In this document: positions 1 to 64,000 of the stretch, one piece after another
Layout of the letters: each line of letters begins with the position of its first letter
Numbering within the stretch: position 1 is the first letter of the stretch
NCBI RefSeq assembly: GCF_013752535.1
Contig: NZ_CP058348.1
Location: 806,001 to 870,000, forward strand
Reading direction: 5' to 3'
Source: Bdellovibrio sp. KM01
GTDB taxonomy: Bacteria; Bdellovibrionota; Bdellovibrionia; Bdellovibrionales; Bdellovibrionaceae
DNA: 64,000 bases
The notes under the pieces: model-generated
Seen by the model: only the letters and a program-made list of their open reading frames with translations
Told to the model about the DNA's origin: nothing
Databases searched by the model: none
Made by a program: the position numbers and the translations under genes

Positions 1-354
1 GAAGTGCGCAAGCCAGACCTCGATGCTCAGCTCGTCGCTGAGAGCATTGCTCAACAACTTGAGAAACGTATCTCTTGGAGAAGAGCTCTTAAAAAATCTA
101 TTGCAGCTGCGATCAAAGGCGGCGTGAGAGGTATCAAGATCCGTGTTTCCGGTCGTCTTGATGGTGCAGAGATTGCTCGTTCAGAGTGGTACAATGAGAA
201 GAGCGTTCCTCTTCATACATTGCGTGCAGATATCGACTACGGTACTGCTGAAGCTCTAACTGCATACGGTATCATCGGATTGAAAGTATGGATCTATAAA
301 GGCGATATCTTATCTGCTCGCGAAGTTGAGGAGGCAGGTCGTGTTAAGTCCTAA
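1..354 (+). CDS. rpsC: 30S ribosomal protein S3 (C-terminal part)
   Basis: This is the 3' part of rpsC; the gene begins before the window, so the visible GTG at 4 is an internal valine codon and not the start. The 117 visible residues are the S3 C-terminal domain, recognisable by [20 protein letters not shown] and the end segment [13 protein letters not shown]3 sits at the mRNA entry tunnel of the 30S subunit. The last 14 nt overlap the start of rplP, which implies translational coupling in the S10 operon. Confidence 0.97.
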
Positions 355-748
355 AAGAGTAAAATGGCGTAAACAATTTGTAGGCCGCGCAACTGGTTTT
401 GCGTACAGAGGTTCTAACCTTGATTTTGGAGATTTCGGTCTTCAAGCAGTTGAGGAAGGACGTCTTACAGCACGTCAGTTGGAAGCAGGTCGTATTGCTA
501 TCTCCCGTTCAGTTAAGCGTGGTGGTAAAATCTGGTGCCGTGTATTCCCAAATACACCGGTAACTAAAAAACCAGCTGAAACTCGTATGGGTAGCGGTAA
601 AGGTAACCCGGAGCTATGGGTAGCCCGTGTTCTTCCTGGAAAAGTTCTTTTCGAAATGAACGGTGTGACTCGTGAACAAGCTAAAGAAGCTTTCGAACGC
701 GCAGCTCACAAACTTCCTTTCAAAACTCGTTTCTTGGTTAGGGAGTAG
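341..748 (+). CDS. rplP: 50S ribosomal protein L16
   Basis: L16 lies near the peptidyl transferase centre and contacts tRNA on the 50S subunit. The 135-residue product begins [16 protein letters not shown], the standard L16 N-terminus. The GTG at 341 is chosen because a strong GAGGAGG lies just upstream at 328-334 inside rpsC; the TTG at 326 would overlap that site and add five non-conserved residues. It overlaps rpsC by 14 nt and is followed after 2 nt by rpmC. Confidence 0.97.
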
Positions 749-750
749 TT

Positions 751-942
751 ATGAAGTTCGTAGAGATTAAAGATCTTTCTGTAACTGAATTGAAAAAGAA
801 AAGAGCAGCTCTTTCTGAAGAGTTGTTCCAAGCTCGTATCAAGAACTCAATTGGTCAACTTTCTAACCCAATTGAAATTCGTGATCTTCGTCGTTCTATC
901 GCGAAAATCAATACAGCAATCGTAAAGAAAGTAGCGAGGTAG
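751..942 (+). CDS. rpmC: 50S ribosomal protein L29
   Basis: A 63-residue L29, a two-helix protein at the polypeptide exit tunnel near the trigger factor and SRP docking site. Family features visible are the N-terminal ELKKKRAALSEELFQAR helix and the C-terminal RDLRRSIAKINTAI helix. It sits between rplP and rpsQ in the conserved order with spacers of 2 and 3 nt, so it is cotranscribed and probably coupled. Confidence 0.97.
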   Translation: MKFVEIKDLSVTELKKKRAALSEELFQARIKNSIGQLSNPIEIRDLRRSIAKINTAIVKKVAR

Positions 943-945
943 TAA

Positions 946-1218
946 ATGACAACTGAAACAAATACTCGTGGTCGTAAAATCGAAGTAGTTGGTGAGGTTA
1001 TCAGTGACAAGATGGATAAAACTATCTCTGTCCTAATCTACCGCATGGTTAAACACGCTAAATACGGTAAGTATGTTAAGAAGACTTCTGTGTTCAAAGC
1101 TCATGACGAAAAAAACCAAGCTAAAATTGGTGATATCGTTAAGATCCGTGAAACACGTCCTCTTTCCAAAACTAAACGTTGGGCTTTGTCTGAAGTCGTA
1201 GAGACGGCGAAAGCATAG
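946..1218 (+). CDS. rpsQ: 30S ribosomal protein S17
   Basis: S17 is a primary 16S rRNA-binding protein with an OB fold. The 90-residue product shows the family signatures VVSDKMDKT-like [26 protein letters not shown] and [18 protein letters not shown]. It follows rpmC by 3 nt and precedes rplN by 10 nt. Confidence 0.97.
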
Positions 1219-1228
1219 GGGTGTTGTC

Positions 1229-1597
1229 ATGATTCAAATGCAAACTAGACTAAATGTAGCTGACAACTCTGGCGCAAAAGAAGTTATGTGCGTAAAGGTC
1301 CTTGGTGGTTCTAAACGTCGTGTAGCATCTATCGGTGATGTTATCGTTGTTTCTATCAAAGAAGCTTTGCCAAACGCTAAAGTTAAAAAAGGTGACGTTG
1401 CTAAAGCAGTAGTAGTTAGAACTGTTCAAAAACTTCGTCGTCCAGACGGTTCTTACATCCGTTTTGATGATAACTCTGCTGTTTTGATCAACGCCAATAA
1501 AGAACCAATTGGAACTCGTATCTTTGGCCCAGTTGCCAGAGAGTTGAGAGCGAAGTCGTTCGTTAAGATCGTATCTTTGGCTCCGGAAGTTCTGTAA
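1229..1597 (+). CDS. rplN: 50S ribosomal protein L14
   Basis: The 122-residue L14 begins [17 protein letters not shown] and ends [12 protein letters not shown], both typical. L14 forms an intersubunit bridge with 16S rRNA and is the docking site of the silencing factor RsfS. In nearly all bacteria rplX (L24) follows, but here rplE starts only 10 nt after the stop, so L24 is missing from this position. Confidence 0.97.
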
Positions 1598-1607
1598 GGG
1601 GTATGAG

Positions 1608-2147
1608 ATGAATCGCTTAAAAGCTAAATACAATAAAGAGATCGCTCCTGCTCTTCAAAAACAATTGGGAGTTAAAAACGTAATGCAAGTTCCTCGCTTG
1701 GAGAAAATCACTCTTAGCGTGTGCTTGAGCGAAGCAGTTCAAAATCCAAAAATTTTGAACACTGTTGTTGACGAGATCACAGCGATCTCTGGTCAAAAAG
1801 CAGTTATCACTAAAGCTAAAAAAGCTATCTCTAACTTCAAATTGCGTGCTGGCATCCCATTGGGTGTTCGCGTGACTTTGAGAAAAGAGAGAATGTGGTC
1901 ATTCCTTGATCGTCTAAACACTTTGGCACTACCTCGCGTACGTGACTTCCGTGGTTTGCCGAATAAAGGTTTCGACGGCCGTGGTAACTACAACATGGGT
2001 CTTAAGGAACAAATCGTGTTCCCTGAGATCAACTTCGATAAAGTTGATAAAACTCGTGGTATGAACATCACAATCTGTACAACAGCTAAAAACGATACTG
2101 AAGGCAGAGCGCTTCTTGAAGCACTTGGCATGCCTTTCAGAAAGTAG
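1608..2147 (+). CDS. rplE: 50S ribosomal protein L5
   Basis: L5 binds 5S rRNA and contacts the P-site tRNA and protein S13. The 179-residue product has the family blocks [31 protein letters not shown] and the C-terminal [20 protein letters not shown]. Its start lies 10 nt after rplN with GGGG upstream. Length matches E. coli L5, so nothing of L24 is fused to it. Confidence 0.97.
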
Positions 2148-2155
2148 GATGAACG

Positions 2156-2461
2156 ATGGCACGTAAATCAAGTATTGTTAAAAACAATAAAAGAAAAGCA
2201 ATTGCTAAGCGCTACACTGAATACAGAACAGAGCTTAGAAATAAAGCCGTTGACATGAAACTTTCTGATGACGAAAGAGCAGAAGCTCGTAAAAAGCTTC
2301 AAGCTCTTCCTCAAAAGACAAACATCAACCGTGTTATCACACGTTGTGAACTTTCTGGTCGCCCTCGTGGTAACTACAGAAAATTCGGTTTGTCTCGTAT
2401 CGCCTTCAGACAACTTGCGCTTGACGGTAAACTACCTGGCGTAACGAAAGCTAGCTGGTAA
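2156..2461 (+). CDS. rpsN: 30S ribosomal protein S14, zinc-independent type
   Basis: S14 is a 3'-domain protein of the 30S head. At 101 residues it is the long form, and the region that carries CxxC pairs in the short zinc-binding form has a single cysteine ([10 protein letters not shown]), so this is the zinc-independent C-minus version. The C-terminal [20 protein letters not shown] is diagnostic. It lies between rplE and rpsH in the normal order. Confidence 0.96.
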
Positions 2462-2471
2462 GAGGAAAACT

Positions 2472-2861
2472 ATGGATACAATTTCTCAGTTCCTTACAAT
2501 TATTAGAAATGCGGGAGCAGCAAAACACGAAAAAGTGGATTTGCCTGCTTCTAAAGTTCGCGCTGGTATCGCAACGATCCTTGTTAACGAAGGTCTTATC
2601 CGCAGCTTCAAAGTTGCTAAAGATTCTAAGCAAGGCATCATGCGTGTTTACTTGAAGTACGATGAAGCTGGTGGCCACGCTATCAACTCTATCGACCGTG
2701 TAAGCCGCCCGGGCCGTCGCGTTTATGTTAAATCAGATAAAATTCCTCAAGTTCGTTCTGGTATGGGTATGTCCATCATCAGCACAAGCAAAGGGATCAT
2801 GAGCGGTAAGCAAGCAGCTGAGCAAAATCTCGGCGGCGAATTGCTTGCGACACTTTGGTAG
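2472..2861 (+). CDS. rpsH: 30S ribosomal protein S8
   Basis: S8 is a primary binder of 16S rRNA helix 21 and, in E. coli, the translational repressor of the spc operon. The 129-residue product carries the C-terminal signature GMGMSIISTSKGIMSGKQA and ends in GGELLATLW. Ten nt separate it from rpsN and 7 nt from rplF. Confidence 0.96.
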   Translation: MDTISQFLTIIRNAGAAKHEKVDLPASKVRAGIATILVNEGLIRSFKVAKDSKQGIMRVYLKYDEAGGHAINSIDRVSRPGRRVYVKSDKIPQVRSGMGMSIISTSKGIMSGKQAAEQNLGGELLATLW

Positions 2862-2868
2862 GTGATTT

Positions 2869-3411
2869 ATGTCTCGTATTGGTAAAGCACCCGTTATTTT
2901 TGATAACACAGTAAAAGTAGATGTTACACCTGCTAACGAAGTTGTGATTAAAGGCGCTAAATCTTCTTTGAAGATTGCTATGCAGCCTCAAGTTACAGCT
3001 AAAGTTGATGGCAACAAAGTAGTGTTGACTCGTAAAGACGACTCTAAAGATGCTCGTGCATTGCACGGCCTTTACAGAGCTTTGGTTCAAAACGCAGTAA
3101 CTGGCGTTACTAAAGGTTTCACTAAAGGTCTTGAGCTTCAAGGTGTAGGTTATCGTGCAAACGTTGCAGGTAAAAAGTTGGAGCTTTCTTTGGGCTTCTC
3201 TCACCCTGTAGTTTTCGATATCCCTGAAGGCATCGAAATTAAAGTTGAAAAACAAACAGCACTTTCAATCACTGGCGCTAGCAGAGAACTTGTTGGTCAA
3301 GTAGCTGCTAAAATCCGTTCATTCCGTCCACCAGAGCCATACTTGGGCAAAGGTGTTCGTTACGCTGGTGAGCACATCCGTCGTAAAGCCGGTAAGTCTG
3401 CTGGTAAATAG
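2869..3411 (+). CDS. rplF: 50S ribosomal protein L6
   Basis: L6 lies near the sarcin-ricin loop and the GTPase-binding site. The 180-residue protein begins MSRIGKAPV and has the C-terminal signature RSFRPPEPYLGKGVRYAGEH, the classic PEPYKGKG-type motif. It has a GGTGAT upstream and is tightly packed between rpsH and rplR. Confidence 0.97.
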   Translation: MSRIGKAPVIFDNTVKVDVTPANEVVIKGAKSSLKIAMQPQVTAKVDGNKVVLTRKDDSKDARALHGLYRALVQNAVTGVTKGFTKGLELQGVGYRANVAGKKLELSLGFSHPVVFDIPEGIEIKVEKQTALSITGASRELVGQVAAKIRSFRPPEPYLGKGVRYAGEHIRRKAGKSAGK

Positions 3412-3420
3412 AGGTAATGT

Positions 3421-3786
3421 ATGAAATTAAAAATGAGCAAACATACAAGCGATAGAAAAGTTAATCGCCTCAAAAAGAAAATCAGAATCCGCAAAACTGT
3501 TAGCGGTACTGATGAAAGACCTCGTCTTTGCGTTTACAGAAGCGGTAAGCATATGTACGCAAGCGTTATCAACGACGTTACTGGTCACACTCTTGTGTCC
3601 GTTTCTTCTCTTGGTAAAGAGGACAAATCTGGTGTTGAGATGGCTAAGCTTGTTGGCGTAGAAGTAGCGAAAGCTGCAACTGCAAAGAACATTAAGAGCG
3701 TGGTTTTTGACCGTAATGGTTACTTGTACCACGGGCGTGTTAAATCTCTAGCTGATGGCGCTCGTGAGGGCGGCCTCAATTTCTAA
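3421..3786 (+). CDS. rplR: 50S ribosomal protein L18
   Basis: L18 binds 5S rRNA and delivers it to the 50S subunit with L5. The 121-residue product shows [19 protein letters not shown] and the C-terminal [20 protein letters not shown], both typical. The next gene, rpsE, uses a ribosome binding site that overlaps the rplR stop codon. Confidence 0.97.
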
Positions 3787-3795
3787 GGAGTGAAT

Positions 3796-4257
3796 GTGGA
3801 GAAAGTTCAAGCTCAAGCAGCTGAATTAGAAGAGCGCGTAGTAGCGATCAACCGTGTAACAAAAGTTGTTAAGGGTGGTCGTCGCTTCTCTTTCGCAGCT
3901 CTAGTAGTTGTTGGTAATAAGGCTGGAGATGTTGGTTTTGGTTCCGGTAAAGCAGGCGAAGTTCCTGAAGCTATCGGTAAAGCTAGCAGATCTGCTAAAA
4001 AATCAGCTAAATCTGTGACTCTTAAAGAAGGTCGCACAATCCCTCACGAAGTTATCGGTAAATTCGGTGCTGCTAAGGTTATCATGAAACCAGCAGCTCC
4101 AGGTACTGGTGTGATCGCGGGTGGTGCAGTTCGTGCCGTTCTTGAGTCAGTTGGCGTAAAAGACATTCTTACTAAATGTGTTGGTACTCGTAACCCGCAC
4201 AATGCAGTAAGAGCAACAATCGATGGTTTGAATCAACTTAAAGAGTTGAGCAAATAA
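3796..4257 (+). CDS. rpsE: 30S ribosomal protein S5
   Basis: S5 stabilises the decoding centre and affects fidelity. The 153-residue product has the double-stranded-RNA-binding-like N-terminal domain ([19 protein letters not shown]) and the C-terminal domain with [20 protein letters not shown]. The GTG at 3796 is preferred because AAGGAG (3785-3790) stands 5 nt before it; an in-frame GTG at 3790 would lie on that Shine-Dalgarno sequence. Confidence 0.96.
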
Positions 4258-4269
4258 TCGGAGGCGATC

Positions 4270-4455
4270 ATGGCTAAAACATTTATCGTAAAATTGAAAA
4301 AATCGACTATCGGCTGCACTCAAGAACAAAAAGATGCAGTTCGTTGCCTTGGTTTGAAGAAAGTTAATTCTACTGCACAAGTGAATGACACTCCTGCAAA
4401 CCGTGGCCAAATCATGAAAGTTCAGCATCTAGTAAATGTTGAAGTTAAGGGGTAA
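4270..4455 (+). CDS. rpmD: 50S ribosomal protein L30
   Basis: A 61-residue L30, the short bacterial form. The pattern is FIVKLKKSTIGCTQEQK followed by LGLKKVNSTAQVND and a C-terminal HLVNVEVKG. GGAGG precedes the ATG. Its presence is a useful contrast with the missing rplX, because rpmD is the gene more often lost from this cluster. Confidence 0.95.
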   Translation: MAKTFIVKLKKSTIGCTQEQKDAVRCLGLKKVNSTAQVNDTPANRGQIMKVQHLVNVEVKG

Positions 4456-4458
4456 TCC

Positions 4459-4896
4459 ATGAGCTTGCTTAATCAACTAGCTCCTAAAGCTGGATCAAAA
4501 CACGCTCCAAAAAGAATCGGTCGCGGTATCGGTTCTGGTATGGGTGGTACATCTACTAAAGGTCACAAGGGTCAATTGGCTCGTACTGGCGGTACTGTGC
4601 GTCGTGGTTTCGAGGGTGGTCAAACACCTATGCACCGTCGTTTGCCTAAATTTGGTTTTAGCAACGTCGCGTTCGCTAACAACTTTGAGATTGTTAATAT
4701 CGGACAACTTGCTAAATTTTCTGGAGAAGTAACTCCCGAAACTCTTTTCACTGCTGGACTTGTTAACAAGGGCGCGGTTAAGATTTTGGGGAATGGCGAG
4801 CTAAAAACAGCTTTGACTGTAAAAGCTCACAAATTTTCAGAAAGCGCTAAGAAAGCTATTGAAGCTGCTGGCGGCAAAGTCGAGGTAATTAAGTAG
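4459..4896 (+). CDS. rplO: 50S ribosomal protein L15
   Basis: L15 is a late-assembly protein with a long basic extension that enters the 50S core. The 145-residue product shows the glycine-rich N-terminal extension ([35 protein letters not shown]) and the globular C-terminal part ending [14 protein letters not shown]. Its TAG stop overlaps the GTG start of secY in TAGTG. Confidence 0.97.
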
Positions 4897-6224
4897 TGTC
4901 TGCAATTGAAAGCATCGCAAAGAATTCGGATCTTCGTAAGCGTATATTCTTCACGTTGGCCTTATTGGCCGTCTACAGAATCGGAGTTCACGTTCCAACG
5001 CCTGGCGTGGATGGGACTGCGGTGCTTTCATTTTTCCAAGCGCAAGCGCATGGAATTTTCGGCCTATTTAATACCTTCACGGGTGGCGCACTTTCCCAGT
5101 TCAGCGTGTTTGCACTGGGAATCATGCCTTACATCTCTGCTTCGATCATTTTCCAACTTCTGACTTCAGCGGTTCCAATGTTGGAATCTTTGAAAAAAGA
5201 AGGTGAAGCTGGTCGTCGCAAAATCAACCAATACACTCGCTATGCGACTGTAGCTTTGGCTATCGTACAAGGTTACGGTATCTCAACTTGGTTGATGAAC
5301 TCTACAAGCCCAGATGGTCGTTCTCTTGTGATCGCGCCGACTGTGGCATTCCTTCCTTTCCAATTGATGACAATCATCACGTTGACAGCAGGTACTTGCT
5401 TCATCATGTGGTTGGGTGAACAAATCACTGAAAGAGGTATCGGTAACGGTTCTTCTTTGATCATCTTTACTGGTATCGCAGCTGCTATTCCACAAGGCGG
5501 TCAACGTCTTTGGGAACTTGTTGCTTCTGGCGAAATGAAATTCGCTGTAGTGTTGCTTCTATTGGTTCTAATGGTTGCAATCATCGCTGCGGTTATCTAC
5601 ATGGAAGTCGCTCAACGTAGAATTACAGTTCAGTATTCTCAACGTGCGGGTGGCGGCGGTATGCAGTCTATGCAGACTCCTACAAGCCATCTTCCAATTA
5701 AAATCAACTTCTCTGGGGTTATCCCACCGATCTTCGCGAGCTCTTTGCTAATGTTCCCTGCGACAATGGCTCAGTTCGTACACACTCCATGGTTGAAAGC
5801 GCTTCAAGATTCTTTGAATCCTTCGGGCACAATTTTCAACATCATGTTTGTGGCTTTGATCGTATTCTTCTCTTTCTTCTATACTGAAATCGTGTTCAAC
5901 CCGAATGAAGTAGCTGATAACTTGAAAAAGTACGGCGGTTTCATTCCTGGGGTTCGTGCTGGTAAGAGCACAGCTGATTACATCCAAAAAGTTCTAGAGC
6001 GCGTGAACGTATTGGGTTGTATCTATCTTTCTGCGATCTGCGTGATGCCAGGTATCTTGGCTTCTCAAATGAGTCTTCCGTTCTACTTCGGTGGTACGTC
6101 ACTTTTGATCTTGGTCGGTGTTGCTTTGGATACTGCTCAGCAAATCCAATCTCACATGATCACTCAAAAATATGAGGGTTTCATGAAGGGTGCTAAAATC
6201 CGCAGCAGAAGGGTTCAATTTTAA
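4896..6224 (+). CDS. secY: Preprotein translocase subunit SecY
   Basis: SecY is the channel of the Sec translocon in the inner membrane. The 442-residue length and about ten hydrophobic segments fit. Recognisable blocks are the N-terminal [20 protein letters not shown], the plug/TM2 region with [20 protein letters not shown], the [14 protein letters not shown] loop and the cytoplasmic loop [19 protein letters not shown]. The GTG start overlaps the rplO stop and the TAA stop overlaps the adk ATG (TAATG), so all three genes are probably coupled. It supplies export for the many signal-peptide proteins of this window. Confidence 0.98.
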
Positions 6225-6859
6225 TGAACCTGATTCTGTTTGGAGCCCCGGGGGCTGGTAAAGGTACGCAATCTGAGTTGTTAATCAAACGCTTAGGTAT
6301 GACTCAGATCAGCACTGGGGATTTATTCAGAGCGGCAATCAAGGGCCAAACGGACCTTGGTAAAAAAGCCCAAGAGTACATGGATAAAGGTCAATTGGTA
6401 CCAGATAGCATCGTTATCGGTATGGTTGAGGAAGTACTTCAAAAAGGCGTAAAAAACTTTATCCTAGACGGTTTTCCAAGAACTGTGGCGCAAGCCGAAG
6501 CTTTGGACAGCCTTTTGAATAAGATGACACTTTCTATTGGGAAAGCCATTTTTTTGGAAGTTCCAATGGAAATTTTGATGGATCGTTTAACTGGTAGACG
6601 CGTATGTAAAAATTGCGGGGCAGTCTACCACATCGTCAGCAAGCCTACCAAGACGGAAGGTAAATGTGACAACTGTGGCGGCGAAGTCGTTCAACGTAAC
6701 GATGACAAAGCTGAGGTTATTGGGACTCGTCTCAAGGCCTACCAGGAGTTCACAAGCCCACTAAAAGAATTTTATAAAAAATCAGGAAAGTACATCCAGG
6801 TCGACGGTAATAGGGACACTGAGCTTGTCTATAATGAGATCGAAAAAATAATAAGCTAA
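6224..6859 (+). CDS. adk: Adenylate kinase with zinc-type LID
   Basis: Adenylate kinase interconverts ATP, AMP and ADP. The 211-residue product has the P-loop [11 protein letters not shown] near the N-terminus, the AMP-binding [11 protein letters not shown], the [13 protein letters not shown] block and a long LID domain. The LID has two CxxC pairs (CKNCG and CDNCGG) separated by about 20 residues, so it is the zinc-binding type. It is coupled to secY through TAATG. The map and infA genes that often accompany adk here are absent. Confidence 0.97.
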
Positions 6860-6938
6860 CCACTATTGTTATTTTATCTCTAGACTTTAAAGAAGCTCGG
6901 TGATAGCGTCCGACTCCTCGTTTGTATTTTTGCTGTTA

Positions 6939-6964
6939 TTTTTGGCCCATTTTGGGGCTAAAAA
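6939..6964 (+). promoter_or_regulatory. Hairpin in the adk-rpmJ spacer
   Basis: TTTTTGGCCC at 6939-6948 can pair with GGGCTAAAAA at 6955-6964 (one G-U pair), giving a ten-pair stem. The stem is flanked by A/T runs but no downstream T tract follows it on the plus strand. It lies 27 nt before rpmJ in the 131-nt gap that separates the spc part from the alpha part of the superoperon, so it may be an attenuator, a processing site or a ribosomal-protein target. Confidence 0.4.
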
Positions 6965-6990
6965 ACACTAGCAAGTATGGGAAGACATTT

Positions 6991-7104
6991 ATGAAAGTAA
7001 GACCATCAGTAAAAGCAATCTGTAACAAGTGCAAAGTTATTAAAAGAAAAGGCGTTATTCGCGTTATTTGCGAAAACCCTAAACATAAGCAAAGGCAGGG
7101 TTAA
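6991..7104 (+). CDS. rpmJ: 50S ribosomal protein L36
   Basis: L36 is the smallest ribosomal protein. The true 37-residue product starts at the ATG at 6991 ([17 protein letters not shown]); a longer in-frame extension upstream is not conserved. The zinc ribbon is intact with C11, C14, C27 and H32 (CNKC ... CENPKH), so this is the zinc-containing version. rpsM begins 2 nt after the stop. Confidence 0.96.
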
Positions 7105-7106
7105 TC

Positions 7107-7481
7107 ATGGCACGTATTCTTGGTGTCGACTTACCTAGAAATAAGCGCGTTGAAATCGCGTTGACATACATCTATGGCATTGGACGTCCTCGTGCAGCTA
7201 TGATTTGCAAGCAAGTAGGCATTCCTTCAACTCTAAGAACTGAAGGTTTGACTGACGAGCACATCGCTAAAATCCGTGGCATCATCGAACAAAATTTCAA
7301 AGTAGAGGGTGATCTTCGTCGTGAAGTGGGCCAATCTATTAAACGTTTGATGGATCTTAACTGTTACCGTGGCATTCGCCATCGCAAAGGCTTACCAGTT
7401 CGTGGTCAGAACACTCGTTCTAATGCACGTACTCGTAAAGGTCCTAAGAAGACGGTAGCTAACAAGAAAAAAGCCGTGTAG
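7107..7481 (+). CDS. rpsM: 30S ribosomal protein S13
   Basis: S13 forms intersubunit bridges with L5 and contacts P-site tRNA. The 124-residue product shows [20 protein letters not shown], the helix-two-turn-helix region, and the C-terminal [20 protein letters not shown], the strict S13 signature. It opens the rpsM-rpsK-rpsD-rpoA alpha-operon order. Confidence 0.97.
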
Positions 7482-7497
7482 TTAAAGGATCTTAACG

Positions 7498-7896
7498 ATG
7501 AATACTGAAAATAAAAACAAAACAGTTGCTAAGAAAAAAGTAAAAAGAAACGTTCCACAAGGGAACTGCTACATCCAAGCTAATTTTGGTAATGTTATCG
7601 TAACGATGACAGATCCAAACGGTGCTACTGTGTCCTGGTCCTCAGCAGGTCACCTCGGCTTCAAAGGAAGCCGTAAAGGTACTCCATTTGCAGCTCAAGT
7701 CGCGGCAGAAGACGCTGCAAAAAAAGCTATGGAAGCAGGCATGAAATCTGTGGACGTTTATCTAAAAGGCCCAGGCGCTGGTCGTGAACCTGCAATTCGT
7801 GCGTTGGCGGCAACAGGTATGAGAATCTTGACTCTTAAAGATATCACTCCTGTTCCACATAACGGTTGCCGTCCACCTAAGCGTAGAAGAATCTAA
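7498..7896 (+). CDS. rpsK: 30S ribosomal protein S11
   Basis: S11 is a platform protein near the E site. The 132-residue product has a lysine-rich N-terminus, then [37 protein letters not shown] and the C-terminal [16 protein letters not shown]. All are hallmark blocks. It has an AAAGGA-type site upstream. Confidence 0.97.
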
Positions 7897-7907
7897 GGAG
7901 ATATATC

Positions 7908-8534
7908 GTGAGCTGCATTAACGAAAGCGTATGTAGACTTTGCCGTCGCGAAAACGTAAAACTTTTCTTGAAGGGTGACCGTTGTTATACTGATAAGTGT
8001 TCTTTCGAAAGAAGACCTTACCCACCAGGACAACATGGTCAGTCTCGTTTGAAGTTCTCTGAATTCGCACTTCAATTGCGTGAAAAACAAAAAGCTAAGA
8101 GATACTACGGTGTTTCTGAGAAACAATTCGTACAATACGTACATGAAGCTAGCCGTTCAAAAGGATTGACTGGTACTGAGCTTCTTAAGTCTCTTGAGAT
8201 GAGATTTGATAACGTTGTCTACGCGTTGGGTTTCGCTAACTCTCGCCGCGAAGCAAGACAGCTTGTTAAGCACAACCATTTCTTGTTGAATGGTAAGAGA
8301 GCTAACATCCCAAGCATCCTTGTTAACAAGGGCGATGTTATCACAGTAGCTGAAACAAGCCGCGAAATGGCTAAAGTTCAAGCTGCTATTCAATCCGTTG
8401 CTAGACGTTCTGTTCCAGCATGGCTTGAAGCCGATCATGGTGCCTTCAAAGGTACTGTTAAAGATCTTCCTAACCGTGAAGACGTAACAGTTGCAGTTGA
8501 AGAAAACATGATCGTTGAATACTACTCAAGATAA
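7908..8534 (+). CDS. rpsD: 30S ribosomal protein S4, zinc-binding type
   Basis: S4 nucleates 30S assembly and in E. coli represses the alpha operon. The 208-residue product has an N-terminal zinc motif (CRLCRRENVKLFLKGDRC followed by KC), so it is the C-plus type. It also has SFERRPYPPGQHGQ and the S4 RNA-binding domain with RREARQLVKHNHFLLNGK. The GTG at 7908 has AAGGAG at 7895-7900. The first residues (MSCINES) differ from the common MARYTG start. Confidence 0.97.
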   Translation: MSCINESVCRLCRRENVKLFLKGDRCYTDKCSFERRPYPPGQHGQSRLKFSEFALQLREKQKAKRYYGVSEKQFVQYVHEASRSKGLTGTELLKSLEMRFDNVVYALGFANSRREARQLVKHNHFLLNGKRANIPSILVNKGDVITVAETSREMAKVQAAIQSVARRSVPAWLEADHGAFKGTVKDLPNREDVTVAVEENMIVEYYSR

Positions 8535-8554
8535 TTTAACCTCTCGGGGGATCC

Positions 8555-9586
8555 ATGCAAGAGCATTATTATAAGTTTTGGAGAGAGATGATCAAACCGA
8601 AGGGATTCGAAGTTGATCGTGATACTCTTCGTGATGACTACGCAAAATTCATTATCCGTCCCCTCGAAAGAGGTTTCGGGGTTACTCTTGGTAACTCCCT
8701 AAGAAGAATTCTTCTTAGTTCAATGATGGGTTCTGCAATCACTGCGGTTAAATTCGAAGGCGTATTGCACGAGTTCACTACGATCCCAGACGTTCTTGAA
8801 GATGTTACTGACATCATCTTGAACCTTAAAGAAGTACGTTTCAAACAGTACACTTCAGACTCTTTGACATTGAAGATCTCTAAAAAAGGTCCAGGCAAAG
8901 TGACTGCAGCGGATATCCAAGTTTCTGATAAGATCGAGGTTCTAAACCCAGATCACCATATCGCTACTTTGGGTGCGAATGCTAACTTCAGCGCGGAAAT
9001 CGTTGTAAGTTTCGGTCGCGGTTACGTACCAGTTGAAAACAGAGAAACTGATCTTCCAGTTGGCTTTATCGGTGTTGACGCTCTTTACAGCCCAATCCGT
9101 AAAGTTAACTACAATGTTTCAAATGCACGCGTTGGTCAAAGAACTGACTACGATGCTTTGACTTTGGAAGTTTGGACTGATGGTTCATTGAAACCGGACG
9201 AAGCTGTTGCTCTTTCATCTAAAATCATGAAAGAACAACTTCAAATCTTCCTTACTTTCGATGAAAGCATGGAGCCAGTTGAAGAATCTCGTGAGCTTGG
9301 TTCACCTTCATTGAACGAGAATTTGTTCCGTTCAGTTGATGACCTTGAGCTTTCTGTTCGCTCTGCGAACTGCTTGAAAAACGCTAACATCCGTTACATC
9401 GGTGAGTTGGTTGTTCGTTCTGAAGCAGAGATGCTTAAAACTAAAAACTTTGGACGCAAGTCTTTGAACGAGATCAAAGAGATCTTGGGCGAGATGGGTC
9501 TTGGCCTCGGTATGAAAATCGAAGGCTGGCCGCCTCCAGGTTGGGATCCTTCTCAACCACCAGTAAAAAGAGAAACACAACAGTAA
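8555..9586 (+). CDS. rpoA: RNA polymerase alpha subunit
   Basis: The alpha subunit dimerises to assemble RNA polymerase and its C-terminal domain contacts activators and UP elements. The 343-residue length is slightly above the usual 329. The N-terminal domain shows [20 protein letters not shown] and [15 protein letters not shown]; the linker follows near residue 235. The C-terminal domain shows [15 protein letters not shown] and [20 protein letters not shown]. The end is a proline-rich tail ([18 protein letters not shown]). A GGGGGATCC-type site precedes the ATG. Confidence 0.98.
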
Positions 9587-9724
9587 TCACAAGTAAGTGA
9601 TGGCACCAGCTTCCTCAGGGGAGTTGGTGAGGGCTGGAGCCCGAAAAAGTAACACTGAGCAATTACGCTAAGTGTTCTTCGTGAGGATACCTGATACGGT
9701 CCCCACGTTTTACCGGAGAACAAA
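9587..9724 (+). promoter_or_regulatory. Structured rpoA-rplQ spacer, candidate leader
   Basis: This 138-nt spacer is far longer than any other gap near it and is rich in inverted repeats. CACCAGCT (9604-9611) pairs with AGTTGGTG (9622-9629). AACACTGAGC (9651-9660) pairs with GCTAAGTGTT (9667-9676) with one mismatch. CGGT (9697-9700) can pair with ACCG (9712-9715), just before the rplQ site. I do not recognise a known RNA family. It may be an autoregulatory leader for L17 or an internal promoter/processing region. Confidence 0.5.
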
Positions 9725-10252
9725 ATGAGTTCACACAGAAGAAGAGTTAAGCATTTCGATCGTAAATCTGGCCCAAGAAAAGCGTTGTTGCGTGGTTTGG
9801 TTGAGTCTCTAGTTGAGCACGGCCGTATCACTACAACTGTTGACCGTGCGAAAGAAACTCGCCGTCACGTTGAGCGCGCTATCACTCTTGGTAAAAAAGG
9901 TGACTTGAACACAACTCGTTTGTTGTTGTCTCGCTACCCAAATAAAAACGTTGTAAGCATCATCATGAAGGACTTGTCTCCTCGTTTTGCTTCTCGTCCA
10001 GGTGGTTACACTCGTATCATCAAAATCGGTCGTCGCCCTGGTGACACTGCTGAGATGGCTTTCCTTGAGTTCGTAGACTACGATTTCGAAGCAAAAGCTG
10101 CAGCTAAAGAAGAGAAATCTGCTAAAGCTACAGAAAAACCAGCTAAGAAAACTGCTGCGAAAGCAAAAAAAGCGACTACTAAAACTGTAGCTGCTAAAAA
10201 GAAAACTGTTAAAAAGACTCAAAAGAAAGCTCGTGCGAAATCTCGCGCTTAA
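9725..10252 (+). CDS. rplQ: 50S ribosomal protein L17 with long basic tail
   Basis: L17 lies near the exit tunnel. Residues 1-120 are canonical, with MSSHRRRVKHFDRKSGPRKA, RGLVESLVEHGRITTT and RPGGYTRIIKIGRRPGDTAE. The product is 175 residues against about 120-130 in most bacteria. The extra C-terminal 50 residues are almost all Lys, Ala and Thr (for example KPAKKTAAKAKKATTK), low-complexity and histone-H1-like. It ends the superoperon and is followed by a strong terminator. Confidence 0.96.
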   Translation: MSSHRRRVKHFDRKSGPRKALLRGLVESLVEHGRITTTVDRAKETRRHVERAITLGKKGDLNTTRLLLSRYPNKNVVSIIMKDLSPRFASRPGGYTRIIKIGRRPGDTAEMAFLEFVDYDFEAKAAAKEEKSAKATEKPAKKTAAKAKKATTKTVAAKKKTVKKTQKKARAKSRA

Positions 10253-10280
10253 TTTCGAGGATCAAAATTGATTTTCAAAA

Positions 10281-10307
10281 AACCCAGGGCAACCTGGGTT
10301 TTTTTTT
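10281..10307 (+). terminator. Rho-independent terminator of the ribosomal superoperon
   Basis: AACCCAGG (10281-10288) pairs perfectly with CCTGGGTT (10293-10300) across a GCAA tetraloop, and nine T residues end at 10307. It lies 28 nt after the rplQ stop. It is the first strong terminator in the window. Confidence 0.93.
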
Positions 10308-10334
10308 GGTATTTTCACATCTGGAGGCGCATCG

Positions 10335-10901
10335 ATGAAACAACATCTGAAAGCTTTAGTTCTGGTTCTTGTGGTAGGTAGTCTGGCGGTCTGGGCGTTT
10401 AATCACTTTTTTATGAGTAAAGTGGCGCAGTCGCCATCGAACATCTCTTCTATTGAGAAAATGGAAACCGAAGGTGTTCCTAATTTCACTTCTAAAGCCC
10501 TGGATGGCCAATCCTTTGATCTAAATCAAATGAAGGGTAAAGTAGTCATCCTGAACTTTTGGGCTTCCTGGTGCGGTCCCTGTGTTGAAGAAGTGCCTTC
10601 ATTGATCAAGCTTATCAAAGAATACAAAGGCGACATTCAATTGATCGCTGTTTCTGGCGATAGCAATGAAGCCGATATCCATGTCTTCCTTAAGTCCTTT
10701 CCAGAGCTCAAGGGCGAGAATATCAAGATCGTCTATGATCAAGACCGCAGCTTGATGAAGATGTTCGAAGTGGCGCGTTTACCCGAGTCTTTGATTCTGA
10801 ATAAGGATCAGAAGCTGGTGAAAAAGCTGGTCGGTTCTATCGATTGGCATACCAAAGACTCTTTGGAGTATATGGATTCTCTTTTAGGGAAGTCAAAATA
10901 G
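10335..10901 (+). CDS. TlpA/ResA-type thiol-disulfide oxidoreductase
   Basis: A membrane-anchored thioredoxin-fold protein of 188 residues. Residues 7-27 form a single N-terminal hydrophobic anchor and the rest should face the periplasm. The active site WASWCGPC carries C80 and C83 and is followed by VEEVPSL, typical of TlpA/ResA reductants that serve cytochrome c maturation or other periplasmic thiols. A GGAGG site precedes the ATG at 10335. It stands alone after the ribosomal cluster, so its substrate cannot be inferred from neighbours. Confidence 0.88.
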   Translation: MKQHLKALVLVLVVGSLAVWAFNHFFMSKVAQSPSNISSIEKMETEGVPNFTSKALDGQSFDLNQMKGKVVILNFWASWCGPCVEEVPSLIKLIKEYKGDIQLIAVSGDSNEADIHVFLKSFPELKGENIKIVYDQDRSLMKMFEVARLPESLILNKDQKLVKKLVGSIDWHTKDSLEYMDSLLGKSK

Positions 10902-10949
10902 CTGCCAGTCGTCGCTGGCAGGTTTGTCGAATGTTGGCGAAAAGAAAAT

Positions 10950-10976
10950 GCTAGAGACATTTCCTATGTCTCTAGC
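10950..10976 (-). terminator. Terminator for the minus-strand vWA-like lipoprotein gene
   Basis: GCTAGAGACAT (10950-10960) pairs perfectly with ATGTCTCTAGC (10966-10976) around a five-base loop. Read on the minus strand it is followed by the T-rich ATTTTCTTTT, and it lies 27 nt past the stop of the gene at 11003-12064. A weaker stem at 10902-10921 (CTGCCAG/CTGGCAG) follows the plus-strand thioredoxin gene. Confidence 0.75.
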
Positions 10977-11002
10977 AAGCTCACGAGGTTAGTTTTTAGA
11001 AA

Positions 11003-12064
11003 TTACGGGCAGTCGAATGCCAGGTCTATTTTAGTTCCTTCGATCAATGGTGAATTGAATTTCAGGATGTTACCTTCAACTTTAAATTGAGTGAAATTTG
11101 CACCGTTGATACCGATTTTCACAGAGTTCGCCACTGGAGTACATTGTAGGGTCATGTGAGTCATCGAGTTCACGATCTTATCACGGAAAGTATTTAAATT
11201 GTTGACGAAGCTTGAGTCACAAATGCTACCCACTCCACCGTCTGTCATCATAGAAAGATTGTCGTAAACAACACCTTCATGGCTTGGAGAAGCGGACGCG
11301 GCGTCTTGCATAGCTTCGCAAGACTTATCGCCTGGTTTTACGATGATGCTGTTGAATGTGAAGCGTACGTCGCTACCGAATTTTTGTTTGGCCATCGCGA
11401 CCACGTTAGCTGGCATGTCTTCAGCTTCCAGAGGCAAAAGGCTTCCGGCAGCGTCATTTGATTTCATTTTAGAAGCGTCACCGCCCACAGAGCGTTCGTC
11501 TTCATTGGATACGATGATGACCGATACCGCTGCTCCTGCACGGTAACAACCATTTGATCCAGCTAAAGCGAAGTGATTGTAAGTCGCCTTTAAGCCGCGT
11601 TCGTCGGCCGAGCCAGATCCACCAATAGTCATGGCGTTTACTGTGTTTTCAAAAATAGTAGTTAAGTTCGGTGTTCCTTTTTTTAAAAGATACGCAGGAG
11701 TTCCGCCAGCAGGGGAGTAACCTACGAAGTCGGCTGAAAAGCCCCATACATTGTTCATGGCTCGTGTCGTGGTCATACACATTTGCCAGTCAATACCAGA
11801 AGTCTCAAGGCCACCTACGAAGTCACCAAGACTTGCTGCAAGCTTTTTAAGATCGGGAAGCATCGAGTTCGAGTCGTCAAATACGATCAAGAAGTCGACC
11901 TGTTTATTTCCGTATCCGACCACTTGTGAGAAACTTACTGAATTAGTAGGTGCGGATGAAGCCAATTCTGTTTGTACTGGTGCGAATTCCATTTTTGAGC
12001 ACGCTGCAGTCATGCTTGTCATCACACTTAGGATCAGCAGATTTTTTAGTTTCATCGTTTTCAT
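11003..12064 (-). CDS. Lipoprotein with von Willebrand A-like domain
   Basis: A 353-residue envelope protein. The N-terminal signal ends in the lipobox MTAAC with Cys22. From about residue 55 the sequence VDFLIVFDDSNSM carries a DxSxS MIDAS-type metal site (D63, S65, S67), the start of a vWA fold. The later VSVIIVSNEDERS strand also fits a vWA fold. vWA proteins usually mediate adhesion or protein assembly. The start at 12064 has GAGG upstream on the minus strand; a second Met at codon 4 is possible. Its exact role is unknown. Confidence 0.75.
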   Translation of the reverse strand: MKTMKLKNLLILSVMTSMTAACSKMEFAPVQTELASSAPTNSVSFSQVVGYGNKQVDFLIVFDDSNSMLPDLKKLAASLGDFVGGLETSGIDWQMCMTTTRAMNNVWGFSADFVGYSPAGGTPAYLLKKGTPNLTTIFENTVNAMTIGGSGSADERGLKATYNHFALAGSNGCYRAGAAVSVIIVSNEDERSVGGDASKMKSNDAAGSLLPLEAEDMPANVVAMAKQKFGSDVRFTFNSIIVKPGDKSCEAMQDAASASPSHEGVVYDNLSMMTDGGVGSICDSSFVNNLNTFRDKIVNSMTHMTLQCTPVANSVKIGINGANFTQFKVEGNILKFNSPLIEGTKIDLAFDCP

Positions 12065-12390
12065 ATATTTACTACCTCACTTAAAAGCCTAGCACTCACG
12101 ATGACATCAAAAAAAGAGAAAACTACAAATGCGAGCCAAAATAGCTAATGATTCTAGTAATTTACAAGATTGTGGCGAACTCCTTTACAGGTCCTGCAAA
12201 CAACGTCGACGAAACTTTCTGAAATAAAAACAAAGGTGCTTAAGATAAAAACAAATTACGGCACTTTCAAAATATCGGGAATGAACTCATATCAACTCAA
12301 ATGAAGTTTGGAGTTGCCCGAGCAATCTCTTCATTACAATTACGTGACCCCATTGAAAATCCAGAAGTGAGTTGATACATCATCGCTGCC
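12065..12390. other. Intergenic region between divergent genes
   Basis: This 326-nt gap is A/T-rich and separates the divergent vWA lipoprotein and histidine kinase genes. No reading frame with a credible start is seen. It must hold both promoters. The candidate promoter for the kinase is listed separately. Confidence 0.7.
12353..12381 (+). promoter_or_regulatory. Candidate sigma-70-type promoter for the histidine kinase
   Basis: TTGAAA (12353-12358) is followed after 17 nt by TACATC (12376-12381). A start of transcription 7-10 nt after this would fall at or next to the ATG at 12391, which has no Shine-Dalgarno sequence. The gene may therefore be leaderless. The match to consensus is partial. 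Confidence 0.35.
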
Positions 12391-14514
12391 ATGGCGAAGC
12401 TATCTTCATTCACACTCCTCTCTAGAAAAACCAATATCGAGAGCCTTGATTTCAAAATCAGAAAACTGGATTTGATTTATCAAGAGCATCTTAAAGGCGC
12501 TTTTGCAATCTTGGGTAACGGTTTGGCGTTTGTATGGGTGGCATGGGATCTGGTTCCACATCTGGTTTTGGAGATATGGATGAGTGCGATGGTAACTACT
12601 GTGACCATTCGTATGATCTCGTTGTGGCAGTGGAATAAAAAGAAACATGCTGTAACGAATAGACGAGCCCTGCGCTTCTGGGAGTACTTGCTGTATTCTC
12701 AACTTTTGATTTCGGGCTTAGGCTGGGGAGCTGTGGGAGTTATGGCAGCTTCCACCATGGATATCTCTTTGCAGATCCTGGCGTCTTTAATTATCGCCTC
12801 TATGACCGCTGGTCCTTTAATCTATTACGTGTCCTCTAAAAAAGCGATGGCCTGTCTGACGGCGCCGGCTTTGATAGGATGGAGCTTTGGTTATCTGCTG
12901 TTGTCAGAGGTTCCCCATCATCATCTTTTGGGTATTTTGATTTTATTCTATTTGGTTTTGCTGTCCTTTATCGGTCGCAATTTGAATCGCGCGATCTTGC
13001 GCATGATCTCTTTGGATTATCAGCTTAAAAAGAACGAAGAGCATCTGCGTATGGCGATGGCTTCCAGTAATGCCCTGTCTTGGGACTGGTATGTGGAATC
13101 CAATCATTTGGAGTACAATGGCAATATTGATTTATTTCCAGAAGGTCTGGAGCAGCTGCAGGATATTTTGAAAAAGCATTTCGTTACGCCAGGAGATCTG
13201 GATGCAGAAATTGAATGCCTGGATCAAAACCTACAACCTCGACATATCGCTATTAAAGGTAAAATTTCTAAAGACCCCAAAACGACCTATCGTATGACGG
13301 GAATCGCCTGGGATATCACGACGAAAAAGAACGAAGATCTGCTCCGCCGGGAAAGAGACGTTCATGAAGCTGCCAATCGTGGAAAATCGGTTTTGTTGGC
13401 AAATGCCAGCCACGAGATTCGCACGCCGATTGCTTCGATATTAGGTTATTCTGAAACGTTACTGGGGAGTCCGGCTTTGGATAAACAGAGCCGCCAGGAC
13501 GTGGAGGCGATCCATCGTCAGGGTAAGTTCATGGTGACCTTGGTGAACGATCTTTTGGATCTTTCTAAAATTGAATCCAAGGGTTTGTATTTTCAATCTT
13601 GCTCAATGAATCCAGCCTTGGAGTTGGAAGATTCCGTGGCGATGATCCGTTCGACATTGGATAGTTCAAAACATACATTAGAATTAAATTTTGAAACTCA
13701 TTTCCCTGCGGTTATTTCTTCTGATCCGGTGCGCTTTCGTCAGGTTGTGATCAACCTCCTTTCAAATGCGGTCAAGTACACTTTGCAAGGGGATGTTAAG
13801 GTTCAAGCGCGTTTCTATGCAAATGTCGAAGGCGAGGGCTTCATCAGTCTGATGGTTTCCGATAACGGAATGGGTATGGACTATCACGTCCAAAGACATC
13901 TGTTTGAGCCTTTCATGCGTGGAGAAAATCCCGAGGTTCAGCGGGTGCCTGGTTCGGGACTGGGCTTGGCTCTGAGTCGCCAGCTGGCTCGTGGTATGGG
14001 CGGGGATTTGCGCCTGGTTCGCTCGATGCTGGGAGATGGTAGTACTTTCGAATTCGTACTTCCTGTTGGCAAGGCAGCGGAGTTAAAAATGGTCTCGGCC
14101 CACGAAGCCCGTTATGGAACTCGAGAGCAAATTTTGGTACCGCAAGAAACGAATCATTTGCAGGATCGCGAAATCCTGGTGGTGGATGACTCGGATGATT
14201 TGCGTGCCTTGATGGCGCGATATCTGATGCGTGAAGGTGCCATTGTTGAAACCAGTGAAAATGGTCAGGCCGGTGTGGACCGGGCTTTGGCTAAAAACTT
14301 TGATGTGATCTTAATGGATATCAAAATGCCCGTGATGGATGGTTATCAGGCGGCCGCTTTGCTGCGTGAAAAAGGATATGTCGGTTTGATTGTGGCCGTG
14401 ACGGCTCAGGCGACGGCTGAGGGCAGAATGGATTCTCGAAGCAACGGGTTTGATGCGTATTTAAGCAAACCCGTTGATATCAATCTATTGAAGGATATTT
14501 TGATCCAAGCCTAA
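12391..14514 (+). CDS. Hybrid sensor histidine kinase with receiver domain
   Basis: A 707-residue membrane hybrid kinase. Residues about 35-200 contain several hydrophobic segments, followed by a PAS-like region (about 215-305). The HisKA domain has NASHEIRTPIAS with phospho-acceptor His341. The ATPase domain has NLLSNAVKYT, SDNGMGM and GSGLGLALSRQLARGMGG. The C-terminal receiver starts at ILVVDDSDDLRAL, has phospho-acceptor Asp643 in ILMDIKMPVMDG and Lys in YLSKPVD. No output response regulator gene is adjacent, so it is an orphan. No ribosome binding site is seen before the ATG. Confidence 0.92.
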   Translation: MAKLSSFTLLSRKTNIESLDFKIRKLDLIYQEHLKGAFAILGNGLAFVWVAWDLVPHLVLEIWMSAMVTTVTIRMISLWQWNKKKHAVTNRRALRFWEYLLYSQLLISGLGWGAVGVMAASTMDISLQILASLIIASMTAGPLIYYVSSKKAMACLTAPALIGWSFGYLLLSEVPHHHLLGILILFYLVLLSFIGRNLNRAILRMISLDYQLKKNEEHLRMAMASSNALSWDWYVESNHLEYNGNIDLFPEGLEQLQDILKKHFVTPGDLDAEIECLDQNLQPRHIAIKGKISKDPKTTYRMTGIAWDITTKKNEDLLRRERDVHEAANRGKSVLLANASHEIRTPIASILGYSETLLGSPALDKQSRQDVEAIHRQGKFMVTLVNDLLDLSKIESKGLYFQSCSMNPALELEDSVAMIRSTLDSSKHTLELNFETHFPAVISSDPVRFRQVVINLLSNAVKYTLQGDVKVQARFYANVEGEGFISLMVSDNGMGMDYHVQRHLFEPFMRGENPEVQRVPGSGLGLALSRQLARGMGGDLRLVRSMLGDGSTFEFVLPVGKAAELKMVSAHEARYGTREQILVPQETNHLQDREILVVDDSDDLRALMARYLMREGAIVETSENGQAGVDRALAKNFDVILMDIKMPVMDGYQAAALLREKGYVGLIVAVTAQATAEGRMDSRSNGFDAYLSKPVDINLLKDILIQA

Positions 14515-14524
14515 GGCGGATGCG

Positions 14525-16495
14525 CTAAAATCCAAATTTCTTTTTCAAATCTTCGACAGCTTTTTGACCTTCTTTTTCAAGTTGCTTGCGCCCCTGGTTT
14601 TCAGCGTCTTTTTTGGCTGTTTCGACTTTCGCTTCAACTTGCTTTTTTTGCGCGTCTAACTGTTCTTGGGCTTTTTTGACTTCTTTGTCGAATTGGCCTT
14701 TCAGTTGGTTGATTTGTGCTTCCACTTGCGCTTTTTGTTTACCGATTTCCTGATCTACGTAAGCTTGAATTTTTTTACGAGCTTCTTCGACTTTGGCTTG
14801 AATCTGCTTTTCAAAGCCTTTGGAAAGTTCCGGCCCCAAGTTCGAGTTGATCGAAAGGGGTATGTTCGGCAAATCACCTTGACCTTTCGCAGTCAAAGTC
14901 ACCACTGGAATTCCTGCAAAAACGGCTTTCAGAATTTCATCAGCAATTTGATTTGTCGATGAAACCGCGTAATCGATTTTTGTGAATTTATTGTCGAAGT
15001 CCACCGCCAGGTTTTTCAAGCCCACCAGCGAGCCTTGAATACCCATGGCTCCATGTGCTTTGCTGAAGGCGATCTTAACTTCTGGACTGTTCACCAGGTC
15101 TTTGCCTTCGATTGCGTATTGATCGACTTTGAATTGATAGTCGATCACGGAATCGTCTTTACGGTTATCGATAGAAAGCTTTAACAAAAATCCCAGAATA
15201 TCCATCGCTGGGAAATCACCCGCCAATGTGGCGATCGTTGGACGACCGACCAGTCGTTGGTTGGAAGTGATATCCATGATTTCACCTTTGACGTTGCCAG
15301 AGTTCGGAGTCAGTCCTGCTTGAGAACTGACAGCCGTTCTTTTCACCCAGAACATCGGGTAGGAATTAGGACGACCAAATTCGTACGTAATACCTTTTTC
15401 ACGAGGATGCGGTTGAATGGCAACTTCTTCCTCTTCAGATTTGGCTTGGCCTTTTTTCAGATATTTTGGCGGAATATATTTTTCGGCCAAGGCCTTATAA
15501 CGGAAGAACTTTGCTTTGTAAGGCTCCAGATAGCGATTGAAGACAGCCATCGTCAGTGCTTTCGCATCCACTTGAGGAATGCGGAAGTGTTGCTCCAGGG
15601 ACTTGATGTCGATTTTGACCTGCTTTTCAATTTCCCCGTACTGAGTTTGCAACGCTTTCAGATCGTTATTCAAATCATTGCTGACGGTTTGAATCTGTTT
15701 GTATTTGCCATCTGCATCTTTGTAAACGGCGTCTAATTGCTGCAAAGCCGTTTGCAGCTCCTGAGGATTTTTAAAGTCTTTGTATTGGATCTTATTCAGG
15801 CGATCACCCAAGGATTGAATATCTTTTCCTTGTGGCAAAGATTTTAAGCGCTCGTCCCAGACTTTTTGTTTTGTATTTAAGTCTTGTTGGAACTTTTCGA
15901 TCATCGCTTTGCTTGGCAGTGATGACTGCAGCTTTTGCAATTGGGCGTTCGGATCTGCTCCACCGAGCATATTAATCACATCACCCAAAACATTTTCGCC
16001 ATAGCGATCTTGCAATTCTTTTTCGGCTTGGGATTTTAGTTTACCACCTTCAGATGCTAACATGCCTGGTTCGTTTGAAACCGGAGGCGGAGGAGCGACT
16101 TTACCTGGGTAAGCTCTTTTCACGCCGAATTCGATTTGTTCAACGACGGCTTCGTTTATAACGAACTTCACGCGAAGAAGAGCATCCCACAACATGCCAA
16201 AACGGATTTCACCGATTTTGATTGAATCGTGAGTCGGTTTTTCTGCGTCAGTAAGCTCGATGCCCTTGATGCTGATATTGGCGTCAAAAAAGCTGGACTT
16301 TAAATCAGCAATATTAACTTCAGCGCCCAGGGCTTTGTAGCCGCCCCATTCTATAGCTCGGCGCAAGTGTCCATCAAAGAAGAAGTGGAAATAAAGTCCG
16401 ATTAACAAACAGAAAACAACGAAAGGAATCAGGGCGCCCCAGCGAATGATGCCTTTTTTCTTTTTTACTTCAGGATTTTTTTGAGTGTTTGCCAT
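14525..16495 (-). CDS. TIGR03545-family envelope protein
   Basis: A 656-residue protein with one N-terminal membrane segment (about residues 18-40), a long region and a charged C-terminal coiled coil rich in Lys, Gln and Glu (from about residue 575). The family TIGR03545 is an uncharacterised, sporadic family of outer-membrane bacteria usually encoded beside TIGR03546, and exactly such a partner lies upstream with an 11-nt gap. By topology most of the protein should be periplasmic, reminiscent of AsmA-like proteins. Assignment rests on architecture and pairing, not on a profile search. Confidence 0.7.
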   Translation of the reverse strand: MANTQKNPEVKKKKGIIRWGALIPFVVFCLLIGLYFHFFFDGHLRRAIEWGGYKALGAEVNIADLKSSFFDANISIKGIELTDAEKPTHDSIKIGEIRFGMLWDALLRVKFVINEAVVEQIEFGVKRAYPGKVAPPPPVSNEPGMLASEGGKLKSQAEKELQDRYGENVLGDVINMLGGADPNAQLQKLQSSLPSKAMIEKFQQDLNTKQKVWDERLKSLPQGKDIQSLGDRLNKIQYKDFKNPQELQTALQQLDAVYKDADGKYKQIQTVSNDLNNDLKALQTQYGEIEKQVKIDIKSLEQHFRIPQVDAKALTMAVFNRYLEPYKAKFFRYKALAEKYIPPKYLKKGQAKSEEEEVAIQPHPREKGITYEFGRPNSYPMFWVKRTAVSSQAGLTPNSGNVKGEIMDITSNQRLVGRPTIATLAGDFPAMDILGFLLKLSIDNRKDDSVIDYQFKVDQYAIEGKDLVNSPEVKIAFSKAHGAMGIQGSLVGLKNLAVDFDNKFTKIDYAVSSTNQIADEILKAVFAGIPVVTLTAKGQGDLPNIPLSINSNLGPELSKGFEKQIQAKVEEARKKIQAYVDQEIGKQKAQVEAQINQLKGQFDKEVKKAQEQLDAQKKQVEAKVETAKKDAENQGRKQLEKEGQKAVEDLKKKFGF

Positions 16496-16506
16496 GTTTC
16501 TAATTC

Positions 16507-17034
16507 CTATCGGCCGTAAAGATCGTTGTATTTGCTATACCAGTCGTAAAACTTTGTGGCTTTCAGAGCCTTCCAGATTTTGGTGTCTCTGATGCGTGCA
16601 ACGATTGTTGCACGGTATGCCAGGATCAAAGATTTAAAGCCGTAATAGGCGAATGGAAATAAAAGCACTGATACAATCATCGAGCCCATGATGATGCTGT
16701 TGTTAAAACGAGTCATCGGAACAAAGGGCATATTGTACATGCTGACAAACAAAGGGCGCAGGCTTTCCATTTCCAAAACCGCTTTGCCCAAGTGATGAGC
16801 CGGGGTATCGAAAAGAAAGGCTACGAATTTAAAAAAGAAAGCGGAAAGAAAAGCGGCTCCCAATTGCACTCTGAAAACAAATACAATCAACAAAACGATC
16901 GCCGTTTGAATTGAGAAGAAAGGTGCGAATCCCAGGAGCAGTCCCAATGCCAGACCGAATGCCAAAGGCATGGTGTCGGTGTCGGAATTCAGCAGTTTAA
17001 TGAAATTGTAGAGCTGTTTTAGTAGCAACGTCAT
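16507..17034 (-). CDS. TIGR03546-family membrane protein
   Basis: A 175-residue inner-membrane protein with about three to four hydrophobic segments (for example PLAFGLALGLLLGFAPF). It resembles the DUF2062-like fold and matches the partner family TIGR03546. The start at 17034 is chosen because GAGG lies just upstream on the minus strand; an in-frame extension to 17103 adds 23 residues without support. It is cotranscribed with the TIGR03545 gene downstream. The pair probably forms an envelope complex. Confidence 0.7.
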   Translation of the reverse strand: MTLLLKQLYNFIKLLNSDTDTMPLAFGLALGLLLGFAPFFSIQTAIVLLIVFVFRVQLGAAFLSAFFFKFVAFLFDTPAHHLGKAVLEMESLRPLFVSMYNMPFVPMTRFNNSIIMGSMIVSVLLFPFAYYGFKSLILAYRATIVARIRDTKIWKALKATKFYDWYSKYNDLYGR

Positions 17035-17103
17035 AGATGTCCTCACGATGGAAGGTCGAATTCGAAACTCTTTAAAGTTTATGACAAAAATGCGTGGCGG
17101 CAA

Positions 17104-18135
17104 GTGAAAAGCGAGGACAGTACGGGGGGATTGTCGTATGTTTTTAGGTATATGAAATCATGGGCTCAGTTAGTTGCAGATACAGTTCGAATGGGTGGGG
17201 TTTTGGTGTTTATCAAGGACCAGGCGCCGCAGGATTTCCAACAATGGTTAGAGCCCTTGTCGCAATCTTTTGCTATGAAAATTCCGTTCACTGTCCGTAA
17301 CAAAAGTGATTTTGCGAACGGTCGCTATCAAACTGGCGTCCATGATCTGATTTTCTTTTTTGAAGGGCAGGAGGCGGTGCTTGCGGAGCTTGATGCCCTT
17401 GTGCAAGGACAACGTGTCTGGATTGCTCCCGGAAATACTTCTCCGGCAACAGTGGATTATCTGTGGACGACTGAAGACGTTTCAGCGTGGGTGGCATTTT
17501 GGAGCAGCCTCGTGCCACAATTTGATTCGCTGATTGAAAATTGGAGCAGTCCCGAGATGGATCATGCTCCGTGTTTGTTTTTGGATCGCGACGATGTGGT
17601 CGTTAAAAACGTTCCCTATAACAAAGATCCTCATCAAGTTGAATTAATTCCCGAAGTGGTGGAGCTGATTCATAGGGCTCACGCTGAAGGTTATTGGGTG
17701 GCTTTGGTCACCAATCAATCGGGAATTGGTCGCGGCAGAATTTCGTGGCAGGAGTATAAGCAAGTACATCAGCGTATGTTGAAGCTGCTGGCGAATGAAG
17801 GCGCCTGGATCGATGAATGTGTTTGGTCTTCGTATATCGAAAACGAATCCGTGCCCGAAGGACGCTTGCTTGCTGGCTTAAGAAAGCCTCGTGCGGGTAT
17901 GTTTCAGATGGTGAAGGATAAGTTGAAAATCGATATGAAGAATTCCATCATGGTCGGTGACAGTGCAACGGATTTAATGGCTGCTTATTCTGCGGGAATT
18001 GGTTCTTGCTATTTATTTCGATCAGAGAAATTGGACAAGGAACGCGAAACTCTAGAAAAGTTCCGCGCGGAAAATTCTAAATTTTCCTATCAAGCCATAT
18101 CAGCAGCAGCAGACATATCGTTCGGGCGTTTATAG
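17104..18135 (+). CDS. HAD-family phosphatase with N-terminal extension
   Basis: A 343-residue protein whose C-terminal 190 residues are a HAD phosphatase of the HisB-N/GmhB group: LFLDRDDVV with the DxD catalytic pair D161/D163, VALVTNQSGIGRG, and SIMVGDSATDLMAA. In GmhB-type enzymes the motif is DRDG; here the glycine is Asp. Family members remove phosphate from heptose bisphosphate or histidinol phosphate. Residues 1-150 match nothing I know. The GTG at 17104 or the ATG at 17152 could be the start. Its last 46 nt overlap the convergent YbhN-type gene. Confidence 0.78.
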   Translation: MKSEDSTGGLSYVFRYMKSWAQLVADTVRMGGVLVFIKDQAPQDFQQWLEPLSQSFAMKIPFTVRNKSDFANGRYQTGVHDLIFFFEGQEAVLAELDALVQGQRVWIAPGNTSPATVDYLWTTEDVSAWVAFWSSLVPQFDSLIENWSSPEMDHAPCLFLDRDDVVVKNVPYNKDPHQVELIPEVVELIHRAHAEGYWVALVTNQSGIGRGRISWQEYKQVHQRMLKLLANEGAWIDECVWSSYIENESVPEGRLLAGLRKPRAGMFQMVKDKLKIDMKNSIMVGDSATDLMAAYSAGIGSCYLFRSEKLDKERETLEKFRAENSKFSYQAISAAADISFGRL

Positions 18136-19085
18136 CGCATGTAAAAGAACGCTCCAGAAAGACTTACCACGAACGAACACACCTGAAAGGCTGTGATTGT
18201 GGTGGGACCGACTTCGCTGGAGTGACCTGTGTAGATGTTAAATAGAAAATAGAATGCTGCTTGACCCACTCCCACGCCTGCAGGGGAGATGGGGATCGCT
18301 GTGGCCATGAAGCCCAGTGGTGCGACCAAGAAATATGTTTTTGCCGGAATGTCAGTGTATCCAGAGACGACGCCTACCATGTACAAAAACAGAATCGCTG
18401 TGGATTGGGCAATTAGACTGATGCCGATGACTTGGGCGATGCGTAGAATGCTGTTGCCGTAAAGGTGCAGACTTTCATAGATCTTCATGAATTTTTCAGC
18501 CAGCGGAAGTTTATTGATCACGCGTTTTAAAATCTGCGTTTTGTAAACTTTCGAAGAGAAAATCAAACTCAACGCCACGGTGAAAACGATGAATAGGGCG
18601 ATGATAAAATAAAACAAAGTCATCAGGGTTGCCACATGGCTTACGTGACTGAAATCGTAAATCATTACGGCCAATGCCAAAAAGATCATGGCGTAAAGGC
18701 CCAAGACTCGGTCCATAAGAACGCTGGTGGCCGCGACAACTTTAGTGCCTGGGAATTCGCGGGTAAAGTAGTATGCTTTGATGACATCGCCACCCACTCC
18801 GCCGGGCATCGCGAAGTTAAAGAATTGGCCGATCAATGTCAGTTTGAATGAAGACCAAACTTTTGCGGGAATTCCTTGGGATTTGACCAGGACGCGCCAG
18901 CGTTCGCTTGCCAAAAAGAAATTTAGAACCGTGATGGTAACGGCTAACAAAAGGGTTCCGGGAGTAAGAAGATTGCGAAGGGCAGAAAAGTTCAGTTTTC
19001 CTGATTGAACCAACCAGTAGATAATTCCCACCGCAAAGATGATCTTAAGCAATTGAACCGCGATCTTTTTCGTCTTTTTAACCAT
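18090..19085 (-). CDS. YbhN/AglD-type flippase-like membrane protein
   Basis: A 331-residue polytopic membrane protein with about eight hydrophobic segments. It belongs to the lysylphosphatidylglycerol synthase transmembrane-region family (UPF0104), shown by FFNFAMPGGVGGDVIKAYYF and SVLMDRVLGLYAMIF. Members without the synthetase domain are often encoded beside glycan or lipid genes and may move lipid-linked substrates. The divergent neighbour makes GDP-mannose, which fits a surface-glycan role. The 3' end overlaps the HAD gene by 46 nt. Confidence 0.82.
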   Translation of the reverse strand: MVKKTKKIAVQLLKIIFAVGIIYWLVQSGKLNFSALRNLLTPGTLLLAVTITVLNFFLASERWRVLVKSQGIPAKVWSSFKLTLIGQFFNFAMPGGVGGDVIKAYYFTREFPGTKVVAATSVLMDRVLGLYAMIFLALAVMIYDFSHVSHVATLMTLFYFIIALFIVFTVALSLIFSSKVYKTQILKRVINKLPLAEKFMKIYESLHLYGNSILRIAQVIGISLIAQSTAILFLYMVGVVSGYTDIPAKTYFLVAPLGFMATAIPISPAGVGVGQAAFYFLFNIYTGHSSEVGPTTITAFQVCSFVVSLSGAFFYMRYKRPNDMSAAADMA

Positions 19086-19223
19086 GAGTCATTCTTACTT
19101 TAAAACCCGCTCAAACTCTACCTGGAGATAGAAGAAGTTTTGACCTGCCGGGCCAAATATGTGCTTGAAAATACCCAGTTTAGGGAGGCGGTGCTAGGAT
19201 AACTCCCTGACCTGGAGGATAGT

Positions 19224-20600
19224 GTGATTCCTGTAGTTTTATCTGGTGGTAGCGGCACAAGATTGTGGCCGGTTTCGCGCCAACACATGCCAAAGCAATT
19301 CTGTACAATTTTTGAAAAGCCATTGCAGACAATGACTTTAGAGCGATGCCATAAAATGGGCACTCCATGGATTGTGACCTCCAAGGCTTTGCAATCTTTG
19401 ACAGAAATTAATCTCAAAGACAGTCAGATGAATGACGTCCAGGCGATTTATGAACCGTATGGTAAAAACACAGCTCCCGCGATTGCGGTGCTTTGCAAAC
19501 TTTTAGACCTTAAAGGTTTGGCGAAGGAGATCGTCGGTATTTTTCCTTCAGATCATTTGATCTCCAAAGAACAGGCGTTCTTGAATGTTGTTAAGTTTGC
19601 AACGTCAGTTGCGGAGACGAACAAAGTTGTCACTTTGGGAATCACGCCTTCGTATCCTGAAACTGGTTATGGCTATATTCAAACGAAAGCCGTGAGCCTG
19701 TCTGAGTCCAATGGTTTCAAGGCTTATTCAGTGGTAAAATTTCACGAAAAACCAGCTCTTGAAAAAGCTAAGGAGTTTTTGGCGCAAGGAAGCTTTAGCT
19801 GGAATGCCGGGATCTTTGTTTTCAAAGTTTCTCACATGATTTCTTTATTCGAGAAACATCAACCTGAGTTGTGGGCTTTGGTGTCGGCGTTGAAAGCGGA
19901 TGCTTCTAACTTGGATGACATTTATTCCAAAGTTCAAAGCATTTCTATCGACTATGCGATCATGGAAAAATTGGGCAGTGAAGAGCTTGCTTGTATTCCG
20001 TCGGAGTTTGGTTGGAGCGATGTGGGTTCATGGGATGCTGTGGCCACACTGCAAAAGGGTCAGCAAGTTTTGAATGTCAAAGGACAGGACAACTTTGTAT
20101 TCGGTGATTCTAGTAAGCATTACTCCACCGTGGGCATTGATGACGTGATCATCGTGGACACAAAAGATGCCTTGATGCTGGTAAAAAAAGGCCATTCTCA
20201 AGATGTTCGCTATGTGGTTGAGGATTTGGCACAACAAAAATCTTCTCTGGTGAAAGATCACGTCTATGAATATCGCCCGTGGGGATATTTTGAAATTCTA
20301 AAAGACACAGACGCCTTCAAATCCAAAGTGATTCGCGTAAATCCGCACTCACAACTTTCTTATCAAAGTCACGCCAAGCGCGAAGAGCATTGGACGATCA
20401 CTCGCGGAAGCGGTGAAGTAGTTTTGAACGATGAAGTGATTCCGGTAAAAGCGGGATCTCATGTCCACATTCCGTTGGGTGCCAAGCATCGCATGCGTAA
20501 TACTTCGAATGAGATGTTGGAATTCGTGGAAGTTCAGCTTGGATCGTATTTCGGCGAAGACGACATTGTTCGCTATCAGGATGATTATCAAAGAAAGTGA
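19224..20600 (+). CDS. manC: Mannose-1-phosphate guanylyltransferase / mannose-6-phosphate isomerase
   Basis: A 458-residue bifunctional enzyme. The N-terminal nucleotidyltransferase has VVLSGGSGTRLWPVSRQ and GIFPSDHL and makes GDP-mannose. The C-terminal cupin (from about residue 345) has RPWGYFEIL, SYQSHAKREEHWTI and HIPLGAKHRMRN, the type II phosphomannose isomerase block. GDP-mannose feeds lipopolysaccharide or capsule synthesis in the cytoplasm. The GTG start at 19224 has CTGGAGG upstream. I use manC by family; cpsB is a synonym. Confidence 0.93.
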   Translation: MIPVVLSGGSGTRLWPVSRQHMPKQFCTIFEKPLQTMTLERCHKMGTPWIVTSKALQSLTEINLKDSQMNDVQAIYEPYGKNTAPAIAVLCKLLDLKGLAKEIVGIFPSDHLISKEQAFLNVVKFATSVAETNKVVTLGITPSYPETGYGYIQTKAVSLSESNGFKAYSVVKFHEKPALEKAKEFLAQGSFSWNAGIFVFKVSHMISLFEKHQPELWALVSALKADASNLDDIYSKVQSISIDYAIMEKLGSEELACIPSEFGWSDVGSWDAVATLQKGQQVLNVKGQDNFVFGDSSKHYSTVGIDDVIIVDTKDALMLVKKGHSQDVRYVVEDLAQQKSSLVKDHVYEYRPWGYFEILKDTDAFKSKVIRVNPHSQLSYQSHAKREEHWTITRGSGEVVLNDEVIPVKAGSHVHIPLGAKHRMRNTSNEMLEFVEVQLGSYFGEDDIVRYQDDYQRK

Positions 20601-20650
20601 CATTGAAAAACGAATCTGTTGAGATTTCGTTTATAAGAAAAGGAGTTTTT

Positions 20651-20905
20651 ATGAAAATGATTCTAGCGTCTTTGGTTTTGTTGGGTGCTTCTTACAGTTT
20701 CGCTGCGAAAACTTATCAGGTGACTGGTCCGGTATTGGAAGTCACTGATTCCAAAATCGTTGTCGAAAAAGGCAAAGACAAATGGGAAATTGAAAGAACA
20801 GCATCGACGAAAGTTACTGGCGAATTGAAAGTGGGCGAGAAAGTGACTATCGAGTACACAATGTCCGCAGCAAATGTTGACGTGAAAGCTCCGAAAAAGA
20901 AATAG
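20651..20905 (+). CDS. Small periplasmic protein of unknown function
   Basis: An 84-residue protein with a clear signal peptide (MKMILASLVLLGASYSFA, cut before AK). The mature part is a small beta-rich domain, TYQVTGPVLEVTDSKIVV then VGEKVTIEYTMSA, with a basic end. It has the look of an OB-like or hypothetical periplasmic domain found in Bdellovibrio. AAGGAG (20639-20645) fixes the ATG at 20651; an in-frame extension to 20597 is unlikely. A similar small exported protein is encoded at 28815-29117. Confidence 0.8.
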   Translation: MKMILASLVLLGASYSFAAKTYQVTGPVLEVTDSKIVVEKGKDKWEIERTASTKVTGELKVGEKVTIEYTMSAANVDVKAPKKK

Positions 20906-20929
20906 TTCTTATACATATAGATATAAATG

Positions 20930-20961
20930 AAGGATCGCGGTCAAAGGCGATCCTTTTTTAT
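20930..20961 (+). terminator. Rho-independent terminator
   Basis: AAGGATCGC (20930-20938) pairs with GCGATCCTT (20947-20955) and is followed by a T run. It lies 25 nt after the small periplasmic protein gene. Confidence 0.88.
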
Positions 20962-21059
20962 TTTCCGATGGCTTAAATGTAATTGAGCTTTCATGATTGC
21001 CATTTGATCGATTGGATCTGTCCCATTAAGTTCCACATGCTAAAACACAAGGGGAGCCT

Positions 21060-21647
21060 ATGGTGCGGACTTATGAGCGTGCAAAGTTATTTGCGATTTC
21101 TGTCTTTATCGCCTTTCACTTAATGTTAATTTTAACAGCTTCCTTTCCGGATCGCAGTGAGCTCGGACGTCTGATTCTGCGGACCTTCGGCGATTATTTT
21201 GATTTTGTGGGATTGGAGCAGCCTTGGAGTATGTTCGCTCCGAATCCCATGTCCTTAAACTCTTACGTCGAAGCGGAAATTCATTTTACTGACGGCAGTA
21301 AAGAGAAATGGTCTTTGCCTCGTCCTACACAAATGAATGGCGCGGATAAAGTGATTGGCGGCGACCGCTATCGCAAATTCACCCAAGAGTATTTGATGCC
21401 TGAGAAAAACGAAGAGATCTGGTTTGATGTCGCTCGCTATGTGACTCGTCATGTGAACAAGATCGAGGCGACGGGGCGTAAGCGAGAGATCGAGAAGCTG
21501 CAATTCTTCCGCTATTACAACTATGTTGAAGACCCACGAAAATTCTTTGTTCGTCACGGTGACAAAGCCGGCGAATACAAAAAAGAAAGCGTGTTCTATT
21601 TCTATCCAGCAAAAAAGGGAAAGTATGAAGTCAGCAACAATAATTAA
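21060..21647 (+). CDS. Membrane-anchored partner of the HTTM protein
   Basis: A 195-residue protein with one N-terminal hydrophobic segment (about residues 10-28) and a mostly soluble remainder with LEQPWSMFAPNPMSLNSY. The WSMFAPNP motif is characteristic of small proteins encoded with HTTM-domain membrane proteins and of the soluble tail of some gamma-carboxylase-like proteins. AAGGGGAG stands before the ATG. The last 23 nt overlap the HTTM gene, so the two are translationally coupled and probably act together. The reaction is unknown. Confidence 0.72.
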   Translation: MVRTYERAKLFAISVFIAFHLMLILTASFPDRSELGRLILRTFGDYFDFVGLEQPWSMFAPNPMSLNSYVEAEIHFTDGSKEKWSLPRPTQMNGADKVIGGDRYRKFTQEYLMPEKNEEIWFDVARYVTRHVNKIEATGRKREIEKLQFFRYYNYVEDPRKFFVRHGDKAGEYKKESVFYFYPAKKGKYEVSNNN

Positions 21648-22566
21648 AAGTATTTGGGATTTCTTTTTTAAGCCTCAGCCGGTGGATAACTTAGGTTTGA
21701 TGCGTGTGTTGTTCGGGCTGCTTCTGCTGTTCAATTGGTACATGGTCTGGAGCTATCTGGATGTTTTCTGGGGAGTGGAGGGCTTGATCAGTTTGAAAAC
21801 CTCAATGGAGTACGGTTCATCTATTCGTTTCAGTCTGTTTGATTTCATGCCCAATGATCCCCGCGTGCCGGCATTACTTGCTTTGGTGAATCTGGTCGCA
21901 GCAGTGGGAGTGACCTTGGGGCTCTTTACTCGCACTTCCATGGTGTTGGCATTTATGACGTTGTTGTCTTTCCAGAATAGAAACGACTTTATTCTGAACA
22001 GTGGCGACATCGTTCTTCGCAATATTTTATTTTTCATGATGTTTTCAGCGGCAGGGAAAGCTTACTCTTTGGATCGCTGGTTTTATAATCTGCGCTTTGG
22101 TAAGTCGCAGGAACCGCTTATGGAACGACCTTGGGCATTACGTATGATTCAGATCCAATTTTGTGTGATCTATATCGCCACGGTCTTATTTAAAATCAAA
22201 GGCACGCATTGGGTGGATGGCACAGCCGTGTATATTGCCACGCGTTTAGAGGAGTTTGTTCGTGTTCCATTTCCTTTGTTGAACAATCTTGCCGTGATTA
22301 AATTCATGACCTGGTCGACGTTGCTTGTTGAACTCGCGATGGGAACGTTGGTGTGGTTTAAAGATTTGCGTTATTGGGTTTTGCTGGCCGGCATCGGTTT
22401 GCATATTGGCATTGAACTTGTGATGAGTATCCCAATGTTCGAGTGGGTGATGGTGGTAACGATGCTTTCATTAGTAGATCCATGGGATGTAATAAAGGTC
22501 GAAAGCAAATTGCGAATATGGTTTTCAAGAATTCGATATCGTTTCGGTAAGTTAGAAACTGTCTAG
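21625..22566 (+). CDS. HTTM-domain membrane protein (gamma-carboxylase-like)
   Basis: A 313-residue polytopic protein of the HTTM domain family, related to vitamin K-dependent gamma-carboxylase. Features are GLMRVLFGLLLLFNWYMV, an NDFILNSGDIVLRNILFFMM segment and about six further hydrophobic stretches. The ATG at 21625 is chosen from the AAGGGA site; an in-frame extension to 21523 lies entirely within the previous gene. Bacterial HTTM proteins have no established function; carboxylation or lipid-related chemistry is only inference. A terminator follows. Confidence 0.78.
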   Translation: MKSATIIKSIWDFFFKPQPVDNLGLMRVLFGLLLLFNWYMVWSYLDVFWGVEGLISLKTSMEYGSSIRFSLFDFMPNDPRVPALLALVNLVAAVGVTLGLFTRTSMVLAFMTLLSFQNRNDFILNSGDIVLRNILFFMMFSAAGKAYSLDRWFYNLRFGKSQEPLMERPWALRMIQIQFCVIYIATVLFKIKGTHWVDGTAVYIATRLEEFVRVPFPLLNNLAVIKFMTWSTLLVELAMGTLVWFKDLRYWVLLAGIGLHIGIELVMSIPMFEWVMVVTMLSLVDPWDVIKVESKLRIWFSRIRYRFGKLETV

Positions 22567-22589
22567 AGAAAAATACTCATTAAATACAG

Positions 22590-22620
22590 AGACCAAGCAG
22601 AAATGTTTGGTCTTTTTTTT
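22590..22620 (+). terminator. Rho-independent terminator after the HTTM operon
   Basis: AGACCAA (22590-22596) pairs with TTGGTCT (22607-22613) and is followed by T residues. It lies 23 nt after the HTTM gene stop. Confidence 0.85.
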
Positions 22621-22866
22621 TGCCATGAAACCCACGACTGAAACCGTTCCTGAAAGTTCCGCAATTAATTAAATCACGGAAAATTACAGATAAGTTTCTA
22701 TCCAACGATACGGCCTCCAAATAAGACTTTTCAGGAAATTTGCAGAATCTTGTGGGACACGCCGAATATTCACGGAAACTATGTGAATCATTTGGTACAG
22801 AGCTGGCGCGATTTTGTGAGTGAAAAAGAGAGAGAAAAGAGAACAAAGAACTTAAATGGAGGATGG

Positions 22867-25800
22867 ATGAGATCGCGTAAGAAGTTAGTTCTTGCCGCGG
22901 GAATTTCCCTTTTGGCGAATCCTACTTGGGCACAAATGGCGCAGTTACAAACTCCGCCGATCACGGCTCAAAAAATAAAACAGGATGTGCTGAAAGAGAG
23001 CAAAGTTTCCAAAGACAAGACGGGATCGGAAAAAGTTGTCGGAGTAACTCCTGATGGAAAAATTCGCATCGGTGTTCAAGAAGAAGAGTTTAGCGGAAAT
23101 TCGAGTGGCGGCTCGAAGGGCGGCTTCGACAATAAAGGAAGTTCAGGATCGAAGGGATCATTCGGTGGTGGAAGTGAACACGGAGGATTCGGTTCTTACG
23201 GAGATAAAGGTTCTTCGGGAGAACACGGTGGTTTCGATAGCAAAGGTTCAAAAGGCTCCTTTGGTGACAAGGGAGACTACGGAAATCATGGAACCGGTGG
23301 TTCCAAGGGTGATTTAGGTAATCGCGGTAACAGCGGTTCTAAAGGCGACTACGGTGATCGTGGTAACAGCGGCAGCAAAGGTGACTTAGGTAATCGCGGT
23401 AACAGCGGTTCTAAAGGCGACTACGGCGATCGCGGTAACAGCGGCAGCAAGGGTGATTACGGCAATCGCGGCAATAGCACTTCAAAAGGTGACTACGGCG
23501 ATCGTGGTAACAGCGGCAGCAAGGGTGATTACGGCAATCGCGGCAATAGCACTTCAAAGGGTGACTACGGCGATCGTGGTAACAGTGGCAGCAAAGGCGA
23601 TTACGGCAATCGCGGCAATAGCACTTCCAAAGGCGACTATGGTGATCATGGTTCCAAAGGCGACAAAGGCGATTATGGCAATCGCGGCAACAGTTCTTCT
23701 AAAGGTGATTACGGCGATCGTGGTTCCAAAGGAGACAAAGGTGATCGTGGAGAGCATGGCGGCTTTGATAGCAAAGGCTCAAAAGGCGATCATGGTGATC
23801 GTGGCGAAAAAGGCAACTACGGCGACAAAGGCGATCGTGGTGAACGCGGCGAACGTGGGGAAAAAGGCGACAAAGGCGATCACGGTGAAAAAGGTGAGTG
23901 TGGCCATCGTTGCGGATCTTCTTCGTACGGTAGTTCAACTTCGTATGGAAGCTCGACGTCCTATGGAAGCTATGGTAGTTCAACTTCCTACGGTGAATCG
24001 AATAGCTATGGAACGTCATCCACTTATGGCGACACAAGTACTTCGACTGTAACAACTTCAACTGGAAATCCTGATACTTCCACAGGTCCTCGTGATACGA
24101 GCACTTCGACAAGTTCAAGCTCTTCCAGTTCGAGCTCATCGTCTTCATCTTCGTCATCATCATCGACTGAAAGCACGTCCACTTCTACAAGTGAAAGCAG
24201 CTCCAGCTCTACTGGTGGTAAGAAAGAAGAGAAAAAGAATAGATTCAGAGCAAAATTGGAACCATTGTTCCACTTGGCTTTCGACTTCGGTTCTTACATC
24301 GTGAATTTGACTCCGCATGATGTTCCGCAACCAGCGGCTGTGGGTGTATCTTACGATCCACCATCTCAACAGACGTTGAAAACGGGCGATTATCGTGACG
24401 GCTTCCAAAAAACTGTCTATGGCAGTATCGAAGTGGGTATCGGGGCGCAAGTTCGTTTCTGGTTCGACAATGCGACAGGCTTGCTGGATTACTTCTGGGG
24501 CTTCGTGGGTGTTTTGCCCGTTGTAGGTAAAGAAACAGCTTCGACACGTTACGCGAGCACTTTGGATAAAGCGCGCGCTATGGGTGGTCGTTGGTCAGTT
24601 CCAAAAGATGCAACCGATCTTGATAAATGGGATGCTGGCGACAGTATAACTTACGTCAGTTACGGTGGCGTGATCTTCTTGGCAAATGCTGGATTTGGTC
24701 CGGTAGGTATCGGTACTGCGAAATTAGCTCGCGGTTCCTGGGAAACTTACGTGGAAAAAGTCGGCGATCATATGGCCTACGTGAAAATGACAAGTGGTAA
24801 ACTTGAAAACTTGTCGATCTTCACAAGTGTCTCGATTATGTCGATCGGAAAAAACTGGTTCAACTCTGCGGATGATGGTTTCTCTTATCTGTTTGATTTG
24901 AGCACAGATACAGGTCGTAAAGCTTACGAAGACATGATTCGTGGTAACTCGTACGCATCTGAACAGCTTGCGACGAAAAAACCTATGAATTTGGTAGAGC
25001 TTGCGCCGGTGACGAAAGTTATGACTTTCAGAACTGTTTCGACAGGTCAAACTGTCAGCAAAGCGTTCGCGATTCCAATTATCTGGGACCGTGTGTTTAG
25101 TAAAGGTCGTGTACAGTCATTTACAACATCTGATTTGCACATCGAAAGAAACACAGCACGTGTACACTATGGTGTCTTTAATGAATCTGACGATTCTCGT
25201 TTCTGGTTTAAACACAGAGAAGAGGATTTCATGTTCACAGGCGCGAAATACTCGCTTGAAAATTGGGACAACAAAGAGCGCATAACAGGTATGTTCGGTA
25301 CCTACAGCTTCGCGTTCCGACATGAAGCAAGTAATGACGACAGACTAAGAAAAGGTTTGAAGGAACTAGTTCGTAAAACCGGTTTGAAACGTTTGATGAT
25401 CAATATCCCGGATAACTCTGCATTGGGTTATACAGGTGTTGAGTTCAACGCGAAAATGGGTGAAGAGAACACCATGCGTCTGATGACACTTGCACAAAGA
25501 ATGTCTGAAGACCAGTTCACGGCACGCGGTTTGGCATTGCATGAAATCTATTTCAACAAGGGTGGTGATCCTTGGGATATCTGCAAACTGCCAGGTTGTG
25601 AAATGAAGCAGCGTAAAGCGACAATTTCGGGTATGTCGAAAATGTGGCGCGCACTTCAAGTCATGAGCAAAACGATGACTGGTGATCCACGTGCATTCGC
25701 AACAGCCTACGGGCAGTTTGGTGAGGGAATGTCTACAAATCCATTCACTTTCCAATCAGCAGTTGCGATGGCAGGACCTGGGGTTCTTATCGACTTCCTA

Positions 25801-26019
25801 GTGGAAGGAACACGAATTTCCATGTTCTACAAACAGTGGGTGACGGATGCAGATGGTATGTGGGTTCCTGCGGAGAAAATGCCGGATTCAGATTTGATTC
25901 CGAAGTTTGATCCAAGAACTCGCCACTCGAAAATCCGTGGTATCATTATTGGCAACAATCCGGGAGATATCATGCCTCATGATACGATTCCGTTGATGCA
26001 GCCAGTAGCGTTCCAATAG
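22867..26019 (+). CDS. Secreted collagen-like repeat protein with large C-terminal domain
   Basis: A 1050-residue exported protein. The signal peptide ends in NPTWA before QMAQL. After about 55 residues comes a long Gly-X-Y region (nt about 23100-23905) rich in KGD, DRG and ERG, then a short GECGHRCGSSS block with two cysteines, a Tyr/Ser region of SYGSSTS type (to about 24040), a nearly pure Ser/Thr linker (about 24090-24220), and a C-terminal domain of about 590 residues with no family I recognise. GGAGG (22858-22862) fixes the ATG. Such proteins are surface or extracellular; adhesion or appendage function is inference. It is flanked by terminators, so it is monocistronic. Confidence 0.85.
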   Translation: MRSRKKLVLAAGISLLANPTWAQMAQLQTPPITAQKIKQDVLKESKVSKDKTGSEKVVGVTPDGKIRIGVQEEEFSGNSSGGSKGGFDNKGSSGSKGSFGGGSEHGGFGSYGDKGSSGEHGGFDSKGSKGSFGDKGDYGNHGTGGSKGDLGNRGNSGSKGDYGDRGNSGSKGDLGNRGNSGSKGDYGDRGNSGSKGDYGNRGNSTSKGDYGDRGNSGSKGDYGNRGNSTSKGDYGDRGNSGSKGDYGNRGNSTSKGDYGDHGSKGDKGDYGNRGNSSSKGDYGDRGSKGDKGDRGEHGGFDSKGSKGDHGDRGEKGNYGDKGDRGERGERGEKGDKGDHGEKGECGHRCGSSSYGSSTSYGSSTSYGSYGSSTSYGESNSYGTSSTYGDTSTSTVTTSTGNPDTSTGPRDTSTSTSSSSSSSSSSSSSSSSSSTESTSTSTSESSSSSTGGKKEEKKNRFRAKLEPLFHLAFDFGSYIVNLTPHDVPQPAAVGVSYDPPSQQTLKTGDYRDGFQKTVYGSIEVGIGAQVRFWFDNATGLLDYFWGFVGVLPVVGKETASTRYASTLDKARAMGGRWSVPKDATDLDKWDAGDSITYVSYGGVIFLANAGFGPVGIGTAKLARGSWETYVEKVGDHMAYVKMTSGKLENLSIFTSVSIMSIGKNWFNSADDGFSYLFDLSTDTGRKAYEDMIRGNSYASEQLATKKPMNLVELAPVTKVMTFRTVSTGQTVSKAFAIPIIWDRVFSKGRVQSFTTSDLHIERNTARVHYGVFNESDDSRFWFKHREEDFMFTGAKYSLENWDNKERITGMFGTYSFAFRHEASNDDRLRKGLKELVRKTGLKRLMINIPDNSALGYTGVEFNAKMGEENTMRLMTLAQRMSEDQFTARGLALHEIYFNKGGDPWDICKLPGCEMKQRKATISGMSKMWRALQVMSKTMTGDPRAFATAYGQFGEGMSTNPFTFQSAVAMAGPGVLIDFLVEGTRISMFYKQWVTDADGMWVPAEKMPDSDLIPKFDPRTRHSKIRGIIIGNNPGDIMPHDTIPLMQPVAFQ
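23302..23625 (+). repeat. Nine tandem 36-nt repeats coding a 12-residue collagen-like unit
   Basis: Nine consecutive 12-residue units follow the pattern SKGD(Y/L)G(D/N)RGNS(G/T). The Y-D and L/Y-N forms alternate, and three units end in Thr instead of Gly, which breaks the Gly-X-Y register. The DNA copies are nearly identical, so unequal recombination or slippage is expected. Looser Gly-X-Y units continue to about 23905. Confidence 0.93.
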
Positions 26020-26032
26020 GCATCAGAAAAAG

Positions 26033-26065
26033 AAAAAGGCCGTTGAGAAATCAACGGCCTTTTTT
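26033..26065. terminator. Bidirectional terminator between convergent genes
   Basis: AAAAAGGCCGTTGA (26033-26046) pairs with TCAACGGCCTTTTT (26051-26064) around GAAA. With A and T runs on both sides it can stop both the collagen-like gene and the acyl-CoA dehydrogenase gene. Confidence 0.93.
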
Positions 26066-26083
26066 ATTTGGTAAAATCTGTTT

Positions 26084-27634
26084 TTAAAGTTCGTGCTCGA
26101 TCAGCAAGGCATCACTGATCAGATCTCCAGTCAAAAGCGCCAGGTATCGGGCATTGCGCTCCCACTCTTCCGGAGCAGACTTTTGCAATTTGCCAATCAG
26201 GTGCTCAAACTCGTTCCATTTTCTCATAAATGCCGGTGCATTGTTTTTATATGCCGTTGTTGATTTGAAGTATTCGATCACAACAGGCAACGATTGTTCT
26301 TTTTCAAAAGCACGCAACATGTCCAAAGAAAGAACGTTGGTCGTGCCTTCCCAGATCGAGAATACTTGGGCATCCCGAATCAAACGTGGTAAGCCCGTGT
26401 CTTCGACGTAACCTGCGCCACCGAACATCTCGACGACTTCACTGGAAATCGCAATGGCTTTTTTCGCTGTATAAAGTTTAAGAACCGGCGTCAACGTACG
26501 AAGCAAAGTACGTTCCTTCGCGCTGATTTCACCAACTTCTTCTTTGCCAAGTAGGTGAGCGATGTGAAAACAGAATACGAATGAGCGACGGAAGTCTTCT
26601 TCCAGCCAGCGCAAAGTTTCTTGATGAAGGGGGTGATCGATCAAAAGTTTACCGAAGGCTTTGCGTTTGTGGGAATAGTTTTGTGCCAAGTCCAAAGCAC
26701 GACGGGCGTGTCCGACCGCACACATCGAATTGTAAATGCGTGTGATGTTTAGAACGCTTGCGATCTTTTTAATGCCATCACCTTCGCCGCCGACCAAGCG
26801 AGCCGGTGTTCCTTGCAGACTCAGCTCGGCAGTCGGCAAAGCTTTTGTTCCCAGTTTGTCTTTTAAGCGATGTATCTGAATATGGTTTAACTGATTATCG
26901 GCGTTACGAAGTTCCAGATAGAACAGACTTAAACCTTTGGATCCTGCAGGCGCGCCATCTGGACGAGCCAAAGTCAGAGCCATTTGAGAAGTGGTCGCAG
27001 AGGTGAACCACTTTGTTCCGTGCAAAGAGTGAGTCGCGCCAAAAGTACTGTCACCTGTGAATGCGTGTGCATCTGTAGAAGTGCCGCTGACATCCGAACC
27101 GCCGGTTCGCTCAGTCATCCATTGTCCCGCTGTCCAGAATGTTTTTGGGTCACGGCTGGTCAAATGAGGGAGTGCGCGGTTTTTTAAATCAGGTGTTCCG
27201 TAAAGCTCAAGAGCTCGGGCCGCACCATCCGTCATCGCCAAGGGGCATGAAAAAATTGCCGAGCTTGGGGAATACAAGTAAAGCAGAGCCATTTGATAAA
27301 CACGTGAGAATGCTCCGTATTTTCTTTCGTAGGCCGTGGCAACAATGCCTTCTTCGGCTGCCATTTTTTCAAGATTTTTCCAGCCAGAAGAAACGCGAAT
27401 ATCGTCTATACGGCGTCCCCACGGATCAAAGGGTACGTGTACTGGAGGGTGGGTTTCAGCCTCCAGCGCCCACTCAAGCATATCTGAAGCAGCTCTTTGA
27501 CCCAAGTGATCCAAATGAGGCAATGCTTGTTTCTGACATTCAGGTGGCAGAATTTTTTTCAAGAGTTTCTGAAGTGAAGCATCTGACTGAAACGTGTTCG
27601 TGAGGCTTGGCCCGTCTTGATAAAAGTTTTTCAT
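26084..27634 (-). CDS. Acyl-CoA dehydrogenase, AidB-like
   Basis: A 516-residue flavoprotein of the acyl-CoA dehydrogenase superfamily. Markers are the FAD-binding MTERTGGSDVSGT with HSLHGTKWFTSATTSQMA, and the C-terminal RLIRDAQVFSIWEGTTNVLS. Length over 500 and the TERTGGSDV form point to the AidB subgroup, which in E. coli protects against alkylation and whose dehydrogenase role is unclear. No beta-oxidation genes lie beside it. No ribosome binding site is evident before the ATG at 27634. Confidence 0.88.
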   Translation of the reverse strand: MKNFYQDGPSLTNTFQSDASLQKLLKKILPPECQKQALPHLDHLGQRAASDMLEWALEAETHPPVHVPFDPWGRRIDDIRVSSGWKNLEKMAAEEGIVATAYERKYGAFSRVYQMALLYLYSPSSAIFSCPLAMTDGAARALELYGTPDLKNRALPHLTSRDPKTFWTAGQWMTERTGGSDVSGTSTDAHAFTGDSTFGATHSLHGTKWFTSATTSQMALTLARPDGAPAGSKGLSLFYLELRNADNQLNHIQIHRLKDKLGTKALPTAELSLQGTPARLVGGEGDGIKKIASVLNITRIYNSMCAVGHARRALDLAQNYSHKRKAFGKLLIDHPLHQETLRWLEEDFRRSFVFCFHIAHLLGKEEVGEISAKERTLLRTLTPVLKLYTAKKAIAISSEVVEMFGGAGYVEDTGLPRLIRDAQVFSIWEGTTNVLSLDMLRAFEKEQSLPVVIEYFKSTTAYKNNAPAFMRKWNEFEHLIGKLQKSAPEEWERNARYLALLTGDLISDALLIEHEL

Positions 27635-27719
27635 GGTTTAAGTGTAGGCTTCTCTGGCCAGAGGCACAACCTACAGTCGTTATGGGGTCTGTTTTTTTCA
27701 GAAAATAATTGCCGTTTGT

Positions 27720-27740
27720 CCCTGTAGTACATATACAGGG
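27720..27740. promoter_or_regulatory. Inverted repeat before the S1 protease gene
   Basis: CCCTGTA (27720-27726) is inverted as TACAGGG (27734-27740) with a seven-base centre. It lies 24 nt before the GTG of the protease and in the divergent promoter region. It may be an operator or a 5' leader hairpin. Confidence 0.4.
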
Positions 27741-27763
27741 CCCACACTAATTCTGGAGGGGCC

Positions 27764-28651
27764 GTGTCACGTAAACTACTATTGGGCTTATCACTTTTGG
27801 CGATCGCCGCTTGCACACCTAAAGCAAGCAACAACACTGCAGCCACTTCCGGCTCACGCATTATCAATGGGACTGAAGTCCAGGAATCTGACAGCATTTT
27901 TAAGCACTTGGTTTCGGTTTATGCAGAAAACGAAGATGGCTCGGTGGGAATCTGTACGGGCACATTGATCGGACCCAACACGGTTTTGACTGCGGCTCAT
28001 TGTATCTCTACTAAAACATCAAATCTTCGCGTGGTGTTTGGCTTGAACATCGACGAAATTCTTTACGCTCGTGAGCCAGACATCAAAGATCTTTATTTGC
28101 ACACGGTAAGCGATGTGAAGGTCCACCCACAGTGGAACTTCGAAAAAAACCAAGACAAAGCATCAGACTGGCATGACCTGGCTGTTTTGAAATTCCGCGG
28201 AACTTATCCAGAAGAATTCACTCCAGCAGAGTTCCTTCAGGAAAAAGACTTGGGAATTTTGAAGCCGGGTGTTATGGCTTACGTTGCAGGTTATGGTGTA
28301 AACCAAGCTAGCTCTCGTGAAGTTGCTAAAGATGAGCAAGTGGGCTTTGATGAAGAAACTCTTTGTGATGACAAGGGTTGCATCGCTTTGAAATTCTCGG
28401 GTGATGGAACTTTACGTTGGACGATGGCGCCAATTTCTACTGTTGAAAACACGGAACTTCGCTTGGACGAAAAACTTTCCGGTACTTGCGGCGGCGATTC
28501 GGGTGGACCCGCGTTCGTAGTTGTAGATGGAAAATTCTTGTTCTTTGGTGTGACTAGCAGAGGCAGTCTTTTCTGTAATGAAGTGGGCGTTTACACGATA
28601 GCTTTGAAATTGAAAGACTGGTTGGGACCTGCGATTCAAAGTCTGAAATAG
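27764..28651 (+). CDS. Chymotrypsin-family (S1) serine protease, lipoprotein
   Basis: A 295-residue exported protease. The N-terminus has a signal ending in the lipobox AIAAC. After a short linker the chymotrypsin fold starts at RIINGTEV, the classic activation-site sequence. The triad is complete: His79 in LTAAHC, Asp138 in HDLAVL and Ser246 in CGGDSGGP. The residue at the trypsin-189 position appears to be Gly rather than Asp, so trypsin-like Arg/Lys preference is not expected. CTGGAGG precedes the GTG start. In a predator such enzymes may digest prey proteins; this is inference. Confidence 0.92.
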   Translation: MSRKLLLGLSLLAIAACTPKASNNTAATSGSRIINGTEVQESDSIFKHLVSVYAENEDGSVGICTGTLIGPNTVLTAAHCISTKTSNLRVVFGLNIDEILYAREPDIKDLYLHTVSDVKVHPQWNFEKNQDKASDWHDLAVLKFRGTYPEEFTPAEFLQEKDLGILKPGVMAYVAGYGVNQASSREVAKDEQVGFDEETLCDDKGCIALKFSGDGTLRWTMAPISTVENTELRLDEKLSGTCGGDSGGPAFVVVDGKFLFFGVTSRGSLFCNEVGVYTIALKLKDWLGPAIQSLK

Positions 28652-28722
28652 GTCAAAAAACAGAGTCTCGTTCTGAGACGTGACTGGTAAATTATGGCAA
28701 CTGTCGAGAAGTTGGCAGGGGT

Positions 28723-28745
28723 AAGGGGCTTAGTGGCCCCTTTAT
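28723..28745 (+). terminator. Probable terminator after the S1 protease gene
   Basis: AAGGGGC (28723-28729) pairs with GCCCCTT (28736-28742) around a six-base loop and is followed by TATTCATT. The T tract is interrupted, so strength is uncertain. Another short stem, GTCTC/GAGAC, lies nearer the stop at about 28665-28680. Confidence 0.55.
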
Positions 28746-28814
28746 TCATTCTAGGGTGGGCAAGCTCCTTGCAACCGTAAATACTGAATTGCAGACTTAA
28801 TTTGTGAGGATTTT

Positions 28815-29117
28815 ATGAAATTAGTGACACTTTCAATCGCAGTTTGTTTGATGAGCGCAACAGCTATGGCCGGCGTTCAAGGTCGTATCACCACTAAGAT
28901 CGATTCGCAAAAAGCAGAGATCGAACTTCACGGTGTGAAGGCCGGAGATAAAGTCACTTTGCTGGAAGAAGTCTGTGAAGGACCGAAAGTGAAATTGTGC
29001 CGCACTGAAAAAGTCGGCGTGGCCACTGTATCCAAGGTTATTGACTCTGAGACTTCCGAAATCAAAGTCGAAGGTCAACAACCCTTGAAAGACGGTCTTT
29101 TGATCGAAAAGCAATAG
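28815..29117 (+). CDS. Small periplasmic protein of unknown function
   Basis: A 100-residue protein with a signal peptide (MKLVTLSIAVCLMSATAMA, cut before GVQG). The mature 81 residues are beta-rich with two cysteines (EEVCEGPKVKLCR) that could form a disulfide. GTGAGGA precedes the ATG. I do not recognise the family. It stands alone and converges on the porin gene with 8 nt between stops. Confidence 0.75.
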   Translation: MKLVTLSIAVCLMSATAMAGVQGRITTKIDSQKAEIELHGVKAGDKVTLLEEVCEGPKVKLCRTEKVGVATVSKVIDSETSEIKVEGQQPLKDGLLIEKQ

Positions 29118-29125
29118 TCTCTACT

Positions 29126-30208
29126 TTAGAAATGAGCGATGGCGCCTAACGTGATCAAATGTAAATGATCCGTGGAGGTGCCGTCACTGTTCGTCAGAAC
29201 TTCCTGATCCGCGTTGTCCTGGCGGAATTCCAAATAAAGCTTCAAATGCTCAGACAGGTTGTACTTGTCACCCACTGTCCAAACTTCCACTTTATCAGCA
29301 CCTGAATAATAAGCTCCTACTGTGCCGTTTATTCCGTCGAGTTCACCAGCACCCAGAATATTTTCGTAACGTACTCCCAGGGTGTGTTTGCCCAAAGTGT
29401 ATCCCATTTGTGTCGATAGGGATTGTGCAAAGGTCAGAGTGCCACCGTCAGGTGTTTGCGTGCGGTTGTCATAGTAAATCGACCAGGAGAAGTCATCGCT
29501 GAACTTATAGGTCGTCCAGATATTTGTCGTTGATTTTTCAACGGCAGAACCTGTGACCGTGGTAGAGGCATCTTTACCTGCGTAGTATCCTGCAAACCAC
29601 AAAAAACGTCCCGAAATGCCCGTTGCAGAAAGTTCTGTCGTTTTCGTAGAAACCAAGTCGTCACCGAATTGATTGTAGGCGCTGCGGTTGTAGCTGCTCA
29701 ATGTAACTGCCAGCCACTCGCCCGGATTGAATTTCAAACGGGCACCTTCGTTGTATCCAGGAACGATGCCTTGATAGGCGACGGTGTTTCCGTAAAGAAT
29801 GTTTTCAACCTTCATCGCGGATTCAAATCCCAAAGTAGAACACAGGCGACCAAAACCAACGGACCAGGCAGGATCTATTTTATAATAAATTTCCAATTGA
29901 TCCAAAGTGCCGAAATTGCTTTTCGTTGTACCTGTCGGAGTCGTCAGCTCAATCGGCATGTACATTAGACGTGCAAAGAACGATAAGTCCTGCGTTTCTT
30001 TTTTCAAGATCACTTGAGCACTATTGAATCGATACTGTTCATCGAGCGCTCCGGAAGAAGCCGGGTAGGCGTTTTTTCCCGAGGATAGAAAGTTGTACTC
30101 AAAATCAGCTTCACCTTGAGCAGTAATCCCGGAAAGTACTTCTTCAGCTTTCGCAGCGAAAGGCATGATTAAACAAAATGTGGTTAAGATAGCCGTTGTG
30201 ATTTTCAT
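29126..30208 (-). CDS. Porin-like outer-membrane beta-barrel protein
   Basis: A 360-residue outer-membrane protein. A signal peptide (ending FAAKA before EEVLSG) is followed by alternating beta-strand segments rich in aromatic residues, such as SWSIYYDNRTQ and HLKLYLEFRQD, and the C-terminus is Phe (LGAIAHF), the sorting signature for barrel assembly. It resembles OmpL/OprO-type 16-strand barrels (putative beta-barrel porin-2). The substrate is unknown. No clear Shine-Dalgarno site is seen before the ATG. Confidence 0.82.
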   Translation of the reverse strand: MKITTAILTTFCLIMPFAAKAEEVLSGITAQGEADFEYNFLSSGKNAYPASSGALDEQYRFNSAQVILKKETQDLSFFARLMYMPIELTTPTGTTKSNFGTLDQLEIYYKIDPAWSVGFGRLCSTLGFESAMKVENILYGNTVAYQGIVPGYNEGARLKFNPGEWLAVTLSSYNRSAYNQFGDDLVSTKTTELSATGISGRFLWFAGYYAGKDASTTVTGSAVEKSTTNIWTTYKFSDDFSWSIYYDNRTQTPDGGTLTFAQSLSTQMGYTLGKHTLGVRYENILGAGELDGINGTVGAYYSGADKVEVWTVGDKYNLSEHLKLYLEFRQDNADQEVLTNSDGTSTDHLHLITLGAIAHF

Positions 30209-30299
30209 TGAGACTTTTATCGGGGGATTCCGAGCTCACATTAAGGGGGAGAAAATATTTTAATACTTCCGATGATGGTCTAGTTTGTCTCAGAACTGC

Positions 30300-30326
30300 T
30301 CAACCAGCGTGTCAAGAAACCGATAA
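30300..30326 (+). promoter_or_regulatory. Candidate sigma-28 (FliA) promoter for the chemotaxis receptor
   Basis: TCAA (30300-30303) and ACCGATAA (30319-30326) are spaced by 15 nt. The flagellar sigma-28 consensus is TAAA, 15 nt, GCCGATAA, so two of twelve positions differ. It lies 33 nt before the ATG of a methyl-accepting chemotaxis gene, the usual class of target. Confidence 0.5.
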
Positions 30327-30359
30327 TGATCAAGAGTCCTATATTTTTCGAGGTTAATT

Positions 30360-32021
30360 ATGAAGAGTAAAAAAAGCTCATGGTTTAAGGGAATTAAAGG
30401 TCGCATGTTGATGGTGGCGGTGTTTCCGTTTATCGCGTTTGCAACCATATTTGGTTTTACCTATAAAGGCCTGGATCACCTGAGCAATCTCTTAAATAGT
30501 GCGCATAACGAGATCATTCCAAATTTGAATGACCTTGGTGATATGCGTATCGCGCAAAACCGATTTGGTTATCGCGTATGGGAAGGCATCATCAATCCGG
30601 AAGACCGTGCTGAAGTCGTTAAACAGGCTGAAGAAACTTTGACGAAGTTTGAAAAGGCTTACAAGGAATATACCGAAAACCCTTTTCATGGCGAAGAATT
30701 GAAAATCTATGAGAACTACAAACAATTCTTTCCTCAATATAAAACTCTCGCGCGTTCTATTCTGACAAATCTGGAAAAAGGCAGTGATGAGTCTGTGGCT
30801 CAAGCTCGTAAAGATCTGGATGAGACTCTGCATATTTATTCTGGAAAAATCGAAGAGTTTTGCGCGAAGGTAAACGACCTTTATACCGAGCGTGCCGTTG
30901 CAGAAAATAAAGAATTTGCAGTTTCTCGTGCGCAGATTGTGAATATCATTATTCTAGTCACCTTATGTGCCGGTTTGATTATTTTGGCGTTACAATTAAT
31001 GCAAGCTGCGAAAATCTCCAATGTGACTGGCAGCGTTGCGGATAAACTGGGTGAGTCAAACTCTAAGGTCGTTCATTCCGTCGAGCAATTGGCAGCGGCG
31101 GGGAATGCATTGTCGCAAAACTCCACTGAGGCCGCTGCGTCGTTGGAGGAAACTGTGGCAGCCTTGGAAGAGTTAACATCCATGGTGCAGATGAATTCAG
31201 ACAATGCCAAGCAGGCGGCTTCTTTGGCAGTAAGTTCTCGTGATGCTGCTGAACATGGCGAGCAAGAGATCAGTGCCCTTATTAAGTCCATGGGAGAGAT
31301 TTCGTCTTCTTCAAAAAAAATCGAAGAGATTATTTCTGTGATCGATGATATCGCTTTCCAAACAAATCTATTGGCCTTGAATGCGGCGGTGGAAGCCGCC
31401 CGTGCGGGTGAGCAAGGTAAAGGCTTCGCCGTGGTTGCTGAAGCGGTTCGCGCGTTGGCGCAAAGAAGTGCTTCGTCTGCCAAAGACATTGAAAGCCTGA
31501 TCAAAGTCTCCGTTCATCAAGTTGATAACGGTAGCAAAGTGGCGAACTCCAGCGGAGTGGTCCTTGCAAACATCGTGGCTTCCATTAAAAAAGTATCTGA
31601 TCTTAACAATGAAATTGCAGCGGCAAGTACGGAGCAGACGACCGGCATTCAGCAGATCAGTCGTGCGATGAATCAATTGGATCAATCGGCACAGTCGAAC
31701 GCAGCTTCTGCAGAAGAAATCGCAGCGACGACGACGGAATTGAATAGGCTTGCACAGACCTCCCAGGATCTGACTGACGAATTGAATACGGTTGTGACCG
31801 GCAGTGCTGTTCGCTATGAGTTAGAGACAGCGGTTGGTTCCCAATCAGTGGCGCCGCGGCCAGCCTCTTCGAAAAGTACGACGAAGGCAAAATTCGCCGT
31901 TGAACCTTCGGCGAAAGTCATCCCGATGAAAAAGTCAGTCAAAACGGCAAGTGTCGCAGAAGAAACAATTCCCTTTGACGATGAGCCTAGGGCGAAAATA
32001 GGGAACCGAGACGGATTCTAA
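30360..32021 (+). CDS. Methyl-accepting chemotaxis protein
   Basis: A 553-residue chemoreceptor. A first membrane segment (about 14-34) and a second (about 194-215) enclose a periplasmic four-helix-bundle ligand domain. The cytoplasmic half is a long coiled coil with methylation-type heptads and the conserved hairpin tip [20 protein letters not shown] and [16 protein letters not shown], which binds CheA and CheW. The HAMP domain is not obvious after TM2. A basic tail follows from about residue 490. GAGG precedes the ATG. Prey or nutrient sensing is plausible. Confidence 0.94.
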
Positions 32022-32026
32022 AAAAT

Positions 32027-32052
32027 ACGGGCCGACGACCGGCCCGTTTCAT
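32027..32052 (+). terminator. Terminator after the chemotaxis receptor
   Basis: ACGGGCCG (32027-32034) pairs perfectly with CGGCCCGT (32040-32047) around ACGAC, followed by TTCATTTT. It lies 5 nt after the stop. Confidence 0.8.
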
Positions 32053-32121
32053 TTTAAGAATTTACATGTCTTTGGTCGGGTCAAATATTCTCACATGTGT
32101 TCATTCCCTAGCGACCAGGCT

Positions 32122-32127
32122 ACAATT
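32122..32127 (+). promoter_or_regulatory. Candidate -10 element close to the HD-GYP start
   Basis: TACAAT (32122-32127) lies 6 nt before the ATG at 32133 and the gene has no Shine-Dalgarno sequence. If this is the -10 box the transcript would start at or on the ATG, making the mRNA leaderless. No good -35 element is visible. Confidence 0.3.
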
Positions 32128-32132
32128 GTCTT

Positions 32133-33101
32133 ATGACAGATCCACAACCCAAGATGATCATGGTTGGTGTGGAACTCTTTACGGAGAACTTCCCACTTCC
32201 TGCAGACGTTTATACTCGATTGCCTTCGGGCCAATACCTTTTGGTGGGTAAAAAAGGCGAAAAAAGTAATTTTCAAAGTCTGCATATGACAGCCCAGAAA
32301 AAAGCAGAGCTTTATGTGCGTGGAACTGATTACGATGCCGTGATTCAGTTCAATCTGGCTTTGGCTAAAACAGCTGTCAGTAAGACTGAGATTCCTACAA
32401 ACCTAAAATTAAATCTGATTACGGGGCTGGCGGATTCAGCCATCAATGATCTGGTGGACCGAAAAATCATGGCGGGTTCTTACGAACGCGTGAAGCAGCT
32501 TTCGGGCTTTATCAAAGACACAGTCGCGCAAGTTTCAGATGTTGATAAACTTTTGGATCTGTTAAGCAAGCTTCCGAAAGACAGTGCCTCCCATGGCATG
32601 GCAACAGCAGCGATTTCTTTGTTGATTTGTGAGCAGATGGAAATTCAGTCGAAGCCGACCCTGGAAAAGGTGGCCTTGGGTGCACTTCTGCACGACATTG
32701 GTCTTAAAGAAATTCCAGATGCTGTTTTAAAGAAACCTCGTGCCGATCGGACCGTCGAAGAAACAACTCACTATGAATCTCATACGATGAGAGGCGTAGA
32801 GATGTTGCAGGAACTTCGCGAAATTCCGTCGGATGTTTTGGCCATTATTTTGGAGCATCATGAAAATTCAATCGGCATGGGATATCCGCGCCGTATACGT
32901 GATGTGAAAATGAATCCATTGGCGCGAATCGTGGCTGTGGCAAATTACTTTATGGAACTTCTGCATGATCCAACCGGCGAGATGCAGGCTAAAACGCCAG
33001 ACGAGGCGATCTATTATATGGAGACGACTTTGGGGCAACCCTTCAACAAGCAAGTTTTTGCTGCGTTGAAAGAAGTCGTCTTTGCCCACCGTCGGGTTTA
33101 A
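32133..33101 (+). CDS. HD-GYP domain protein with altered motifs
   Basis: A 322-residue cytoplasmic protein. Residues 1-130 are an N-terminal sensory-like domain without a known family; residues 150-300 are an HD-GYP domain, a cyclic di-GMP phosphodiesterase class. Metal ligands are present: His154, His187-Asp188 (LLHDIG), His217, His242-His243. GYP is present at 250-252. Two motif positions differ: HDIGK is HDIGL, and the DGSGYP motif is IGMGYP. It may be active or act as a sensor. Bdellovibrio HD-GYP Bd1817 is a known divergent member. It follows the chemoreceptor and is closed by a terminator. Confidence 0.85.
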   Translation: MTDPQPKMIMVGVELFTENFPLPADVYTRLPSGQYLLVGKKGEKSNFQSLHMTAQKKAELYVRGTDYDAVIQFNLALAKTAVSKTEIPTNLKLNLITGLADSAINDLVDRKIMAGSYERVKQLSGFIKDTVAQVSDVDKLLDLLSKLPKDSASHGMATAAISLLICEQMEIQSKPTLEKVALGALLHDIGLKEIPDAVLKKPRADRTVEETTHYESHTMRGVEMLQELREIPSDVLAIILEHHENSIGMGYPRRIRDVKMNPLARIVAVANYFMELLHDPTGEMQAKTPDEAIYYMETTLGQPFNKQVFAALKEVVFAHRRV

Positions 33102-33106
33102 AGCAA

Positions 33107-33135
33107 AAAAAGCGCACTGAAGAGTGCGCTTTTTT
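33107..33135 (+). terminator. Terminator between HD-GYP and the convergent exported protein gene
   Basis: AAAAAGCGCACT (33107-33118) pairs with AGTGCGCTTTTT (33123-33134) around GAAG. It works for the plus gene and, with A residues on the other side, probably for the minus gene that ends at 33140. Confidence 0.92.
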
Positions 33136-33139
33136 CATT

Positions 33140-33712
33140 TTACGGTTTTGCGCATTCACCCTGTTTTTGGCAGCGAAGCATATCACCGGTGTGTTGGTGA
33201 AGCTCATTCAAAGTATAACCAAGTTCTTGATCGTAACCGTTGGCAACAGCGCCGGCCTGACCGATAGATATGAAGTCATTGATACCTTCAAACCACGCTT
33301 GATCGTACATTTGGCCCGTAGAAGTGTTTTTAAAAAACACCTGGCCGTTGGAGCGAATTGTTTTTAGGAAGCGGCCACGCTGGTCACGGGCTTTATTCAA
33401 ACCGCCGCTGAAGCTTTTCCAGCATTTTACTTCGCCAATGCGAACGACTCTTTGCATGTTCAAATCAAAAACGATGATATCAAGTTCACCAATAGTTCTG
33501 TGGCCATCGCCGTAAGCGATGCCCACTTCAACGTGGTATTGAGGAGCTGGGAATTGTTTTCTAACGTCTAAACGGGCGACTTCTTCGCAGATTGCGCCGG
33601 AGTCTTCATAGCTGCGTGGAACGCTTTTAAGAGCTTCAAAATCTTCAGCCCAATTAGCGGCAAAAAGATTAAGCGAGAACAACAAAGCACTGACAAAAAC
33701 TGATAGTTTCAT
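33140..33712 (-). CDS. Exported protein with PD-(D/E)XK nuclease-like motif
   Basis: A 190-residue protein with a clear signal peptide (MKLSVFVSALLFSLNLFAA). The mature part has a PD-(D/E)XK-like core: a helix with Glu43/Glu44, then GELDIIVFD with Asp78, and RIGEVKCWKS with Glu94-Val95-Lys96, 15 residues after the Asp. This spacing fits the D...ExK active site of restriction-like endonucleases. The following GQAGAVANGYDQEL stretch and a C-terminal MLRCQKQGEC pair end the protein. An exported nuclease for prey DNA is inference; no homolog family is recognised. GGAGGGG precedes the ATG at 33712. Confidence 0.7.
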   Translation of the reverse strand: MKLSVFVSALLFSLNLFAANWAEDFEALKSVPRSYEDSGAICEEVARLDVRKQFPAPQYHVEVGIAYGDGHRTIGELDIIVFDLNMQRVVRIGEVKCWKSFSGGLNKARDQRGRFLKTIRSNGQVFFKNTSTGQMYDQAWFEGINDFISIGQAGAVANGYDQELGYTLNELHQHTGDMLRCQKQGECAKP

Positions 33713-33843
33713 AACCCCTCCAAGAGGTCCCAGTGATCGCCGACACCCTCTGTTAGTTCAAGAAATTAGTCCGCAATATTAAAAGTGCGCCGCGGCATTC
33801 GAGTTCTCTTGTATTAATTACCTGCGCTCAGTAAGAGATCCGC

Positions 33844-34521
33844 ATGTCAAAAAAAGTGATTTCTTTTCTACTTCTTTGGAGTTGTGGGGCGCCGGCTGTG
33901 GCTTTCGCGGGATTCTTTTCTAAAAAGGATGATCGTTGGAATGCCTATGTTGAAAGAGTTGAGCAAGTCGCTTCCCGCGAGCGCGCAATTCCTAAGGCTG
34001 CTATCGAAAGAACTGTCCAGTTTTTGAATTCAAATCGTTCACGTCTGGAAAGCCGGATTAACAACAAAAGTGTTGTCATCATTAATGACTTCACGGAAGA
34101 GAGCACGCGGGATCGCATGTTCGTGATCTATGTCTATCTGGGTAAGGTAGAGCGTTATAAGGTTGCCCACGGAATCGGCAGCGGCGAAGGTCCTCACGTT
34201 TATAAGTGTTCAAACACCGAGGGGTCCAAAGCGACTCCGCCGGGTTTTCTGCTGGTTCAAAACGAAAACCGCAACTCTTCCTTTGGCTCAGCTCTTTATA
34301 TGGAGAGCCTGGAGTCACGAAACAGCAATTCTCGTGAGCGCGCGGTGGTCTTTCATCCCAATAAATCCGCCGCGGAACGTGCTCGTATTCTGCGTGAATA
34401 TGGGTTTATCGACCTCAGCGAAGGCTGCACTCAGTTGACCAAGGAAGATTACTATAAGCTGAAACCCCGCGTGCAAGGCGGCAGTCTGCTTTATAACTTC
34501 TGCCCGGAAGACGCAGACTAA
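33844..34521 (+). CDS. L,D-transpeptidase-like (YkuD_2 group) exported protein
   Basis: A 225-residue protein with a signal peptide (ending about residue 23). The C-terminal half matches the murein L,D-transpeptidase catalytic domain family: HGIGSGEGPH, YKCSNTEGSKATPPG and SEGCTQL with putative catalytic Cys195 and His171 in VVFHP. The usual SHGC motif is SEGC, which sits at the same place. Such enzymes make or cut 3-3 crosslinks in peptidoglycan. Bdellovibrio is known to remodel prey wall this way. The AGAGAT site before the ATG is weak. Confidence 0.8.
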   Translation: MSKKVISFLLLWSCGAPAVAFAGFFSKKDDRWNAYVERVEQVASRERAIPKAAIERTVQFLNSNRSRLESRINNKSVVIINDFTEESTRDRMFVIYVYLGKVERYKVAHGIGSGEGPHVYKCSNTEGSKATPPGFLLVQNENRNSSFGSALYMESLESRNSNSRERAVVFHPNKSAAERARILREYGFIDLSEGCTQLTKEDYYKLKPRVQGGSLLYNFCPEDAD

Positions 34522-34534
34522 TTCACCGCATTCG

Positions 34535-34565
34535 TTTGGACATCGTCGCAAAATAAAATTATAAC
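34535..34565 (+). promoter_or_regulatory. Candidate promoter of the GH13 glucosidase gene
   Basis: TTGGAC (34536-34541) and TATAAC (34560-34565) are 18 nt apart and upstream of the ATG at 34602. A -10 of TATAAC is a good match; the -35 match is fair. Confidence 0.45.
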
Positions 34566-34567
34566 TA

Positions 34568-34595
34568 GTCCTTGTAACTTACATAAAACAAGGAC
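34568..34595 (+). promoter_or_regulatory. Leader hairpin covering the GH13 ribosome binding site
   Basis: GTCCTTGT (34568-34575) is perfectly inverted as ACAAGGAC (34588-34595), with a 12-nt loop. The 3' arm includes the AAGGA Shine-Dalgarno sequence at 34590-34594, 7 nt before the ATG. Folded, the site would be buried. It could also be an operator near the transcription start. Confidence 0.5.
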
Positions 34596-34601
34596 CTGTC
34601 G

Positions 34602-36281
34602 ATGACATCTGCTGTACAGCCTAAAAAAATCTGGTGGAAAGAATCCGTCGTATATCAAGTTTACCCACGCTCATTCAAAGATTCCAATGGCGATGGAATG
34701 GGGGATTTGCAGGGACTCATTTCCAAACTCGATTATTTAAAACACCTGGGCATCGATGTGATCTGGATTTGTCCTATGTACAAATCACCGATGGACGACA
34801 ACGGTTATGACATCAGTGACTACCAGGCGATCCACGACGAATTCGGGACAATGGAAGACTTCGATCAATTGATGAAAGAGTGTAAAGCTCGTGGTATCCG
34901 TTTGGTGATCGATCTGGTGATCAACCATACCAGCGATGAACATCCTTGGTTCATTGAGTCTGCCTCTTCAAAAGACAACGCAAAACGCGACTGGTACATC
35001 TGGCGCGATCCTAAAAATGGCAAAGAACCGAACAACTGGGAAAGCATCTTTGGGGGTTCTGCTTGGAAGTTTGACGAAAAAACGGGTCAGTACTTCATGC
35101 ACCTTTTCTCTGCAAAACAGCCCGATCTGAATTGGGAAAATCTGGACATGAGAAAATCAGTCTATGAGATGATCCGCTGGTGGTTGGATCGTGGCATCGA
35201 TGGCTTCCGTATCGATGCGTTTTCTCACGCCCGTAAAGAGCCGGGTTTGCTAGACATGCCAAATCCTAAAAACCTGGAGTGGGTGCCGTCTTATGACAAA
35301 CACATGAACGTTCCTGGGATTCTGAATTACGTGGAAGACCTTTGTAAGAACACGTTTGTTCACTACGACATTATGACTGTGTGTGAAGCGAATGGTGTGA
35401 ACGCCGAACACGCAGACGAGTGGGTGGGTGAAGACAAAAAACGTTTCAACATGGTGATTCAGTTTGAACACGTTGGTTTGTGGGATACGAACCCAGATCA
35501 GCGCTTTAACATGAAAGCCCTTAAAAACGTTTTCACTCGTTGGCAAAAAGGTTTGGATGGCAAAGGCTGGAATGCATTGTTCGTGGAAAATCACGACGTG
35601 CCTCGTATTAACTCCAAGTGGGGTGATACGGCTGAATTTTGGCGCGAAAGCAGCACTTCAATTGCCACAATGTATTTCCTGATGCAGGGAACTCCGTATA
35701 TTTATCAAGGTCAGGAAATTGGAATGACGAATTCCAAATTTGATGGCCCTCAAGACTTCAACGACGTTTCTGCGAAAAATTATTTCGTCAATAAACGCAA
35801 AGAAGGCTTCACAGATGCGCAAATCACGGCGGAGTTAAATCACACCTCGCGTGACAATGCTCGCACGCCAATGCAGTGGGATGCTTCTGCCAATGCAGGA
35901 TTCGGAACGGGAACTCCGTGGTTGAAGGTGAATCCGAACTACAAACAGATCAATGTGGCGGCGCAAATGGAAGACCCGGAATCCATCCTGAACTACTATC
36001 GCCGTATGATTCGTTTGCGTAAGCAGCATCCGGGCTTTATCTATGGCAGCTTTGATTTGATCGCTCCTGATCATCAGGAAGTTTTTGGTTACACTCGCAC
36101 CCATGGTGCTGAAAAATATGCTGTGATTGCAAACCTGACTAAAAAAGCAGTGACTGTGGATTTGGGTTCTGTGCAGGTTCGTCCAGAAGGTCTTTTGATG
36201 GCGAATATGGATGTTGCAGACAAGGCTGCAGCGAACTCATTGAATCTTCGTCCGTTTGAGGCGCGAGTGTATAAAGTTTAA
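34602..36281 (+). CDS. GH13 alpha-glucosidase
   Basis: A 559-residue cytosolic-type alpha-amylase superfamily enzyme (oligo-1,6-/alpha-glucosidase class). Conserved regions are all there: DLVINHTSDEHPWF, GFRIDAF with nucleophile Asp205, VCEANGVN with acid/base Glu262, and ENHDVPR with Asp332. It hydrolyses terminal alpha-glucosidic bonds of small glucans. No signal peptide is seen. It does not carry extra trehalose-synthase domains. The 3' stop shares TTAA with the stop of the convergent hydrolase gene. Substrate is not fixed by sequence; trehalose-6-phosphate hydrolase is the main alternative. Confidence 0.9.
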   Translation: MTSAVQPKKIWWKESVVYQVYPRSFKDSNGDGMGDLQGLISKLDYLKHLGIDVIWICPMYKSPMDDNGYDISDYQAIHDEFGTMEDFDQLMKECKARGIRLVIDLVINHTSDEHPWFIESASSKDNAKRDWYIWRDPKNGKEPNNWESIFGGSAWKFDEKTGQYFMHLFSAKQPDLNWENLDMRKSVYEMIRWWLDRGIDGFRIDAFSHARKEPGLLDMPNPKNLEWVPSYDKHMNVPGILNYVEDLCKNTFVHYDIMTVCEANGVNAEHADEWVGEDKKRFNMVIQFEHVGLWDTNPDQRFNMKALKNVFTRWQKGLDGKGWNALFVENHDVPRINSKWGDTAEFWRESSTSIATMYFLMQGTPYIYQGQEIGMTNSKFDGPQDFNDVSAKNYFVNKRKEGFTDAQITAELNHTSRDNARTPMQWDASANAGFGTGTPWLKVNPNYKQINVAAQMEDPESILNYYRRMIRLRKQHPGFIYGSFDLIAPDHQEVFGYTRTHGAEKYAVIANLTKKAVTVDLGSVQVRPEGLLMANMDVADKAAANSLNLRPFEARVYKV

Positions 36282-36973
36282 TTCATTTGAAATGTGGTCT
36301 TTAAGATCGCATTCAGTTCGTTGGGTTTTTCCAGTGGAATAAAATGCCCCGCTCCCTCGATCATATGTAAGCGTGAGTGGGGGATGGCGCGGCTGAAAGC
36401 TTCCATCTTTTCTTTCGGAGCAATTTGGTCATCTACTCCGCCGATCAAAGTGATTGGAATTTTCAAAGAATTTAAGTTCATTTTCAAATCGCGGCGATCC
36501 AGAGTCGCGTTCATTTGATTCAGATACATTTCTGTATTATTGCTTGCCGCCATATCCAGGATCAGTTGCCGGATTTCATTATTTTCCAAAGCATCGGGGT
36601 GAAGATAATGTTTCAACTGGGAGCTGGCGATTCCGCCAAAGGCGACCTTCTTTAACAGAGTTCTGGTTTGAATACGGATTTTAATTTCCACATCCGTTAG
36701 GGGAGACCCCGTGGTGCCGATCAAAATAAGTTCGGCCACGCGGTGAGGAAACTGAGTCGCAAAGACCTGGGCGACATAGGCACCCATTGAAAATCCCAGC
36801 AAGGTCATGGGACTTGGAAAACTATTATTGATGGTCTCTAGCATCTGATTTAAATTGGAAGCCTTTCGCAGGTCCGCGAAAGAGCAATCGACTCCGGCCA
36901 AAAGATCTTTTTGGTAAGTCCACAATCGTTCGTCACATAGAAAGCCCGGGAGGCAAACAACTGCCTTTGACAT
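36278..36973 (-). CDS. Alpha/beta hydrolase
   Basis: A 231-residue alpha/beta-hydrolase. The nucleophile elbow is LLGFSMGAYVAQ with Ser62, followed by an Asp in LIGGVDDQIAP and His in GAGHFIPLEKP. Oxyanion loop LPGFLCDERLW is near the N-terminus. Family members are esterases, peptidases or lipid hydrolases; the substrate is unknown. The stop codon overlaps the GH13 stop by 4 nt. No clear ribosome binding site precedes the ATG. Confidence 0.85.
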   Translation of the reverse strand: MSKAVVCLPGFLCDERLWTYQKDLLAGVDCSFADLRKASNLNQMLETINNSFPSPMTLLGFSMGAYVAQVFATQFPHRVAELILIGTTGSPLTDVEIKIRIQTRTLLKKVAFGGIASSQLKHYLHPDALENNEIRQLILDMAASNNTEMYLNQMNATLDRRDLKMNLNSLKIPITLIGGVDDQIAPKEKMEAFSRAIPHSRLHMIEGAGHFIPLEKPNELNAILKTTFQMN

Positions 36974-37101
36974 ATGTTAAGAATAGCAGGGTTTACATCC
37001 GAGAAACAATCCACCTTCGGGATATTTGACAAGGACTCCAAAAGAAATTTGCTAAGCAAAGTCTGGGTTTAGCAATATGAAAGTTCTGAAGGAGTATTGA
37101 A

Positions 37102-37407
37102 ATGAACATTCGTCATGATAAGGGCGGGCAACGCTTTGTAACCAATGTGAAAGGTGGAGACGCGCACATTCTCTATCGTCGAGGTCCGAACAATGCATAT
37201 GACCTCTATGCGACTTATGTTCCTACGGAGTCACGGGATCAGAAAATTGCGGATCAACTGGTTCGCGAAGCCATTCGAGTGGCAAAGGAAGACAAGGTCC
37301 AGATCATTGACTCGTGCCCCTATGTGGCGGGTTGGTTTAGAAAGCATCCCGAAGATACCAAAATCCTTTCGAAAGAATCCGGTGATTCTATCATTCAGGT
37401 GTTTTAA
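37102..37407 (+). CDS. Short GNAT-type acetyltransferase (Acetyltransf_CG-like)
   Basis: A 101-residue protein resembling the short GCN5-related acetyltransferase family (Acetyltransf_CG). Helpful blocks are YATYVPTESRDQKIADQLVR and DSCPYVAGWFRKHPE, the C-terminal CPYV-x-WF-HPE pattern. The acetyl-CoA loop usually reads RGxGIA; here it is RDQKIA, a loss of both glycines, so activity is uncertain. AAGGAG precedes the ATG. It lies before the MoxR operon but 29 nt away. Confidence 0.78.
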   Translation: MNIRHDKGGQRFVTNVKGGDAHILYRRGPNNAYDLYATYVPTESRDQKIADQLVREAIRVAKEDKVQIIDSCPYVAGWFRKHPEDTKILSKESGDSIIQVF

Positions 37408-37436
37408 CAAAGATATCTTTGATGTACCCTTGATTC

Positions 37437-38351
37437 ATGAGCAAAAGATTTCATGAGTTGATCGCGGAAGCATCCAAAGTTGTTTTGGATAAAGATACAG
37501 AAGTGCGCCTGGCGATCACCTGCTTGCTGGCGGGTGGTCACCTCTTGATTGAAGATATGCCGGGCGTGGGTAAGACGACGCTGGTGCAGACTCTGGGGAA
37601 ACTGACGGGGCTGAAAACTCAGCGTATTCAGTTCACGATTGATTTGTTGCCTGCAGATGTTTTGGGAAGTCAGATCTTTAATCCTCAAGAACATAAATTT
37701 TCATTTCATTCGGGACCGATCTTTGCTCAGTTGGTGATGGCTGATGAACTCAATCGTGCAAGTCCGCGCACGCAAAGTGCGTTACTGCAAGCGATGGAAG
37801 AAGGAGAAGTTTCCGTCGATGGAATGACGTGGGAATTACCTCGTCCGTTCTATGTTATCGCTACACAGAATCCGCATCAGCAAACAGGAACTTTTCCATT
37901 GCCTGAAAGTCAGCTCGATCGTTTTTTAATGAGTCTTGAGTTGAATTACGCATCTAAAGGTACGGAAGTGCGTATTCTGCAAGGGGAAGACCCTCGCGCC
38001 GTGGTCAAACGCATGTCTTCGCTTTTTGCAGAAGGTGAGTTTGAAGCGGCCGTTAAAAATATTGAAAAAGTAAAATTGTCGGAAACAGTTGCCACCTATA
38101 TTGCCAATGTTTTGGAAGGTTCCCGTCGGGAAGGATTTGAGGGGGCACCTTTATCCACACGTTGTGGAATTTCTTTGGCCCGAGCGGCAAAGGCGTGGGC
38201 GTTCTTGGATGACCGTGACTATGTTCGTCCCGAAGATGTGCAGCACGTTTTAATTCCCGTATTAGGTCATCGCCTGGGGGGCAATCATGGCATCAAACGT
38301 GGTCGAGAGTGGGCTGCAGTTCTTAAAAAAGCGACGCCAGTCCCAGTCTAA
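37437..38351 (+). CDS. MoxR-type AAA ATPase
   Basis: A 304-residue AAA+ ATPase of the MoxR group. Walker A is EDMPGVGKTTL (about residue 38-48), Walker B is MADELNRASP and the sensor region has IATQNPHQQTG. MoxR ATPases act as chaperones, often maturing neighbouring DUF58 or vWA proteins. It overlaps the DUF58 gene by 65 nt and starts an operon with the transglutaminase gene. The ribosome binding site before the ATG is poor. Confidence 0.92.
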   Translation: MSKRFHELIAEASKVVLDKDTEVRLAITCLLAGGHLLIEDMPGVGKTTLVQTLGKLTGLKTQRIQFTIDLLPADVLGSQIFNPQEHKFSFHSGPIFAQLVMADELNRASPRTQSALLQAMEEGEVSVDGMTWELPRPFYVIATQNPHQQTGTFPLPESQLDRFLMSLELNYASKGTEVRILQGEDPRAVVKRMSSLFAEGEFEAAVKNIEKVKLSETVATYIANVLEGSRREGFEGAPLSTRCGISLARAAKAWAFLDDRDYVRPEDVQHVLIPVLGHRLGGNHGIKRGREWAAVLKKATPVPV

Positions 38352-39228
38352 AAAATCGCGGACCTATATTTTACCGACGGGATTTGGATTGGCCTTTGGC
38401 CTGATGAATCTTGTTTTGTTCTTTATGGCTGTGGGTTATGCGAATAACCTTATCTATATTTTCTTTTTCTTTCTGACGTCTGTTGCGTTCACGGGAATGA
38501 TCACGACCAATCGTAATGTGCAGGCGGTGCGTTTTGCGCGACTGTTATCTGCTGATGCCTTTGCCGGTGAGCCCGGAAAATTCCGTGTCCAGCTGACCAA
38601 CCACACCGTGAATCCGAGCCATGAGATCGAAGTGGTTCTAGATCGTAAAACCAAAGACGCTCCTAAATACAAAGTGATGCCCGAAGAAGAAAACATTGCA
38701 CTGGTGACGTGGACGCCATTAAAACGCGGCCTGCAACCCTTTCCCAGCTTAAGAATTCAAGGGGCTTATCCCTTTGGACTTTTGCAGGCCTGGAAAGTCA
38801 TCAAAGAACCAGGCACGGTCATAATTTATCCGGCTCGAATCGGCGATTCTGAATTTCCGATGGGCTCTGGTGCCGATTCCGTCGCAGAATCGATGGGTCT
38901 GTTTTTAAATCACAAAGTATATCAGTCAGGGGATCCGGTTCGCAGAATCGATTGGAAGGCGAGTGCTCGTCGCAGTGAAATCTTAATTAAAAAATTTGAA
39001 GAGCCCGAAAAACCCGCATTGAATTTTTCCTGGGAACAAACGGAGTCTTTACGAGATCCAGAATTGCGCCTGTCGCAATTGGCGTTGTGGATTGATTTGG
39101 CTGAGACTCAGAACTATGTGTATTCAATGCGCTTGGGAGCGGTTCAAACGCCTTCTGCTAAGGGGCGAGAACATTGGCGCCGCTGTTTGGAAATTCTGGC
39201 ACTAGCTAAAATTTCGGAGCTGTCGTGA
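38287..39228 (+). CDS. DUF58-domain membrane protein
   Basis: A 313-residue protein with two N-terminal membrane segments (about residues 30-65) and a C-terminal DUF58 domain marked by SGDPVRRIDWKASARRSEIL. DUF58 has a vWA-like fold. The ATG at 38287 is within the moxR gene with GGGGGG close upstream. The stop overlaps the GTG start of the transglutaminase gene (GTGA). MoxR-DUF58-transglutaminase gene sets are common and their role is unclear. Confidence 0.9.
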   Translation: MASNVVESGLQFLKKRRQSQSKKSRTYILPTGFGLAFGLMNLVLFFMAVGYANNLIYIFFFFLTSVAFTGMITTNRNVQAVRFARLLSADAFAGEPGKFRVQLTNHTVNPSHEIEVVLDRKTKDAPKYKVMPEEENIALVTWTPLKRGLQPFPSLRIQGAYPFGLLQAWKVIKEPGTVIIYPARIGDSEFPMGSGADSVAESMGLFLNHKVYQSGDPVRRIDWKASARRSEILIKKFEEPEKPALNFSWEQTESLRDPELRLSQLALWIDLAETQNYVYSMRLGAVQTPSAKGREHWRRCLEILALAKISELS

Positions 39229-41156
39229 GAAAAGAATTTTTTGCGCAGACCTATTTCAGTCTTTCTGTGGTGACCGCCATGATCATGGTGGCCGTTGAAG
39301 TCACGCCCTGGGTGGCCTTTCTGGGGATGGGGCTGCTGGTTTGGAAATGGGGTACCGAAAAATACCATTGGCAGGGAATGTCTCGCCGATTCACGGGATT
39401 TCTGAGCGTTCTGCTTTTAGGTCAGGTTCTTTTTCAATATCGCACCATTGTTGGTCAGGATCCCTCATACACTTTGCTATTGGGACTATCGGCGTTGCGG
39501 GTGATGGACTATTCAACTGAGCGAGATCACAAGTTCGTGGCTCTGTTGGGGTTTGTCCTGATTTCTGTTAAAGCCCTTTTCAGCATTGATATCTATTGGG
39601 TCTTGCCTTCCGCCTTTGCGTTTTGGGGAATCTGGTATTCGCTTCTTCCTGCGCAAACGCCCTCTAAAGGCAAAACCTTGTGGAAGATCTTTTTGCTTTC
39701 AGTGCCCATGGCTGTGATTCTATTTTTTGCGTTCCCACGTGTCGTCATTCCCTGGGCGATGTCGCGTGGTAGCACCTATGGTCAGATTGGATTTACCGAA
39801 GATATGAATCCCGGCCGAGTCGCCGAGATCGCTGGTAGTTCGCAGTTGGCATTTCGTGCCAAGATCGACCGTCTGCCAGTGAAGCAATCAAAGGATCTCT
39901 ATTGGAGAGGTTCCGTTCTGTCATTTTCTCGAGGACTGGTGTGGCGGGTCGTTCCTTCGATGCCGAATCCTGCCGAAAACATTCGCGGGCGAGAATTAAA
40001 TCCTTATGAAGTCGCCATCGAGCCGACCTCACAAAACTTCTTGTTCGCTTTGGAAGGCACGCAGATGCTAAGTCTGGAAGCCGGGCGAGTGACGACTCTT
40101 AACCATTCAGTCTATCGAACGAGCCGTCCCATTGTTGCGACAACAGTTTATCAGGGGTGGTGGTCGCCTTACTTTAAAGACATGACACTGCCCTTGGCGA
40201 ATGATCTTAAGACGCCAGAGTTTAAAGGTCGAGTTTTAGAATGGGTCACGGCGACTAATAAAGCGGCAGCGACTCCCCAGGCGCGACTGGAACTTTTAAG
40301 AAAGTTTTTTACTGAAAATAAATTCGCTTACACTTTGAATCCCGGAATTTACGGCGCAAATGACCTGGAAGAATTCCTGTTCGAGCGCCGTAAAGGTTTC
40401 TGTGAACATTTCGCGGGGGCTTATGCAACCTTGGCGCGGGGTTTAGGAATTCCCGCTCGTGTGGTCGTCGGATATCAAGGTGGCAGATTTAATCCCATCG
40501 GGGATTTTTGGAGAATCTCGCAAAGGGATGCCCATGCATGGACTGAAGTATTTATCGATAAAACCTGGAAAAGGGTGGACCCCACAGCGTGGATTGCCCC
40601 GTTAAGGTTTGAAATTGGTGGCGAAGATTTCTTTGCACTATCCGAGTCAGATCAGCAGGCCTTTGCGCAACAGATAGACTGGCGTCCACCACAAAGAAAT
40701 ACGTCGTTGCTTTGGGATCGCGCGACTTTCCTGTTGGAAGATCTGAATTATCGTTGGAGCTATTTCTTGATGGAGTTTGATCGAAGCTCTCAGGATTCGT
40801 TCTTTGCTTTGTTAGGGCAGTATAAACTTTTAAGTATCGTCGGAATCAGTTTTGCTTTGATTATCTTTTTTGTCCTGGTACAAAACCTGTTTAAGACTCG
40901 TGTCGTGATCAACGAGGAGCAGGAATTGTTAAAGACAGTACAGGATTGGGGAACTCAGCATCACCTGGTTCGTCCTTCGAGTGAGCCGCCTCTGCAGTAT
41001 TTCAGTCGCGTGGCCCGTCAGTTTCCGCAGTTGCGGGAGGTGCTGGCGCGGATGAGTGCTTACTATGATCAAAAGGTGTATGCCGGAAATAAAACAGCGG
41101 ACTCCCTGAAAGATCTTAAAAAAGATTGGAAGTCCGCTATTCAAAAGAAGTCCTAG
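39225..41156 (+). CDS. Transglutaminase-like TgpA family membrane protein
   Basis: A 643-residue protein. The N-terminal 180 residues form several membrane segments (DUF3488 part), followed by a periplasmic transglutaminase-like domain with the triad Cys in RKGFCEHFAG, His in DAHAWTEV and Asp in VDPTAW. A final membrane segment at about 545-565 precedes a cytoplasmic DUF4129-like tail. The family is known as TgpA in Pseudomonas, where it is needed for growth. The GTG at 39225 overlaps the DUF58 stop. The stop abuts the convergent protease gene. Confidence 0.92.
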   Translation: MRKEFFAQTYFSLSVVTAMIMVAVEVTPWVAFLGMGLLVWKWGTEKYHWQGMSRRFTGFLSVLLLGQVLFQYRTIVGQDPSYTLLLGLSALRVMDYSTERDHKFVALLGFVLISVKALFSIDIYWVLPSAFAFWGIWYSLLPAQTPSKGKTLWKIFLLSVPMAVILFFAFPRVVIPWAMSRGSTYGQIGFTEDMNPGRVAEIAGSSQLAFRAKIDRLPVKQSKDLYWRGSVLSFSRGLVWRVVPSMPNPAENIRGRELNPYEVAIEPTSQNFLFALEGTQMLSLEAGRVTTLNHSVYRTSRPIVATTVYQGWWSPYFKDMTLPLANDLKTPEFKGRVLEWVTATNKAAATPQARLELLRKFFTENKFAYTLNPGIYGANDLEEFLFERRKGFCEHFAGAYATLARGLGIPARVVVGYQGGRFNPIGDFWRISQRDAHAWTEVFIDKTWKRVDPTAWIAPLRFEIGGEDFFALSESDQQAFAQQIDWRPPQRNTSLLWDRATFLLEDLNYRWSYFLMEFDRSSQDSFFALLGQYKLLSIVGISFALIIFFVLVQNLFKTRVVINEEQELLKTVQDWGTQHHLVRPSSEPPLQYFSRVARQFPQLREVLARMSAYYDQKVYAGNKTADSLKDLKKDWKSAIQKKS

Positions 41157-41975
41157 TTAGTTGAAATTCAAGCCTGTCACTTCGCCCAACCATTTTAGGT
41201 GAGGTGGCATGAAGGTCGCGCCACCGAAATTGTGGCAGGTTTTGCTTGGGTCATCAGGATTCGATACGAATGAGTTTACGCCCATAACTTGCAACTCATA
41301 ATTTACCTCGATAAATACCGGGCCACCAGAGTCGCCGTTGCAAATACCAGTCGTTTGTTGATCGATCAACAGGATGTCACTACCAGGTTCGTTAACAAGA
41401 CCTACTTCCTGCCTCAAGGTTTTAGTCGTTTTGCGTAGTTGCGGAAGGCCTTGGTCTTCTTCAGATGTACGACCGAAACCTACCAACGTTAATGTGTTAG
41501 ATGTGATTTCAGACTCACCGTTAAAAATTTTACTAACCTGGTAATCCGCTGGAATCGAGCGGCTTAGTTTAACGACGGCAACGTCGTTAGCACCAACACC
41601 TTTGTAATCATCGTGACTTTTCCAATCTGAAGCGATGATGAATTCCTCGTTTTTAAGTTGATCATTTTCGCAGAGTGCAGTTTTGAAGATCGCGCTGACG
41701 ACTACGGCATCTTTCACACAGTGTGCAGCGGTTAGGATCGTATCCTCAGAAATAGGTGTGCCCGTGCAAGTTGAATAGTTTTTGTTTTTGTCTGCCATCA
41801 TTAACAGAACGACTTTTTTTGCAAGTGGGTCTGCTTTTTTAACGGACTTACCATTGATAATACCGGAAGAACAGGCGCTGTCGATTTCGACATTTGCGGA
41901 AGCGGCTTTTTTTGAAGGAGAGCAGGCTGCAAGGCCCAAAAGAGATGTCACAAGAAGCAGGGAGAGTTTGTTCAT
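41157..41975 (-). CDS. Chymotrypsin-family (S1) serine protease, lipoprotein
   Basis: A 272-residue lipoprotein protease. Lipobox LAAC has Cys18. The fold starts with SGIINGK. Triad residues are His85 in LTAAHC, Asp131 in ANDVAVV and Ser216 in NGDSGGP. The residue at position 189 (trypsin numbering) appears to be Gly. It resembles the protease at 27764-28651 in layout and is probably a paralog. AAGGAAA precedes the ATG at 41975. The stop abuts that of the transglutaminase gene. Confidence 0.9.
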   Translation of the reverse strand: MNKLSLLLVTSLLGLAACSPSKKAASANVEIDSACSSGIINGKSVKKADPLAKKVVLLMMADKNKNYSTCTGTPISEDTILTAAHCVKDAVVVSAIFKTALCENDQLKNEEFIIASDWKSHDDYKGVGANDVAVVKLSRSIPADYQVSKIFNGESEITSNTLTLVGFGRTSEEDQGLPQLRKTTKTLRQEVGLVNEPGSDILLIDQQTTGICNGDSGGPVFIEVNYELQVMGVNSFVSNPDDPSKTCHNFGGATFMPPHLKWLGEVTGLNFN

Positions 41976-42430
41976 TTTATTTTCCTTAAAGTGGTTTTAA
42001 TTGTACTGACCGGACATAAAGCAACGGGCTTGCCAACGGATTTCGAACCTCAGATCGATTTTAAGGGGAATACATGGGTTTTTGACCGGGATTATTCTTA
42101 GATTCTGGAATTGGTTGTCTAAAATGGAAGAGGGTCAGACTAAGCTGACCCTACTTCTTACGATATCAATGTTTAGCAGGTTTTTTGCCAGATTCAGATT
42201 TCTCCTTTTCAAGATTCCTCTTAGGCTGCGCATATCCTGTGATATCGTTTCATCTTCTATTATACCTATCTAGATGCGAGTAAATTGCCGAACTGTGTAA
42301 CTGCATATTGTCTGCGAAATTTCTGGTCGATCATCCCGAGTTTTAAAAGCAATTTGGCAACAGATCCGAGTCTGGTCTTCAAAAAAACACTCCCATGGTT
42401 TTAGCTGGAAGGGATGCGCGGGAGGTTTTC
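41976..42430. other. Intergenic region between divergent protease and ku genes
   Basis: This 455-nt gap has no convincing reading frame. The plus-strand 63-codon frame at 42082 is rich in Phe and Leu and has no ribosome binding site. It holds an inverted repeat at 42131-42152, listed separately, and must contain the promoters for both divergent genes. The base composition is A/T-rich. Confidence 0.6.
42131..42152. repeat. Inverted repeat in the protease-ku gap
   Basis: AGGGTCAG (42131-42138) pairs perfectly with CTGACCCT (42145-42152) around ACTAAG. No T tract follows on either strand, so a terminator is unlikely. It may be an operator or an RNA hairpin. Confidence 0.4.
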
Positions 42431-43276
42431 ATGGCTAGCATTTGGAAAGGCTCCATTAGCTTTGGATTATTAAATATTCCAGTGACTTTGCAAGGGGCTC
42501 AATCGGAGAAAGAAATTTCTTTCTCCATGCTCGACAAAAAAGATCTGTCGCGAATTCAATATAAAAAGATCAACGCAAAAACCGGGAAAGAAGTCCCCTA
42601 CGAAAATATCGTAAAGGGTTATGAATATACGTCGGGTCGTTACGTCTTGGTGACGGAAGATGAAATCAGAAAATCGAATGTTAAGGCTTCGCAGACGATC
42701 GACATCGAAGACATTGTATCTTTGGAAGAAATTGATCCGATGTATTTCGAGCGTCCTTACTATCTGGTTCCGCAAAAAGGTGCCGAGAAGGGATATTACC
42801 TGCTTCGTGATGCCTTGGCCAAATCTGGTCGCGTGGCCGTTTCTAAGATAGTAATTCGGATCAAACAGCATTTGGCGATGATTATGCCTAAGGGCGAATA
42901 TCTGATGCTGGAGCTTTTGCGTTTTGGGCATGAAGTTAAAACTGAAAAACAAGTTCACTATATGAAAGATGTCACCAAAACCGCGAACTACAATCCTCGG
43001 GAATTGAAAATGGCCGAAGATCTGATCGAAGGAATGACCAGTAAATGGAAACCCGAACAGTACAAGGACACCTACTATCAAGAGGTCATGAAAGTCATCG
43101 ATCGAAAAATCAAAGGTGGTAAGGGTCACAAAGTCGCGCCCATTAAAGAAGAGGACGTGGAAACAACAGACAATGTCGTCGATCTTATGCCGCTTTTGCA
43201 AAAAAGTTTGGCGGCCCGCAAGACCGCCAAAAAGAAAGCTCCCTCGAAATCCAGAGCTCGCAGTAAGCCTGCTTAG
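42431..43276 (+). CDS. ku: Ku DNA end-binding protein
   Basis: A 281-residue bacterial Ku. It binds double-strand ends and recruits LigD for non-homologous end joining. Recognisable blocks are MASIWKGSISFGLLNIPVTL, a bridge region with QYKKINAKTGKEVPYE and DIVSLEEIDPMYFERPYYLVP. A basic tail of Lys/Arg/Ala follows (from about residue 255). GGAGG at 42421-42425 fixes the ATG; the upstream frame has no support. It converges on ligD-rnhB. Confidence 0.95.
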   Translation: MASIWKGSISFGLLNIPVTLQGAQSEKEISFSMLDKKDLSRIQYKKINAKTGKEVPYENIVKGYEYTSGRYVLVTEDEIRKSNVKASQTIDIEDIVSLEEIDPMYFERPYYLVPQKGAEKGYYLLRDALAKSGRVAVSKIVIRIKQHLAMIMPKGEYLMLELLRFGHEVKTEKQVHYMKDVTKTANYNPRELKMAEDLIEGMTSKWKPEQYKDTYYQEVMKVIDRKIKGGKGHKVAPIKEEDVETTDNVVDLMPLLQKSLAARKTAKKKAPSKSRARSKPA

Positions 43277-43291
43277 TCACTGTTAGTGTTC

Positions 43292-43888
43292 TTATAAAAT
43301 AAAGGGAAGACTGACTTGTGAAAATGATTTGCGATGTAGACGACAGGGGCCGTGTTCTCGCAGGGCTTTGATGTGTGCAGCGGTCGCGTAGCCTGCGTTG
43401 TGTTCCCACCCATAGTGGGGAAATTCTTTTCCCAGCTCGGCCATCAGTTCGTCGCGTGCGACCTTGGCAATGATCGAGGCTGCAGAGACGGGGGCGAATA
43501 AAAGGTCTCCTTTCACCACGGGAGTTTGTTGAAATTCCTTGGGCAATACAGGAATGCGTAAACGCCCATCCACGAGCACGTGCCCCTTTTTAAGTCGAAG
43601 GCCCGTGATGGCTCTTTTCATTGCTAGCATCGAAGCGTAGACGATATTGAGCATTGCTATTTCCTCGACGGTGGCGATCCCAATCGCGACTTGGTGTTCA
43701 TGACAGATTTCTCGAAACACATCTATGCGTTGTTTGCGCGACAGAAGTTTTGAATCTTTTAGAAATTTCGGTAAACGCTCATGTTTCAGAACCACGGCCG
43801 CCGCAAAGACAGGACCGGCAAGGCTGCCACGTCCCACTTCATCCACACCGATTACGGGTTTTGGGCGGTACTGTGTCCATGCTTTCAT
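43292..43888 (-). CDS. rnhB: Ribonuclease HII
   Basis: A 198-residue RNase HII that cuts DNA 5' to embedded ribonucleotides. Motifs are GVDEVGRGSLAGPVFAAAVV (first Asp-Glu pair), VLVDGRLRIP and SIIAKVARDELM, together the DEDD active site. The ATG overlaps the ligD stop by 4 nt (ATGA), so it is translationally coupled to ligD. It ends 15 nt from the ku stop on the other strand. RNase HII is the natural partner to a polymerase that inserts ribonucleotides. Confidence 0.95.
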   Translation of the reverse strand: MKAWTQYRPKPVIGVDEVGRGSLAGPVFAAAVVLKHERLPKFLKDSKLLSRKQRIDVFREICHEHQVAIGIATVEEIAMLNIVYASMLAMKRAITGLRLKKGHVLVDGRLRIPVLPKEFQQTPVVKGDLLFAPVSAASIIAKVARDELMAELGKEFPHYGWEHNAGYATAAHIKALREHGPCRLHRKSFSQVSLPFIL

Positions 43889-46290
43889 AAATGCGCTTGA
43901 GTCCGAGTGGAGCTTTTTTTGGTGGTCGCTTTATCCAAGAGTTCAATTCGTTGCTGCAACTTTAAGTAACCTTGCCAAGGATCACTGCGCCGACGTTGAA
44001 GGTGGGCCAGGGCCTTTTTCAAATCATAGTAATCTCCGCCGGGAATCTTTTTTAGATCGCTCCAGGTGACAGGCATGGCGACGGCACTGATCGCACGAGC
44101 GCGAAGTGAATAAGGTGCAACCGCCGTGGCTCCTTGAGAGTTTCTAAGGTAGTCGACAAAAATGCGACCTTCGCGAATCTTTTTAGACATCTTTGAAACG
44201 AAAAGATCCGGATCTTGTTGTTCCATCTGTAAAGCCAAGGCGTGGGTAAAGCTGTTGATTTGATCAAACGTATAAATCGGGACGATAGGGACGTGGACGT
44301 GAACTCCTTTTCCGCCGCTCAGTTTGACGAAGCTTTTTAGGCCCAGTCCTTCCAAGAGCTTTTTAAGAGTGAAAGCCGAGTCCACGACGGTTTTCCAGTC
44401 GACACGTGGCCCGGGATCGAAATCTATAACGAATTGATCGGGCACGGCGGTTTCAGGGTGGCGGGAATTTGAACAATGAATTTCAAAAGCATTCATTTGT
44501 ACCAATGCCGCAAGCCCTGCATCGTCGTGAACACTCATGTAGGTGCCATAACCTCCGTGCTCTTTCATTTTCACCGGGGTCATGGATTCTGGGATCTTGG
44601 CTTGGTGTTTTTGAAAGAAGCACTGTTTGCCGGTGCCATTCGGGCAACGCACCAATGACAACGGACGGTCCGTGATGAGAGGCAAAATGTGTTCTGCTAC
44701 TTTGGCATAAAAATTTGCAACCTGACGTTTAGTGATTTTTTCTTTCGCGAACAGAATTTTGTCGGGACTGGAGATGGGCCATTCTTCACTGGATTTAAGT
44801 GCCATTGGCGTCTCCTTATTAATTTGTTTCGTAGGTTTGTCTTCACGCAGTCCATTAAAAACAGGGACGCGCAGGATTTCTTCATGGGTCCAATTGGAAA
44901 AAGTGATCTCGGCACTGTATTTGGGTTTTAACCAGTGGTAGTCGCGACCCTTAGGGGATTTGATATCAAAAGGAGATTGTTTGGTTTCCAGGGGCTTCAA
45001 AGTATTAAAGACGTCTCGCAAGGATTGTTGTGTAAATCCCGTGCCGACTTTACCCACGTATTGCAGTTTATCTTTCTTGTAAACTCCCAGAAGGAGCGCA
45101 CCAAAGTGATCGCGGCTGCCTTTTCCTAAAGTGTAGCCGCCGATAACGAACTCCTGTTGTTCGCTGCATTTTATTTTAAGCCAATTGGAATTTCGTTCGG
45201 ATCGATAAGTGCTGTTTCTTTTTTTGGAGATAATTCCTTCTAAGCCGTGCTTTTTGGCCTGAGCCAAAAGACTTTTCCCGGTGCCTTGGTATTCTTCGCT
45301 GTAGCGAATGCGGCCGGCAGATTTTTTAAATATTTTTATCAGTTCATCGCGACGTTGTTCCAAAGGTCGGGTGCGCAGATCCTTTCCATTGATAGCTAAC
45401 AGATCAAAGGCATAAAGATACATATTCTGGGCCCGGTTGCTTTTTAGGGCATTCTGTAAGAGTTGGAAATCGCTGCGACCGGAACTGTCAAGGATCACAA
45501 TTTCCCCGTCAATGACGGCACCTTCGACATCCAGCTTTTGCAGATCTCTTTCAATCACCGGAAATTTCGCCGTCCAGTCTTGTCCCGAGCGAGTGAAGAG
45601 TTTGACTTCGTCACCGTTTACGTGCGCTTGGATGCGATAGCCGTCGAATTTTAATTCGTGCAACCACTCTTTACCTTCAGGAGGCTCGTCGACTAGAAGA
45701 GCTAGTTCCGGAGTTACGAAGGGAAGCTTTGCGACCTTTCCCGATTTTCGGAAGGCTTTTTTTTTAACCGTTTTTTTGGCAGCTACGGGTTTGATATCCG
45801 GAACGGCTTCTGCAAAAGCGTCATCCTTTTTCATTAAGAGCCATTGGCTGCTGCGACCTGGAGTGCGGGTTCGCACTAAGTGAAAAACGCCTTTCAGTTT
45901 TTTTCCTTTCAGGGAAAATACGAGATGGCCTTTCTTAAACCCCTTGGCGGCGTCTTCTTCTGGCACCCAAGTACCTTTGTCCCAAATATAAACTTCACCA
46001 CCACCGTATTGATCTTCTGGAATAGTTCCCTGAAATGAACCATAGGAGAGAGGATGGTCTTCGGTTTCAACAGCCAGCCGTTTTGTGTGAGGGTCCATGC
46101 TGGGACCCTTAGGAACAGCCCAACTTTTTAGGACGCCCTCCCATTCCAAGCGAAAGTCCCAATGAAGATGGCTAGCGTGATGTTCCTGAACAACGAACGA
46201 TAGAGCTCCCTTGCCGGACTTCTTGATCTTGCCAGGAGGCTCCTTGGTGATCTTAAAATCGCGCTTTCGATTGTATTTCGCTAAACTCAT
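43885..46290 (-). CDS. ligD: Multifunctional ATP-dependent DNA ligase LigD
   Basis: An 801-residue end-joining ligase with three domains in order: phosphoesterase (1-160; HHASHLHWDFRLEWEG), ATP-dependent ligase (190-510; catalytic Lys214 in ELKFDGYRIQ; motif SWLKIKC-type NWLKIKCSEQQ), and primase-polymerase (515-795; LSGGKGVHVHVPI and DFDPG). The phosphoesterase trims 3' ends, the polymerase fills gaps with a preference for ribonucleotides, and the ligase seals. The ATG at 46290 has AGGAAG upstream; the in-frame GTG at 46296 lies inside that site. rnhB is coupled downstream and a small basic gene lies 15 nt upstream. Confidence 0.95.
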   Translation of the reverse strand: MSLAKYNRKRDFKITKEPPGKIKKSGKGALSFVVQEHHASHLHWDFRLEWEGVLKSWAVPKGPSMDPHTKRLAVETEDHPLSYGSFQGTIPEDQYGGGEVYIWDKGTWVPEEDAAKGFKKGHLVFSLKGKKLKGVFHLVRTRTPGRSSQWLLMKKDDAFAEAVPDIKPVAAKKTVKKKAFRKSGKVAKLPFVTPELALLVDEPPEGKEWLHELKFDGYRIQAHVNGDEVKLFTRSGQDWTAKFPVIERDLQKLDVEGAVIDGEIVILDSSGRSDFQLLQNALKSNRAQNMYLYAFDLLAINGKDLRTRPLEQRRDELIKIFKKSAGRIRYSEEYQGTGKSLLAQAKKHGLEGIISKKRNSTYRSERNSNWLKIKCSEQQEFVIGGYTLGKGSRDHFGALLLGVYKKDKLQYVGKVGTGFTQQSLRDVFNTLKPLETKQSPFDIKSPKGRDYHWLKPKYSAEITFSNWTHEEILRVPVFNGLREDKPTKQINKETPMALKSSEEWPISSPDKILFAKEKITKRQVANFYAKVAEHILPLITDRPLSLVRCPNGTGKQCFFQKHQAKIPESMTPVKMKEHGGYGTYMSVHDDAGLAALVQMNAFEIHCSNSRHPETAVPDQFVIDFDPGPRVDWKTVVDSAFTLKKLLEGLGLKSFVKLSGGKGVHVHVPIVPIYTFDQINSFTHALALQMEQQDPDLFVSKMSKKIREGRIFVDYLRNSQGATAVAPYSLRARAISAVAMPVTWSDLKKIPGGDYYDLKKALAHLQRRRSDPWQGYLKLQQRIELLDKATTKKSSTRTQAHL

Positions 46291-46305
46291 CTTCACTTCC
46301 TGTTT

Positions 46306-46479
46306 TCAATACATGGACGGAGTGCTGCGGCTGCGAGGAGATTCTACTGAATCATCATAGGGAATATCCGCTGACGTTTCTTGATCCCAATGGCGTTGGG
46401 GTCGCTTCACAGTGTCCTTGGAATTTTTCGAAGAGGACTTCTGGGAAGTTTTTGATGGTTTTTTATTTTTATGAGCCAT
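46306..46479 (-). CDS. Small basic protein upstream of ligD
   Basis: A 57-residue protein too short for usual cut-offs. It has a strong AAGGAGG site upstream of the ATG at 46479 and ends in TGA at 46306, 15 nt before ligD. The first 30 residues are basic (Lys, Ser, Arg, such as MAHKNKKPSKTSQKSSSKNS), the next contain acidic DDSVES and a final SRSRSTPSMY-like end. It looks disordered and nucleic-acid-binding. It is cotranscribed with ligD-rnhB by layout. No family is recognised. Confidence 0.7.
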   Translation of the reverse strand: MAHKNKKPSKTSQKSSSKNSKDTVKRPQRHWDQETSADIPYDDSVESPRSRSTPSMY

Positions 46480-46585
46480 GGCTCCTCCTTGAATTTATAT
46501 TTTCCGCCTGATTTCCTAGCTCGTAAACGTCCTATGTCATTGATCAATAAGCAGCTCGTCTTGACTTGCGCGAGCTCTGGCCGCG

Positions 46586-48481
46586 ATGATGACTTTTATG
46601 AAACCTTTCGCAAGTATTAAGCAGGCTGAAGAATACATCCTCGCTAAAGCAGACAAAGAATTGCGATTTGCCATTCCCTTGGGCTTAGGCAAACCGAATC
46701 AGTTGGTAAATGCTCTTTATAAGCGCGCAAAACAGCAAAAAGATTTGAGGCTGACATTTTTTACCGCGTTGTCTTTGGATATTCCCCAAGCGAAAACAGA
46801 GTTGGAATCACGCTTTACCGGTCCCTTTTTTTCCCGACACTTTGGTGACGATTATCCTCGCTTGGAGTATTTGCAGGATCTCCACAAAAATCAGGTGCCC
46901 GAAAACATCTCTTTGCATGAATTTTACTTTCAAGCGGGCACGACTTTGGAAAATCTCCATGCACAAAGCAATTACATCAGTCTGAACTACACCCACGTCG
47001 CGCAAAGAATTTTGGAAATGAATTTAGATGGCGTGATCCAGTTAATCGCAAAGTCAAAGGATGGACGTTACAGCTTAAGTTGCAATCCGGATCTGACCTT
47101 GGATGTCGTGGATCTTTATAGTGCCAAAGGTAAACCCTTCATGGTGATCGGGGTGGTTCATCCTGATCTTCCATTTTTGGGTGGCGATGCCGAGGTGCCA
47201 GCAGATTTTTTTGAAGGTATTGTCGAATCCCCAGAGGTTCGCCATCAATTGTTTGCTCCGCCAAAAAATGCCATTGATGATATCGAGCACATGATTGCGC
47301 TTCATGCCAGTCGCTTGATTAAAGATGATGGGACACTTCAAATCGGAATTGGTTCTCTGTCGGATGCTTTGACGACCTCGGCTTTGCTGCGTCATCAAAA
47401 TAACTCCCTCTACCAAGAAGTCCTGAGAGAGCTGGATCGGAAATTTACTCCCCCATCTTCTGCGGATATTCATGATGGAGTATTTACCAAAGGTCTTTAC
47501 GGAACCAGTGAAATGATTATGGATGGCTTCATGCATCTGCGCAAGGCGGGGATTCTGAATCGCTCGGTTCAGGATCACGAGGAAAAGGCTCTTCGTTACT
47601 TGCATGGCGCATTCTTTTTAGGATCTAAGTCTTTTTATCGTTGGTTAAGGGAACTTTCGGATAAAGACTTTGACGGGCTTTCCATGACCCGAGTTTCCAA
47701 GGTGAATGATTTATATGATCCGCATGAATTGGCTTTGCGTAAGCAGCGCAAAAACGCCCGTTTCTTCAATACTTGTATGCAAATGAGCCTTTTAGGTGGA
47801 GCTGCTTCCGAAACGTTGGATAACGGCAATGTCGTTAGCGGGGTCGGTGGTCAATACAATTTCGTGGCGATGTCTCACGAGTTGCCGGATTCGTATTCAG
47901 TTTTGATGATGAAAAGTGTCAGGGAAAAGAAGGGGCGACGGGTGTCCAACATCATTTGGAATCCACCGCAATTGACGATTTCTCGGCATTTGCGCGACGT
48001 CGTCATTACCGAATACGGGATCGCATTCCTGAAGGGGCAGAGTGATTCTGAATGCATTAAACGTCTGATTATGATTGCCGATGCTCAATTTCAAGACGAG
48101 CTTTTGACGGCAGCTCAGAAGAATAAGAAAATAGATCCGCATTGGAAAGTTCCACCAGGTGCGAGAAACAATACGCCGGAAAATCTGCAGGAGTTCGCAA
48201 GCTTTGCCAAAGCCAAGGGGCTATTTAACGTGTTTCCGTTTGGTAGCGATTTTACTCAGGTCGAAGAAAAGCTGCAGGGTGCGCTATTAAACTTAAAAGA
48301 AAAGACCAAGCTCGAGTTGATTAAGTCGTTGCTGACAGGATTTAGTGTGCCCAAAGAAGGATATGCACAAGAACTGGAGCGAATGAATTTATTCAAACCC
48401 CAGTCCGTGCAGGAACTTCTGTTTCAAAAAGTATTATTGGGCTCATTTAAGGAGCTTGTTCGTCGCTATCCTCTTCAATAG
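46586..48481 (+). CDS. Acetyl-CoA hydrolase/transferase family protein
   Basis: A 631-residue CoA-transferase-like enzyme. Residues about 230-300 hold LIKDDGTLQIGIGSLSDALT and the C-terminal region has NVVSGVGGQYNFVAMSHEL, SRHLRDVVITEYGIAFLKG and GVPPGARNNTPENL-like segments typical of acetyl-CoA hydrolase/transferase C-terminal domains. These enzymes move CoA between acetate and other acyl groups. Start choice is uncertain because no clear ribosome binding site is seen before the ATGATG. The last 35 nt overlap the convergent CsbD-like gene. Confidence 0.85.
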   Translation: MMTFMKPFASIKQAEEYILAKADKELRFAIPLGLGKPNQLVNALYKRAKQQKDLRLTFFTALSLDIPQAKTELESRFTGPFFSRHFGDDYPRLEYLQDLHKNQVPENISLHEFYFQAGTTLENLHAQSNYISLNYTHVAQRILEMNLDGVIQLIAKSKDGRYSLSCNPDLTLDVVDLYSAKGKPFMVIGVVHPDLPFLGGDAEVPADFFEGIVESPEVRHQLFAPPKNAIDDIEHMIALHASRLIKDDGTLQIGIGSLSDALTTSALLRHQNNSLYQEVLRELDRKFTPPSSADIHDGVFTKGLYGTSEMIMDGFMHLRKAGILNRSVQDHEEKALRYLHGAFFLGSKSFYRWLRELSDKDFDGLSMTRVSKVNDLYDPHELALRKQRKNARFFNTCMQMSLLGGAASETLDNGNVVSGVGGQYNFVAMSHELPDSYSVLMMKSVREKKGRRVSNIIWNPPQLTISRHLRDVVITEYGIAFLKGQSDSECIKRLIMIADAQFQDELLTAAQKNKKIDPHWKVPPGARNNTPENLQEFASFAKAKGLFNVFPFGSDFTQVEEKLQGALLNLKEKTKLELIKSLLTGFSVPKEGYAQELERMNLFKPQSVQELLFQKVLLGSFKELVRRYPLQ

Positions 48482-48782
48482 TTCCGGAATCTTGAGTACC
48501 GGCTTTTTGAGATGGGTCTGACGAAGGCGAGCGTTTCCACGAAGTACCAGCGTCCATGGTTGTTTCGGTGCCACATCGGGCAATAATGTCATCCAGGCGC
48601 TGTTCTGTTTCTTCATGAGTCAGACCTGTTTTCAATGAAACTAAATCAGTCAACGAATCGAAGTCGTGATCGATGCGATTCAGATCAGATTCGTTAAGCG
48701 CAGCCCATTTTTTACGGACTTCCTTGGTGACCTGATTCCAGTTTTGTTCGGTTAGTTGGTGATCTGTATGTGGTTGTGCCAT
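48447..48782 (-). CDS. CsbD-like stress protein
   Basis: A 111-residue hydrophilic protein. The first 70 residues resemble the CsbD/YjbJ fold: WNQVTKEVRKKWAALNESDL then GLTHEETEQRLDDI. The C-terminal 40 residues are Ser/Thr/Asp-rich and disordered. CsbD proteins are small stress-induced proteins of unknown mechanism. GGAGGA stands before the ATG. A DUF883 stress protein is encoded next to it upstream. The 3' end overlaps the acetyl-CoA hydrolase gene. Confidence 0.7.
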   Translation of the reverse strand: MAQPHTDHQLTEQNWNQVTKEVRKKWAALNESDLNRIDHDFDSLTDLVSLKTGLTHEETEQRLDDIIARCGTETTMDAGTSWKRSPSSDPSQKAGTQDSGTIEEDSDEQAP

Positions 48783-48806
48783 ACCATCCTCCTCTGATGT
48801 AAAAAC

Positions 48807-48831
48807 AAAAAAGGGCGGAGTGCATCCGCCC
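48807..48831 (-). terminator. Terminator of the DUF883 gene
   Basis: GGGCGGA (48813-48819) pairs with TCCGCCC (48825-48831). Read on the minus strand it is followed by T6 and GTTTTT, so it ends the DUF883 gene. Confidence 0.88.
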
Positions 48832-48837
48832 AGTTTC

Positions 48838-49131
48838 TTAGTGACGACGACGTGCGATCAAGCCCGCCACAAATCCCACAGCGCAAGCGCCTAGGACTGT
48901 TGCGAGTGGATGATCCTTCACCCAGTCTTCGGAAGTTTCCAAAGCGTCTTGAGCTTTGGTTTTGATAGTTTCATAGCGATCGCCCCACTCACTTCTTAAC
49001 TCAGATTTCGCTTCGTTGATCTGGGATTTCACTTCGGATTTTGCATCTCCGTAAATGCTTTTACCTGTTTCAACTGCTTGTCTGCCAGTGGATTTGATAT
49101 CATTCATAAGGTCTCTTGATGTTTCAGCCAT
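48838..49131 (-). CDS. DUF883 (YqjD/ElaB) family membrane protein
   Basis: A 97-residue protein with a helical coiled coil (residues 1-70, rich in Glu, Lys, Ser) and one C-terminal membrane segment DHPLATVLGACAVGFVAGL followed by IARRRH. This matches YqjD/ElaB proteins, which in E. coli bind inactive ribosomes at the membrane. AAGGAGG precedes the ATG at 49131. Confidence 0.88.
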   Translation of the reverse strand: MAETSRDLMNDIKSTGRQAVETGKSIYGDAKSEVKSQINEAKSELRSEWGDRYETIKTKAQDALETSEDWVKDHPLATVLGACAVGFVAGLIARRRH

Positions 49132-49262
49132 TGCACCCTCCTTGGTAAACGATTAGGCCTTGTTGCTATGATTATCACTTTTCTAAGTAAGAGCTAGTAA
49201 ACCTTGAGTGAATTGTTAGGGTTCATAAACTGGACTCATTCATAGCCCAGTGTTGATTAACG

Positions 49263-50090
49263 TCACTCTAAAACAGGATTCCATTTGTCGGCTTCTTTGG
49301 GGGCTTCACCCACCAAAGCGAAAGTAGTTCCTGGCTTGGCTTTCGGGCCCGCATTCGTTGGTGTCGCCAGTTCAATCCCACCACGCAAAAGTGCATCTAC
49401 GGAATTCATTTTTACAAAAGAATTGAATAGTCCTAACTTTGCCTGGAATCCAGCCTTGCGCCAAAATACTGTGTTGGTCCGCACCAGACGCGCATACTCC
49501 CACGGAACACGAAAGTGAACGCTGATAGTTTGCCCGGTTTTCGAAAGAGCCACTTTCGTGACGGAGCCCACATTCATGCCGCGATAGAAAATCGTATCGC
49601 CGTCACTGACGGAATCCAGATTTCGCGTTTCCAGTTTAAACAATGCAGTCTCTTCCAGAGGATTTTTTAATTCCGTCCCAGATCTGCCGACGAATTTTTT
49701 AGTTCTGCTGCCAGTACCTGGAACTGCGGAAATATAACTTCCCTCCACCAGGGTATCCAGGCCGCGAATTTCTTCGAAGCTGATGCGGGGACTTTCCAGC
49801 CAATATTTGGTTCCTTCATTCGCAAAATCAGACGCAAATTTTTCCAGACGGGCATGGACCTCAACACTTTTCTGATCATCAGAAATGCGTACGCTTGTGA
49901 CCACTCCGACGCGCACACCACGAAAGCGGATCTCGGTTTTGTCGGGACGAATGCGCGTGCCTTCTTCAAAGGTGATGGTCACTTCGGGACCGCGATGCTG
50001 ATAGAATTCCAACAGTAAGTATCCAGACAGGATGACAGCAAAAAGCGGAAATAACCAAACGAACCAAGTAGCTTTAAGATTTTTCATCAT
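49263..50090 (-). CDS. PqiB-type MCE-domain protein (short)
   Basis: A 275-residue protein with one N-terminal membrane helix (residues about 8-27) and two MCE domains (about 35-125 and 150-245). PqiB proteins usually have three MCE domains and over 500 residues, so this is a shortened form. Typical segments are GTRIRPDKTEIRFRGVRVG and DTIFYRGMNVGSVTKVAL. MCE proteins form tubes for lipid transport between membranes. The start at 50090 (or the next ATG, 50087) lies inside pqiA; overlap of 17 nt shows coupling. Confidence 0.85.
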   Translation of the reverse strand: MMKNLKATWFVWLFPLFAVILSGYLLLEFYQHRGPEVTITFEEGTRIRPDKTEIRFRGVRVGVVTSVRISDDQKSVEVHARLEKFASDFANEGTKYWLESPRISFEEIRGLDTLVEGSYISAVPGTGSRTKKFVGRSGTELKNPLEETALFKLETRNLDSVSDGDTIFYRGMNVGSVTKVALSKTGQTISVHFRVPWEYARLVRTNTVFWRKAGFQAKLGLFNSFVKMNSVDALLRGGIELATPTNAGPKAKPGTTFALVGEAPKEADKWNPVLE

Positions 50091-50682
50091 ACGAATCGTT
50101 CCATATTGTTGAAGGATCAAAGTAGGCGGAAGAAATCATTGTAAAGATCACCACAAGTGCAAACATCCAAGAGCCGAGGCCAGGTTCAGCATGAGCCCAG
50201 GGCCCCATTTTCATGATCGCTACCAGCACGGCTAAAAGATAAATATCCAGCATTGACCAGCGTCCAATGGCTTCCACCGTATTATACAAACGCGTTCGGA
50301 ACTTTCGGTGAGCAGAGCTTTTTGCAGTCAATCCCAGATAAAATAAAATCAAAAGTTTCGCGAGTGGAATAACCATGCTGGCCAGGAATATGATGGCGGC
50401 AATGCCCCAGGAACCAGTGTCACTCATCGTGACAATTCCTTCCCAGATCGTTGCTGTATTTTTGTTTCCATAGACCTCTAAGGTCATGAACGGAAATATA
50501 TTGGCGGGAATATAAAGAATTAATGCAGATAAAGCGAATGCCAGACTTACTTCTGGAGAAGAAAATATAGCAAGACGATTCATGGTCCCGCATTGTTCGC
50601 AAATGACGAAGTGCTCTTTCCCAGAAGTGGGAAGAGGCTCACCACAAATTTTACAACGTTCTTCTCTATTGGAGGTAGACAT
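50074..50682 (-). CDS. PqiA-type membrane protein
   Basis: A 202-residue protein with an N-terminal zinc ribbon (CKICGEP and CEQCGTMNR) and four membrane helices, the PqiA domain. IPANIFPFMTLEVYG and SMLDIYLLAVLVAI are family blocks. E. coli PqiA has two such units; this has one. PqiA acts with PqiB in envelope lipid transport and is linked to membrane stress. AGAGGTGA precedes the ATG. Confidence 0.88.
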   Translation of the reverse strand: MSTSNREERCKICGEPLPTSGKEHFVICEQCGTMNRLAIFSSPEVSLAFALSALILYIPANIFPFMTLEVYGNKNTATIWEGIVTMSDTGSWGIAAIIFLASMVIPLAKLLILFYLGLTAKSSAHRKFRTRLYNTVEAIGRWSMLDIYLLAVLVAIMKMGPWAHAEPGLGSWMFALVVIFTMISSAYFDPSTIWNDSYDEKS

Positions 50683-50695
50683 CAGTCACCTCTCT

Positions 50696-51742
50696 TCAAT
50701 GCAACTGATCTGTTTGTGGTGGTATTTCGTTGTTTTGTTCAGCCGCCCGGTCTCCCATGGAGGTCAGGAAGGATGGTGATATGAAGGACTCAGCATCCTT
50801 TCCGTCTTTAGTCGTTCTGATATCTTCCGTAGGATTGGGAAGCAGGAGATTCGCTAAAGATCCCAGGTCTGCATAAAAGCCAGGGAAGTGGGCGTTCACT
50901 AGAGATCCCAATTTGGAAGTCAGAGTGACGCTGATTTCAGCTTGTCCTGTTTTGGTCGCGGCTACGATTCGTTTTGCGGCTTTTTCGGCACTGATAGTGA
51001 TGAGTGGGGCCGAGGCCATTAGGGAGAACCACGCGTGTTCTTTCTTAAATTGCCCCTTCACTCGTGCATTCCGGGCAGAACCCGTACGCATCAGGCCTGG
51101 GCAAACGGTCGTTACATAGATTCCCTTTTTCATTAACTCCAGTCTTAGACTTTGCGAATATCCGCGCAGAGCAAATTTCCCTGTGCAATAGGCCGCATGA
51201 TGGGGCACAGGAAGCAATCCGCCCACTGAAGAAATATTCACGATGCGAGCACCGACTTTAAGATGAGGCAGGCAAGCCCGGTTCATATAGAACGGAGCCC
51301 AGAAATGGGTGTCCAGAGAATCTTCGAAATCTTTTTTTGTGGTATTTTCAAACGGAGCGGTCGAGATGACTCCGGCATTGTTAACGACCACGTCAATCTG
51401 TCCAAATGTTTTCATGACTTCACTGATTGCGTTGTCCACTTGATTTGGCTTTGTGCAATCGCACTCCAGGATCAAAACACTGGCACCCGGCACCGCGAGC
51501 TCGACAATTTTCTGACCGCGCTCCAGTTCTGCCTTGTCGCGGGCGAGGAGAGCCAGTGAGGCTCCCTGGCGGGCAAACTCTTTAGCCATCACCAATCCTA
51601 ATCCCCGTGAGCCGCCGGAGATCACCACCACTGAGTTTTTAAGAGAGCGATAGCGCAATTGATCGCGAATCACCGAGTAACCATATCCAGCTAAGAGTCC
51701 CAAGCCGATGTTTCTGAAGAGTGTTCGTGTAAATGAGCTCAT
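50696..51742 (-). CDS. Short-chain dehydrogenase/reductase
   Basis: A 348-residue SDR. Cofactor loop VVISGGSRGLGLVMA (TGxxxGxG type) begins at about residue 38, the catalytic Ser is in ISSVGG and Tyr-x-x-x-Lys is YCTGK. The N-terminal 30 residues contain a hydrophobic stretch that may anchor it to the membrane. A C-terminal 60-residue tail is extra. Its stop is 13 nt before pqiA, so it is the first gene of the SDR-pqiA-pqiB operon. The substrate is unknown; a lipid is plausible. Confidence 0.88.
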   Translation of the reverse strand: MSSFTRTLFRNIGLGLLAGYGYSVIRDQLRYRSLKNSVVVISGGSRGLGLVMAKEFARQGASLALLARDKAELERGQKIVELAVPGASVLILECDCTKPNQVDNAISEVMKTFGQIDVVVNNAGVISTAPFENTTKKDFEDSLDTHFWAPFYMNRACLPHLKVGARIVNISSVGGLLPVPHHAAYCTGKFALRGYSQSLRLELMKKGIYVTTVCPGLMRTGSARNARVKGQFKKEHAWFSLMASAPLITISAEKAAKRIVAATKTGQAEISVTLTSKLGSLVNAHFPGFYADLGSLANLLLPNPTEDIRTTKDGKDAESFISPSFLTSMGDRAAEQNNEIPPQTDQLH

Positions 51743-51822
51743 GGATTACCTCTCTTCCCTGTTCTTTATAATGTCATTTTAGAGGAAGGGTGAAGGTCTC
51801 CGCAGAGCCAGTGTCATAAAGC

Positions 51823-51854
51823 AAAAAAGCCCCCGCATCCTAAGACACGGGGGC
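51823..51854 (-). terminator. Terminator of the minus-strand lipoprotein gene
   Basis: GCCCCCG (51829-51835) pairs with CGGGGGC (51848-51854). On the minus strand it is followed by TTTTTT. It lies 26 nt past the stop of the lipoprotein gene at 51880. Confidence 0.88.
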
Positions 51855-51879
51855 TGTGTTGTTTGTCAGATTTTATGAT

Positions 51880-52842
51880 TTAGATTTTTGACAAGAAGGA
51901 TCCCAACAAAGAACTTACGATAGAAGTGACTACAGAGGCTGTTGGTGAGGTTGCTCCAGCGATTTTGATACCCCCCATAAGTGCCGTCAAAAGTGTTTTC
52001 GCCAAAGTTGATGAGCCTGAACCGCTGCCCACGATCGCGCCCAAGCCAGAATTAGATCCAGAAGTAAAAGCGGCAATCAAGTTTTGCAGAGTCGTCGATG
52101 CATTGTTTGAAGAGCCCAATTGGGTGATCAATTGATTCAATCCTGGCAATGAACCAGAACCCAAGCTGCTAAGGATGGTTTGCAACACAGTTGAAGAGTT
52201 GCCCAATTTACCTAAACCTAATACCGAACCCTTTGCAAGGCTCTCGATAACAGTAGCAAGGCTGCTGACATCAAAATCTTTACCGCTCAGTTTACCAATA
52301 AGCGCTTGGATGATGGTGTTAGCTGCGGTTGCCTGGCTACCCGAAGAAACTCCAGCCAGCTTAAGATTAGCAAACAAAGCCGAAGTCACCGTTTGAATAA
52401 GGTTAGTGGAAACTTCGTCTTGGGAAAGATTCACAAGAGAGTTCAAAGTGCTGTCGCCGATCAAAGCCAAAAGATTCGACTTTTTAACGAGGTCCGCAAT
52501 ATTCAAAGTACCAACACCTGTTGTTGCTCCTTGAATGATAACGGGGATGATGGCCGCAAGGTCGTTGCTTTTACCCAGGTTAGCAGATTCCAACGCCATT
52601 TGTGCGCTGGCCACGATCGCATTGATTTGCGATGCAGAGAGCTTGCTTGTCGTTTGGATTGCCAGTTGTTCATTTAGATCACTTAGCATGGCCTGAGAAG
52701 CCATTTTAGGTTCAGACACAGTCGGTGCGCTTAGCGAAGATGAGTCATCGGTAGAGGAACGTTCAGCAGTTTGAAAGTTACTGCCACAACCTATCAAGCT
52801 TGTTGTTAGGGTGAGTGCTAGTAACGAAGTAAGTAGTTTCAT
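51880..52842 (-). CDS. Lipoprotein of unknown function
   Basis: A 320-residue lipoprotein with a lipobox LIGC (Cys19) after a clear signal. The mature protein is rich in Ser, Leu, Ala and Gly and helical, with regularly spaced segments such as GNSSTVLQTILSSLGSG, LGSSNNASTTLQNLIAAF and GSGSSTLAKTLLTALMGG. It looks like repeated amphipathic helices. No catalytic motif is seen and no family is recognised. GGAGG precedes the ATG. Confidence 0.78.
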   Translation of the reverse strand: MKLLTSLLALTLTTSLIGCGSNFQTAERSSTDDSSSLSAPTVSEPKMASQAMLSDLNEQLAIQTTSKLSASQINAIVASAQMALESANLGKSNDLAAIIPVIIQGATTGVGTLNIADLVKKSNLLALIGDSTLNSLVNLSQDEVSTNLIQTVTSALFANLKLAGVSSGSQATAANTIIQALIGKLSGKDFDVSSLATVIESLAKGSVLGLGKLGNSSTVLQTILSSLGSGSLPGLNQLITQLGSSNNASTTLQNLIAAFTSGSNSGLGAIVGSGSGSSTLAKTLLTALMGGIKIAGATSPTASVVTSIVSSLLGSFLSKI

Positions 52843-52938
52843 TTTTCCTCCGGTTATTCGGTCCTGAAACAGAATAGTGGGGATCGCCGAAAATAAAAAT
52901 GGGGGGCAGGCCGGAAAAATGGTCCTGTAAAATCTGGC

Positions 52939-52963
52939 GACAAAAACAGATTTTGTTTTTGTC
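52939..52963. promoter_or_regulatory. Perfect palindrome upstream of the lipoprotein gene
   Basis: GACAAAAACA (52939-52948) is perfectly inverted as TGTTTTTGTC (52954-52963) around GATTT. It lies about 97 nt before the lipoprotein start on the minus strand, a plausible operator position. The 331-nt gap 52843-53173 contains no other gene. Confidence 0.5.
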
Positions 52964-53114
52964 TAATCTGTTCACAGTAATATCAAGAAATGAAAAAGAT
53001 GTTTTTTCTTTTTTCAGTTTGTTTCTACATTCAATCATTTTCGAAAATAAATCTGAGGAATCGCAGCGAAAATAAATTCCCGGATCGATACATCCTGGAC
53101 TGCAAGGCAGAATA

Positions 53115-53151
53115 AAAAAAAGGCACGGGTATAAAGCCAGTGCCTTTTTTT
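53115..53151. terminator. Terminator between lipoprotein leader and exported protein gene
   Basis: AAAAAAAGGCAC (53115-53126) pairs with GTGCCTTTTTTT (53140-53151) across a 13-nt loop. On the minus strand it follows the stop at 53174, so it ends the small exported protein gene. Confidence 0.85.
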
Positions 53152-53173
53152 ATAGAATAATTTCGGATTTAGA

Positions 53174-53554
53174 TTACTTAATACAAGCTTCGATTCGTTT
53201 TACACGAACATTCGGACGCTCTTTACGGTAGTCAGAGGCATCGTACAAATACTGAGTATAGCTATCACCCAATTGAACTTCTTTGTTAGCTTTTTTAGTG
53301 CAGACAGGATGAGCGGAATCTGAGCGATTCCATTCAACACACACCTCACGAGTCGCAGTCAAAGAAGCTTTAACTGGGGCCTGACCCGGTAAAGAAGCCT
53401 CAACGGTATTGTTGTCTTCATCAATACAAACCTGATCGCGGGTAACATAGCCGCGTTCGGGAACATAGGGGTTAGCTGAGCGGTTATAAATGATTTCAGT
53501 CGCAGCTGACGCGAAAAAAGGCGCCATAAGCAATATAGACAGCAACAGCTTCAT
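53174..53554 (-). CDS. Small exported cysteine-containing protein
   Basis: A 126-residue protein with a signal peptide (MKLLLSILLMAPFFASA). The mature part contains four cysteines (DQVCIDED, REVCVEW, PVCTKKA, EACIK), which could form two disulfides in the periplasm. No known family. It shares a promoter region with the divergent regulator gene at 53708. AAGGGGG-type site is before the ATG. Confidence 0.72.
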   Translation of the reverse strand: MKLLLSILLMAPFFASAATEIIYNRSANPYVPERGYVTRDQVCIDEDNNTVEASLPGQAPVKASLTATREVCVEWNRSDSAHPVCTKKANKEVQLGDSYTQYLYDASDYRKERPNVRVKRIEACIK

Positions 53555-53634
53555 TGTAAGCCCCCTTTAAGGTGGTGAGAGTGGGATAGTTTTGACACAA
53601 AAGAGGTGACCAAACAAGAGACGGTTCAGGAAAA

Positions 53635-53657
53635 GCTTTCACAAGGTTTGTGAAAGC
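53635..53657. promoter_or_regulatory. Perfect 10-bp inverted repeat, candidate operator
   Basis: GCTTTCACAA (53635-53644) is perfectly inverted as TTGTGAAAGC (53648-53657) with a 3-bp centre. It lies between the divergent genes 53554 (minus) and 53708 (plus). It is typical in size and symmetry of a homodimeric repressor site, and the adjacent gene encodes a HTH-type protein. Confidence 0.55.
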
Positions 53658-53707
53658 CCAGCAAAATGAGGGAAGGTATCGATTTTTAAGGTATATATAA
53701 GGCCCAT

Positions 53708-54457
53708 ATGACAAAGGCTGAAATCCTTAAATACAAAGACTACAGGCAGTTTCTTGCAGACTACAATGCCTGGAAGAGTCAGAATAAAGTAGGGTGGAGT
53801 TTGACGGTATGGACTCGTCAACTGGGGCTTTCCCATCCCTCGGCATTGTCTATGATCCTAAATCGCAAGCGCCATATCGGCGATAAGCTTGCGGATTCCA
53901 TTTCAGACTATTTTGAATTTAACGAAAACGAAAAAACGCACTTTTCAAATCTGGTGAAGTATGAAAAGTCCATCGATAGCAATCATTTGCGTATCATGGT
54001 TTTAAACGAGCTTCAGGGTGAAAAGAATAATGCCATCGCACGCTTCGTCTTGAACGAAGGTAATAAGCTGCAAAAGTTCGAAAATCGCGCGCAGCTGGTG
54101 GCGGCCTTGTCTCCCATCCTGGGTATGAGCCCTGAGGATTTGATTGCCTTGGAGGCTCGCACGCCAGAGGCACCGGATGCGAAGGCTATGCATCTGGAGG
54201 TCGTAAAGATTCTGGAACGCTCTTATGATGTTGTGCCAAAGGCAAAACGTCAGTATGCGGCAACCTTTATGCGTATGAAGGCTGAGCGCATGGAAGAAGC
54301 GATTGCAAAGTTACGTGCTTTTCAAAAAGAGTTTATCGCAGAGTTTGATTGTGAAGACGCTGATCAATTGGTATGTTTTCAGAACTCGCTATTTTCTATG
54401 ATCAATGAAGAGGGGACCGAGAGTGGTCCCCAATTACCACACCATAAAAAGAACTAA
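53708..54457 (+). CDS. TIGR02147-family putative regulator
   Basis: A 249-residue protein resembling TIGR02147, a family expanded in Fibrobacter and Bdellovibrio. The N-terminal 65 residues are HTH-like (WTRQLGLSHPSALSMILNRK), the rest is helical. AAGG precedes the ATG. The stop overlaps the convergent gene stop in CTAA. DNA binding is inferred from the HTH; no target is known. Confidence 0.8.
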   Translation: MTKAEILKYKDYRQFLADYNAWKSQNKVGWSLTVWTRQLGLSHPSALSMILNRKRHIGDKLADSISDYFEFNENEKTHFSNLVKYEKSIDSNHLRIMVLNELQGEKNNAIARFVLNEGNKLQKFENRAQLVAALSPILGMSPEDLIALEARTPEAPDAKAMHLEVVKILERSYDVVPKAKRQYAATFMRMKAERMEEAIAKLRAFQKEFIAEFDCEDADQLVCFQNSLFSMINEEGTESGPQLPHHKKN

Positions 54458-54912
54458 CCGCACTCATCGCCCCAGGCGGCCTTCATCGAGCAAGTCGGAT
54501 TGACTGCCGTGCCGCCGGTACCATTTTTATTAATCGTACATTTAATGTCTTTGGCCACCTCGGTCACGTGGCCTGTGGTTCCGTCGGGCATGACTCCCAT
54601 TTCAGATAAAGCATCGAATAAGGCCTTTGCGGTAATAGGACCTACGCTAGCGGGGGGAGTGCATTTATAGGCGGGCATCGTATCAGGCAGGATGCCACGA
54701 TTGGTCTGCACACACTGAAGATCCGTGATGGTCCAAGTGGTATCGTCACCGTTATACGTTTTGGTCGCAATGTTTGAGTTCTTTAGAATGTAACCGAGCG
54801 TGACGGCTTCGTCTCCTTTAAACTCTCTTTTGGAAAGGTCTCCGCAAGCAGCAGAGGCATAGTGTGCGAAATAGAGGATGCCGATTCCAGCCAGGACTGA
54901 TTTTTTCAACAT
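54454..54912 (-). CDS. Exported protein of unknown function
   Basis: A 152-residue protein with a signal peptide (ending HYASA, before ACGDL). The mature part has six cysteines (ACGDL, LQCVQT, AYKCTPP, DIKCTINK, PTCSMKA, DECG), which suggests disulfides. No family is recognised. AGGAGAG precedes the ATG. It converges on the TIGR02147 gene with a 4-nt stop overlap. Confidence 0.72.
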   Translation of the reverse strand: MLKKSVLAGIGILYFAHYASAACGDLSKREFKGDEAVTLGYILKNSNIATKTYNGDDTTWTITDLQCVQTNRGILPDTMPAYKCTPPASVGPITAKALFDALSEMGVMPDGTTGHVTEVAKDIKCTINKNGTGGTAVNPTCSMKAAWGDECG

Positions 54913-55032
54913 AGTTGCTCTCCTTTGAATACAGAATTATTAGCATCGAAAGCCAATGGCGTTCAGTCCAGGGCCCAGAAAACATAGTCATGCGACCCTG
55001 TTAGGAAGCAGAGGTCATTAGGTATAGTAAAA

Positions 55033-55053
55033 ATCAAGGTAACTTGATCAAGT
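55033..55053. promoter_or_regulatory. Overlapping palindromes upstream of gene 55112
   Basis: ATCAAG (55033-55038) is inverted as CTTGAT (55043-55048), and ACTTGATCAAGT (55042-55053) is itself a perfect 12-bp palindrome. It lies 59 nt before the ATG at 55112. An operator is possible. Confidence 0.35.
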
Positions 55054-55111
55054 AGAAGGAGTCTGCGACACTAGGAGTTCATAAAAAGTATCAACACCAT
55101 GGAGTCGACTG

Positions 55112-55786
55112 ATGAGAATTCTATTGTCTAGTATGTTTGTTCTATTGATAGGTCTACAGGCGAAAGCAACTGCGGTGATTCAAGCCGCCTCAAACATTCA
55201 CGAAGGAAAAGTGGTCGTCGTTGTCGAAGACACGGATCCTGACAAGCGCGTGTTCATGCAAGTTGATTCCCGCACCGGCAAAAAAGAAGCCTTGGGTTTT
55301 CCGAATGACCTGGTCTCGGAAGAGATCTCCGCGGTCTTGTCCTTGCCGGAATATGTGGTGGTTGTTTCTAAATCCTCTGGCGAAGACAGAAAGCCGCGAG
55401 TTCATGAGTATGTCAGAAGTTCTAAAATCTGGATGGCGGCGGGCGAGTTGAATTGTCTGTCCTTTAAACAGATTGAAATTGAAAAGTCTGATCTGCGTGT
55501 GGACTGTTCCGATGAGTCTAAAGACGGTCGCATTGTCGGTACGGTGAAGATGGTTTTGGACTTCACTTCTAAAGCTCAGGTCAAGGCGACATTGCCTTTA
55601 CAGCAGGATCGACAGGGGAATATCAGTTTCAACCTGTTGGGCGGATCTCCGGGTAAATGGGAGACTTTGGAGCTATACAGTCCTAAAAACAAAAAGGTCC
55701 TGACGGCGAAAGACCTTTCGTTGTCATCAGACGCCAAGATAAAAAAGACCATCAAAGTAAAAGAAACGATTGGCCCTAAGGAGTAA
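55112..55786 (+). CDS. Exported protein of unknown function
   Basis: A 224-residue protein with a signal peptide (MRILLSSMFVLLIGLQAKA). The mature part is beta-rich, with EGKVVVVVEDTDPDKRVFMQ near the start, two cysteines (LNCLSF and RVDCSD) and a basic end. It has no recognisable domain. GGAG stands before the ATG. It ends at a bidirectional terminator. Confidence 0.72.
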   Translation: MRILLSSMFVLLIGLQAKATAVIQAASNIHEGKVVVVVEDTDPDKRVFMQVDSRTGKKEALGFPNDLVSEEISAVLSLPEYVVVVSKSSGEDRKPRVHEYVRSSKIWMAAGELNCLSFKQIEIEKSDLRVDCSDESKDGRIVGTVKMVLDFTSKAQVKATLPLQQDRQGNISFNLLGGSPGKWETLELYSPKNKKVLTAKDLSLSSDAKIKKTIKVKETIGPKE

Positions 55787-55810
55787 ACTCCAGAGAGGTG
55801 CCAAAACGAA

Positions 55811-55838
55811 AAAAGCCATCCCTGCGGATGGCTTTTTT
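55811..55838. terminator. Bidirectional terminator
   Basis: AAAAGCCATCC (55811-55821) pairs with GGATGGCTTTT (55826-55836) around CTGC, with T and A runs on both sides. It serves the exported protein gene and the convergent nuclease gene. Confidence 0.92.
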
Positions 55839-55840
55839 AT

Positions 55841-56494
55841 TTAGAAGAACTTGTAACCATTGTTGTAAGCTAGGTTCTTATCCGAGAAAAAGGCTCTGCG
55901 CCAAACCGGAATCTTGTAACTGTCTTCCGGATAGTAAAGCATTTTAGTTTCGATATCTCCGACAAAATTAGTGCCGGTCAGGTTGCGTGATTTCATACGG
56001 AAATCATAGGGCGCAAGGACATTCGAGTAGCGCGCAGAAAACAAACCTCTTTGGTTATCCACGGCGAACTTGGAAGCTTGGCTGTAAGCCGTGATCAAAC
56101 CCTTTTCAAAAGGGTAGATGAAGTACATGTAGCCCCAGCCCTCTTTCAGGATTTCCAGATTCACTTCAACATCGTTATAAATCACTCGGCCCAGGATACG
56201 GTTGTGTTTGTCGTGGCCGTTCTCGTCATAAATGACCGTGATATTGCTTCCCACTGGTACCAGACCTGCAACGAAATCACGGGCCACGTCAGCCGGCTCA
56301 CCTTGGGTGTTGCCGAAGTAGTCGACTTCCGGCGTATCAACGCCCAGGAAGCGCACCTTGAAGCGATCATTGCCAGACTGAACTGTCAGTGTATCACCGT
56401 CATGAACGTTCACCACGGTGCCGTGCAGGGTGTAGGCTAATACAAGGGTCGGAAAGAAAATGAGAAGAGATAAAAGGCAGCGAAGTGATTTCAT
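55841..56494 (-). CDS. Exported thermonuclease-like (SNase) protein
   Basis: A 217-residue exported nuclease. A signal peptide (ending LVLA) precedes an OB-fold SNase domain: VVNVHDGDTLTV, VRFLGVDTPEVDY with the active Arg and Asp, and KHNRILGRVIYNDVEVN with the second Arg. Family members cut RNA and DNA with calcium. About 60 residues beyond the SNase fold form an unknown C-terminal part. A predator could use it to digest prey nucleic acid; this is inference. Confidence 0.88.
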   Translation of the reverse strand: MKSLRCLLSLLIFFPTLVLAYTLHGTVVNVHDGDTLTVQSGNDRFKVRFLGVDTPEVDYFGNTQGEPADVARDFVAGLVPVGSNITVIYDENGHDKHNRILGRVIYNDVEVNLEILKEGWGYMYFIYPFEKGLITAYSQASKFAVDNQRGLFSARYSNVLAPYDFRMKSRNLTGTNFVGDIETKMLYYPEDSYKIPVWRRAFFSDKNLAYNNGYKFF

Positions 56495-56583
56495 AACGGT
56501 CTTTGTATCAAGACCTGAAGGAGGAGCCTATGTGAACTCCTCCTTTGGAAAAGAATGCGTGAACGTCAGGATTTTAGACAGTC

Positions 56584-58128
56584 CTAATCGACGATATCCA
56601 GGTACACGGACTTATCCAGGAAAGGGAAGACCGGTACGGTGTTGAAGACTTCGTCATATGAGAACTTAAACATATTTAAGCTCATGATCGAGATTTCAGC
56701 GATCACGGTTCCTGATACGTTGCCTTCGTATCGGCTGTGAATCAGTGGTGCATTCAATAGGATTCTTTCAAAGGACACGTTGCGACCTTCCGTGCGGCAA
56801 ACCGCATCATACAGAGGACCGTTTTTAGCTTCGATCAAAGCGGCCTCAGCCACCACTGCATCGCCTGTTGCTTTCGGGCTTGTCGAGTTTCTGACGAAGT
56901 TTCCAGGGACTGTCCAGAATGTTGAATAACGATTCACCAAAGATGAAGTACCATAGCTTGCCGTGTTGGTTGCATAGCGATCAGAAGGGTCGCAGAAGCT
57001 GCCATTCTTTTTAACTGTGCCCAGGCCCATGCTGATGGATTTGCTGCTGGTAATTTGCAAGTTGCGAGTCGTGTCGTTGTTTGAATAGTTGATAGCGCCG
57101 TACATAAAGACGGAGCCCACTACATACAGGCGGCAACCTGTGCGGGATTTAATCGTCACGTTATCCAAAAGCAATGGACCGCGAATCGCCACGTCACCTT
57201 CACACGCAAGTTCACCACTGTTTTGGAAGAAGGTGCCTTGGTCTTTTAAACCTGACAAAGCAACAGAGTCTGCAGCGTCTTTGAAATACTTGATGCGCTC
57301 AGAAGCCGCCATTTGGAAAGCGGTCGTGATGTTGGCGTCTGTCGGCGCCCCGATATAGACGCTTTTCTTAGTCAGAACTTGCGCGCCTTTGGTTGTTGCA
57401 TAAGCGGAACTCGCCAGCTGAGCTTTGATGTAAGCAGTTAACGTCGTCGCATTAGCTGCTGTCGCGATGGCTGCAGGCAAATTGGCCTGTGGCACGATCA
57501 CGTTTTTATCAGCTGGCATAGAGATCGTGTTAAAGCTGTTGCCGTGGTCTCCGTAAACGGAACCACTTGTCCAAGTGATACCGCTTGGAGAGCCTTGACC
57601 CATAAAGTAGCTGGAGCCGTAACCAAAATCAGTAATGATATTAGACGCGACTTGCGCGTGACATTGGATGCAACCCATCCCGCGGATTGCTAAAGCCGGT
57701 TGGAATGTTGTGAAGCTGTTGCCGACGCTGACTTTCACAGTAAACTGGATTGTCACGCCATCTTTATCTGTGACAGACACGATGATATTGTCGTTACCGC
57801 GAAAGCCATAGTTTGGAGTGTATTTAAATTTATAAGTGCTTTTGTCAGTCACTTCGATTTTACCGTTCAAAGCGGCACCTTGGTTGGCAGCGATGAACGA
57901 GATTTTATCAGCGATCGGGGCACGAGTTTGATCGGCTTGAAAATCGATTGCGGTATTCATTTTAGTTTCTAAAAGCATGTCAGGAATGACTTTGGCTTCG
58001 GCGTTGCCACCGCCACCGCTTAAGCTTGCATTCACAGCGCTTGAGAAGTGAGCATTCGGTGCACAGTTCTGGAATGTAACGATGAGTGCTGCACTCGTGA
58101 TGGCTAAACCAAGAAGTCTCATTTTCAT
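56584..58128 (-). CDS. Lipoprotein with one c-type heme motif
   Basis: A 514-residue protein. The ATG at 58128 (MKMRLLGL) has GGGGG upstream; the longer frame to 58167 is unlikely. The signal peptide ends in TFQNC (Cys22), an atypical lipobox. Residues about 80-135 resemble a cadherin-like/Big domain (KYTPNYGFRGNDNIIV). CIQCH at 153-157 is a CxxCH heme-binding site. The rest includes a right-handed-helix-like beta region (ELACEGDVAIRGPLLLDNV). No family is recognised. Confidence 0.75.
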   Translation of the reverse strand: MKMRLLGLAITSAALIVTFQNCAPNAHFSSAVNASLSGGGGNAEAKVIPDMLLETKMNTAIDFQADQTRAPIADKISFIAANQGAALNGKIEVTDKSTYKFKYTPNYGFRGNDNIIVSVTDKDGVTIQFTVKVSVGNSFTTFQPALAIRGMGCIQCHAQVASNIITDFGYGSSYFMGQGSPSGITWTSGSVYGDHGNSFNTISMPADKNVIVPQANLPAAIATAANATTLTAYIKAQLASSAYATTKGAQVLTKKSVYIGAPTDANITTAFQMAASERIKYFKDAADSVALSGLKDQGTFFQNSGELACEGDVAIRGPLLLDNVTIKSRTGCRLYVVGSVFMYGAINYSNNDTTRNLQITSSKSISMGLGTVKKNGSFCDPSDRYATNTASYGTSSLVNRYSTFWTVPGNFVRNSTSPKATGDAVVAEAALIEAKNGPLYDAVCRTEGRNVSFERILLNAPLIHSRYEGNVSGTVIAEISIMSLNMFKFSYDEVFNTVPVFPFLDKSVYLDIVD

Positions 58129-58266
58129 ACAGTTTTCCCCCGCAACGTCTGAATTCCGCTGATTCAATACATTGTCATTTGCAATATTGTTACCAGCTTA
58201 AAACGAACTTGGTGTTCACGGCGTTTAGTTTATTCGACAGTGTCTGTCAGGTAGTCAATTTCTAGA

Positions 58267-58293
58267 CCAGGGGCTGGGGGAAAACTCCCCTGG
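58267..58293 (+). promoter_or_regulatory. Leader hairpin upstream of gene 58326
   Basis: CCAGGGG (58267-58273) pairs with CCCCTGG (58287-58293). It is 32 nt before the ATG at 58326 and no T run follows, so it is more likely a leader structure than a terminator. Confidence 0.35.
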
Positions 58294-58325
58294 AAAGGGA
58301 CAGTATGGAGTCAAAGGAGTCCCCT

Positions 58326-58811
58326 ATGGAAAAAGCAATGCTCTCTGCCATTTGTGTATTCTTGGTTTCAGTGGCTTCTCATGCAGCCACCACCTCGTCC
58401 ACTCAAACCCCTATCACGCCAGCTCTTAGCTGCACGAATAAAGTTATCAACGACGTTTATATTCCAAAACTTCGTGAAATTGTTGATTGGCCGGATGATC
58501 AAATTCGTCCTTATGCGATTCAGATGTGTCAGCTGGAAAAACAACGTGGTCAGTTGCAAGTTTCGATCCGAGATCGGGCGGTGCAAATGCGCAACACCAA
58601 TTGGAGAATCTGCAAAGAGGTCATCCCGGGAAATCCAAACCCTACGCCTGCAGAGTGCAAAATTGCTCATGGGCAAATTATCAATGACCTCATCGATCAT
58701 TGCATCGAGGTCGTAAATATCGGGCACAATCCTCACAACGTTCAATTGTTCCTGGATCCTTTGATGGTGGAGGTGGCTTGTTTAAAAGGTGTGGATACGG
58801 CTTTGAAATAA
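58326..58811 (+). CDS. Exported protein of unknown function
   Basis: A 161-residue protein with a signal peptide (ending SVASHA before ATTSS). The mature part is helical with six cysteines (LSCTNK, QMCQLEK, WRICKEV, AECKIAH, DHCIEV, VACLKG). AAGGAG fixes the ATG at 58326; an upstream ATG at 58305 is less likely. It converges on rlpA with 1 nt between stops. No family is recognised. Confidence 0.72.
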   Translation: MEKAMLSAICVFLVSVASHAATTSSTQTPITPALSCTNKVINDVYIPKLREIVDWPDDQIRPYAIQMCQLEKQRGQLQVSIRDRAVQMRNTNWRICKEVIPGNPNPTPAECKIAHGQIINDLIDHCIEVVNIGHNPHNVQLFLDPLMVEVACLKGVDTALK

Positions 58812-58812
58812 G

Positions 58813-59199
58813 TTATTGGCCAGGGATGGAGACAACTTCCATCTTGATGTGGTCCGTGCCTTTTTGAATAAAGCCAAGCTTTTGAGCTGCGGCCTGGGAG
58901 ACGTCAAGGATGCGACCTTTAGTGAAAGGGCCGCGGTCATTGATGCGAACGGTGACGGATTTGCCAGTGCTAAGACTGGTGACTTTCACCATCGAGCCCA
59001 TTGGCAATGTACGATGGGCCGCAGTCAGCTGATTCAGGTCAAATTTCTCGCCGCTGGCGGTGCGGTTGCCCTGATGGCTTTCGCCATACCAGGAAGCCCT
59101 GCCTTTGACAGTGCTGCCTGTGTGCAGAGCGCTAGCGCAACTCGGGAGGCCAAACCCCAGAGTCAAAAGCAGAATGTAAAGGCGCGTGAATCTTTGCAT
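58813..59199 (-). CDS. rlpA: RlpA-type septal-ring/lytic lipoprotein
   Basis: A 128-residue RlpA family protein with a DPBB fold. The ATG at 59199 gives a signal ending in GLPSC lipobox, and GAGAAGG lies before it; an in-frame extension to 59325 is unlikely. Conserved blocks are GRASWYGESHQGNRTASGEK and VRINDRGPF. RlpA in some bacteria cuts naked glycan strands of peptidoglycan; here there is no SPOR domain. Confidence 0.88.
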   Translation of the reverse strand: MQRFTRLYILLLTLGFGLPSCASALHTGSTVKGRASWYGESHQGNRTASGEKFDLNQLTAAHRTLPMGSMVKVTSLSTGKSVTVRINDRGPFTKGRILDVSQAAAQKLGFIQKGTDHIKMEVVSIPGQ

Positions 59200-59448
59200 A
59201 CCTTCTCGTCGGCATCCGCGGCGTTCTACTTGATTCTTCGTCTGCCGCCGCCTGGACCATTGCCTAAGGGAGTGCTCCTCGCAATTGGTTCTAAAATCCC
59301 TCTCTGTGTTGTCTATAAGCACCACTCGTGTGGAGAAAGCTACAGTGCTTCAGCCACGCGACGCACAGCCCTTGATTGCACAAATTAAAATCTTAGCGGA
59401 AAATATCTGCATACGACTTATTTTTTAACCTTGGATGAGAGAGTACTT

Positions 59449-60567
59449 ATGAGCATTCAACAAGTTCCATTTATTACTTTGAACCGTTTTGAACCTGGTT
59501 TCCGCGATGAGTTTTTGGCAGGTGTTGCTAATCTTTTTGATAAAACTCAATTCGTAGGCGGTCCAATTGTTGGCGAGATGGAAGCAAATCTTGCGACTTA
59601 CACCAAATCAAAACACGCTATCGGTTGCGCTAACGGAACAGATGCGATTCAAATCGCCCTTCGCGCAGTGGGGGTTGAAAAGAACGATAAAGTTCTGGTT
59701 CCAGACATGACTTTCTGGGCAACATTCGAAGCGGTTGTGAACGTGGGTGCCAACCCTGTGACTGTGGATGTGAATAAAGAATTCTGCCACTGGGATCTGG
59801 CGACTTTCAAAAAAGCAGTTGAGCAATTTAAACCAAAAGCTGCCATCATGGTTCACCTTTATGGTTGGGTTACTCCAGAAACTTTGGAAATCAGAAAATT
59901 CGCAAAAGACAACGGCGTTGTTTTGATCGAAGACGGTGCTCAATGTTTTGGCACAGAAATTTCTGGCCAATCTGTTTTGGGAACTGCCGAAATTTCCACG
60001 ACGAGCTTTTACCCAGCAAAAGTTTTGGGTGCTTCAGGTGATGCGGGCGCGATCTTCACCGCAAACGACACTTACGCTAAAAACTGCCGCACTTTGATCA
60101 ACCACGGTCGTACGGATCACTACTCTCATGGTATGATCGGTTGGAATTCCCGTATCGGTGCTTACGAATCATTGTTTTTGAACATGTCTTTGAAACACAT
60201 CGACGCTCGTATCAAATCTCGTATGAACGCTGTTAAATTCTATGAAGAGTCGTTGAAAGGCTTGCCACTAAAACCAGTTCGCGCGGCTTCCACTGTGACT
60301 GAGAACGGTTACTGTGCAGTGGCGATGATCGATCCAAAACTTCGTCCGGCTTTGATCGAGAACTTGAAAAAAGCCAACGTAGGCTACGGAACTATTTACC
60401 CAGGCGCGATGAGCATGCAATCTGGCGCTCAAAACCATTTGGCAGGTAAAATTGACAATGGCAACGCTCACTACATCTCTCAAGCTGTATTGAACCTTCC
60501 ATGTTTTGCGTATATCACTCCAGAAGAACTTCAATACGTTGTCGACGTGGTTAAGAAAAGCTTCTAG
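59449..60567 (+). CDS. DegT/DnrJ/EryC1/StrS aminotransferase
   Basis: A 372-residue PLP enzyme of the sugar-aminotransferase family. The PLP Lys191 is in SFYPAKVLGASGDAG and Asp162 in LIEDGAQCFG. These enzymes transfer an amino group to keto-sugars for surface glycans. The ATG at 59449 has a GAGAG-like site. It stands alone and a terminator follows. Substrate is unknown; surface glycans fit with manC and the GT4 gene. Confidence 0.9.
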   Translation: MSIQQVPFITLNRFEPGFRDEFLAGVANLFDKTQFVGGPIVGEMEANLATYTKSKHAIGCANGTDAIQIALRAVGVEKNDKVLVPDMTFWATFEAVVNVGANPVTVDVNKEFCHWDLATFKKAVEQFKPKAAIMVHLYGWVTPETLEIRKFAKDNGVVLIEDGAQCFGTEISGQSVLGTAEISTTSFYPAKVLGASGDAGAIFTANDTYAKNCRTLINHGRTDHYSHGMIGWNSRIGAYESLFLNMSLKHIDARIKSRMNAVKFYEESLKGLPLKPVRAASTVTENGYCAVAMIDPKLRPALIENLKKANVGYGTIYPGAMSMQSGAQNHLAGKIDNGNAHYISQAVLNLPCFAYITPEELQYVVDVVKKSF

Positions 60568-60594
60568 TTTGCTTTATTCAACTTAAAGAGTCTT

Positions 60595-60631
60595 AAGCCC
60601 CGGTATCGCAAGGTACACGGGGCTTTTTTTA
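60595..60631 (+). terminator. Terminator after the aminotransferase gene
   Basis: AAGCCCCG (60595-60602) pairs with CGGGGCTT (60618-60625), followed by TTTTT. The loop can form a smaller stem. It lies 27 nt after the stop. Confidence 0.88.
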
Positions 60632-60729
60632 TCCTTCAAAAATTCGCAAATCATCCTTCCAATCGTTCTATTTTACGAAGGGCGGCGCTTTGCTATAAAC
60701 GACCCATAACGAACCTTATGGGAGAATTT

Positions 60730-61149
60730 ATGAAAACGATGATGATGTCAATCGCGATGGTTTTGGGTCTTACGGTAAGCGCTCACGCGGCAAATTTCGC
60801 AGAAAGAATTGTTTCTGGAAGCACCAATTATGAACAAGCTCTTAAAGATCTTTATGCTGCAGAAATGCAGAACGCAGGCTCACCACTTTATAAATATGTG
60901 AGTGCGATTAAAAACGAAAATCCGGATTACTTCATCGCCGACAAAATTGAAATGGAAGATATTTTCGTTGTTGAATCAGGTCAAAGCGGTGGTGTGTTTG
61001 GAGTCAATTACTTGATCGTGATTCGCGCGGGTTTCAAGAGCAACACTTTTCCGATGGGCTACTTAAAGGCGTATATCACGGCATCGATGGACGATGGGGC
61101 TCCTTACCAGGTCATTATTTCTGAGCCAGCAAAAGTGACGATTGAATAA
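60730..61149 (+). CDS. Exported protein of unknown function
   Basis: A 139-residue protein with a signal peptide (ending SAHAA). The rest is an alpha/beta domain with no cysteines and no known family. GGGAGA stands before the ATG at 60730. A GC stem (61157-61174) follows without a T tract. It is encoded upstream of an S1-like protease gene. Confidence 0.7.
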   Translation: MKTMMMSIAMVLGLTVSAHAANFAERIVSGSTNYEQALKDLYAAEMQNAGSPLYKYVSAIKNENPDYFIADKIEMEDIFVVESGQSGGVFGVNYLIVIRAGFKSNTFPMGYLKAYITASMDDGAPYQVIISEPAKVTIE

Positions 61150-61156
61150 AAGAAAA

Positions 61157-61174
61157 GCCGGGATAGGTCCCGGC
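61157..61174 (+). terminator. Weak terminator-like hairpin
   Basis: GCCGGGA (61157-61163) pairs with TCCCGGC (61168-61174) around TAGG. No T tract follows (AAATTCC), so function is uncertain. Confidence 0.4.
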
Positions 61175-61271
61175 AAATTCCTGCCAAAATTGCAGTATAT
61201 GCGCCGCGTTTTTGATGTTTCCGTTGTGACTTCGAGGCCTTATCGATAGGCTTTTGAACCGGGGGGAACAT

Positions 61272-62114
61272 ATGAAACTTATTATTTCTTTACTAGCTGT
61301 AATGACAGTAGCGGCAACTGCCCACGCATTGCCACTTCCGGGCGCACACCAATTGGTGTCTTTGCCGGAAAATTTCACAGCCCAATACAACTTCGAGGGG
61401 ATTGTTGGATTGGATAACTGTTCTGGATCTTTGATTCGTTTGGAAAACTCACGCGACACAGATAACGCTTTGGTTTTGACGAATGGTCACTGCTTGGAAA
61501 CTGGATTTCCAAAACCAGGAACTTACGTTTACGGTAAACCAAGCCGTCGTACTTTCAGACTGTTCAACGCAGGTATGGAAGTTGTAGGTCGTTTGAATGC
61601 GACGACGATCGTGTACTCTTCAATGACTAAAACAGATATGACGATTTACAAATTGGCAGAAACGTATGCTGAAATTAAATCCAAATACTCTGTGAATCCA
61701 TTGTTGCTGGCTTCTCAACGTCCAGTTGAAAAAACGCAAATTGAAGTGATCTCTGGATACTGGAAACGTGGTTACTCTTGTGAAATCGAAGCATTCATTC
61801 CTTACTTGGAAGAAGCAGGCTTCACTTGGCAGGATTCTATCCGCTATTCACGCCCTGGTTGCCAGGTGATCGGTGGAACTTCAGGTTCTCCAATCGTACA
61901 AAAAGACACTCGCACAGTCATCGGAGTTAACAACACGGGGAGCGATTCTGGCGAAATGTGTACAATGAATAACCCATGTGAGATCGACCAGAACGGTCAT
62001 AAAAAGGCTTACCGTGGTTATTCTTATGGCGAGCAAACTTTCTGGGTTTACTCGTGCTTGAATCAGTACAATGAACTAGATGTGAACGTAGCTGGTTGCC
62101 AGCTTCATCACTAA
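61272..62114 (+). CDS. Exported chymotrypsin-fold serine protease
   Basis: A 280-residue protein with a signal peptide (ending TAHA). It resembles the trypsin-like peptidase domain of the S1/S46-like fold with a full triad: His73 in LTNGHC, Asp122 in KTDMTIY and Ser204 in GGTSGSPI. It lacks the GDSGGP motif of the other two S1 proteins here. GGGGGGAA stands before the ATG at 61272. The stop overlaps a small minus-strand gene in CTAA. Confidence 0.82.
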   Translation: MKLIISLLAVMTVAATAHALPLPGAHQLVSLPENFTAQYNFEGIVGLDNCSGSLIRLENSRDTDNALVLTNGHCLETGFPKPGTYVYGKPSRRTFRLFNAGMEVVGRLNATTIVYSSMTKTDMTIYKLAETYAEIKSKYSVNPLLLASQRPVEKTQIEVISGYWKRGYSCEIEAFIPYLEEAGFTWQDSIRYSRPGCQVIGGTSGSPIVQKDTRTVIGVNNTGSDSGEMCTMNNPCEIDQNGHKKAYRGYSYGEQTFWVYSCLNQYNELDVNVAGCQLHH

Positions 62115-62314
62115 GAGGCTTCTTCGGACTTCTTCTGCGGTCGAAGATCTTCGACGCTGACATGATTCTTACGCGGAGCACGTTTGTGCTCCGTTTTTTT
62201 TGGTCTATCGAACTCATCTTCACCACGCAAACGACTGATCATCATTTCGTCCATTTCCTTGATAAATTCATAATATTTCAGAACGGTTTCTTTAATTGTC
62301 GTCAGAAACTGCAT
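62111..62314 (-). CDS. Small charged protein of unknown function
   Basis: A 67-residue protein, very rich in Lys, Glu and Arg (for example KKTEHKRAPRK and VSVEDLRPQKKSEE). The ATG at 62314 has a GAGAAGG site 7 nt before it. Its first 35 residues look helical. A perfect plus-strand terminator (62174-62201) lies inside its coding region. It is possible that the frame is a coincidence; no family is recognised. Confidence 0.5.
   Translation of the reverse strand: MQFLTTIKETVLKYYEFIKEMDEMMISRLRGEDEFDRPKKTEHKRAPRKNHVSVEDLRPQKKSEEAS
62174..62201 (+). terminator. Rho-independent terminator after the protease gene
   Basis: CGGAGCAC (62174-62181) pairs perfectly with GTGCTCCG (62186-62193) around GTTT, followed by eight T. 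It ends the protease gene 60 nt after its stop and is inside the opposite small gene. Confidence 0.88.
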
Positions 62315-62511
62315 GGATGTGCCTTCTCCCAAGAGTGAGGTGAGTTTTCATTGTAGAATGGCGGTACATTTCTTTGGGAATTTTAATGAACTACTGGTCT
62401 TTCAGAGGGTAGTATGTGGAAAGAACTCAGATCTTGCCCCGCGAAAACAGAGTTCATGTATCTCTTCGTAAAACCGAAAAAATAGTTTAGGCTGTATCTT
62501 TCGGGAGTGAG

Positions 62512-63624
62512 ATGTCTGCAGGGATCTTGCAAGTCTGTTTGTCAGCTTCATGGGGTGGTCAGGAAATGGTCGCCTTTGAGACAGCGGAATTGCTTAAAAA
62601 TAAAAATCTAGAATGTGTAACGTTGGCTACTGTGGGCAGCCCGTTGGCGCTGCGCCTGAAAAAAATCGGCTGTGAAGTTTTAGAATGCTCACCGGGCATT
62701 TCAGAAAGCCTCCGAAATCTAACAACGTTAAGACGTTTTCTAAAAGCCCACGCTGTTTCAACGGTGTTGGTACAACAACTTAGAGACTTGTTTGCTGTTC
62801 GCATTGCGCTTCTGGGTTTTACTAAGATCAAAGTCGTCGGTGTTTCCCACACATTTGTGGGGATTTCCAAAAAAGATTGCTATCACCGCTGGGTGTACAA
62901 TCGTATTCAACACATGATCGCACTGACACCAGTTCATCGCCAGAACCTTATCGAGCACCTTCCGATCGCGCCGGAAAAGATTGTGGTGATTCCAAATTCA
63001 GTGGATACCAACTGGTTTAATCCGGTTCGCCGCGATTCATTGCTTCGTAAGCAATGGGGCAATGACGATCAGACTTTGCTGATTGGTTTGATCGGGCGCC
63101 TGGATAAGGCCAAGGGGCAGAGTGTTCTATTAAAAGCAGCGGCTGATCTTAAGAAAAATATTTCTAATTTTAAAATCATTCTGGTCGGCGAAGAAACGTT
63201 GAACGAACCCGGTGCGCTGAATGATCTAAAATCTCAATGTCATGATCTGGGATTAGAAGAGCATGTTATCTTTACGGGCTTTCGCAGTGATATTCCGCAA
63301 ATTGCAGCGTCCTTGGATATTTTAGTCATGAGCTCGGATGCGGAAACCTTTGGTCGAGTGATTATCGAGGGCATGGCCTCAGAGGTGGCGGTGATCGCTT
63401 CCAAAGCAGGCGGAGTTGTCGATATCGTTGATGAGGGTAAAACGGGCTTTATGTTTAAGCCAGGTAATCATGTGGAGTTGGCGGAAAAGATTTTAACTCT
63501 TTATAAGGACCGGGATCTGCGTGCCAGGATCGCTCATAGCGGGCGGGAAAAGGCCCTGAGTGAATACGACTTTTCCAAAGTCAGTCAGCGGCTGTTGGAG
63601 ACTCTTCAGGCGGATCAAAAATAG
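62512..63624 (+). CDS. Glycosyltransferase family 4 enzyme
   Basis: A 370-residue GT-B glycosyltransferase. The N-terminal domain has SASWGGQEMVAFETAELL, the C-terminal domain IGLIGRLDKAKGQSVLL, EEHVIFTGFRSDIPQ and the EX7E motif in ETFGRVIIEGMAS. These enzymes add a sugar from a nucleotide-sugar donor, often for lipopolysaccharide. It stands alone with its own terminator. The donor is not determined. The ATG at 62512 has GGGAGTGAG upstream. Confidence 0.9.
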   Translation: MSAGILQVCLSASWGGQEMVAFETAELLKNKNLECVTLATVGSPLALRLKKIGCEVLECSPGISESLRNLTTLRRFLKAHAVSTVLVQQLRDLFAVRIALLGFTKIKVVGVSHTFVGISKKDCYHRWVYNRIQHMIALTPVHRQNLIEHLPIAPEKIVVIPNSVDTNWFNPVRRDSLLRKQWGNDDQTLLIGLIGRLDKAKGQSVLLKAAADLKKNISNFKIILVGEETLNEPGALNDLKSQCHDLGLEEHVIFTGFRSDIPQIAASLDILVMSSDAETFGRVIIEGMASEVAVIASKAGGVVDIVDEGKTGFMFKPGNHVELAEKILTLYKDRDLRARIAHSGREKALSEYDFSKVSQRLLETLQADQK

Positions 63625-63630
63625 CAAAAG

Positions 63631-63663
63631 AAAAAGGCGCAGGTTTTATCCGGCGCCTTTTTT
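63631..63663. terminator. Bidirectional terminator
   Basis: AAAAAGGCGC (63631-63640) pairs with GCGCCTTTTT (63653-63662). A and T runs on both sides let it serve the glycosyltransferase gene and the convergent oligopeptidase gene. Confidence 0.92.
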
Positions 63664-63669
63664 AATTTC

Positions 63670-64000
63670 TTAATTTGAAATCAAAGTTTCGAAATGATTG
63701 ATTTTTGCTTTCACGACATCAATCGATTTTTGCCAGAAAGCCGGCTGAGTGATGTCCTCGCCCAGATGTTTTTGAATCAAATCTTCCGCTGACATTCTGC
63801 CAGTATCCCGTAAGATCGCTTTATATTTCGGCATGAAATCCGCGCCCAATTCTTTGCGGCGGGCATAAATACTTAAAGAGAACAAATAGCCAAATGTGTA
63901 AGGGAAGTTATAGAAACTTAAACCCGCGATATGGAAATGAAGTTTGTGTGCCCAGAAAAGCTCGTCAGCGTTTTCTGTGCTGTCACCGTACCATTCTTTC
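63670..64000 (-). CDS. Oligoendopeptidase F-type M3 peptidase (C-terminal part)
   Basis: The visible 109 C-terminal residues match the end of oligoendopeptidase F (M3 family): SFYNFPYTFGYLFSLSIYAR and DTGRMSAEDLIQKHLGEDI. The reading frame stays open to the window edge, so the catalytic HEXXH region lies outside. The Met at 63885 is internal. M3 enzymes degrade short peptides in the cytoplasm, as would be needed after prey protein digestion. Confidence 0.9.
   Translation of the reverse strand, partial: KEWYGDSTENADELFWAHKLHFHIAGLSFYNFPYTFGYLFSLSIYARRKELGADFMPKYKAILRDTGRMSAEDLIQKHLGEDITQPAFWQKSIDVVKAKINHFETLISN

Follow-up and report, generated by a model that had tools for sequence, protein, structure and literature searches.

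A collagen-like stalk is one of many interchangeable N-terminal parts of a domain family found across the Bdellovibrionota

In a 64,000-nucleotide stretch of Bdellovibrio sp. KM01 DNA (the window; NZ_CP058348.1, positions 806,001 to 870,000), an ATG-initiated gene encodes a protein in which a collagen-like Gly-X-Y region precedes a large C-terminal domain. Our analyses revealed that this domain represents a real, phylum-wide family, and that many interchangeable N-terminal parts precede it, of which the collagen-like part is just one. Our preferred reading, held at slightly below even chances, is that the domain is an outer-membrane barrel module anchoring the protein, with the N-terminal region displayed outside as a stalk. 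A preliminary description of the window had proposed a collagen-like secreted giant composed of a signal peptide, a Gly-X-Y region, a cysteine pair, a Ser/Thr-rich linker and a 590-residue domain of no known family. The gene and this order of parts are seen in the sequence (Table 1). "Giant" overstates a protein of this length, and "secreted" stands as far as the signal peptide, which is present and is the whole basis for the word.

Table 1. Features of the collagen-stalk gene and its product, in window coordinates
Feature	Position	Strand	Basis
Shine-Dalgarno GGAGG, 4 bases 5' of the ATG	22858..22862	+	sequence
Whole gene, 1050 aa plus stop	22867..26019	+	ORF
Signal peptide, residues 1-22, cut after ...PTWA and before Q, no lipobox Cys	22867..22932	+	by eye
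Short N-terminal head, residues 23-90	22933..23136	+	sequence
Collagen-like Gly-X-Y region, residues 91-348	23137..23910	+	triplet count, Pfam Collagen
Cys345 and Cys349, end of the Gly-X-Y run	23899..23913	+	sequence
Ser/Thr-rich linker, residues 350-452	23914..24222	+	sequence composition
Charged segment 5' of the domain, residues 453-460	24223..24246	+	sequence
C-terminal domain, 590 aa, residues 461-1050	24247..26016	+	sequence searches, AF2
Helical insert, strands 13-14, residues about 866-969, conserved FG and N-F-F motifs	25462..25773	+	alignment, AF2
Cys906 and Cys911	25582..25599	+	invariant in 21-row alignment
Palindromic terminator-like site, 3' of the stop codon	26033..26064	.	sequence

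The signal peptide was read by eye as MRSRKKLVLAAGISLLANPTWA, followed by Q. The Gly-X-Y region contains 79 in-register triplets, counted in runs of three or more, and is underlain by a DNA repeat of 36/72 bp. Glycine occurs 81, 6 and 3 times in the three phases of residues 79-350, that is, in one phase of three, and the longest unbroken run comprises 26 triplets, a length that never exceeded 10 in 2000 shuffles. Pfam Collagen scores the region at 93 bits (cut-off 27.2), and no other collagen match was found in the whole genome. The two cysteines closing the run could possibly form inter-chain disulphides. The linker that follows (351-452) has about 100 residues, 70% of them Ser or Thr, including a run of 18 Ser, and an Asp/Glu/Lys-rich segment lies directly before the domain in most homologues as well. 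Besides the C-terminal domain, no anchor, lipobox or other, is visible in the protein. With about 79 triplets, a Gly-X-Y rod would extend for roughly 68 nm, more than the span of a periplasm.

Searched with the window sequence alone, the C-terminal domain gave no family match in Pfam or NCBIfam and no match above chance among PDB sequences, and an alignment of 21 relatives likewise left it without a match in all three. By sequence, a known family was accordingly rejected as the identity of the domain, in agreement with the preliminary description. The homologue search with the domain alone that had been suggested there found it in 31 of 148 relatives and, by profile, in 93 of 369 Bdellovibrionota genomes from several families; the window's own genome holds one paralogue. 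The named records belong to Bdellovibrio, Pseudobdellovibrionaceae and one Oligoflexia MAG. A genome-contig scan with narrow patterns, our sole look at other phyla, matched Bdellovibrionota records only. Phage, plasmid and viral contig collections contained no match, and an origin from such elements was dropped. In the 21-row alignment, two cysteines in the C-terminal third of the domain are invariant, along with many glycines, and conservation is also strong in motifs such as GRKAYEDLIRGN. Three of the matches contain one or two in-frame stop codons (G193:C1:709619-711187, G191:C7:169131-170636 and G355:C161:11674-13323).

In all homologues read the domain occupies the C-terminus, whereas the part that precedes it differs widely. 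This part may be built of charged Gly-X-Y triplets, (GNN)n, mixed GVVG/GNN, GGSSSGGS, GNSNGNS, KDDHGGG or DMGDMG repeats, or of pentapeptide-like NNGNRNSGD repeats extending to 1200 residues; it may also be Pro-rich or nearly missing. Mapped onto a tree built from 65 domains, the stalk classes must change 21 times, against a possible minimum of 6, with at least 4 changes for the charged Gly-X-Y class and 5 for the GNN class, the classes having been assigned by a simple rule and seven rows relabelled by hand. In two close relatives, G006 (domain at G006:C1:2843313-2845070, minus strand) and G002, the domains are 97.8% identical, while the stalk is of the GNN type in the former and of the charged Gly-X-Y type in the latter. 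Such near-identical domains behind different N-terminal parts, together with the 21 class changes, indicate at the sequence level a constant module whose stalk is exchanged or rebuilt.

Other arrangements were seen among the homologues. Several Bdellovibrio genomes encode a second paralogue (L039-L044) whose N-terminal part consists of VPVTTTTIVDVPYTY repeats followed by ETHEEERTGTRQEER repeats, and four distant homologues (L090, L091, L092 and L108) carry about 180-1200 residues of pentapeptide-repeat-looking NNGNRNSGDYN repeats. In two genomes the orthologue is split within its GNN array (L146 with L055, in G016, 3331000-3343978; L147 with L050, in G007); the 5' half, with signal and GNN repeats, lies beside HTTM genes, and the domain-bearing 3' half is far off on the chromosome. 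This split at the repeat reflects either a rearrangement or a misassembly.

Given that KGD pairs are able to stabilise a triple helix that lacks hydroxyproline (PMC7824840), a collagen rod appears plausible in the window's clade. The 20 copies of KGD in the Gly-X-Y region would favour a triple helix, while the complete lack of proline and the existence of GNN and non-GXY orthologues would disfavour it. The domain family as such does not require a triple helix, because orthologues carry GNN and non-GXY stalks. A possible, if doubtful, account of the stalk, compatible with each of the readings of the whole protein considered below, is that the Gly-X-Y periodicity arose incidentally as DNA repeats expanded in a polar Gly-rich region that forms no triple helix and acts only as a flexible spacer. 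Orthologues with (GNN)n, GGSSSGGS, KDDHGGG or almost no repeats indicate that the triplet register is not conserved family-wide, and a stalk devoid of proline fits such a spacer; however, KGD is frequent, and charged Gly-X-Y triplets have been kept by four species of the window's clade, whose domains are 87-99% identical.

The structure of the domain was predicted with AF2, as the preliminary description had also suggested. The window's domain was modelled with a pLDDT of 80.7 and a pTM of 0.77, and the same elements appeared in the model of a stalkless homologue with 28% identity (Bdellovibrio sp. qaytius); both models have a pLDDT of about 81 and a pTM of about 0.78, and are not fully independent, since their alignments, of 10 rows each, share rows. 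The window model has about 14 long strands in up-and-down order, mostly of 16-22 residues. Two helices follow strand 7, one follows strand 12, and a helical insert, about 105 residues long, precedes strand 14. Its turns on the stalk side, where the termini lie, measure 8, 2, 2, 3, 2 and 28 residues, and its loops on the opposite side 32, 29, 3, 37, 4, 5 and 109 residues. This alternation of short turns and long loops in the model is the pattern of outer-membrane proteins.

A Foldseek search of the PDB with the window model returned nothing below E 0.001 (best 0.0027, TM about 0.2), and its list, all above that value, consisted chiefly of outer-membrane proteins. When these matches were looked at again with VIA-align, OmpG came first (Z 13.4, 241 residues, with a large rmsd of 5.8), followed by autotransporter barrels (EspP, Hbp and BrkA rank among the best matches), by FapF and by others, nearly all of those listed being outer-membrane barrels. 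We therefore have fair confidence in a barrel-like fold for the modelled domain. The preliminary description held that membership of a known enzyme or porin family would speak against its view of the domain; by sequence there is none, and the predicted fold is nearest to outer-membrane barrels.

Insertion of the modelled domain into a membrane has, in our judgement, about an even chance. In the alignment, most strands have a side on which at least four successive positions carry hardly any polar residues. No clear nonpolar side is seen for strands 7 and 8, and across the domain the nonpolar stretches do not all lie at one height; lacking a clear lipid-facing side on these two strands, the domain is a candidate for membrane insertion at most. 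Beyond the last strand the protein continues as a tail that ranges from a few residues to about 50, and no pore helix before strand 1 is predicted in either AF2 model. The most conserved helices would sit outside the cell if the domain were an outer-membrane barrel, and the parts of outer-membrane proteins outside the cell are usually variable. Amphipathicity calculated from sequence alone was dropped as a test for outer-membrane proteins; it did not separate the domain from shuffles, and the BBP2-like porin encoded in the window barely beat its own shuffles, so the test is uninformative.

We propose that the protein would be exported by Sec and that its C-terminal domain, present across the Bdellovibrionota, would be a hitherto unnamed beta-barrel module with about 14 strands, which anchors it in the outer membrane. 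The Gly-X-Y and Ser/Thr-rich regions would then form a long exposed stalk, surfaced through or alongside the barrel, like type V (autotransporter) proteins generally. In the window's species this stalk would be charged and collagen-like, and may be a trimeric rod that KGD stabilises and Cys345/349 close; the module of other species bears different stalks, rich in Gly/Asn, Pro or Ser. The conserved barrel module perhaps also exports these exchangeable stalks. Several observations stand against a barrel anchor, namely the weak Foldseek scores, the large rmsd, strands 7 and 8, the C-terminal tail, the lack of a predicted pore helix, the conserved helices on the far side and the 10-row alignments.

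A barrel serving as a channel or receptor could instead hold its Gly-, Asn- or Pro-rich stalk within the periplasm, as a spacer between the outer membrane and the cell wall. The N-terminus does enter the model from the side with the short turns, the periplasmic one in outer-membrane proteins, and the Lys-Pro-rich part of the same-genome paralogue recalls periplasm-spanning regions. However, a rod made of 79 Gly-X-Y triplets would be longer than the periplasm, as would the repeat regions of homologues that reach 900-1200 residues, and rapid change and Ser/Thr-rich linkers are commoner in extracellular regions. Such a periplasmic stalk seems to us improbable, and we favour surface display because the N-terminal parts are exchanged, no other anchor is seen and the stalk would reach about 68 nm.

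The main alternative dispenses with the membrane barrel altogether. The Legionella adhesin Lcl is a collagen-like protein whose C-terminal non-collagenous domain has no homology outside its group (PMC11162425). The protein of the window resembles it in having an N-terminal part, a Gly-X-Y stalk, of variable length in Lcl, and a C-terminal non-collagenous domain, in that order. A protein of this kind would be secreted, for example by type II secretion, and held with its N-terminus on the cell surface, so that a soluble C-terminal head on a trimeric Gly-X-Y stalk touches prey or surfaces. The order of a small N-terminal part, a stalk and a C-terminal globular domain is that of Lcl (PMC11162425), no lipid-facing side is seen on strands 7 and 8, and the conserved far-side helices with the invariant cysteine pair could form a binding site. 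Nevertheless, the predicted structure is a barrel of long strands that compares best with membrane barrels, an N-terminal anchor was not noticed, members without a stalk would be odd for a head on a stalk, and the constant part is the C-terminal domain rather than the stalk. Unlike that of the window protein, the Lcl stalk contains proline (GPQGLPGPKGD...), and Lcl has a C-terminal domain with DUF1566 and an N-terminal amphipathic helix; the window's domain has no Pfam match to DUF1566, and its predicted fold is barrel-like instead. We consider an Lcl-like arrangement unlikely.

Within the barrel-anchor reading, the variable N-terminal part of the window protein would be a surface passenger. 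Type Va autotransporters such as EspP, Hbp and BrkA share with this protein a signal peptide, a variable N-terminal part and a conserved C-terminal module, a barrel in the autotransporters and barrel-like by prediction in the window protein. They are marked by a 12-stranded C-terminal barrel, a protein end at the last strand and a pore helix. The domain of the window differs in its approximately 14 predicted strands, its 109-residue helical insert, its C-terminal tail and its lack of a predicted pore helix, and Pfam Autotransporter beta-domain matched neither the window protein nor the alignment of 21 relatives. OmpG is a 14-stranded porin of equal strand number; however, it has no sequence similarity to the window's domain, which is twice as long and has the stalk and the helical insert, and no Pfam or NCBIfam model places the domain in a known porin family, that of OmpG or another. 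In Burkholderia Bucl8 a collagen-like region, of variable repeat number, is attached to an outer-membrane efflux protein (PMC4565658). Both proteins thus combine a collagen-like region with an outer-membrane-type domain, but Bucl8 is a TolC/OprM-type OEP protein with its collagen part after the OEP domains, whereas in the window protein the collagen part precedes an unrelated domain. As judged by sequence, the family is neither of the Bucl8 type nor an autotransporter, although both kinds were already known.

Other fibrous proteins are more distant. The NCBIfam models of streptococcal Scl1 and Scl2 score the Gly-X-Y region, but this is a match to repeats only, and the Scl1, Scl2 and Lcl models remain far below their cut-offs (135 of 400, 129 of 325 and 113 of 500 bits, respectively); the window protein also lacks an LPXTG anchor. 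The mosaic adhesive trimers (MAT) of Bdellovibrio, intertwined beta-prisms, some with S74 domains, have been proposed for prey contact (PMC10769870). They are likewise fibre-like modular proteins, from the same genus, but the window protein has no Pfam S74 match, a comparison that covers S74 and not the MATs of other kinds. Collagen is mentioned neither in the MAT paper (PMC10769870) nor in the AlphaFold-Multimer paper, and a literature search on collagen-like proteins in Bdellovibrio found no paper chiefly about this genus.

The Bdellovibrionota are largely predatory bacteria, and the means by which such bacteria make contact with diverse prey have been explained only in part, most recently through MAT fibres and MIDAS adhesins. 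If our reading is correct, a phylum-wide module with interchangeable stalks and no family model would be a further candidate surface system. The protein may contact prey, neighbouring cells or surfaces; adhesion or prey contact is a plausible function, while a role in predation is a guess. The most far-reaching form of the proposal, a Bdellovibrionota-specific type V-like display family, whose 14-stranded barrel would both export and anchor fast-changing, exchangeable stalks (collagen-like, poly-GNN, pentapeptide-like or Pro-rich) for contact with prey or other surfaces, is speculative and, taken as a whole, rather unlikely. Moreover, proline-free Gly-X-Y and poly-GNN repeats would have arisen repeatedly within one gene family, which would offer a natural series for studying the sequence needs of a bacterial collagen-like rod.

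The gene is probably transcribed alone, since the terminator-like site after its stop codon is matched by another at 22588-22615, 3' of the upstream HTTM gene. Its 5' neighbours are a gene that we take from its sequence to be ManC, a DUF5819-like gene (a match below the Pfam cut-off) and the HTTM gene; an AidB-like acyl-CoA dehydrogenase on the opposite strand, a trypsin-like protease and the BBP2-like porin follow on the 3' side. This order is partly common to other members of the genus, where the HTTM pair is not always there. Reliance on the DUF5819-like and HTTM pair was rejected as not obligatory, the pair being missing between ManC and the gene in two loci (L052 and L054), and none of the neighbours explains the function of the protein. 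The DUF5819-like and HTTM (gamma-carboxylase-like) genes, at 21060-22566 in the window, occur in duplicate, frequently as convergent or tandem copies, in several Bdellovibrio species (L049, L051, L146, L147 and L149). In G006 (L149), the acyl-CoA dehydrogenase, which directly adjoins the gene in the window, lies about 8 kb away from it, and the locus may therefore be an insertion hot spot.

Follow-up and report, generated by a model that had tools for sequence, protein, structure and literature searches.

The closest described systems are Ku-LigD end joining, the RNase HII of E. coli and the RNase HII-PCNA complex of A. fulgidus, whose RNase HII binds PCNA through its C-terminal tail. Zhu and Shuman 2008 and Bartlett 2013 are said to bear on the ribonucleotide mechanism of LigD. 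In the accessible part of one paper, LigD polymerase domains are described as preferring NTPs, and RNase HII is suggested to repair 8-oxo-ribonucleotides inserted by these domains (PMC7072297), while the available extract of another raises ribonucleotides, or their removal, as a possible mark of joined sites (PMC4176331). As regards RNase HII itself, an excerpt of a third paper states that an absolutely conserved tyrosine dictates its specificity, and that the E. coli enzyme acts with RNA polymerase and shows no clamp interaction (PMC11253446). Whether, by what and when LigD-inserted ribonucleotides are removed is not settled in the literature consulted. RNase HII as a cleaner acting after LigD has already been proposed in print; what is added here is a linked and putatively dedicated paralog in three species, no instance of which was found in the accessible parts of the open-licence PMC literature on LigD or end joining with RNase HII or rnhB, which is no proof of absence.

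The locus described here lies in the window (the whole stretch of 64,000 nt of Bdellovibrio sp. KM01 DNA that was analysed), and the window genome (3.96 Mb, one contig) contains a single Ku match. Its features are the following, the window rnhB being called rnhB2:

42431 to 43276, forward strand: ku, 281 aa (PF02735, 2.4e-43; TIGR02772, 5.7e-90), convergent to the ligD unit.
43207 to 43231, reverse strand: terminator-like hairpin with an 11-bp stem and a T-run, from a consensus scan, behind rnhB2 and within the 3' end of ku.
43292 to 43888, reverse strand: rnhB2, LigD-linked RNase HII paralog, 198 aa (PF01351, 6.4e-40).
43295 to 43324, reverse strand: C-terminal tail of RnhB2, F-S-Q-V-S-L-P-F-I-L, residues 189-198.
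43885 to 43888, reverse strand: ATGA overlap of the ligD stop and the rnhB2 start, the same in two relatives (G208 and G142).
43885 to 46290, reverse strand: ligD, 801 aa, with the domain order phosphoesterase, ligase, polymerase (TIGR02776, 2.3e-195; PF21686, 4.3e-82).
46306 to 46479, reverse strand: basic ORF of 57 aa directly upstream of ligD, whose start (46479) is the right edge of the finding.

Ku and LigD, with its phosphoesterase, ligase and polymerase domains, all score above curated cut-offs, as befits a Ku-LigD NHEJ system. The original prediction held that ligD and rnhB overlap by 4 nt (ATGA) and that ku converges on them with 15 nt between the stops, and both statements are correct: the overlap lies at 43885-43888, and 15 nt separate the ku stop (43276) from that of rnhB2 (43292). 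It should be kept in mind that 4-nt overlaps are common among co-directional genes. At the other end of ligD, a GTG at 46296 is also a possible start, and 15 nt separate the stop of the 57-aa ORF from the ligD ATG. This small ORF (46306-46479, reverse strand) has relatives at the equivalent place in G208, G142 and a further relative, G118; the four species share a conserved end, SPRS..TPSMY, and searches of Pfam and NCBIfam with it gave no match.

The window genome has two RNase HII genes, rnhB2 and a housekeeping copy (C1:1869219) that lies between rplS and yraN (rplS-rnhB-yraN), neighbours that are present in all 22 housekeeping loci examined in the genus (22 of 24 genomes). The two proteins are 57% identical over 189 residues, and rnhB2 is an additional, diverged paralog, not the housekeeping gene. 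Two RNase HI matches are also present in this genome. At its N terminus, the housekeeping RnhB (L002 1306-2055) is extended by about 50 residues, rich in Lys and Ala, which have no counterpart in RnhB2.

RnhB2 looks like an intact enzyme, and RNase activity may be expected of it. It scores above the family cut-offs (PF01351, 137.6 bits with a cut-off of 25.8; NF000595, 221.5 with a cut-off of 167), and it was placed in two alignments, A3, with 54 RNase HII sequences (Bdellovibrionota and E. coli), and A4, with 40 that include viral relatives. Its residues D16, E17, D107, D146 and Y167 occupy invariant columns in both, and D128 is invariant in A4 and nearly so in A3. We take D16, E17, D107 and D128 to be the catalytic acidic residues and Y167 the junction-sensing tyrosine, presumably the same residue as the absolutely conserved tyrosine of the literature. 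An AlphaFold2 model of RnhB2 has a mean pLDDT of 94.2, with the tail as the block of lowest confidence (pLDDT 71), and its best PDB match is 7uwe_C, the E. coli RNase HII, followed by the RNase HII of T. maritima and S. aureus; RnhB2 is thus predicted to be an ordinary RNase HII. The values of dN/dS for rnhB2 (NG86) are 0.065 for G000, the window genome, against G208, and 0.058 for G000 against G142 (dS 2.2, near saturation). Several dS values are saturated. The gene is under strong purifying selection, at a dN/dS of about 0.06.

The set of RnhB sequences was reduced from 79 to 74 by merging identical rows, and a partial copy (L028, of L019) and the second copy at L078 (which does not have the DExxRG pattern) were left out before the tree was built. 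In this tree, whose bootstrap is not fully settled and which includes one very long row (L071), the linked copies form one clade (support 100/100) on a long stem (0.96), sister, with weak support (84/72), to the housekeeping copies of the genus plus one family member. Some housekeeping rows have odd tails and are perhaps frameshifted (L054, L071, L076). A recent duplication of the housekeeping gene is not supported, given the long stem of the linked clade and the fact that the housekeeping copies of the linked-pair species nest within the genus; the gene may stem from an old duplication or may have been acquired from a relative. The order of gain and loss reads differently in two trees: that of LigD places G118 outside G000, G208 and G142 (95/94), whereas that of housekeeping RnhB places G142 outside (100/90). 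In the genomes sampled, the gene is confined to one lineage of three species, apparently with one origin.

How widely the pair occurs was followed in a phylum sample of 240 genomes, 54 of them with a LigD phosphoesterase domain and 231 with RNase HII. The genes ligD and rnhB are adjacent in three of the 54 LigD genomes (G000, G208 and G142), and a ligD-adjacent rnhB was seen in none of the other 51, some of which are drafts. One of these (G141) has LigD and no RNase HII was found in it; in the other 50 the two genes lie on separate contigs or at least 39 kb apart on one (closest in G083), and in several drafts ligD is cut by or near a contig edge (e.g., G030), so that a neighbour could be missed. 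Within the genus, rnhB2 is present in 3 of 24 genomes and a LigD match in 22, and each of the three extra RnhB genes follows ligD immediately, overlapping it by ATGA. Across the order (140 genomes, 37 with LigD), there is no further RnhB with more than 60% identity to rnhB2. A general conservation of the pairing is therefore not borne out (3 of 24 genus species), but the overlap is kept in all three species that have the pair, and the pairing is not unique to this strain. Of the genomes with LigD, 3 of 54 carry it in the phylum sample and 3 of 22 in the genus. RNase HII is accordingly not a regular member of these Ku-LigD operons, nor a core part of the end-joining machinery here; moreover, the pair is dispensable, since a close relative, G118, has LigD without rnhB2.

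Some further arrangements were observed along the way. A draft, G259, has two RnhB genes, both with rplS and yraN, and is likely a mixed bin; the second PF01351 match of G115 reads as RNase HIII-like from its sequence; and tandem rnhB genes occur in G235 (L078 1449-3177) and G218, where ligD shares their contig at a distance of about 87 kb, and in G227, on a contig other than that of ligD. In G065 (L006 2924-5343), ligD is present as two ORFs with a 4-nt overlap, the N-terminal phosphoesterase part being apart from the rest.

Searches outside the cellular genomes were narrower. On plasmids, RnhB matches fall in 89 records and LigD matches (tblastn) in 1558, and among neighbourhoods drawn from the 60 RnhB matches listed, ligD lies within 5 kb of rnhB in 0 of 10 annotated ones (11 opened; the gene table is incomplete). 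On viral contigs, where 80 of 172 RnhB loci were kept, one locus (L145) has a weak LigD-like ligase match (24% over 303 aa), and no Ku was found in the fetched flanks of the kept loci. A contig scan with two poor peptide patterns yielded a single locus, from a Bdellovibrionota MAG; the RNase HII encoded there has a tail of the housekeeping type and falls in the tree among those of the order of the window. Two cases of rnhB near a DNA ligase gene were seen, one with the NAD ligase gene ligA on a Sphingosinicella plasmid (L105 4962-7752) and the other with the weak LigD-like ligase match of the viral contig (L145 3944-6692).

Among the 17 genus genomes examined at this locus, 13 have ku and ligD in the same direction, with ku first. 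The four-species group (G000, G208, G142 and G118) has instead the order ku forward, then, all in reverse, a gene for an SDR oxidoreductase, rnhB2 where present, ligD and the small ORF. In G208 and G142 the unit reads ligD-rnhB2-SDR, with the dehydrogenase gene between rnhB2 and ku; in G118, where the order is ku, SDR, ligD, the SDR gene comes directly after ligD and there is no rnhB2. The coordinates of the SDR gene in the relatives are L019 1385-2272, L016 1389-2270 and L014 2050-2928. The window genome contains no SDR ortholog, the best remaining match having 34% identity, and the spacing of 15 nt is seen in this genome alone; the tight convergence of ku and rnhB2 results from the loss of the SDR gene. 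The notion of that convergence as a functional unit was accordingly rejected, and the facing ku adds nothing to the proposed link. In G142, ku is split, with the C-terminal part by ligD (L016 1174-1392) and the N-terminal part at the end of a record (L027), which is probably an assembly break.

The arguments for coupling of rnhB2 to ligD are drawn from sequence. There is no clear Shine-Dalgarno sequence before the rnhB2 ATG in any of the three species (in G142 this start was picked by alignment, and the frame is open for 30 codons further upstream), while the SDR gene behind rnhB2 has AGGAG in G208 and G142. An ATGA overlap without a clear Shine-Dalgarno sequence would fit translational reinitiation from ligD. 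Terminator-like sites number 12 in the region, with a shuffle mean of 5.9 (sd 2.6), and the reading of the hairpin behind rnhB2 as a terminator is suggestive only. The alternative foreseen in the original prediction, in which rnhB is expressed mainly from a promoter of its own, finds no support in a scan for promoter consensus sites, which gave 4 sites and no excess over shuffles (5.0), and which is weak evidence either way.

The C-terminal tail of RnhB2 differs from that of the housekeeping enzymes. The linked copies end in SFSQVSLPFIL, SFSQVSLPFIF and SFAQVSLPFIF, whereas 21 distinct housekeeping copies of the genus end in F(A/S)GVKE(Y/F/H). The available text of one study gives the consensus of beta-clamp partners as Q-aliphatic-x-[L/M]-x-[F/L] (PMC11139829), and that of another gives QLSLPL as a strong clamp-binding variant (PMC4478557). 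Residues 191-196 of the 198 of RnhB2, QVSLPF, fit the consensus position by position, and a clamp-type motif is present in all three linked tails and in 0 of the 21 distinct housekeeping ones. A loose form of the motif in the last 12 residues occurs in 0.19% of random tails, in 0 of 39 window ORFs and in 3 of 704 locus ORFs, counting in both sets those of at least 200 aa, one of the three being the RnhB2 of G142 and the 198-aa copies being excluded by the length limit; the motif was tested after the tail had been seen. The codons of QVSLPFI show silent differences only across the three species, but the linked copies are 81-93% identical overall, which makes conservation of the motif weak evidence. 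On the side of the clamp, the DnaN of the window genome keeps 9 of 12 pocket residues of subsite I, to which the comparison refers (R152, L155, T172, G174, H175, R176, P242, V360 and M362), and is changed at three (L177, R246 and V247), according to the E. coli list (PMC11139829). The tail of RnhB2 thus possibly binds the beta clamp. Short linear motifs can occur by chance, and looser ones were seen in the tails of three other RnhB of Bdellovibrionota (QLSLM, QLDLL and NLSLF, in L045, L064 and L066); tails of the clamp type may recur among bacterial RNase HII, or be fortuitous. The canonical motif stands at the end of 0 of 52 distinct viral RnhB tails; two pattern matches there are QARLKM further inside.

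In the reading preferred here, rnhB2 would be translated from the ligD message by termination and reinitiation at the ATGA. LigD would fill broken ends with ribonucleotides and seal them, as reported for members of its family, and so leave ribonucleotides embedded in the DNA. RnhB2 would nick 5' of these ribonucleotides, presumably at the end-joined junctions, and a repair polymerase and a ligase would then replace them. A less certain step is that the tail, QVSLPF, may bind the beta sliding clamp, coupling removal to the clamp and not to RNA polymerase. The functional link between ligD and rnhB put forward originally stands in part: it is not general, but an extra paralog found only after ligD, the ATGA in three of three species and purifying selection give it better support than the overlap alone. 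That RnhB2 is a dedicated RNase HII nicking the ribonucleotides left by LigD is, on balance, somewhat probable from these sequence comparisons, and it is the likeliest of the readings. Recruitment by the clamp is a bolder and tentative addition, as is its extension in time, which we put forward with equal caution: LigD would patch breaks in non-replicating cells, which would be those of the attack phase if this Bdellovibrio is predatory, and a clamp-tethered RnhB2 would remove the patches when replication resumes.

Against a dedicated role, it may be objected that the housekeeping RnhB and the two RNase HI genes could do the job. In line with this, rnhB2 could be a passenger, a copy that came to lie behind ligD and is expressed from the ligD transcript, but that works as a second RNase HII for general purposes and has no particular part in end joining. 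The presence of the gene in just three species, its absence from G118 and the existing housekeeping RnhB, whose invariant residues are the same, agree with such an origin; however, the retention of rnhB2 under the selection described above, beside an intact housekeeping copy, its company with ligD in three of three cases and its changed tail make this explanation rather unlikely. The tail could also be read as a hydrophobic docking segment for LigD or Ku that would hold RnhB2 within the end-joining complex. Within the genus it is specific to the linked copies, and the model has its lowest confidence there, but its residues match the clamp consensus at each position, and docking seems improbable.

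The remaining explanation concerns the moment at which the enzyme acts. RnhB2 might be an alternative end-processing nuclease, trimming ends that contain RNA before ligation, and not a later cleaner. A gene unit common with LigD implies that RnhB2 is probably made when joining occurs, which suits this early action, but the LigD of this locus has a phosphoesterase domain of its own, and such domains of the family resect 3' ribonucleotides; RNase HII, moreover, is described, in the accessible part of the source, as a junction enzyme that requires DNA 3' of the ribonucleotide (PMC11253446); such trimming is very improbable. In the preferred reading, a paralog tied to ligD sets the removal of LigD-inserted ribonucleotides apart from the work of the housekeeping enzyme, and one deletion would test it without disturbing genome-wide ribonucleotide repair.

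When set against Ku-LigD end joining of the P. aeruginosa or mycobacterial type, the locus is alike in having a single Ku and a three-domain LigD, and differs in the extra RNase HII of the ligD unit and in the convergent ku. The polymerase part of LigD aligns, through DxD and VDYLRNS...YS.RAR, with 2fao (probable ATP-dependent DNA ligase), which we take to be the PolDom of P. aeruginosa LigD. Mycobacterial LigC/Prim-PolC offers another likeness, in short RNA patches that are replaced later, but there, in the text available, the proposal assigns the replacement to PolA and not to an RNase H (PMC5663958), which counts against the preferred reading. With E. coli RnhB (7uwe), RnhB2 shares the fold and the invariant residues, including the tyrosine, and the structural alignment gives 48% identity with 7uwe_C, but its gene sits with ligD and its tail carries QVSLPF, a motif that is missing from the tail of the E. 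coli enzyme. Should this tail bind the clamp, RnhB2 would represent a bacterial route of ribonucleotide removal that is reportedly absent from E. coli. The A. fulgidus RNase HII-PCNA complex (3p83) is alike in joining an RNase HII to a sliding clamp, the clamp binding of RnhB2 being putative, and differs in that RnhB2 is a bacterial enzyme, 28% identical, with a motif of the bacterial type. If clamp binding holds, RnhB2 would be a bacterial counterpart of the PCNA-bound RNase H2 of archaea and eukaryotes, evolved anew by the remodelling of the conserved GVKE tail.
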